Origin: Spirogloea muscicola
Lineage: Eukaryota > Streptophyta > Zygnematophyceae > Spirogloeales > Spirogloeaceae
Reading direction: 5' to 3'
NCBI GenBank assembly: GCA_009602725.1
Contig: WELB01000160.1
Coordinates: forward strand, 297,715 to 327,272
DNA: 29,558 nt
Positions 1 to 29,558 of this stretch are shown here, piece by piece. How positions within the stretch are numbered: position 1 is the first letter of the stretch; each line of letters opens with the position of its first letter. The position numbers and the translations under genes were made by a program. A model generated the notes under the pieces. It had not been told where the DNA came from and did no database searches. It was given only the letters and a program-made list of their open reading frames with translations.

Positions 1-2530
1 GGCGGCGGCGGCTGCAGAGGCCGAGGCGAAGGGCTCGCCGCCAGCTGCGGCGGCGGCGGCGGCAGCGGCGCCGCGGCGGTGGAAGAAGCGCAAGGTGGCG
101 CTGTTCGTGGCGTACTGCGGCGCGGGGTACCAGGGCATGCAGCGCAACCCGGGCGCGCGCACCACTGAGGGAGAGCTCGAGGCCGCGCTGCACGCCGCTG
201 GCGGCATCTCCGCCGCCAACTTTGGCGACCCCAGGTTCGACTCCCGCCGCCAGCAGCGCCCCCTTTTCTAGCCCCCAAATCTTATTGCCAAACCTTGACT
301 CGTAATCCCTGATCCCGAAAGTTGCCTAACCCAAGACCATCGTTGCTGGCCCTGGACCAGTGAAAGCCCACAAATTGGTTTGTGTCAACCTGAAGACAAT
401 GTGCTGGTTTCCAGTGGCCTCGGCTCAACGCACTTGGTGCAGCCGCTACTAGCGCCCCTCGACTGCGTCGCTCGAAAGGGGTACTCGGTTGCTGCCAAGG
501 GCTGACGGGCTGTGTAGCAGTTGCCCCTGCCGCTTGCACACTGACCGCAGGAGCTCGATGAAGGCAGAGTGCCAAATTTTGCCCCCAGCCTCGCAGTCAG
601 ATCGCCCCGCAAGCGTCTCAAGTGGCTCAGATGGCCATGAAAACATCACAGAGTCATATATCCTCAAACACTGCTGTGGGGCTGATGGTGGCCATGGCGG
701 TCTCACGTGCCACGTTGGCTTGCATGTGCCAGGAAGGTGGACTGGATGCGCGCTGCCCGCACAGACAAGGGCGTCAGTGCTGTCGGTCAGGTGCAGAACT
801 GAAGACCAGAATACCCCTGGACCCTGAGCCTAAGCCTTGAGCTGAGCTTCAAGGCTTGAATTCCGAGTTCCTTTTGTTCATATGTGGCATCAATTGTCAT
901 TGCCACTTCATATATACGCTTGTAGCATGTACTGCCCACAACATCAATCTCTCTGCGTCTCATAGCACAGTCTAGTAGCAACTTTGTGGCACCGATCAGA
1001 ACAGTTGACCTCTGAAATGGCTATACTTCAGCGGTGGCAGTCAGTCAGCCTGACGGGCGGTGTGGCCGCCAGGCCAGGTGGTGTCGGCACGGGTGGTGGT
1101 CGACCCGCCGGGGTTTGTGGAGCGCGTGAACGGCGCGCTGCCGCCGGCAGTGCGGCTGCTCGGGTATACGCGTGTGACCAACACGTTCAATGCCAAGGCG
1201 TTTTGCGATCGCCGGCGGTACGAGTACGTGCTGCCGGCGTTCGCGTTCGACCCGGACTCCTGCCGTGACAAGGCGTACATCTTTCGCTCACTCCTCACCG
1301 ACGAGGAGCTGGCCGCCGCGCGGGGGGACGACGCCGCGGCAGCCGCCGCCCGGCAGGTCAACACAGAGACGGTCCGTGGCGACGGCGAGGGTGGGGCTGA
1401 GCTGACGGACGTGGTTGAAGCCCCGGCGGCTTTGGCGCCGGGGGACGACAGCGACGGCAAGGCACCCTTCGTGTTCACGGACGACATCCGGCGGCGCCTG
1501 GCCTCCGTGCTGCGCAAGTACTGCGGCACGCACAACTTCCACAACTTCACCGCCCGGACGAGCGCCGCCGACCCAGCTGCCAACCGTTTCATCGTCTCGT
1601 TCGAGGTCGGGGGCGTGTTCTCGCTGCAGGGCACTGAGTATGTGCGCGTTGTCGTCGTTGGGCAGAGCTTCATGCTGCACCAGATTCGCAAGATGGTGGG
1701 CCTCGCCGTGGCCATCATGCGCGGCTGCTGCCCACCCTCCCTCATCGACCGCGCCTTTTGCAGGTCTGGCCCCCTCTCCTATCCCCCTCTTCTTCCCCCC
1801 CCTCTCTCTCTCTCCCCTGTCCTCCATCTCCTTGACCCTCCTTCCCATCTCCACCCCTTCTCTCACTCCCGCTCTCCTTCCCTCTTTGTCCTCCTCTGCT
1901 CTTCACCACACCATTCCCTGACCTCTCTTCTCCTTCTCTTGAGCAATGCCCTAGCATGCCATCTCAGCACCTTCGGCGCCCTGCAGGGACGAGAACGTGA
2001 ACGTGCCGATGGCGCCAGAGCTGGGCTTGTTCCTCGACGAATGCCTCTTTCACAGCTACAACCGCCGCTTTGGGCTAAGTCACGCGGCACTGACCATGGC
2101 GCCTTTTGCGCCCGTTGTGGAGGCCTTCAAGCGCGACCACGTGTATGCGCACATTGCAGCAACTGAGAAGAGCGAGGGCACCGTCGCCGCGTGGCTCCGC
2201 TCACTCAACGAGCGCAACTACCCCGACTTCACCGCCGCCCGCCTGGCTGCTGCTGCCACCAGCGCCCCTCCGCCAGCTACGGCGGCTGTCATGGCTGATC
2301 ACCCCTTGGTGGCGGGGATCGCCCCTGTTGGCATCTCTGGGGTGCTCACAAACGGATGCACTCAGTCCTCGGACGGGAGCCCAGCATCGTGCAAGGACCA
2401 GGCAACACCGTCAACTGACCATGCGTCCGAGGCCCCGCCGCTGGCTGCGGCAACGGCTGATGCCGAAGTGGTGCCAGTGCCAGAGGTGGTTCCGGAGCAC
2501 AGTCCCTTGCAGACAATGGAAGCTGGATAG
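1..2530 (+). CDS. PUS1: tRNA pseudouridine synthase, Pus1/TruA family (5' partial)
   Basis: Converts uridines in tRNA (and probably other RNAs) to pseudouridine. Exons by GT-AG junctions and reading frame: 2-234, 733-790, 1078-1763, 1987-2530; 506 residues visible, start codon off the left edge. An Ala-rich leader precedes the first conserved block (KRKVALFVAYCGAGYQGMQRN). The catalytic block RTDKGVSAVGQ in exon 2 holds the nucleophilic Asp of the family. Later Pus1 blocks are CDRRRYEYVLPAFAF, GTHNFHNFT, GQSFMLHQIRKMVGL and the C-terminal SYNRRFG and HVYAHI segments. Between YVLPAFAF and GTHNFHNFT there is an acidic, Ala-rich insertion, and after NYPDF a low-complexity tail of about 100 residues that human PUS1 lacks. 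The first donor (GTTCGA) is weak, but phase and family alignment support it. Introns 235-732 and 791-1077 show no other gene; intron 1764-1986 is strongly C/T-rich. Family assignment is secure; which Pus1-like paralogue it is, and whether it is nuclear or organellar, is not decided. Confidence 0.93.
1770..1935 (+). repeat. C/T-rich low-complexity tract inside an intron
   Basis: The last Pus1 intron is almost wholly pyrimidine on the coding strand, with runs of C and CT dinucleotides (densest near 1775-1830), and ends at the CTGCAG acceptor at 1981-1986. It is an extended polypyrimidine tract or a decayed CT microsatellite. No gene is seen in it. Confidence 0.7.
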
Positions 2531-2660
2531 GGCCCGTTCCGGCAGCTCTGCCAGTGACAGACTGTCTGTCTGGCAGACGCCTGGGGAGCCGCGCGGAGCG
2601 AGCTCCGGCGGCCGCCAGCTGCTGCTGCTGCGAGCGTCTTCCGGCCGGGTCCAGGCGGCG
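2531..2660 (+). other. Very short intergenic gap between two same-strand genes
   Basis: Only 130 bases separate the Pus1 stop from the first ATG of the methyltransferase frame. I see no TGTAA, the usual green-algal polyadenylation element, in the gap. The downstream frame stays open back through the gap to an in-frame ATG at 2460, inside the Pus1 last exon. The codons in the gap (Ser, Arg, Ala, Leu-rich) look like a plastid transit sequence, so the gap may itself be translated. Confidence 0.6.
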
Positions 2661-5094
2661 ATGTGGACGCCGCGCCGTAGTCAGCTCGCGCGGCGCGCAG
2701 CCATCGGACTGCTCGGCCTGGTGGTGCTTGGAGGGAGGGGCATCGGAGGCCTCCCTCCAGCCACGGCCAGAGCAAAGGCGTCCGAGGCCGAGGAGGTAGA
2801 CATTAAGGAGAGTCTTACACATACTATTCAGATTGACACCAAGATGAAGCTCTACTTGAAGGGGGCAGTGACTGAGAGGAATGGACAGTCTTGTGTTCAG
2901 CAGCAGCAGATTGGTCTGATCAGGAGATTCGCTGGAGCAAGAGCTTCGATTCAATCGAGACTCAGTTGTGCCTGGTCAGCAGCCAAAGCTCGGATATACT
3001 GGCAATGCTGGAGAGGCGGAAAGGAGCAGACGCGTGCGTCCTCACTGCTGCAGGAGCAATGCAAGCTCAAGGTGGTCGATGTAAGCCACTGATCAGGTGT
3101 CTCATTCTTGGCAGGCTCTTCAGAACGTGCAATGGCCAGAGAAGTTCCCCTTCAAGGCTGACGATTTCAGGCGCTATGATGAGTATGTAAAACTGTGCGG
3201 AAGCAGGCCGGAGCATGTCAATAATCTCTGATGGCATTGAGGCGAATGACAGCACGCGCAGATCCTTGAAGTTTACTTTTCATAAGCAGATAGCTTTAGA
3301 GTAAGTCGATTGATGCATGAGCCAAGCGACTGCAGCTGGCAGCAGATGTACGTGATGGTGCAGTATGGAGGACTGAAAGACATTGGAGTCTGAAATTAGA
3401 AGTTGCCGTGCACTCTGCCTGCAGGACAGTAGACACAGCTTTCTACTCTGTCCCGCGCTTTGTCACCCACATTGACGACTACGCAATTGGAGCTTTGACA
3501 AAGTTCTACGAGAGGACTTTGCCTCCTCCAGGAACTCCTGGTGTTGCTGTCCTGGACATGTGCAGCAGCTGGGTGAGTCTTTCTGAGCGGACCCTGTTGT
3601 GCTGACAATGCATGCCTCTTCAGTCACTTCTGGTTGTGCACATGCATATCATAGAGAGCTACCAGATACCTTTTACCAATCTATACAGAAAGTAATTACT
3701 CAATTGTCAATGATCAGATTGACTAAGTTGCTGCTCGCATGTGGAGAGAGCGCTGAGCAGCTCTAATTTGGATGATTTGCCCTGACCAAGTACTACTACT
3801 GTATTGTGATGATAGATCAGCCACTATTCCAAGGGTTACAAGCAAGAGAGGGTTGTTGGCTTGGGTCTGAATGAAGACGAACTTGAACGAAATCCGGTAG
3901 GTGCTGCCTTCACATTTACTCATTGCTTTCGATAATGCTGAGGGAGGTTTCTCACGTTTCTCATGTTGGCAGCGCTGGATTGATGCTGATAAGTGCTGAG
4001 ACCAAGCCACAGCTGTCATCAAATTGAACAGTGTTGTCTTTGCTAAGATGCTCTTGCTCAAGAGTGCTCCTGCTTGATTCGACACACAGTCTACAGATGT
4101 ATAGTAAAGATATGTAATCAACATGTCTGGTCCTTGTCTCTTGGCAGGTTCTCACAGAGTATGTTGTGCAAGATCTGAATGCCAAGCCTCAACTGCCATT
4201 TGCTGATAATTCATTCGACTTCATCACCAATGCAGTAAGCATTGTACTTCTATCCATCTGGATACTTGTTGCTTTCTGGACAAAGGCTAGGGCACACAGC
4301 AGGCTTTGTTGCTCCAACGGCTGTCTTCAATGCCACAGTATGCACGTTGCAGGTCAGCGTTGATTATTTGACAAGGCCGCTGGAAATATTCGAGGAGATG
4401 AGCAGGGTCTTAAAACCTGGAGGCACTGCAGCCATGAGGTTATTCTCGGTATACCTGGCCCAAATCTTTTAATAGAAGGGTTCTTGATATCTCTCTTTAA
4501 ATCTGAAGCTGCAGCTTATGGTCGCATTGGGGCCTGAAGTAGTTGCCTCTGCCATTGCAACATTGCAGCTTCTCCAACAGGTGTTTCTTTACAAAAGCCA
4601 TCTCCATTTGGACCTCTACTGGAGATGTTGATCACGTTTGGATTGTGGGCTCGTACTTCCATTACGCTGGTGGCTTTGAACCGCCCCAGGTCAGCAGGCG
4701 GCCACACAGATATACATCTCCATTGGTATTGTACTTGGAGTTGTAATACTTACCTGTGGAAGACCACTGGACTCTCCTTTCATCTACACCCTTGCTTCTT
4801 GCACCTGTGTTGTCTTGCAATTTCAGATACATCATTCACTACTATTACTGTCTATGTGTGTTTGTGCTGCTGTGTCTTATTTGGTTGTTGGCTGCGCTAA
4901 CTTAGTGGCAGGCCTGTTGGTTGTGCTGCTTGCTTACCTTGGAGTATGTTGTGCAAGTAGTCATAACTAAAACTCAGCAGCCTCGATGTCTCTGCTTGAC
5001 ATGGCAGGCTCTTGATATCTCTCCCAACCCTGGTCGAACGGATCCCATGTACGTTGTGTTTGCAAAGAAGCTTACAGCCCAAGTAGACGCTTGA
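2661..5094 (+). CDS. Plastid SAM-dependent methyltransferase-fold protein with twin-Arg signal
   Basis: Eight exons in consistent phase: 2661-2795, 3115-3182, 3425-3572, 3816-3896, 4148-4234, 4353-4438, 4569-4689, 5008-5094; 270 residues. The N-terminus has twin Arg, a hydrophobic stretch (AAIGLLGLVVLGG) and an Ala-x-Ala site (ATARA), the form of a thylakoid-lumen Tat signal. The rest matches a class I methyltransferase-like family shared by plants, algae and cyanobacteria: FPFKADDF, PRFVTHIDDYAI, VAVLDMCSSW (in place of the usual glycine-rich SAM motif), VGLGLNEDEL, LPFADNSFD, VLKPGG, SFSNRCFFTKAI, GSYFHYAGGFEPP and a C-terminal NPGRTDPMYVV. From family knowledge these are annotated only as SAM-dependent methyltransferase superfamily; the substrate is unknown. 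An upstream in-frame ATG at 2460 would add 67 residues resembling a stromal transit peptide but would overlap the Pus1 coding end. Introns 2796-3114 and 4690-5007 contain no other gene. Confidence 0.9.
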
Positions 5095-5582
5095 AGCAGG
5101 CTGATGTCTGGAGCACCACAGGCATGTGCACCACAGGCTGTAGTTTTTTGTAGCCCAAAGCCACCGACCGCAAGGTGGCCACAGACTGTTCCTGTCAGAT
5201 GAGCTGGCATTAAGGCGCTTGCCTTGCTTCATGGAGTCCTTTTTCAGCTTGGTTGCACTTTGCCAGATGTACTCTGCCCTGATTAGTAGGCAAGAGCTGC
5301 ATTGACTGATCGCAATTATGTCCTGGATATTCCCTTGTTATTGCATCTTGGGAAGGGATGCACTTTCAAACACGAGAGCCAATCTATCCGAGCTGCCATT
5401 TGTGCCTCTCTCTTTACCTTGGTAGATAGATGAAGCTTCAGAGGTATAATACTTGGTTATAAGCTAGGCATGTTGCAAGCTTCAAGCTTTCTTCAAGGGT
5501 GTAGCACTATCACAACAAGCAACAATATGATATTACAAACGATAAGAGTACACTACACTGATAAAGCATAGTACTATCAACC

Positions 5583-5587
5583 TGTAA
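5583..5587 (+). terminator. Possible TGTAA polyadenylation element for the methyltransferase gene
   Basis: First TGTAA on the plus strand after the stop at 5094. TGTAA is the standard near-upstream polyadenylation element in green algae. The implied 3' UTR is about 500 bases. A pentamer occurs often by chance. Confidence 0.3.
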
Positions 5588-5782
5588 GACAAAGACACCC
5601 CGTGTTCAACTAGTAAAATGAGCAATGCAGATGACCAACACCCAGTATCACTGATGTCCATCTGCCCGATCCTCAGTGTGCCTGGCCCAGGTAGCCCAAA
5701 ACTACTGTACAAGCTCCCTGCATGTGGGAGCTCTAAGTGGCCTCCAAATGAAAGAATGGTGAAGGGCAGAACAGGCAGGCTT

Positions 5783-5787
5783 TTACA
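5783..5787 (-). terminator. Possible TGTAA polyadenylation element for RPB8
   Basis: TGTAA on the minus strand about 140 bases after the RPB8 stop codon at 5926, the spacing expected for a green-algal 3' end. No other evidence. Confidence 0.3.
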
Positions 5788-5925
5788 GCGCTACCAGGCG
5801 CTCCTGCATACACTTGTCGACATCCCTCTGAATGTTGGCATACTATGGACCAGTACTGGCTTGGCAGCCGACAAGGCAAGGGGCACTGGTGGCCAAAAGA
5901 ACGGGAAAGAGGGCTGCATAGGCCT

Positions 5926-6980
5926 TCAGGACACACGACGTATCAGACAGTATAACCGCTGATCCAGCTTGAGGTCCTTCAGGTGGCTCATGTCGCCGGC
6001 CAGCCTCATTAGCAGGCCGCCATATGAAATGTGCACTTCACTGCACAGTGTAAGGAGGCACTGTACCTAATTAAGTGAGCAGTAATTGCTTAGCACAGAT
6101 CTCAGCCGTGGCTGTTAAGTTATTTTGTTTGCAGCTTAGCAGAAATGAATAAGGAGCAGCAAGCACAAGGTGTGGTCGCGCGACGAGCTTACGCCTTGGA
6201 GCCCTCCAACCCACCCCACTGGTACAGCTTGCCATATGTGACATACTCGTATTGGTCCATCAGCGACTTCTTCTTTGACTGCAGGCTGACAGCAACTATC
6301 AGCAGGTTCTGCTTAGCTTCAGAGAAGAAACAGCCGACAATGCTACCAAGCAAGAGCGTGCTGGGCATGCGGGCACGCATGTAACATGGTCAAGAAGCTA
6401 ACCCCACTGTCAAACCCACAACCTGAGAAACTAAGAGCCCAAACCTCAAACCCCAAACCCAAACCCCTTGCGCCTAAATTTTGGGCCTGAGCTGCTCAGG
6501 CCTAATCACCCAGCTCAACGAGCAGCCTCTGACTGCAGAGCACGGTTCTGCTGCAGCTGGCGGGAGTGGCAGGAAGCAGGTAGCGAGACCTGGTCAAAGA
6601 AGCCCTCGTCCTGGGATCCGTCCAGGTTGAGCGTGGGCGCGAGCGCGAGCGCAAACTTGTCGTCGCGCTGCAGCGGGTAGACATCCACGTTGACGTCCAG
6701 CAGGAGGTCCATGTCGAACTGCTCGCTGTGTCCGATAAACCGCGACACTGGCGGCGCGGCAGCACCGGCCACCATCAGGCAACACCCACTTCAGTGCCAG
6801 TAGCAGTGGCGACGAGAGCAGGGCCCGCCATTCCTGACGTCGTGGGCGCCACCACTACCACCATGGGCAGCGGAAGCAGCCGTCAGGGCTGCCGAGGAAC
6901 GCACCCTTGTCGAACTTCTTGCCACCGGGGTCGACGTCGAGCACCGCGAAGATGTCCTCGAAGAGCACCTTGCCGGACAT
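5926..6980 (-). CDS. RPB8: DNA-directed RNA polymerases I, II and III shared subunit RPB8
   Basis: Small subunit common to the three nuclear RNA polymerases (RPABC3, POLR2H in human). Exons on the minus strand: 6980-6905, 6747-6590, 6278-6193, 6040-5926; 144 residues, close to the usual 146-150. Visible family blocks in order: LFEDIFAVLDVDPGGKKFDK at the N-terminus, the strand region FDMDLLLDVNVDVYPL, LALAPTLNLDG, the hallmark DQYEYVTYGKLYQ, the late SYGGLLMRL, and a C-terminal LYCLIRRVS. Start is the ATG at 6980; all three introns have GT-AG ends and the joins keep frame. The loop after GKLYQ is short, as in plant RPB8. Exons 1-2 are much richer in GC than exons 3-4. The intron 6589-6279 shows nothing else. 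Confidence 0.95.
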
Positions 6981-7387
6981 GCCGCCTCCGCCCTGCCGAG
7001 CAGCGGCTGGCGGGCGGGCCGGAGGAGCTCAGGAGCCGCGCCGCAGCCACGGCCTCCTCGGGCGGCCGAGGAGGCCCTGGGGGTGAGACGGCGTGCTGCA
7101 GGCTGCTGGCCAGGGCGGGCGATGGAGTGTGTGGAGTGTTGGACGGCCCGAGTGGACAAGTGCCAAGGCAAGCCAACTGACAGCTGTACATCACCTGCCG
7201 TTAAGCTGGCCCGCTCAGTAACCACGAGTCAGCACATAGAGGTCGCCAACTGATGCCCGGATACCGGACGGCAAATGACAAGCTCTTGTGCCACCAAGGC
7301 TCGACCAGCTTCCTGGTGCAAAGCATGAGCTGAATTTGCTGCAATCTGACGGCGGGCAAGGGAGGCTGGTTCTCTTTGGGGCTGGCA
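6981..7387. other. Upstream region of RPB8, GC-rich near the gene, no gene seen
   Basis: The part next to the RPB8 start (about 6981-7080) is GC-rich and resembles the 5' leader and promoter zone of other genes in the window. The open frames here are compositional shadows without recognisable domains. I see no TATA box I would defend. Confidence 0.5.
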
Positions 7388-8242
7388 TTAATTTGCGAAG
7401 AGGAGACTCTTGCAGTAGAGGGCGATGGCTGTGACTGACCAGCCCAGGAACGGAAGGATTGCCATGATCGAAGGGTCACCGCCACTTTCGAATGCAGCTA
7501 CACAGCGCTGCAGCAGCCAGAGTTCTTCCCAATGTTGGGGCAATAGTCGTGACAGGCCAGCCCAAAGAAGAACGAAGGCAGTCCAGAAGGGCCGGATAGC
7601 GCTAAACACCACAGGTATATCAGTCGCTACTACGAATGGGTGCACGAAAAGCCAGCCAGAGAGGGCTCCGAGGCAAGTGAAATGCAGACAGGACACCAGC
7701 AGCCAATCGGGAACAGCGAGCAGGCCGAAGCGAATGCAATGGCTACAGCAAGTTTGCCACCTAGCGCTCAGAAGCGCTAAGCAAGCTTGTCGCTACAGGG
7801 GAGCCGTCACACGAGCTCAGGCAGCACCGGACTGCAGGGCGAGTAGGGGAGCACTAGCTGGTGGAAGGTGATGGAAGATACTCGCAGTAAATTGAGCAGC
7901 CAGGCACTTACTTCTTCAAGGGCTGATTGAGCTTTCACCCAACCTGAAAATCACTGGGGTTTAGGGTTCCCTTTGCCGATCAGGATCACTGCCAGCTAGG
8001 TTACATGTGCTAGCAGCGGCAACAACCAAAGCTTGCAGGAGACCAGCGTTCAAGCCTCACTGCTGAGCGTGCTCTTGCACAGCAAGAGCTGATTTTGTTG
8101 TCTGCATAGCAACACTCCACGAGGCGTCTCGTGACAGCAATGCTCTGCAAGAACGAAGGCCTGCAACCTTGACATGCCCTCCGCAGCTCCTCATTCTGCC
8201 CTCAAGTCGACCCATCAAGCTAGCGGCGCTGCCGGCAAACAC
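7388..8242 (-). CDS. Tentative small plastid membrane protein, unknown family
   Basis: Gene model only. Exon 1 at 8242-8061 starts with ATG and encodes 60 residues rich in Ser, Ala, Arg and Gly with almost no acids early on, like a plastid transit peptide. It ends at a good donor (GTGAGG). Exon 2 at 7742-7388 follows a TTGCTGTAG acceptor, keeps frame across the join, and encodes about 118 residues with three or so hydrophobic stretches (around LLAVPDWLLVSCLHF, PFWTAFVLLWAGL and MAILPFLGWSVTAIALY) before a TAA stop. Total 178 residues. I do not recognise the family. The C-terminal end resembles, in the same reading frame, a second locus near 17626-17665. Alternatives are a pseudogene or a different exon structure. 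Confidence 0.35.
7413..7434 (-). repeat. 22-base exact repeat, copy 1
   Basis: The bases from 7413 (plus strand: cagtagagggcgatggctgt followed by ga) occur identically at 17626-17647. Weaker identity continues to about 7452, including agcccag at the same offset. On the minus strand both copies read TAIALY in the same frame, preceded by FLG. It lies in the last exon of the tentative membrane protein. Confidence 0.85.
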
Positions 8243-8508
8243 TTGTCAAGTCTCTGCTGAAAGAGCCGAGTGCAGAGCCCTCGCAAGAATCATGGTGACT
8301 TGCTTATCACACAAGGGACAGAGCATAGAATGCAGACACTGATTCTTTCTCAAGGGTTACAGAGAGCTGAGCGTGTACATGTCAATATACGTCAGAAGAG
8401 AAGCGAGAAAACTTGGAACAAGAGGAGGCAGAACCGGTGAGGGTAGGTGGGGACAGGGGGGGCAATGGAGAGAGGAGAGAGTTGTTGTCAGTGCAGCAGG
8501 TGCTGCAC
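8243..8508. other. Gap between DDB1 3' end and the next minus-strand gene
   Basis: This is DDB1 3' UTR plus a short spacer. A minus-strand TGTAA at 8357-8361, about 148 bases after the DDB1 stop, is a plausible polyadenylation element. Nothing else is recognisable. Confidence 0.45.
8357..8361 (-). terminator. Possible TGTAA polyadenylation element for DDB1
   Basis: TGTAA on the minus strand about 148 bases past the DDB1 stop codon, at the usual green-algal spacing. Assigned by position only. Confidence 0.35.
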
Positions 8509-11500
8509 TTAATGCAATCGTGTAAGTTCCTCCACTTGCTTGCAAAGCTCCTCGACTGGAGTTTCCATCATCGCCGCAATCTCCTCCATGCGGCTCCGCT
8601 TCAGGTCAAGGAAAGACTCAATTAAGTCCCCGTCCAGAAAACCCTTGGCGTCCGACGTCTTGCGCTCATTGCTGCAATGCAGGCCAAAGCCGGAGCATGA
8701 GCACGTCAGCGGGACAGCTTCAAATGACGTGGTATTCCACTCAGGCATCTGCAAGTAGCAATGAACTCAGAGACAACCACTTCTGAAGTACTGCCCAATC
8801 ACGTCCTGCTATTGTTACCATGCAGCATAGCAAGGCCCTGCCGTGTACTAAACTACCCCCTCTTACTCCAACCCGCAGAGCTCACTATTCCCCTTCCCCC
8901 ATTCCCCCTGCCGCAGCTAGTGAAAATAACAATTCTCTTGATCTTGAACAGGGTCCTCTTGATCTCATTTAAAGAACTGGGAGGTCCTTCCAAATCTATT
9001 GAGGAAAGAAATTGCAAGAGGGAAGGGGGACATAGGTGACCAGGAGACACTTTGTCGCGAGAGGTTTCTAGCAGTAAGATGTGTCCTGTACTGCACCTGA
9101 ATGAGCGCCATTGCTCGTGGCTCAGCCCACCGACGCCCTTCACAACCTTGGTGAGGTGGTGTTGCAACCGCAGCAAGAATGCAAATTGATCGTGTGGCAA
9201 GGATGCGATGACGCCAATGACGCCGTTGACCGTGCCAAAGATTGTGGTCGGTATTTGAGGCGACTCAGAATCAGCCAAGCGCATCACTAAGGAGCCCGAC
9301 CTGAAACAATTGACAAACTCCCCCAGATGGTACTCGCCAACCACTTCCAAGCGGCTCCTCTCTTCGTCAGTGGCCGCATCGCTGCAGAATCAAGTAGCAA
9401 CACGTAAGGCACTAGGCAGCCAGAGCCAGCATCAGTATGAGCTGCAATCGAATGTAAGGTCCTCAAGAAGTCGTGCCGCTGAATACTGTCAGGCTGTTGT
9501 AAGTTGGTCATCTATTTGGTACAACTTCTGGCAGGTGGATAGAGCACAATTCCTGCTTGGTTGGCACAGGTGTTAGGCTGCAATGCAGCAATTCCAGTTC
9601 GTCCTCATACTCTGATGTGATAAATAAACACCCCACAAAGGGTAGCAGTTGCAAACATTACCTATTCTTTCGCACTGTAAAGAGATTAAAATTGTTCTCA
9701 GCACCAAGATAAGTATCATCGTCAAGGATATGTACACTCGTCATCCAATCCGGATTGTAGTCCCGTGCTATTTCCTCAATTGCACCTTCCTCAGGCTGCA
9801 GGCGTCAAGCATGCTGTCTTACAAAAGCATCAAGAGAAGCACAACAAATGCAGGGCAATAGGTATTGATAGCTCTGACAATGTGGTCATCTGCAACCCAA
9901 AATGTTGAGCACTCCTAAAACAGATTGATGCAATTACGCACCTTGTAGATAAGAAGCGAAATGCTCTTCATCAAGTCGCCAACTACAATGAAGTCGCCTC
10001 GTGATTGCACGTATAGGGCCAGGATGTGCCCGTGATGGCCACACTCGCTCTGAAGTTCCCGTGAGCTGTCATCCCTTTGTGACCACTTATACAGCTGAAT
10101 CTTCTGATTGATCCCAGCAAGAAGCTTCCCATTGAAAGCATTCAGATTGTACACTGCTCCTTTTGTCTCCTTCTCTGTGACCAACTGCAGCTTCTGATCC
10201 TCCACTGTGAATACCAGAATTCTTCCCTGGATGAGAGAGTCGTGAAGGTGAAAGAATATCATGGGAGTACAGTGTAATAGACAATTTCATGCAAGAGTTG
10301 AGCTTGTAGTGTATGACTAACTTGGTGCCCATAATGCTTGTCAGCTTAAGAATAAGGCCTCAAGGCTGCGGAGGACATGCACCGAACCTCAGAGACATGG
10401 CTTATGTAAGGCTCAGCACATGATGCACAAGCATCCAATCATCTTGTCATTGGAAAAATGAAATCAGTATCACCTTGGAGGGCTCGTTCTCCTCTGGCAG
10501 GGCGTATGCTGTCCCCACGACAAAGTAAGGGTTTGGATCATCTGCGAATGTACATGAAAGGATGGAACACCCATTTTCATAGGCATCTAAATGGAAAGAC
10601 GAGAGTATCTCAAATGTCTGATCATGAATGAGGCGCACAAAGAAGTGCTCTATATCCTCGCCATTTGACTGTATTGTCTTGAGGCTGCAAATAGCAAAAG
10701 TTCTGGATTGCTCCTGTTCCATTATCAGAACCACTTGATTAGTCAGACTCCTATAACAAGCGACTGTACACTTGGTTGCACATCGAATCAAATGCAGTTG
10801 CAAGGACCTTCTCAAAGTAGTAATAAGAGCTACTTGCTCTCTCTAGATCTTTGGGGCAAACGTCACTGATCCTTAGCTCCTCTTTCGAAGGCAGCTGCCT
10901 GTTATTTGAATTGCTCTCTATTGCTGCTTAATGTTGTTGCGAGCATGACCCAAGTCCAGCAATGAGGAGCCCAACCAGAGGCAATAGCGAGATGCCAAAC
11001 CTGATGAGCTATCCTGCGGGCATGCTCGCCTAGTGGTACAGTCCTGATGTGTAACTTTTGAATGTCATCTATGGTGCCTATGGTCAACTCGCCCTCCTTG
11101 CCTATTGCAAGACTGGCTCAGCAAGGCAGACAACAATGTCTCAGTACTTGTGACATGCTTGAGGTCAAGGCAAGCAGGTTTGTCATAAGCAAGATCGTCA
11201 ATGTAGAATAACAGACAGTGTGAGAAAGATGAAGTGAAGCGCACCTGTCTGGGAATGAAGCTGAGTTGAACGGGCACATGTGTTTAACCTCCTTAAGGTT
11301 CACATTGGAATACAGCAGCTTCCGATTGCTGCTGTATATTACGGTCGGCCGGTCGCTAGCTGCAAACACATGCGTAGCATTCTTGGACCGGAAAGTCCTC
11401 AGTGTGATTGGCTGTGTGCCAAGCGAAATCTTCTTCCGATCGGAGAGCCTTGCTTTATAGTCAATTGATCTCTCCACCACAAAGTTGAAGAGATGTCCAT

Positions 11501-14500
11501 CTCCAAGTGCACAGAGCAGATAAGGTACCTGGCACCACAACAGCCGCCTGCACAATAAAATAGAGGTGCTAGAGGTCTCGACTAAGACTAAAAGCTTTTG
11601 CATGAGATCTTTGACAGGGAATGAATCAGGTATAAAAAATGCTCAATCTTGACTCTGATCAATGTGATCTCATGATAATGGGCTCAGATGAAACTGCGTA
11701 CCCCCTCAAAGGAGCAAAAGAGGACGGATCTGGGAATGATTTCACCCCCCAGGCTCTCCTTTGCCACAAGCTCCAAGCTGGGCAAGGAGAACATCCTGAC
11801 ACTCACGTCTGTCCACATCCCCACCGCGGCCAACTGGCTGCTCTCAGCTCCTTCCTCTAGAGGATTCAAGTCTAGGCATGAGACCTCAAACTCAAGCTGC
11901 ACGTGCTTGACCTCCACCAGCTTGCCTTGAGCTATTTCTAGATAGACCAAGTTCCCTCCACCAGTGGCCAACAAGACCTGCCCCACCACAGGTGTTGTCA
12001 AGGGGAGGACATGATGACAATCTGCAGCAAACTATGGTTTACCTAACAGCAAGCTAGACATCAATAAGCCACAAGCAAGCATTCTCATTGCCTACTTTGC
12101 CTGAATCCGCTGTTCAGATTCCCAGACAACAATATCCAGCCGTTAAATTGTTGTTTATCTGCTTTTCATTACTCCCGAAGCTAATTGGCCTTGTTGTAAG
12201 ACAGACACGCAAAGGCACATGCAAATGAAAGTAAGGTCCAGATTAGGATAGGGTCCGCTTCCAGTCAAGAAAGTTGCATATATGTTAATGCAAAAGTCAT
12301 GCGGGCACCTGTGAAGCATTGGCAGTGGCTACGTTGATTGTGATGCCGGAAGGGGCTTTCCACTCTGCTATAGCTTTGAGTGTGGCAGCATCCACAAGCC
12401 GCAGGCACCCAGCAGTGACCTGCCAAGAGACATAATCAACAAACAGGCAGCATTCTCACAACCTGCGTGGCTCATCTGCTGAAGCTGGTGTGCATACTGT
12501 TGGGCCCTAGACAGCACGGAAGCTTTGGGGCCAGCAACAAGGATATGCAGCTCACATAAGGGCAAGACACATGCTAAGGCTGCAGTAGATGGACAATAAC
12601 ATACTCAAGAAAATAAAACCAGAAGGTGACATCTTTGAAACTAGACTGAATTATATAGTCAGACCTCAGACAACACCCCAGTTGCCATATCGTGCCAAGA
12701 GCAGAGGCCTTACCTGGACAAGTTGATCGTGAACAGCATTGCCACAGAAGAGCGTCTGTGCCTCTGAATCAAAACCCTCCACCTCAGTCTCGTCTAATTC
12801 GTCATCAGCATTAATTGCCAATATTCGAGTCTCGCTTATGAAGGTGACCACCAAGTACGTGTCATAGGCATCCATGGATGACGCACGTAAGGACCACATG
12901 CCTTTTATTCCTGGTAACTCAACGGCTGCCTGTGATGATGCACGCCATAACAATCACAACAAAGCCAACAGATCTACCAGACCTTTGAGAAGAAGTGCAG
13001 TCTCCATCATCATAAGCTTGCTAGCTTAGGGTAGTATATCAAGCTGCTACACGCATATATTGAGCCCATGAGAATTCAAAGCTGTGACTCTAAAAGGCAT
13101 CAGTTGGAATGGTTGATCAGCCAGATTATCCACTTTCAGGATGAGGAACAGAGAGCCCCTTCATTCCAGTGTAAAGCCTTCAATGTAAAAGCATGCCTAC
13201 ATCTAAGGTCTTTAAGAGGGCCCAGCACCTGCTCATTGATACCAATACCATTTCGAATGATGCGCAGAGACCCATCCTTGAATGCCCCGGAGCACGTGAC
13301 GACTTGACCTTGACCCTGGCGCTCCAGGTCAACAACACAGAAGTCCACAATGGGGCCCAGGTTGACAAAATTCTCCAGGATCTCTACATAGGACCCTTTG
13401 GTATCTGGCTGCAGGTTGAGCTTGACAAGCTGCACAATCACGGCATAAGGTAAATCTGCTCAGCAGCAAGGCCACCAAAGTTCGAAGGTGAGAGTAATGC
13501 CTACAATATAAAAGCAGAAGACTTGAAACTGTGCTCCAATTTGAGATATGGCCACAAGAACCTCACAACCAGCTAGATAAGTGTAGCACGTTGCCTTTGC
13601 CTATGCTTAGCAGAAGCCTTACAGACCCACATTAGCTGCCTCTCGAAAACCATGCTTGCGAGTATAGTGTGTACCTGAGAATCCCCATAGCTTGAGCCTA
13701 TGTACACCACACCATTGTCCAGGTATGACAGCGTTGAACCAGCCGATGTCTCACCAAGTAGCTCCAGCTTCAACCCAAGCACCCTGCAGCAATACTCAAT
13801 GCTTAAAGCTGAACAACGCAACATCACAGCCGCCTGCCGACATCCATGTCCAGAACTGCTTGTACTAATGGTGTTGCTACTATGTGGGACCTTTAAGAAC
13901 ATTGATTGACTTGCGAGAGGAATACTGACAGAACCACCATACCTCTCCTTATCGTGATTGATGACCAGCAGGTTGAGCTGACCATTGCTATCACTCAAAA
14001 GGTAACGGGACCCGTCCGGATCAACTTGTCCATACGCATTAGTAACAAACTGGAGAATTTACAGAACTCTTTGAAGTCATTGACAAAGCGGAGCAGAAAA
14101 CGTTGCTATCTTGTAAGATACATAAGCACGAGCGCATGAATCTTACTACCAATTATGATAATTGTCAAGCAGTGCTGATGTCCCATTCCCATAGCCAGCA
14201 ATTGCTCAAGCAACTTACACCTCAAGCTAAGGACAAAGACATACATATCCATCCGCATAGTCCGTGCACAGTGGTTGACATGGCAACATCAAGCATAGCA
14301 TAAACTTTGCTAAGCAACTTTGATGCATGTGGAGCCACTTGGCGAAGATGGAACCTACAAAACGTATTGGGATGACTTTAAAGACAAGTCCATTGTGGTA
14401 CATGATTGTCTGCTCGCCAATGATGATGGCCCCACCCAACGGTAGCGGGACTGGTATAATGAAGCCCGCTCCTCCGTCAACATTTGACTGCATCCAGGGC

Positions 14501-16983
14501 CCCTCACTGAGATCCTTGTCTTTCAAGGAGACTTCATATGTCTTGACATGACGAGCATCCTTGTTGTCCTGTTGCACACAAGCAGACAATAGTAAGCCAA
14601 CCTGTAATCTAATGAGGACTCTGCTAAGCTTGATAGGCAGCTCGTCCCTTTGTTTTAATCAATGTGCTCAAGGAAGTACTCCAACAACAATGTGCTAAGC
14701 GGATCATCTCTCACTCCTACCTGATATAGTACGGCGATGGTAGGCTTTGCACAGCCATACAGAAATTTAATATCAAAGACTTGGAGCTCCTCCAATCTGA
14801 CAGTAAGCAGTACATAGGGACGTGAGAACAGCTTGATTGTGGTCATTCGGTGCTTCAAACAGCTGCGGAAAAATTCGACAGTAGATTCAGAAGTGACTGG
14901 AAACCCCATATGCAGCACAGCAGACAGTCATCTGGTCAACTGTGTGCACATTGACCTGATATTAAAGGCTTCCTTAAGCTGACCTTTGCTATCAATGGGT
15001 ATGACCTGCAAGCAGAGGCCACTGTTATACTTTGCCTAGACTTCTGGAAAACTTGGTCCTTTTGCATCACTGCTTGAGGCTATCAAATGCACATATGTAG
15101 CTGGTCGATTCATTGGTGCCACATGGCATGAATGACAAAAGCGCGTAGTTTTCACTTCTGTCTTGTAAGTTATCAAGGTATACAAAGAAGAGGCTGACCT
15201 TGAAGAGACCGTCATAGAGATGAAGGCCTATCAATCGACAATCTGGATCAATAATGCCAATCTGCATCACTAGCAAGTTGACAAGTAGAGCATGAGACAA
15301 GTAGATCTTGCCACAAGATATCTCTAGGTTATTTGTAATAGCTTCTCTTGTTTGCCCTGGAAGACGATATAGGAAGGGTGACAGGAATATTTAGTTGGTC
15401 CTGCTTTGAAAGACCGACTTGGGTTTTGCTGAGGCATCACAGCTGTAAGAGCACTCACGTGACCATTGACTGTCGGACGTCCGATGCGATCCGACACATC
15501 TCCCATAGCCCTGTAGTTGCAGCCAAAACACAGAGCGTCAGACCTGCTACAAGCTTGCAGCAAATCTTCAAGATGATGTGGGGCTCTGAGCTGTGTAAGT
15601 AGACTTTGGCTATATAAGCATGGAGAAATTATGATTACGCAATGCAGAATAAGAGATACTCATATTCAAGGGCACATGTGAAGCACAGCATGAGAAAGTC
15701 AACAAGCAGCAGCCTTTGAATCAAGGGCATCCCCGCAGAGCTCACTTGGTAACGAGCTCTCCAGTCTCAGAGTCATACTCAAGAACACAGAATTTGTAAC
15801 GCTCTGTTGACAAGAAGAGCACATCCTGCGACTCTCCCTGATATCCAGCAACGATACCGTAGAATCAGTCTCGGGGATGAGGTAATCCGGGGTAAGTTCA
15901 AGACTAGTCAAGGACATCTAGAGCAAGTATTGTGTAGTGTGATACAGACCAAGTAGTCAATGTTGTGCTACAGTAATATGATGCCAATGTATTGGCATTT
16001 CTCGGCCACCAAAATGGCTGGCCCTCAAGCCGCCCTCAGATATCAGCAAGCGTCTGCTGCTCCATGTTGTCCACCTGCAGCTCATTGATTGTTTGACCAG
16101 TAGCAGCTATTGATCACTGAAACTCTGTGCACTCTCGAAAGGGACAAGGCGTATACCGGAGGTCGGAAAAGCTCTAAGGTTGCAACTCGGCCATAGATGG
16201 GGACGTCCATGAGTGGCTGCAGCAAGAGCATAAGTGGATGATGTCAATTCAGGAGACACTATATCAATTGCAGCTCTGACAGGCACGATAAGAAGCAACC
16301 ACATGCAATTGGGCAAACCCCTGCCAAAACCCCAAGCCATGGAGCAGAAAGACTCAAGCATGCACGTTACCTGGAGGCCCTGCGGAGTGAGAAGATGTAT
16401 CTCGATGCGCGTGCATTTTCTGATAGCGTGCAGTCAAGGTAATGTCGAGCCCATATATTGCAGTCAGAGCAGTCAAGAGCAGTGAAGAGGTGTAATGCAC
16501 TGAGAAGGTAGCGGAGCCTTGCTAAGAGTCTCCTGACAGATTGTCTAGGAATTTCTTGCAACAGGCTTAAGTATGCATCTATTATGGTCTAAGCTAGGAG
16601 AAGCTGCATGAGAATAAGGAGGAGCGACAGCCTCAGAGTGGCGTGACCACCAGAGGGCAGTATGTAATATCCCTCTCCTACTGTCACTTAAAACGAAGAG
16701 CTGCTTCTGCAACTCTGCTTCTCTCGAAGCGACAACAAGACCATCGCCATCGTCCAACTGTGACGAATCAGTGCAAGGGGGACGCAGAACAGTGACGAGC
16801 AGCAGCCAGGAAGGGCATGTCAGGCTGCCAAGAGGAGATGCCACAGCACGGGAGCCGGCTGTGACGGGGAGACGGATACGCGACGATGAGGTTGAGCTCA
16901 GTGGGGCTGGTGAAGTTGCCGACGAGTGAGTGCGTCACGTTCGTCGGCTTGTGCGCCGTCACGCAGTAATTCCACACCGACAT
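8509..16983 (-). CDS. DDB1: DNA damage-binding protein 1, CUL4 E3 ligase adaptor
   Basis: Adaptor linking CUL4-RBX1 to DCAF/WD40 substrate receptors; acts in the nucleus and cytosol in DNA repair and protein turnover. Twenty-two exons: 16983-16880, 16419-16371, 16216-16157, 15837-15746, 15510-15459, 15261-15199, 15005-14956, 14796-14721, 14568-14359, 14049-13943, 13783-13675, 13429-13229, 12929-12714, 12419-12309, 11977-11702, 11528-11245, 11112-11001, 10713-10474, 10226-9942, 9795-9662, 9381-9097, 8671-8509. Every join is in frame; total 1,092 residues (plant DDB1 about 1,088). It begins [14 protein letters not shown]. Three beta-propellers (roughly A 1-360, B 390-700, C 705-1040) are seen through [81 protein letters not shown] and [13 protein letters not shown]. 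The C-terminal helical domain ends [14 protein letters not shown]-like and EELTRLH. Family-typical start; no in-frame ATG upstream. The first exon is GC-rich, later exons near 48-50%. Introns 16879-16420, 16156-15838, 12308-11978 and 9096-8672 hold no other gene. Confidence 0.97.
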
Positions 16984-17320
16984 GGCGGCGGCAAGACGCC
17001 GCGCGCTGCAACTTATCGTTCCCTTTGAGACGGCACTGTGATCTCTGAACGCCCTGAGCGCCTTCTCTTGTTCGCTAAGGCACGAGACGGTAGCCGCGAC
17101 GGATGATGGAGCTGAAATCGATGACAGCCGCCTCGGCAGCAACGCGCCGCGGCCAGGGCTAGGGCTGCTCGCTCGCTCGCTCGCCGCCGCGGCGCCGGCC
17201 TCGGGCTCGCCTCTGCCGCCGCCGCCGCGGCNGCGGCGGCGCCGGCGCGGCAGCTGGCCGCGAGCGCCGCCGCGAGAGTCGCCAAACGAGCTGCGATACC
17301 CGTTTGCCTTCGTAGCGCTT
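16984..17320 (-). promoter_or_regulatory. GC-rich 5' flank of DDB1 with one unresolved base
   Basis: The bases upstream of the DDB1 ATG rise to very high GC, with runs of gcc/gcg triplets and tandem gctc units around 17165-17285. One N stands at 17232, in the middle of a near-perfect GC palindrome. No ATG-started frame with a domain is visible. The likely role is DDB1 5' leader and promoter; this rests on position and composition. Confidence 0.4.
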
Positions 17321-17491
17321 CAGTGCGTCCCGAGCGTAAGCTTCGAAGCTGGCAGCCACGTCGCGGACACCGGTCGTTGGAGACGGTGGCGAAGGAAAGA
17401 AAGGCGCGTGGTTCGCATGAAATGAAAGGGAGACCAGATATAAGCCAATACTCTGTTCAGGCGATAAGTAGTGCAGAAGGGATGGGGCCAT
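17159..17491 (-). other. Unassigned open frame, doubtful
   Basis: A minus-strand open frame of about 110 codons containing a segment like VAASFEAYARDALKRYEGKR and then an Arg/Ala-rich tail across the N at 17232. The first half has a protein-like mix of residues. I recognise no family, and the tail is what GC-rich triplet DNA gives in any frame. It could be part of a 5' exon of an unseen transcript or nothing. Confidence 0.12.
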
Positions 17492-17594
17492 ATAAAGTGA
17501 AGCTCTATGCTGAGGTGGCTAAGGTAACAGTGTGAGATCAGTACCCACGGGTGAGCACAAGAAACAGCTTTCCCAAGGTTAAGGCCATGGCTGT

Positions 17595-18065
17595 TTAGGC
17601 CAGCACAGACAAAGAAAGGCTATCCCAGTAGAGGGCGATGGCTGTGATACATGAGCCCAGAAAACGATGAAAGCCCGAAGGACTGTACAAGGACTGAAAG
17701 GCCTGGAAGGCGCAACGAGGAAAAGAGAAAGGAGGCGGTGTGCATGAAGTAGAAGGGAGGCCAAGCAAGCCAGTACACTGTGTAAGTAGAACAAAGAGAC
17801 AGGTGCTAACGTTACCGAATGAAAACCACAGCTGAAGGGGGGCTTCAGTACCCACGAGCACGTACGAATCTGCAAGACTTATCTTAGTCAGTGGCACACA
17901 CTGCGCGCCGCGCTGTGTCCCGCAGGCAAAGCGGGCAGGCTGACCTGAACGCCGCTGGCTCGCTAGAGTAGGTGTTTTGCATGCGCCTGTCCATAACAGT
18001 CGAAGTGTCCACGGCCCTCGCCTTGCATCTGCGTGCAGGCGTGCTCCAGTTGCATCCTCTGGCAT
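17595..18065 (-). other. Open frame sharing a C-terminal block with the locus at 7388-7742
   Basis: An uninterrupted ATG-started frame of 156 codons on the minus strand. The N-terminal half is rich in Arg, Ala, Gly and Thr (transit-like), the C-terminal third is hydrophobic and ends FLGSCITAIALYWDSL. The end matches the tentative membrane protein at 7388-8242 (FLGWSVTAIALYCKSL) in the same frame. It may be a diverged paralogue, perhaps with introns I cannot place, or a pseudogene. Confidence 0.25.
17626..17647 (-). repeat. 22-base exact repeat, copy 2
   Basis: Identical over 22 bases to 7413-7434 and on the same strand, about 10.2 kb away. Flanking similarity continues on the C-terminal-to-N-terminal side (agcccag at the same offset). 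See the two host frames for the coding context. Confidence 0.85.
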
Positions 18066-18958
18066 TCGATGAGAGGTTTGCTTTTTTGCGGATTGTCTTT
18101 CTGATGTGCGTCTCCTATCGAGAGGTTACTAAGTGGTTATCCTACTGGAAAACCTTTTGAGAAAGCGCTTTCTGGCATCTTCGGACCTCAATTCCTCTCT
18201 GGCTGGATGTTCACAGCCCTTGCCCCTTTTCAGAGAGCCACTGTCTTATTGCGCCGGAGCACGACTCGCAAGCCAGTGGCCTGGCTTAGTGTGCGCTGTG
18301 TATGTATGCTAGAGCCTGGGCCCGTGGCAACGTAAGCAAGAGCCAATACTGTAGCATGCAACCAATGCTTGTGGGACGCCTGTATGCCGAGCTTTCTCCT
18401 CGACTACAACAACAAACGATCACCAGGTGGGCCAGTCGATGGAGGAGCTGCTCCCCTTGCGCTGCATACACACTCGTTGTAGCAATCCATCCATAATGAA
18501 GGTAGCAGATGTGATAGTCAGACTTACAAGTGGGCCTAAAGTATCAGACTGAGCTGCATGTGTAAGGACAACCAGAATCCAGGAGATGAGGCAGCAGGAA
18601 GAGGACTAAACAGGATGCTAATCTCAAACACAAGCAGCCCCTTGTTATGCTTATACTCCTGCAGGCAAACAACTGTTGACTGCTGCCAACAGTGATACAT
18701 ACAACATGCAGATTGAGCTACAAATACACTCTGGTGCATGCAGCCAAATTCTGGACAGGTAGCAGAGGCACATTGCTTGCATCCCACAATAGCCATAGTG
18801 GGGCAAAGAATGCGTTGGCAAAAAACGTGATCACTCCGAAAGGGAAAAGCACGCATAAGCTACAATACAAGACACCTCAGCATGGGACTCAATTGATAAA
18901 CTACCTCTACATCCCAATCACTTGATGCCAAGCAGCTACACCTCAACTTGTACAATTC
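18066..18958. other. No gene recognised; includes 3' UTR of the Tic62-like gene
   Basis: The open frames in this stretch on either strand are short, without recognisable domains and without splice-consistent partners. The right part should be the 3' UTR of the Tic62-like gene. Confidence 0.5.
18534..18538 (-). terminator. Possible TGTAA polyadenylation element for the Tic62-like gene
   Basis: First minus-strand TGTAA after the stop at 18959, giving a 3' UTR of about 420 bases. Pentamer evidence only. Confidence 0.3.
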
Positions 18959-21900
18959 CTACTCGCTCTCTGGCGTCGTGGTGGGCTTGTAGGGTGTCGG
19001 GGACGTGGGCGGTCGAAGGTCAGGGTACATGGTATAAGGGCTGAGTGGCCTGTTGGCATATGGCAGATCTGTTGACGACTTTGACGACGAGGCCAAGGTG
19101 CTATTTGTACTTGAGGACCCAGCCTCCCAGGGCCAGCGGAAGCCAGCCTTCACAGCCTGCGCAAACAATATCCGTGTGTTAGTGAAATTGTTATGACGCT
19201 GGGGTGGACCCCTCCATTAGATTCTTTGATTGCCTCACATGCCTTGCACCATGGGATTCCAAACGTCGCACCGTGCTTGTGACTGCACCCAGCGATGTGG
19301 CTACCCATGGCCGCAAGCCTGCTCCGACCTCCTTGAGAGGAGCTGGCACAGCTTCTGAAACCTTTGCTGCCAGTTGAGTGGGCTTCGCCTTGGCTTCTTC
19401 TATAGCCTGCACCGCCTTGTTGGCTTCAACAGCTGGCTCCAACTTGGGGACCTCGGCAGTGGATGGAGGTGGAGCCACCTCCTCCTTGACCGCGTCCGAT
19501 ACATCCTTCAAGAGTTCAACAACAGATTATAGAAACATTGTCACTCGAATCCCGTCGAACAGTAACTGCTCTGTGATGTACTTGCTCCTTGTGAATGAAC
19601 AGTTGAGCCAAATACTCTAATAACTATCAGCATTCCATACCTCTTTCAGGGCAGGAGGCTCTGCAGGGGCATTGACGTCCTCAGCCTGGAAATCCTTTTG
19701 CCAGGGCCAACGTAACTGCTGGACAACCTGCGCCGCGGCCCCCTTAAGGGGGGCCACAATGTCCTGTGCGAGAGGGGTGCTGGTGGATGAGCCCTCTGCC
19801 ATTTGCGGGGGGCCAGGGAACACCGGCGGCTTGAGGTCTTCGTATCTGTCCAAACGCTCACCAGAGGAGATTTATGGTCAAGTTTATCGTAAGGCTCTGA
19901 TGAGAGTATGTGCTCACAAAACACCATAAGAACCATAATTTTCCAAGAACTAGGAACTAAAGCAGCAATTGCCATTTGTAGTCACAACTGTCTGAGATCC
20001 TCTCAGGAACGAAGTAGCCATTTTCTTTCAGTTACAACCACAATAACAACGGCAAAATTCGACATATGCCACTGCAGAGCAGACAATGCCTGCATCTTGA
20101 GCAATGCAATAACTTGAGTCTGGTATTTGATATTGATCTGTCACCTGGTAAATGGAGACTGCGGTGTGGCATTCTGTGGCAGTGGCGCTTCTTCCACCTT
20201 GTCCTCAACCGCCGACTTGACCTCGCCAGCAGCTCCTTCGACCTTCTCGACCGTCTCTTGGAAAGCAGACTCAACCTTCTCCGGTGCATCTTGGACAGCA
20301 GACTCAACGTTTGCCGCAACCTCTTTCATGGTCTCAGCAGCCTCGCTCACGCCACTGTACATGAGGCAAGCTTCATTTTCAGTATGCTGGCACTTGAGGG
20401 CGACAGAAACAGCAAGTGATCACAACAACCTTGAAAGCAGCAATATGCTGCTCTACCGGCAACAGAAAGTACAAACACTGCTACTTTCATATCTAATGAC
20501 TGATTGGCAATAGAAGTTACTTGCTAACCTTGCAGGTGTTGCAGGACCATTCAGCTGCCAGGGCCAGCGGAAACCACCTAAAGCATCCAGCGGCTTCTGC
20601 GGGGCTGCCTCCTGAACCTTGCCCAGCACGTTATCGGCAACATCCCCAGCATCCTCCGAGGCCTCTTTGGATGCTTCCTTCACTGACTCATTGATTGGGT
20701 AGTCTGCAGCTTGGCCTGGTGGTGTACCCGACAGAGCCTGAGCAGCTGCCTCTGGCTCTTCAGCTGCCTCCGTGGCTTGAGATGTTACCTCCGACATCCT
20801 ACAGAAAACGAGTGATTCATGAGGAGTATGAAGGATATGATCTGGCAACTAGGCACGTGAAAATATTCACTGCTATTACTACGACTCAGCTACTGGCAAT
20901 CCAGATTAATACTGGTTGCTCCTCCATGACACTGCATGTAACTTTATTTAACTGCAGCCTCACTCACTTATCGCCAATGCTCTTCTGGGCCTCCTCAATG
21001 TTGATGTTGTCCTTCACCACCGATTCAACTTGGCTAGCAAGCCCCTCACTTTTCTCCGCTGTGGAATCGATGGCATCTTCAATCTTTGCCGGCACCTCTT
21101 GTGCAGCCTCAGTAGCCTCATCCACAGCACTGCAGGTGAACACAAGCTTGTTGTCAATCCAGTCCACAATTAAGCAGGAGAGAGACACCAAATGATGCTG
21201 AAACTATGCATGCATCAAGATTATTTTCTGGTCATGCCAATATCTCCTTACTACGAATTTTCGTCTAAACATCGCACACGATTTTCTGACCTTGCAGCTT
21301 CTGTAGCAGTATCACGCTGCCAGGGCCAGCGGAAGCCGCCAAACGGCTGTGGCAGCTTCTGCGGAGCAGCCTCAGCAGCTTCCTGGACATTAGCCGTAAA
21401 GTCTTCAACAATGCCGCGTGCACCCGCAGATGCAGCCTCAACCTTCTCAGAGGTATCCTGCACAGCATCTGATGCCTTATCTGCAGAGTCGTCCACTAAG
21501 TCCTTTGCCTGGGCTGGTGCCTCTCCCAGCACATCTTTGGAAGACATATCCCTCTCCTCGGCAGCTTCAGTGGCCTTAGAGGTCTCCCCCTCAATGGTTT
21601 CCACCGCCTGAGAGCTTAACTCAGATGCCCTACAAACATCCCAGCAAAGCATGTCAACGTCCCATGTCACGAGCAAGCAAAACATCTCAGGTTACCTGTT
21701 ACCTTCAATGCATGTGAGCTTAACTTGTAAGGAGTATCTCCTTTTTGTGGGCAAGCTCACGAGCCTGCGGACTCAGCTCACTTGTTGCTGATACCCTTGA
21801 TCGCGTCCTCAGCCTTCTGCCATGGCCACTCGAAGCCTTGCTGAGGCAGTGCCTCGGCGGCATCCCCAACCTTCTGCTTGACCGACTCCATAGCCTCCTG

Positions 21901-24900
21901 TGCCTGTCCTGGCACATTTTCTGCTTGCGGAAGCACTTCTTCCTTGATGAAATCTTGCGCCTGCTCCACTGTGGCCTGGGCTTGACCAGCAGTCACAGGA
22001 GAACTGCAGCCAAATAGAAAGCAAAGTGGACTTTGGGGTTTAGGGTTTAGGGTGCCATTTCGATCGAGAGAGTGTGATAAGGACATTGGCTAGTACTCTT
22101 CCGCATATCAAATAATGCTCAACATTAGAGCATATCTCAACCTTTGATGGGGTGCATTGTCAGCCTGGTGCTCGTGTTTCTTAATCGAGGCAAGACTCTG
22201 AGACTCACATATTGCGTGCTGCTGCCTGTGCCTGCTCCTGGGCATCCTGAGCAATCTGCCAAGGCCAGCGGAACCCCTGCTCCTGCACCTCGCCAGCCAC
22301 CTTGCCCACGCTGTCCTGCACCTGCTCAGCCGTGTCGCCTGCTTCTTCGCTTGCTTGCTTGCTCTCGAGTGGTATATCCTCGCCCTTCTGGGTCCCGTCC
22401 TCCACTGCAGGAGCCTCCTCGGGAGCACTGTATTGACCAGGTGGGAAGTAAGAAGAGCATCCTAAAGCTTTGCATGACAAGAAGTGGATGCAACCACCAA
22501 AATCTTCTATAGCACTGCAAGTAAGGCAAGGTCCACAAGACAGGAGATGAGCGCCAGATTAATTTACGGTCTTCTGCTTCACCAGAGTACATCTGAGGTG
22601 CTATGACATTCTTGCAAAGTGTGGTACATGTGCTTTTACAACGACTCTAGCTGACTGATCTGCAGTCTCGGAACAGAATATACAAACATTGTGGCAGCTG
22701 CTTCCTGTGCTTCCCTTTGCGCATCCTGCGCAATCTGCCACGGCCAGCGGAAGCCCTGCTCCTGCACGCTCTCAGCCACCTCGCCAGCCTTATCCTTTAC
22801 CTGCTCAACCACAGACTCGGCCTTGCCAACTGCAGCCTCTGCAGCAGGCTGCACCTCCTCCACAGCCTCCTCTGCTTGTCCAGCCCCATCTTGCACCTTG
22901 ATTGCATCCTCAGGTCGTATCCTGCAGGTAAAGCATTAATTTATCATTCACTTGCATCAGCTTCCCTGAATACTTACCCCAGATACCTGTAGTCAAGGCT
23001 GGTCATAAAACATTGGCGCAACTACTGATCTTTGGAGCGCATCTAGTCATGGGCAGTGCATAGGTATGACACGTGCTACGTACTTGTCCTTGACGGCACC
23101 ATCTGCCGCCTGGATTGCATCGTCCGCAATCTGCCAGGGCCAGCGGAAACCTTGCTCCTGCACATTGTCAGCCACCTCGCCAGCCTTGTCTTGCACCTCC
23201 TCGACAACAGACTTGGCCTTGCCAACTGCAGCCTCTGCGGCAGGCTGAGCCTCCTCCACAGCTTCCTCTATCTTTCCAGCCCCGTCCTCCATCTTGGCCT
23301 CAGCCTCAGGCGCGCTGTGCAGGTAAGCCATCAAGAAAAAGTCACCTGCAGTCTCCTAAATAAACTCCCAGTACAGCTAAGGTTGGCAATAGTAATGTAG
23401 CACCAAGTATGTTAGTAAGCAAGCACAAAAGACTTACTTGCTACTTTGCAGAGAGCATCTATGGTTATGGCAATGCATAGGTGTAGTGAGGTGCTACGAA
23501 CATGTCCTTGGCCGCTTGCTTCGAGTCTTCCACAATCTGCCAGGGCCAGCGGAACTCGGAGTCCTGGACCTTCTCAGCAGCGCCGCTGACCGATTCCTGG
23601 ACCTGCCCAGCGGCCATCTCCACCTTGTCTGTTGCCTGTTCCGCCAGCGGTGTGTTGTCCTCGACAAGCTCCTCTGCCTTTTCAGTCACAGTGCTAGCTT
23701 GAGCAGAAGCCTCAGAAAAACTGCACCAGGATGACAACAAGCGAGAGTGTGAATTTGGGCAGACTGAATCAGGCAGCTGATAGCTCACGCAAGAAGGCGC
23801 AAATGTACAAACGTTGAGGTGCTACAAATGGAAGAGGCATCTCACGCATCGGCCGTTGCCTCCTCGGCCTTCTGCGGCAGTGTCTGTTGCCACGGCCAGC
23901 GGAAGCCTGTGTTCTGGACCTCCTCCGCTGTCTCCTGAACTTGCTGGGAAGCTGCACCAAGGACGTCAGTGACGGGCTCTGCTACCTCCTCAGCTGTTGA
24001 TTGCACTGTTGACAGAGCAGGCGTTGCGAGCTCCTTCGCAGATTCCACAGCATCCTTGGCCTTGTCTGTGACATCAGCGCTGCACACCAGAGAAGGGCCA
24101 CAACCTTACACATCCAAAGATGTACAAGTGAGAGCCGTCTACCTAAGAAGCTATAAGACAAGTCTTATCAAACCGAGATTTACGAAGGGAAGATACCCCA
24201 TACTAGAAATTCAAGCGGACCCAAACGACCAATCGTCAAATAGAACGTCTATAAGTATGCACCCCCTCGCACTTTAGACAGGAATATCTGAGTGCAAGCA
24301 ATCAAAATGCCATTGCCTGAGAAGCTCATTGGCTGCTGGCAATTCCCAATATCTACATAATATGACCAGAAAAGAAATGGTAGCACACGAGGGCCTGGTC
24401 TCCTGTACCTTGGGGTGTCCTCCACTTGCCACGGCCAGCGGAAGCCACTAACAGCACTCTGCGCCTTCTTTGGAGCCTCCTGCATGCCATCCACAACCTG
24501 CCCTGCTGCTGACCCAGCTTGCTCCTTGGCCTGCTGCATGCGTTGCATCCAGCAAGGTAATATGTCAGCAAAAATCTAGAAAACGACTTCTGCTTATCTC
24601 TGCAGGCAGTGGGACACATGGGACTTTCAATTTGCTGTACAAGCGTCAAGTGCAATCTGTTTAGTACATCTCTGAAGTAAATACATGTATGTATTCAGTA
24701 TGCTGCTCTGGAAGCACAGGAATCGCTGTGGGGGTCTTGCATGCAGCCTTCGCCTCACACCGTCACAATGAGCGCCAGGGTTTGCTCAACGCATTGCTGC
24801 AAGCTTGCTGTTCAGCACAAATTGTACCTGGGCAGCGGCCTCTCCCCTCTTGCGCTCTTCCTCAGCCTTGGCCTCCGCCTCCTCGATCGCCTTCCTGTCC

Positions 24901-27900
24901 TCCTCCTCCTTGGCCTTGGCCTCTGCCTCTGCCGCCTTCCTCTGCCTCTCCTCTTCGTCCTGCACAGCCTTTGCCTTGGCTGCACCTTCCTCCTTTAGCT
25001 GCACAAGGAGACGTACGATAATTATCTTCAGACAAGACAACACCAGAGTTCATCATATGATGGTCCTCGAGACTCTTCACACACGTAGTTATTCTGCTCC
25101 CTGTTTATGACACCATTGGATGTCATCTCGGCAGCTGTACTTGGAGAGGCTGAGGGGCTTATGGCGAACCTGCTGCACCTTGGCCTTGGCAGCTTCCTGC
25201 TGGTCGGCTATCTTCTTCTTGGCAGCCTCAGCGGCGCTGGCCAGTGCGCCGGCAACAGACTGCCCGGCCCTCTTGGCATCCTCAGCCGGCTTCTCCACTG
25301 CCTGCTCCGCAACCTTGGAGACCTCCGTGACCCTCTGCCACGGCCACCCGCCACCCAGCTGCCCGCTTGAGGCCTTCTGCGCAGACCCAATCTGCTGTGG
25401 TGGGGAGCCCAGATCGACCGACGCGGACGCCTCCGAGCGAACCCTGGCAAGAATGTCCTGCTTCTCCCGCGCGCTCAGGCTGCCAGACGCAGAAGACATG
25501 CACATCTCTTATCTGACTGCATACATGAAATGGTCGCAGCCCTTTCTTTTCTGCTGTTAAGAGGTGCAAGAAGTAACAATCTGAATATGTGCCATATCCT
25601 TTCAGTGGATCATGTGCAAGCAATTTGGGTTATTGGGTTATTCTGCTCACATCTTGCCCTCCCTGGCGGATGCCAAGGCCGCCACCTCGAGCGCCTTGGC
25701 CTCCTTGGCTGCCCGGGAGGCAGCTCCGGCCTTGGCCTTGATCTCGCTTGCGCGCCTCTCAAGGGCGGCCTTCTCTGCAGTCTGCTCCTCAGCCAGCCGC
25801 TTGGCCTCCGCCTCGTCCTCCTTGGCCTCTTGCAGCTGCTTGCTGAGCTTTGCCTGCAGATGGGCACACATTGACAATGAAGTGTTAGCTGCTGGCTGTA
25901 TCACGAAGTGAGTACAAACTGCAAAGTTGACCACTTTAAATGGCAACGTTAAGTACGATCACAGATGTTGTAATGCTCTGTCAAGGACCCTTACTACTGC
26001 TGCTGAGGGCTCTACTATCAAATAACTGACAAATGCTTCTAATACCCAAGTGCTCTCTCTTGATTGTGCCCCTGCCTCACCTGCAGAGCACGGGCCTTCT
26101 CTGCCTCCAGCTTCTTCTGCTCTGCCTCTCGCTCAGCAGCAGCCTGCCTTTCAGCTGCCTCCCGTTCCTGCTGAGCCTTGGCCCTCGTTTCTTCCTGCCG
26201 CTTTAACTCCATCTCCTTGTCCTGCCCAGACAGGTAAAACCTCAAATACGATCATCGATAACAGACTGCTATGAAGCAGTGTAACAGACGCACGCTGTAA
26301 CTGGTACAATCAAAGAAAGAGCAGGCATGTGATCATACTCAGAGCACAGGAAGCCAAAGTGTCTCAAGTACAGGTATTGATATGATAGTGGAGATTAACA
26401 TCATGATGGTACAACAAGAACAGACCCACATCATGATTGTCACTTACCTCCTGCTGCCGCTTGCTGCCTGCCACCTTCCTGCTGGCAGTTGCCGGCCTAC
26501 CATTGTCATCTCGCTGCAGCTGCGCTGCCGCTGCATTATCCCCCTCCTGAAGCTGGCCTTCAGATGGGGCCTCAGCAAGGAGCTCCTCAATCGGCCGCAG
26601 GGGAGCATCCTCTTCAGCCACGGCCTCGAGGGTCTTGTACTGAGACAAGTCCGGGTTGCTGATGATGGCAGCAATCAGCTCCGCAACCTGAGGAGACGAG
26701 CAAACAGCAAGTCCACTGTTAGCATCAGCACAATATAACAGTTCTGTGTTGAAAGCCAGTTGCTAGTCAATGTGCTGTGTCAAACCAGCAGCTTCTCGAA
26801 AGTAAAACGATATTCACATGAACATTATCAAAAGAGTCAAGTATATATTGTTGGTCTGCAGTGGGCACCATCTGCACAGCAATTTCAGGTATTCACAGCA
26901 TCAAATGGCAAGAATGCAAAAGAGTGCTCACCTGCAGGTTGGAGACTTGGCCCCCAAACTCGGTGTCCGGTGGGGCCAGGCGGAGATTGTGCGTATCCTT
27001 GTAGTCATCCTTGGGCCTCTCCATTCCCCCAGGCCGCACAATCTGCAGCGCAGGTCACAAGTTAGAACAACCTTGAATTATGTCCACAACCTATAGTTGG
27101 CTGATTCAGCTGCACCTGTGAGTCTCTGGACTACTGCTTACAGTGTAAGGCATGCCGCTTTCACGGAGCGCCTTCTCTGCCTGGGCTTTCCACACGAGCA
27201 CGCCCCAAAAGAGGCTGCAGCACATGGAGAGCATGCAAGCAAGTCTGAGCAGCGGTCATAGAATAGCTGGTAAGCAAGCCCACAACTCTTGCCCACAAGC
27301 TGCAAATGCAGCAACTATCCAGCAGCTACTGCAATGTATGCCAGTACCATTCTCTTGCAATTTGAATTGGAAACCACCTGCATGTTTGTGTATCAAGGCT
27401 ACCAGTTGCACTTAGGGACGTGTTACGTACTTCAGAAGGCCTGCCGGGAAGCCAGGCTTGCCAGTTCCCAGGGACGTGACAAGCACAAAGTGATTGACTT
27501 TCATATCCACAGCTGCAATTTGTGCCGTGCAGCAAGGACATTTGATGTAAGACATTGAAGGACTCAAAGCACAGCCCGTCAGACTGAACAGTTTATTAGT
27601 GGAGCTGCACGCAGGAACATGACTTCCAACATGGGTAGGTTACAAACAGGCTCAAATTGCAATACAACTGTGAAGCTGGTCATAGGTGCAGACACAAGGA
27701 CAGCAGCCGTGCCAACGCTGGACCTTACCTGCAGCAGTGAGGTCCTTGTTGGCCTTCCCATCAACCTTGTAAGGGCCTGTCACATCCAGCAGTGAGCTCT
27801 CTGACGCGCCCAGGGCGCTCACCACCGTACCAGCGTTCCCAATGGCGGCCTCCACGGACTCCGAGTCCTGGAGATCGACCTCCACAACCTCCACCTGCTT

Positions 27901-29558
27901 CTGCCTCCGGACGAGCCCCTTCGAGGAGACCAGGGTGGCAGCAAGGGCCTCAGTAGGGCGGCTCACAGGCCAATCAGGCAATCCATCAAAGCATGCTGTT
28001 GTTTACTTTGGTGGTGGACACGAGCTGACATTCCCATCTAATACATCTGTCCTGACTGGCCGATGCAGCTCAATCCAGCCGTCTCTTGTGCAGAATCAAA
28101 AGTAGGACTACGAGGCTGGGGACTGCAGGCGGCAGGCTGACCCCGAGGCTAGCCCAGAAGCCTCCAGGCTTGGCGGCAACTTCCAAGACCTGCAATGACC
28201 CAGGAAAAAAACAGCATCTTAGGCTGTCTTGTGATTGCTTAGCCGAGTTTCTGCCACTTCAAGGAATATGAGCTTCCACAACGAGAGCATAGTCTGTCCA
28301 AATTGCTTCCAGAGTGCAGCAAGCCATCAATGAACACTTGTGAGGGTGTTTGGTCCAACATTTCAAAGCTCACATCTGCCAGGATCTCCTTGGCCTTCTC
28401 TATGTTGCGAGCGCCGGCCCTGACACGGAAGCCAGCCTTCACCAGCTCCCTGTAGCACCAGAACATGGCAGCAATTGGACAAGAGGGTGGTGGCCCGTAG
28501 AGGCCAAAGGGACTAGCTTCTGGAGCATTCACCTTGCTCCAGCGGGACCTTGCTTCCAGCACGATAAATTGATGCAATGTATGTATCGCAAAAGCGCAGA
28601 AGCTTTTAAAGGAATGGCTTGGTAGAAGCAGGGACATTAAGTGTTGACAGATATGTTGATCATCTGAATTGTGTGGTGATGAATGCAAGACCAAGACTGC
28701 AAGTGGTTGTCATTGGGACTACCAGTGGTGACGAGCTCACCTCACAGTGCGGGAGCCCACTTTGCCAGTGGCGCCGGCAACGAAGACGACCTTGTTGTCG
28801 CGGGGGAGGTCCTTCGCAGGCCGACCCGAGCGTGCCACTGCGGTGCCGCCCTCGGGCCTCACGAGCTTGGTGGTGCCGCCGGCCTGCCGCTTGGATGCCG
28901 CGGCGCCGAGAGCGGCGCCAATGCCGCCCTTCTGCGTCCCCGCGGCACCCTTCGCTTTTGCAGGGCGCCCCGCCACCTTCTGCGTGCCACGCTCCCGCTC
29001 CGCCGGCTTCGGGAGCTTGCCGCCGATCGTCCTCCCTCCAGTGGCCGCGCGCTCGGTGTCGGCGGCCTTCTTCCCCAAGTTGAGAAAGCCAAACGGCCGC
29101 GAGGCTGCTCTTACAAAGTCACGCAGCCGAACGCAGCGTGCACGTCAAGCCATGAGCTCGCAGGACAGCACCCATGCCTGCGCTGGCCTCTGGGAAGGTG
29201 AGTCTCCAGCAATGGAGGGCTCAGATGATGGGGCCAAGGGCTCTCGCTCGACCTCCGTCGTCTATTACACTGGCATTGATGACCTTCAGCCTAGTGGTGT
29301 CACCACTAAAGTCTATACCCCTCTGTGTACCTGAGTAAGGGCTTCAGCTCACACACATTCCAGACTGCTAGATGACACAACTTGGGCCAACGAGCAGGCT
29401 GCAAGTAGTGGCTGCTTGACGAGGGACGTCATTACCTTCCTCCGCGACCTCCTGCTGCGGCGTCCTGGCGGCGCGCGGGGCCAGGCGGAGGCGGCGGCGG
29501 CGGTTGTGCGCAGGGGCCGCCCCCGGGGAGAGCTGCAGGCGGCGGTAGCCGCCGAGGG
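18959..29558 (-). CDS. TIC62: Giant Tic62-like protein: Rossmann domain plus WPW-repeat array and FNR motifs (5' partial)
   Basis: Land-plant Tic62 is a chloroplast protein that binds NADP(H) and recruits ferredoxin-NADP reductase (FNR) to membranes. Exons, minus strand: 29558-29436 (partial), 29104-28741, 28449-28374, 28189-28142, 27948-27729, 27512-27431, 27214-27142, 27042-26932, 26687-26448, 26221-26081, 25853-25651, 25479-25170, 24998-24828, 24533-24409, 24079-23846, 23720-23502, 23314-23084, 22921-22688, 22427-22209, 22003-21782, 21629-21291, 21129-20968, 20798-20529, 20354-20145, 19845-19641, 19505-19239, 19156-18959. All joins keep frame; about 1,764 residues visible. Order: transit-like leader, basic Gly/Lys/Ala linker, Rossmann domain (residues about 140-440), charged coiled coil, then WPW modules to a C-terminal FNR motif. 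Least certain are the 29104 acceptor, the 28142 donor and 27948 acceptor, and the donors at 25169, 23501 and 22687. Tic62 in land plants has about 500-650 residues, so the middle is a large expansion. One gene is favoured because phases match throughout and both ends are Tic62-like. Confidence 0.85.
18992..19051 (-). other. C-terminal FNR-recruitment motif of Tic62
   Basis: The last exon encodes RPLSPYTMYPDLRPPTSPTP, an almost exact match to the Ser/Pro-rich repeat by which land-plant Tic62 (and the C-terminus of TROL) binds FNR. It lies 11 residues before the stop, after a Ser/Thr-rich spacer following the last WPW motif. Confidence 0.9.
19824..20158 (-). other. FNR-recruitment-type motif split by an intron
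   Basis: Joining the end of exon 20354-20145 (SPFT plus two bases of Arg) to the start of exon 19845-19641 gives SPFTRYEDLKPP, followed by VFPGPP. Plant Tic62 repeats read close to SPYxxYEDLKPPTSP. The intron interrupts the Arg codon. Function by homology; the tail after KPP is diverged. Confidence 0.7.
22039..22052 (+). repeat. Two TTTAGGG units inside an intron
   Basis: Two tandem copies of the plant-type telomere heptamer, flanked by a partial third unit (gggg), lie in the intron 22208-22004 of the Tic62-like gene. A single unit is also present at 7960-7966. Too short to be a telomere remnant with any certainty. Confidence 0.5.
24828..26221 (-). other. Charged coiled-coil segment of the Tic62-like protein
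   Basis: Exons 26221-26081, 25853-25651 and 24998-24828 encode Glu/Lys/Ala/Arg/Gln-rich helix without Pro or Gly breaks (for example QEREAAERQAAAEREAEQKK), typical of a long coiled coil or single alpha helix. Exon 25479-25170 sits between them and carries a Ser/Gly-rich piece with the first motif copy, GGGWPWQ, before returning to Ala/Lys helix. It replaces the start of the Pro/Ser-rich tail of plant Tic62. Confidence 0.75.
26448..28810 (-). other. Tic62-type NAD(P)-binding Rossmann domain (domain within the Tic62-like gene)
   Basis: Atypical short-chain dehydrogenase fold. In order: VVFVAGATGKVGSRTV (dinucleotide loop, GxxGxxG type), AGFRVRAGARN, VEVVEVDLQD, GASESSLLDVTGPYKVD, VNHFVLVTSLGTGKPGFPA, LFWGVLVWKAQAEKAL, YTIVRPGGMERP, FGGQVSNLQVAELIA and a closing APLRPIEELLAE. 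These track pea and Arabidopsis Tic62 closely. No YxxxK catalytic pair is seen, as is usual for this group, so a binding or redox-sensing role is more likely than classic dehydrogenase activity. Confidence 0.92.
28812..29104 (-). other. Basic low-complexity linker before the Rossmann domain
   Basis: About 95 residues made mainly of Gly, Ala, Lys, Arg, Thr and Pro (for example GGRTIGGKLPKPAERERG), strongly positive. It follows a segment RPFGFLNLGKK and precedes DNKVVFVAGATG. The composition suggests a disordered cationic linker. Ordinary Tic62 has a shorter connection here. Confidence 0.6.

Follow-up and report, generated by a model that had tools for sequence, protein, structure and literature searches.

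The window analysed here, the whole stretch of 29,558 nucleotides from Spirogloea muscicola, encodes a streptophyte Tic62 in one gene, with a gene model built from the genomic DNA of three copies. Tic62 is the chloroplast protein by which the enzyme FNR is anchored to photosynthetic membranes. The gene lies on the minus strand and runs from 29556 to 18959. When the exons are spliced and translated, 26 are counted in the window, and not 27 as in an earlier sequence-only reading of this DNA. All 25 introns have GT-AG borders, in-frame stops are absent and 1,738 codons lead to the stop at 18959. The claim in the same reading of one gene joined in frame is thus borne out, both by the splicing and by the two other copies. 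The 5' end of the gene lies beyond the contig end, i.e., the 1,738 residues are a stretch without a start codon. Neither the start codon nor the greater part of the putative transit peptide is available: the contigs of this copy (C160) and of one other copy (C91) end there, while in the third copy (C53) the upstream stretch consists of N. The protein is about 3.3 times as long as pea Tic62, which is numbered to residue 534, and this agrees with the earlier estimate of roughly three times the usual size.

All exons below are on the minus strand. The partial exon 0 (29436..29556) borders the contig end; it is Arg/Ala/Pro-rich, a candidate for the end of a transit peptide, and it is joined in frame to exon 1 by a GT-AG intron and kept in the three copies. 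Exon 1 (28741..29104) contains a basic N-terminal extension and the start of the Rossmann domain with the motif GATGKVG. The domain continues through exon 2 (28374..28449) and exon 3 (27729..27918) and is completed by exons 4-7 (26448..27512; individually 27512-27431, 27214-27142, 27042-26932 and 26687-26448). The first model placed the acceptor of exon 3 at 27948, and this is ruled out as it would break the frame of copy C91. That copy has four extra bases just upstream of 27918 and loses its frame otherwise, therefore the acceptor must be 27918.

About 1,254 residues separate exon 7, which ends at residue 419, from the last exon (starting at residue 1673). This region begins with a charged helical stretch in exons 8-11 (24828..26221), and exons 12 (24409..24533), 13-18 (21782..24079), 19-21 (20529..21629), 22 (20145..20354), 23 (19641..19845) and the Pro/Ala-rich exon 24 (19239..19505) follow. 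The last exon, 25 (18959..19156), ends with the stop codon.

Three copies of the gene

The two further copies in the genome, at the loci C53 and C91, and the copy in this window are about 85% identical at the DNA level. With the acceptor at 27918 all three are open, with 1738, 1738 and 1741 residues, and both further copies retain the splice sites. The identity among copies is 87-99% in exons and 68-91% in introns. Intron indels have any length, while exon indels are multiples of three; before the acceptor was corrected, the only exception was the four additional bases at exon 3 of C91.

The dN/dS among the copies is 0.26-0.31 overall and at most 0.38 in each of five regions, namely the N-terminal extension (0.22-0.32), the Rossmann domain (0.14-0.22), exons 8-11 (0.14-0.22), the WPW repeats described below (0.29-0.33) and the C-terminal exons (0.33-0.38). 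Kept splice sites, a kept frame and a low dN/dS together show that this is a genuine gene on which purifying selection acts throughout.

The neighbour of Tic62 in the window, a gene of the CPSF_A family, is found near Tic62 at all three loci (C91:496584-498127, C53:254933-256523 and C160:306807-308358). The family has 35 matches in the genome and its other loci also come in threes, so whole blocks are triplicated. A recent genome triplication is described for Spirogloea muscicola (Zygnematophyceae) in the consulted part of PMC7994812, and the triplicated, collinear copies would fit this species.

The Rossmann domain and the Tic62 family

The Rossmann part matches Pfam NAD_binding_10 with an E-value of 2e-35 and 122.7 bits against a cut-off of 27.2, a score computed before exon 3 was shortened to its corrected acceptor. 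Together with GATGKVG this upholds the assignment of a Tic62-type Rossmann domain made from the sequence alone. The Tic62 groups and the signature of group I were described by Balsera et al. 2007 (PMC1847441, consulted in part). GATGKVG follows the GxxGxxG pattern of group I, and ERPKDDYKDTH in exons 4-7 fits eight of the ten fixed positions of the signature E-R-P/A-T-D-x-Ar-K/G-E-T-H. With the signature fitting at eight of ten positions, membership in group I is probable rather than certain. The exon 6 peptide, used as a query with E-values up to 1, returns three matches, all of them in the three copies.

FNR-binding motifs and a TROL-like gene

The published FNR-binding consensus is S-P-Y-x2-Y-x-D/E-L-K-P2-S/T/A-S/T-P-S/T-P. 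The motif of exon 25, SPYTMYPDLRPPTSPTP (within 18962-19078), agrees with it at 13 of 14 positions. With an E-value of 6.9e-6 it also matches the Tic62 peptide in the solved complex with FNR (3mhp_C). One other PDB match is found up to an E-value of 10, a chain of Rrp45 (0.45). A Tic62-type FNR-binding C-terminus had been recognised in the last exon before, and this match supports it. The single tether of the earlier description does not hold, as there are two motifs. The other one, SPFTRYEDLKPPVFPGP, is interrupted by the intron that follows exon 22: this exon ends with its first half (QSPFTR) and exon 23 starts with the second half (YEDLKPPVFPGPP, from 19844). It agrees with the consensus at 10 of 14 positions, and the 3mhp Tic62 peptide (E-value 0.0014) is its sole match in PDB up to an E-value of 10. 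From the homology to the solved complex we infer that these proline motifs bind FNR.

In the whole genome the pattern Y-x-D-L-[KR]-P-P-x-x-P has seven matches, compared with one for the backward control. Six are the two motifs in each of the three gene copies, and the seventh lies at the locus C15. The gene at C15 is TROL-like: exons of a rhodanese-like domain are recognised by Pfam (E-value 1.1e-8, for a piece of two exons joined by eye), and its tail ends with SPYAQYPDLKPPTSPSPSPP, which fits the FNR consensus at 14 of 14 positions. For the Tic62 protein Pfam lists no rhodanese family, the domain by which a TROL would be recognised. A weak rhodanese match with one internal stop is also seen at C96 (E-value 0.007, first 600 bases read), and an FNR-motif match at C83 (E-value 0.78) is taken as chance.

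The FNR of this genome scores 551-592 bits against leaf-type chains, versus 313-315 bits against other chains, which we take to be root-type. It is identical at 249 of 306 residues to chain 1qg0, presumably pea FNR. Both FNR tethers, Tic62 and a TROL-like protein, thus appear to be present in one genome with a leaf-type FNR, as judged from these sequence matches.

The WPW repeats

The insert contains twelve WPW motifs, mostly GFRWPWQ, and all are kept in the three copies (36/36). This dominant repeat, FRWPWQ, had not been named in the sequence-only reading. Motif 1 in exon 10 is divergent (GGWPWQ), and motif 2 is the FRWPWQ of exon 12 (24426-24443). Exons 13-18 are six phase 2-2 exons, each with one FxWPWQ module of 73-78 residues; the motifs of exons 13-17 lie at 23887-23904, 23537-23554, 23131-23148, 22735-22752 and 22256-22273, and exon 18 has FEWPWQ. 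FRWPWQ is found again in exon 19 (21317-21334) and exon 21 (20555-20572), while exon 20 is without WPW and exon 22 is a WPW-free module. After FNR motif 1 in exons 22/23 there are two more WPW motifs, LRWPWQ in exon 23 and FRWPWE in exon 25 (19124-19141). The insert had been described as a spacer between the Rossmann domain and the FNR tether. It is indeed long and multivalent, but it does not lie strictly between the two, as WPW motifs also occur downstream of FNR motif 1.

The tail of 1,319 residues has 25 tryptophans, 24 of which sit in WPW motifs, and in 1,000 shuffles of the tail WPW occurs at most once. Among the twelve motifs the mean pairwise identity is 87% over six motif positions, compared with 15% in the ungapped flanks. 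When the modules of exons 13-18 are aligned with gaps, their identity to the first row is 33-92%, so the flanks of neighbouring modules are clearly related, whether this reflects constraint or youth. The tail is largely encoded by duplicated symmetric exons: from exon 13 to exon 22, ten exons in a row have phase 2-2. In the core modules the WPW motifs are regularly spaced by 70-78 residues. Between the modules of exons 15 and 16 the dS is 0.5-0.8, larger than the 0.16-0.18 between the gene copies, so the array predates the triplication.

Genome-wide, the DNA pattern FRWPW[QE] has 27 matches, and 27/27 are in the three copies, nine per locus. The pattern misses motifs that are split by introns or lie in Ns, and chance matches elsewhere would be unsurprising. 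The same pattern read backwards has 32 matches, hence it is the clustering and not the number of matches that counts. As the pattern is confined to the three copies, the idea that WPWQ is a motif common to many proteins was dropped. A search of the genome with the module gives 21 matches. The three copies account for 20 of them, and the remaining one is weak and lies at C212 (E-value 0.6). No relatives of the module were found in viral contigs or in bacterial and archaeal genomes, using scans that reach close relatives only. In the literature RWPWQ occurs in three papers, none of which, judged by titles and the starts of abstracts, is on a related subject.

Helical periodicity of the tail

In all three copies the hydrophobic periodicity of the repeat region (751-754 residues) has its peak at 98.0 degrees per residue, equal to 3.67 residues per turn. 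The power at the peak is 0.103-0.109, about four times the shuffle mean, and the maximum among 40 shuffles per copy is 0.035-0.036. In the Rossmann domain the periodicity does not exceed the shuffle maxima. A helical peak was also seen in exons 8-11 when pooled, without shuffles; split in two, this region is not above the shuffle maxima. A coiled coil in exons 8-9 is likewise rejected, as the helical periodicity there is not above shuffles. Of the coiled coil and helical modules proposed from the sequence alone, the helical repeats are therefore retained and the coiled coil is not; the dominant pattern is one of 11/3 amphipathic helices.

Pfam matches the protein to Apolipoprotein with an E-value of 5.3e-9 and 36.5 bits, far below the curated cut-off of 90, and to ApoLp-III with 4.7e-5, also below its curated cut-off. 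The reversed sequence still matches Apolipoprotein (3e-4, 21 bits) and ApoLp-III (0.26), and a shuffled sequence matches neither. The Apolipoprotein match thus reflects periodicity and not ancestry, and we keep the likeness but reject homology. According to the consulted part of PMC5889406, 11-mer 11/3 helices, as in apolipoproteins, perilipins and alpha-synuclein, fold upon lipid contact.

An AlphaFold model of one module, made with 17 sequences, consists of a helix, a GFRW turn and a helix with a mean pLDDT of 56, and this low confidence is consistent with helices that would have no fold of their own. The tail is rich in Ala, Glu, Gln, Lys and Val and it is acidic, with a net charge of -92 over exons 12-21, which disfavours a simple attraction to anionic lipids.

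Other genes in the genome

RbcS was also examined, using two exons joined by eye. Its scores are 166-197 bits for 23 chains, those of land plants among them (best chain: 9pvb); for most RbcS chains, as for most FNR chains, the species is our assumption. Five chains that we take to be from Chlamydomonas score 142-151 bits. The Chlorella chain 8q04 (PMC11570498, consulted in part) lies in the same range. The same 117 residues of the query correspond to 124 residues of the algal chains but to 116-119 of the plant chains, so the long chlorophyte loop is missing from this RbcS. RbcS and the leaf-type FNR thus mark a streptophyte, and a chlorophyte origin, assumed at first, is rejected; the two proteins by themselves would also be compatible with a bryophyte. 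There are three similar RbcS loci and a fourth one.

Zygnematophyceae are not known to have flagella. The flagellar families PACRG and IFT46 have no matches in the genome, which fits this group; no control genome gave matches either, so absence is not implied. The CPSF_A family, whose 35 matches are mentioned above, was searched in the same way.

Possible role of the tail

We suggest, as the best reading and with about even confidence, that the protein binds NADP(H) and tethers FNR, with a tail that lies along lipid surfaces. The tail would be disordered in solution and would become helical along a lipid surface, which could be the thylakoid margin, an MGDG-rich membrane or a plastoglobule. 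Each WPW turn could then act both as an interfacial anchor and as a hinge between helices, and many weak anchors would add up to a strong and adjustable binding. The C-terminal proline motifs would hold FNR at this surface, as in plant Tic62, while the Rossmann domain could sense the NADP(H) state and tune the attachment. The symmetric exons would allow the length of the tail to change without a frameshift. Binding to lipid surfaces is predicted from the 11/3 amphipathicity and the conserved Trp-Pro-Trp turns, and the Rossmann domain is the reason to expect tuning by NADP(H).

The main rival is that the WPWQ motifs are stickers for pockets of a folded partner, with FNR, a subunit of a photosystem or of cytochrome b6f, or another Tic62 as candidates. 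The helices would then be spacers and the protein a scaffold that clusters partners, as EPYC1 and CsLinker do with Rubisco. Such stickers are supported most strongly by the motif itself, which is conserved far better than any other part of the module and is kept in every copy; the regular spacing in the core modules is also expected from them, and linkers built in this way are known from algae (PMC11570498, consulted in part). However, as an uninterrupted DNA pattern FRWPW[QE] is found nowhere else in the genome, and no protein family sharing the motif was seen. Spacers also need no 11/3 amphipathic pattern, yet the pattern is strong, and we consider this explanation less likely than a tail on lipid surfaces. 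The tail could also be an LEA-like filler, helical or disordered and induced by drying, that shields thylakoids or FNR in a subaerial alga and has an 11-residue repeat of the LEA kind. LEA-type proteins do use 11-residue amphipathic repeats and the composition of the tail is suitable, but Pfam lists no LEA family for it at E-values up to 1 or up to 10 (the HMMER filters drop most matches above 0.1), and to our knowledge conserved Trp-Pro-Trp motifs are not a feature of LEA proteins. Desiccation tolerance is important in streptophyte algae, as stated in the consulted part of PMC7289719. On balance, a filler of this kind seems improbable to us.

It could finally be speculated that at least two adjacent genes are involved, one for a short Tic62 and another for a helical protein with an FNR motif. 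Exon 7 ends past the Rossmann domain, and the gene model is built from genomic DNA. Against this, all 25 introns are in phase without internal stops in three diverged copies, the last exon carries a Tic62-type FNR motif, and the parts are ordered as in plant Tic62. A split into separate genes is hence very hard to credit, and one long FNR tether along lipid surfaces is the reading that we prefer.

Origin of the FNR tethers

The FNR-binding module of Tic62 is described as present in vascular plants only, and as probably a recent acquisition there, in the consulted text of PMC1847441. Tic62 and TROL are called higher-plant-specific in PMC7984839, and they are given as absent from, or not identified in, Chlamydomonas in PMC11912148 and PMC5683061, each in the part consulted. 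Maize Tic62 is said to lack the FNR-binding tail in the part of PMC4030315 consulted, and duplications of TIC62 across Archaeplastida were surveyed in 2025 (PMC12531127), where the part consulted makes no mention of the FNR tail. The motifs found here suggest that FNR was already tethered before vascular plants arose, and in an unexpected form.

A streptophyte alga with a leaf-type FNR, a TROL-like gene and a two-motif Tic62 would date the tethers before its split from land plants. Such an early origin would imply a later loss in moss, or else there were independent gains. More tentatively, and short of even confidence, we propose that FNR tethering by both Tic62 and TROL predates land plants and that Tic62 is here a perilipin-like, multivalent coat of lipid surfaces, a single protein which would sense NADP(H), spread over thylakoid margins or plastoglobules by up to twelve WPW anchors and hold FNR there. 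If true, the final enzyme of photosynthetic electron transport would be positioned by an architecture that is new. The long-disputed role of membrane-bound FNR in cyclic versus linear flow would become testable in an alga, and Trp-Pro-Trp on 11/3 helices would be an unusual repeat design, open to tests with short peptides.

Comparison with known systems

The tail of vascular-plant Tic62 is rich in Pro and Ser; its place is taken here by helical WPW modules that add up to about 1,250 residues. Vascular-plant Tic62 (pea Q8SKU2, Arabidopsis At3g18890) shares with the protein described here the order of a Rossmann domain first and C-terminal FNR motifs, S-P-Y-x2-Y-x-D/E-L-K-P-P. However, it has three to four of these motifs and not two, and its length in pea is 534 residues (in the numbering of PMC1847441, consulted in part), compared with at least 1,738 here. 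The short group I Tic62 proteins of moss and red algae share the Rossmann domain with it, and the group I signature is fitted here at eight of ten positions, but those proteins are without the FNR-binding tail in the consulted part of PMC1847441. TROL shares the FNR-binding motif and differs by its rhodanese-like domain, which is not listed for the Tic62 protein.

With perilipin 4, apolipoproteins and alpha-synuclein the tail shares 3.67 residues per turn and long, weakly hydrophobic helices, while it differs in being interrupted by WPW, acidic and below the curated Pfam cut-off. The likeness to EPYC1 and CsLinker consists of a repeated short motif, helical or disordered spacers and multivalency, the motifs being likened by description. 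Unlike these linkers, the tail is here attached to a Rossmann domain and to FNR motifs.

Surroundings of the Tic62 genes

Directly upstream of exon 0, the assembly stops or runs into Ns in all three Tic62 copies (at the ends of contigs C160 and C91, and at C53:232500-235895), and because of this the 5' sequence of the gene may be resistant to assembly or may have been withheld. Further inside the gene, at 22052-22035 of the window on the minus strand, the intron that separates exon 17 from exon 18 contains a short stretch resembling telomeric repeats, CCCTAAACCCTAAACCCC.

A gene for a DDB1/CPSF1/RSE1-type protein, with exons at about 9915-14589 of the window on the minus strand (Pfam CPSF_A, 5.1e-23; second propeller, 3.3e-32), is collinear with Tic62 in each of the three copies. 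The window also contains a tRNA pseudouridine synthase domain on the plus strand (1060-2166, Pfam E-value 1.1e-9). Elsewhere in the genome assembly, a fourth Rubisco small subunit locus lies at C441:8310-8799, beyond three similar loci on C39, C8 and C42.

Comparison of the Tic62 and TROL-like FNR motifs

The TROL-like gene, which combines a rhodanese-like domain with a C-terminal FNR motif, SPYAQYPDLKPPTSPSPSPP, is located at C15:1193194-1195700 (about 4195-6700 of L014, the stretch of C15 that holds it). Besides a weak match at C96, one copy was found in the assembly, while Tic62 is present in three.

SSTDLP stands upstream of the FNR motif both in Tic62 (motif 2) and in the TROL-like gene. 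Further, Tic62 motif 1 (window 20145 and 19845; phase 2) and the TROL-like motif (L014 near 6457 and 6650; phase 0) each have an intron located either at their second tyrosine or a single base ahead of it. This intron placement is a possible hint that the tails of Tic62 and the TROL-like protein share a common origin.

What the first reader, a model, noticed from the sequence alone, without database searches (positions are those of the whole stretch)
19124..25355. Undescribed short motif GFRWPWQ repeated 12 times
Seen: the core WPW is kept in all 12 copies while flanking residues vary (GFR, EFR, GFE, QLR, GGG). One more copy, GLRPW, has decayed. Sequences between motifs drift much more, so the motif itself is under constraint. 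I recall no family with it. Inference: sticker-and-spacer design, with an aromatic plug of two Trp and an Arg that either inserts at the membrane interface or docks into a repeated pocket on a partner. The spacing of about 50-110 residues recalls multivalent plastid scaffolds such as EPYC1-type Rubisco linkers, but the motif is not the known Rubisco-binding one.
Basis: partly seen in the sequence, partly recalled or inferred. Interest (0 to 1): 0.88.

Follow-up and report, generated by a model that had tools for sequence, protein, structure and literature searches.

The report
Repeated WPW motif in algal Tic62
The twelve WPW motifs sit in the tail of Tic62, the chloroplast protein that tethers the enzyme making NADPH, and mark a conserved second motif, probably a docking site, that ferns, mosses, liverworts and algal relatives of land plants share and that the flowering plants examined lack.

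Summary
In detail: 12 WPW copies, minus strand, at the stated coordinates. They lie in one 27-exon gene for a Tic62 protein: NAD(P)-binding head (54% identical to plant Tic62), coiled coil, and a tail ending in the FNR-docking sequence of the Tic62 peptide solved with FNR (PDB 3MHP, E 3.6e-5). Two further intact gene copies in the genome keep all 12 WPW cores; dN/dS is 0.036 in the 7-residue motif, 0.35 in the spacers. The motif is not private to this alga: 18 of 177 proteins retrieved carry [FL]xW[PFS]W (ferns, lycophytes, liverworts, mosses, Closterium, unlabelled records), 17 of them with FNR repeats too; 156 others (flowering plants where labelled) keep the FNR repeat without it. The founding survey called the FNR module vascular-plant-only; this alga and Closterium have it. 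Exon duplication enlarged the alga's array. Best reading: a second docking motif of the FNR tether, for an unknown partner other than FNR. The EPYC1 comparison and the 'decayed' GLRPW are not supported. New variant of a known kind.

The parts
18959..29556 (-). Tic62 gene, 27 exons, 1763 codons plus stop; 5' end runs off the contig end, start codon not seen
   Evidence: two intact paralogues with the same exon structure
26448..29104 (-). exons 2-9, holding the NAD(P)-binding (SDR) head
   Evidence: Pfam NAD_binding_10 E 4.9e-35; 54% identity to plant Tic62
24828..26221 (-). exons 10-13, Lys/Glu/Ala coiled-coil-like part, holding the first WPW
   Evidence: composition; the matching region is helical in the model of relative P0008
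25335..25355 (-). WPW copy 1, GGGWPWQ
24426..24446 (-). WPW copy 2, GFRWPWQ
23887..23907 (-). WPW copy 3, GFRWPWQ
23537..23557 (-). WPW copy 4, EFRWPWQ (GFRWPWQ in both paralogues)
23131..23151 (-). WPW copy 5, GFRWPWQ
22735..22755 (-). WPW copy 6, GFRWPWQ
22256..22276 (-). WPW copy 7, GFRWPWQ
21817..21837 (-). WPW copy 8, GFEWPWQ
21317..21337 (-). WPW copy 9, GFRWPWQ
20555..20575 (-). WPW copy 10, GFRWPWQ
19698..19718 (-). WPW copy 11, QLRWPWQ
19124..19144 (-). WPW copy 12, GFRWPWE
20145..24079 (-). exons 15-24, all of length divisible by 3 and starting in phase 2; exons 17, 18 and 19 are tandem duplicates
   Evidence: phases; DNA identity 83% (17/18, 194 bases), 81% (17/19, 86 bases), 81% (18/19, 115 bases)
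18983..19051 (-). canonical FNR-docking sequence RPLSPYTMYPDLRPPTSPTPYKP
   Evidence: PDB 3MHP chain C TIC62_peptide, E 3.6e-5; coordinates
19806..20158 (-). second, degenerate FNR-docking sequence SPFTRYEDLKPPVFPGPP, split by the intron 20144-19846
   Evidence: a counterpart is in all three gene copies
19305..19319 (-). GLRPW, conserved in all three copies

Best explanation
The gene is the Tic62 of a streptophyte alga, probably a zygnematophyte. Shown: an NAD(P)-binding head, a coiled-coil-like part and a tail with two kinds of short motif, the FNR-docking repeat (1 canonical, 1 degenerate) and F-x-W-P-W-Q (12 copies); the WPW motif is under strong purifying selection and occurs in Tic62 of other non-seed streptophytes, usually interleaved with FNR repeats. 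Inferred from the plant protein: the tail holds ferredoxin-NADP reductase at the thylakoid and helps to set the balance between linear and cyclic electron flow. Inferred here: WPW is a second docking motif that binds something other than FNR, most likely a pocket on an abundant protein at the stromal thylakoid face, so that FNR sites are pinned next to that partner; the number of copies sets the avidity. In this alga exon duplication has enlarged the WPW part, now 12 copies. The unit is predicted, at low confidence, as helix, break at FRW, then a helix beginning at PWQ.
For: Identity: head 54% identical to Tic62, NAD_binding_10, tail matches the FNR-bound Tic62 peptide 3MHP; Closterium ends in a very similar tail, SDLPYANRPLSPYTMFPDLRPPSSP. 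Constraint: dN/dS 0.036 in motifs, 0.350 in spacers, 0.106 in FNR repeats, 0.146 in the head; 0 nonsynonymous and 8 synonymous pairwise differences in the 36 WPW-core codons; blocks test 0 of 20000. Distribution: 18 of 177 retrieved proteins carry [FL]xW[PFS]W, 55 copies. Over 42 copies in 14 of these: F or L at -2 in 42, P in 36, Q or E after the second W in 37 (both W were required by the search). 84 of 94 Trp in the tails of these 14 lie in WxW. Independence from FNR: Ceratodon P0015 has 3 WxW and no FNR repeat, 156 of 156 others have the FNR repeat and no [FL]xWxW, the alga has 12 to 2. Interleaving: outside the window WPW to next FNR repeat has a median of 43.5 residues, FNR repeat to next WPW 83. 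Genome: of 28 exact matches to TTYCGNTGGCCNTGGSA 27 lie in the three Tic62 copies, nine in each; AGR and FKWPW versions give 0. Models.
Against: No binding data for WPW; partner unknown. Conserved tryptophans can also serve membranes or self-association. The three gene copies are close relatives (91-92% identical), so the selection test rests on few changes: with counts cut to one third, to allow for summing over pairs, Fisher p is 0.015 for the motif and 0.096 for the core. The genome pattern counts are not high in themselves: the same patterns read backwards gave 33, 2 and 6 matches; only their placement speaks. The order is not strictly alternating: P0007, P0009, P0017, P0121 have two WPW in a row, P0015 three, and P0002, P0005, P0007, P0008, P0009, P0017 two FNR repeats in a row. 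Models have mean pLDDT 55.6 and 57.5. FNR docking of this protein is inferred from sequence.
Confidence: 0.6

Rival explanations
1. WPW is a membrane-interface anchor: amphipathic helices lie on the thylakoid surface and F-R-W-P-W inserts among the lipid head groups, tying the tail and its FNR to the membrane.
For: Aromatic/Arg/Pro make-up, about -3 kcal/mol per FRWPWQ on the Wimley-White interface scale (values recalled; sum); the 28 residues before 9 of 12 motifs are amphipathic at z 2.3 or more against shuffles at 100 degrees; weak Apolipoprotein and ApoLp-III matches, E 2e-6 to 3e-6 but below the Pfam cut-offs; the only two papers in the library that hold the letters FKWPW are, by title, about antimicrobial peptides.
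Against: Net charge -104 over 880 residues against a membrane with anionic lipids (recalled); in a looser scan Phe in place of a motif Trp was seen once in 18 proteins; the usual Q/E after the second W (37 of 42) is not needed for lipid insertion. In 12 of 18 records a WPW lies within 4 residues of the C-terminus, with no room for a following helix.
Confidence: 0.22
2. WPW is a second FNR contact: it binds another face of FNR and works together with the PLSPY repeat, perhaps to clamp dimers.
For: Where a WPW is followed by an FNR repeat, the distance is 21-62 residues in 25 of 26 pairs outside the window (the other is 113; isoforms and same-species records counted apart).
Against: 12 WPW to 2 FNR repeats in this gene; Ceratodon keeps 3 WxW with no FNR repeat; 156 of 156 others keep FNR repeats without WPW.
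Confidence: 0.12
3. WPW is a self-association sticker that makes Tic62 a condensate-like scaffold.
For: Aromatic stickers in a Trp-poor tail (window: 25 Trp in the 1375-residue tail, 24 of them in WPW).
Against: Only 2-6 copies in the other 18 records; the W-P-W-Q spelling is more exact than a generic sticker needs.
Confidence: 0.06

Closest known systems
Tic62 of vascular plants (pea, Arabidopsis)
   Same: NAD(P)-binding head, then a tail with the repeat SPYxxYxD/ELKPPxSPSP that docks FNR (Balsera 2007, PMC1847441, abstract and passages; 3MHP)
   Different: Longer coiled-coil-like part, 12 WPW motifs, only one canonical FNR repeat; Balsera 2007 calls the FNR module vascular-plant-only and holds neither 'WPW' nor 'tryptophan'
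Tic62 of ferns, lycophytes, liverworts, Sphagnum, Closterium (sequence records, most unnamed)
   Same: Head, charged helical part, WPW and FNR motifs interleaved
   Different: 2-6 WPW copies instead of 12; in 12 of the 18 records a WPW is at the C-terminus
TROL
   Same: Carries the same FNR-docking domain (PMC6953530, abstract in the listing)
   Different: Rhodanese-like and integral membrane protein; no rhodanese match in any of the five pieces scanned here
EPYC1 and the Chlorella Rubisco linker
   Same: Repeated short aromatic motifs in a presumed plastid protein of a green alga
   Different: No EPYC1-type Rubisco-binding motif; the protein has an enzyme-like head and an FNR site

Membership tests
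Tic62 | Atypical SDR / NAD(P)-binding head of the Tic62 type | tested here: met
   54% identity to a plant Tic62, E 2.4e-141; NAD_binding_10 E 4.9e-35
Tic62 | FNR-docking repeat SPYxxYxD/ELKPP in the C-terminal tail | tested here: met
   3MHP TIC62_peptide, E 3.6e-5; one canonical and one degenerate copy
Tic62 | Chloroplast transit peptide | tested here: inconclusive
   Basic N-terminal stretch in exon 1, but the start lies beyond the contig end; N precede exon 1 in the C53 copy
Tic62 | Binds FNR, associates with thylakoids or inner envelope | not testable with these tools
   needs pull-down and fractionation
EPYC1-type Rubisco linker | Rubisco-binding motif [DN]W[RK]xx[LIVA] (recalled) | tested here: not met
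   no match in 1763 residues
EPYC1-type Rubisco linker | Binds and condenses Rubisco | not testable with these tools
   no evidence bears on it
TROL | Rhodanese-like domain | tested here: not met
   not among Pfam matches of five pieces that together cover nearly the whole 1763 residues; a domain cut by a piece boundary could be missed
Apolipoprotein-type repeats | Pfam match at the curated cut-off | tested here: not met
   27.5, 17.9 and 15.7 bits against a cut-off of 90 for Apolipoprotein, 28.3 against 36.3 for ApoLp-III

The most novel reading that the evidence does not exclude
The ancestral streptophyte Tic62 was a two-code scaffold: FNR-docking repeats interleaved with WPW repeats that dock a second photosynthetic partner (for example PSI, cytochrome b6f or a PGR5/PGRL1-type factor), so that the tail lined up FNR with that partner to steer cyclic electron flow; flowering plants dropped the second code, and this alga expanded it to 12 sites.
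Probability: 0.35. Interest if true: 0.85.

Novelty: new variant of a known kind. Interest (0 to 1): 0.64.

Why it matters
How FNR is held at the thylakoid, and how that shifts electrons between linear and cyclic flow, is an open question in photosynthesis. One paper calls Tic62 and TROL higher-plant-specific (PMC7984839, passages), and the survey of the family takes the Tic62 FNR module for a probable recent gain of vascular plants (PMC1847441, abstract and passages). The FNR-docking sequence in this alga and in Closterium would place the tether before land plants, and the conserved WPW motif points to a second binding partner that work on flowering plants could not have shown. Marchantia, with 4 WPW and 3 FNR sites in P0012, makes this testable.

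Tried and rejected
Rubisco linker: rejected as an identification, no EPYC1-type or KWSP motif; the Chlorella linker paper has no mention of WPW, tryptophan or Tic62 in its main text, and I saw only its abstract and three passages.

WPW as a named domain or shared by other proteins: no Pfam model at its cut-off over the WPW part in the five pieces scanned; no convincing PDB match for a motif composite (best E 1.6); the search seeded with the WPW/FNR tail of Diphasiastrum returned 77 proteins, the query included: 76 carry the NmrA / NAD(P)-binding annotation of Tic62, the other, P0121, is a Sphagnum-like Tic62 tail (lengths limited to 595-1893 residues, 7987 candidates scored). The one DNA match outside the three Tic62 copies (C13:941378) reads FRWPWH in an open stretch of 66 residues and was not examined further.

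Records without the motifs: Parachlorella P0176 and unlabelled P0177 have the head but neither motif. The Physcomitrium record P0075 has neither motif and looks like a fused gene model; Balsera 2007 reports only a short form in Physcomitrella.

Tree of heads: 4 of 22 inner branches starred; it joins the three gene copies but does not settle the place of the alga; several rows were not cut cleanly to the head.

Limits: only 120 of 373 hits were listed, so gymnosperms, hornworts, Klebsormidium and Chara were not seen by name; the 156 others include rows without a species label. The cross-species counts required both Trp, so they cannot show how often a Trp is lost; a looser scan of the 18 proteins found two off-type sites, FKFPW in P0003 and WRW in P0009. 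Some of the 18 are not independent: P0012 and P0013 (Marchantia), P0011 and P0014 (one transcript cluster), P0121 and P0150 (Sphagnum or like it), P0004 and P0006 (Calypogeia), P0003 and P0007 (Adiantum nelumboides). 'Not in print' rests on searches of an open-access library: FRWPW is in no paper there, FKWPW in two on antimicrobial peptides (listing); of the 233 papers only 40 were listed, and the 'wpwq' ones among them are unrelated by title.
Full report
What is there. The window is the end of contig C160 (297715-327272) of a 153 Mb eukaryotic assembly. Twelve WPW tripeptides lie on the minus strand in motifs between 25355 and 19124. Connecting the open stretches with GT/AG introns while keeping the frame gives one gene of 27 exons from 29556 down to 18959, 1763 residues and a stop, open at the 5' end because the contig ends there. 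The splice joins were chosen by frame and consensus, not by transcripts, but two other loci in the genome, C53 and C91, carry the same 27 exons with an intact frame. Their boundaries are GT and AG except at two acceptors (exon 18 of C53, exon 5 of C91), where the aligned edge or the site differs.

What the protein is. The head matches NAD_binding_10 (E 4.9e-35) and is 54% identical to plant Tic62. The tail ends in RPLSPYTMYPDLRPPTSPTPYKP, which matches the Tic62 peptide of PDB 3MHP (E 3.6e-5; that the entry is the complex with FNR is recalled). A second, degenerate copy, SPFTRYEDLKPPVFPGPP, is made by joining exons 24 and 25 and has a counterpart in both other gene copies. The C-terminus resembles the end of a Closterium Tic62 closely (P0018). 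With three gene copies 91-92% identical, and a genome triplication reported for the zygnematophyte Spirogloea muscicola (PMC7994812, passages), that species is the likely source; this is inference.

The motif is constrained. In the three copies all 36 WPW-core residues are identical. Summed over pairs, the 7-residue motifs have 6 nonsynonymous and 30 synonymous differences (dN/dS 0.036), the spacers 369 and 305 (0.350), the head 0.146, the coiled coil 0.186, the FNR repeats 0.106. Fisher p is 7.8e-6 on pair sums and 0.015 on one third of the counts; for the core alone 0.0019 and 0.096. Variable columns number 3 of 84 in motifs and 163 of 933 elsewhere in residues 721-1730, and 0 of 20000 random sets of twelve 7-codon blocks had 3 or fewer. 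The stretch around GLRPW is also unchanged (17 of 17 codons), which speaks against decay.

The motif is old. Of 177 proteins retrieved in three searches, 18 carry [FL]xW[PFS]W, in 55 copies: ferns (Adiantum, Ceratopteris), lycophytes (Selaginella, Diphasiastrum), liverworts (Marchantia, Riccia, Calypogeia), mosses (Ceratodon, Sphagnum), the alga Closterium, and unlabelled records. Of the 159 others, 156 (flowering plants where labelled) keep the FNR repeat and have no [FL]xWxW; three lack both motifs (Physcomitrium P0075, Parachlorella P0176, unlabelled P0177). Over 42 copies in 14 of the 18 proteins, position -2 is F (36) or L (6), -1 is R (19) or K (11) or another residue (12), the middle is P (36), F (5) or S (1), and the residue after the second W is Q (30), E (7) or another (5). 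Both W were required by the search; a looser scan found FKFPW once and WRW once. Of 94 Trp in the tails of the 14 proteins, 84 are in WxW.

The two motifs are interleaved, though not strictly. Diphasiastrum P0010 and Marchantia P0012 read W-F-W-F-W-F-W, where W is a WPW and F an FNR repeat. Outside the window the distance from WPW to the next FNR repeat is 21-113 residues (median 43.5, 26 pairs) and back 41-121 (median 83, 24 pairs). In Ceratodon three WxW stand without an FNR repeat, and in the window ten WPW precede the first FNR repeat. So the WPW motif can exist without FNR docking, and FNR docking without WPW.

Elsewhere in the genome. The exact pattern for FRWPW with CGN codons followed by CA or GA has 28 matches, 27 of them in the three Tic62 copies (nine each) and one reading FRWPWH elsewhere. 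AGR and FKWPW versions have none. The same patterns read backwards gave 33, 2 and 6 matches, so the numbers alone are not unusual; the placement is. Such patterns miss other codons and motifs split by introns.

How the array grew. Exons 15-24 have lengths divisible by three and phase 2 at their starts; exons 17, 18 and 19 are 81-83% alike in DNA over 86-194 bases, while the other matching pairs align over 18-82 bases, mostly around the motif. This is tandem exon duplication for exons 17-19 and a likely origin for the rest; it is older than the split of the three gene copies, because all have 12.

Shape. The 28 residues before 9 of 12 motifs are amphipathic (z 2.3 or more at 100 degrees), and residues 721-1600 carry a net charge of -104. 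A model of one repeat unit has helix 23-54, a break, and helix 59-75, with the best confidence (block means 64, 81 and 71) from residue 51 on; the motif is residues 55-61, so P-W-Q starts the second helix (mean pLDDT 55.6). A model of relative P0008 shows an alternating strand-helix head, a helical rod (367-743 with breaks) and a tail of low confidence in which its two WPW (752, 874) are not ordered (mean pLDDT 57.5). That gives no sign that WPW folds back on its own head.

Function. In plants FNR tethering by Tic62 and TROL is reported to be needed for transient cyclic flow on dark-to-light transition (PMC7984839, passages). A Chlamydomonas protein named TIC62 was found near VIPP1/2 and PGRL1 by proximity labelling (PMC10602608, passages), although other papers say that Tic62 and TROL, or orthologues of the plant tethers, are absent from Chlamydomonas (PMC11912148, PMC5683061, passages). 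I take WPW as a second docking motif with a partner at the thylakoid, because Trp is seldom exchanged, Q/E after it is mostly kept, and the motif comes and goes independently of the FNR repeat. Lipid insertion is the main rival.

Known or new. Balsera 2007 states that the FNR module is found only in vascular plants and was probably acquired there (abstract and passages). Here it is in two algae, in liverworts and in Sphagnum. That paper holds neither 'WPW' nor 'tryptophan'; FRWPW is in no paper of the library. A 2025 study mentions duplications of TIC62 without motifs in the one passage seen (PMC12531127). The library is open access only, so a description elsewhere cannot be excluded.

Noticed in passing
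window 8856-14058, minus strand: Stretches of a DDB1/RSE1/CPSF1-type beta-propeller protein (Beta-prop_RSE1 first and second, CPSF_A), likely DDB1; only four stretches were scanned.
   Followed up: partly
window 1054-2163, plus strand: tRNA pseudouridine synthase (PseudoU_synth_1, E 1.1e-9); its full extent was not worked out.
   Followed up: partly
L022-L026 (C91:505500-516967, C53:229000-248500): Two further intact copies of the Tic62 gene, 91-92% identical in protein; contigs C160 and C91 both end within exon 1 or just beyond it, and N precede exon 1 in C53, so the 5' end is not assembled in any copy.
   Followed up: yes
window 19275-19319: The stretch GLRPWVATSLGAVTS is kept in all three copies (17 codons around GLRPW without amino-acid change) and may be a functional element of its own.
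   Followed up: partly
P0015 (Ceratodon) and P0075 (Physcomitrium): These two moss records lack the FNR repeat; Ceratodon keeps three WxW motifs, whereas Sphagnum-type records (P0121, P0150) keep both kinds.
   Followed up: partly
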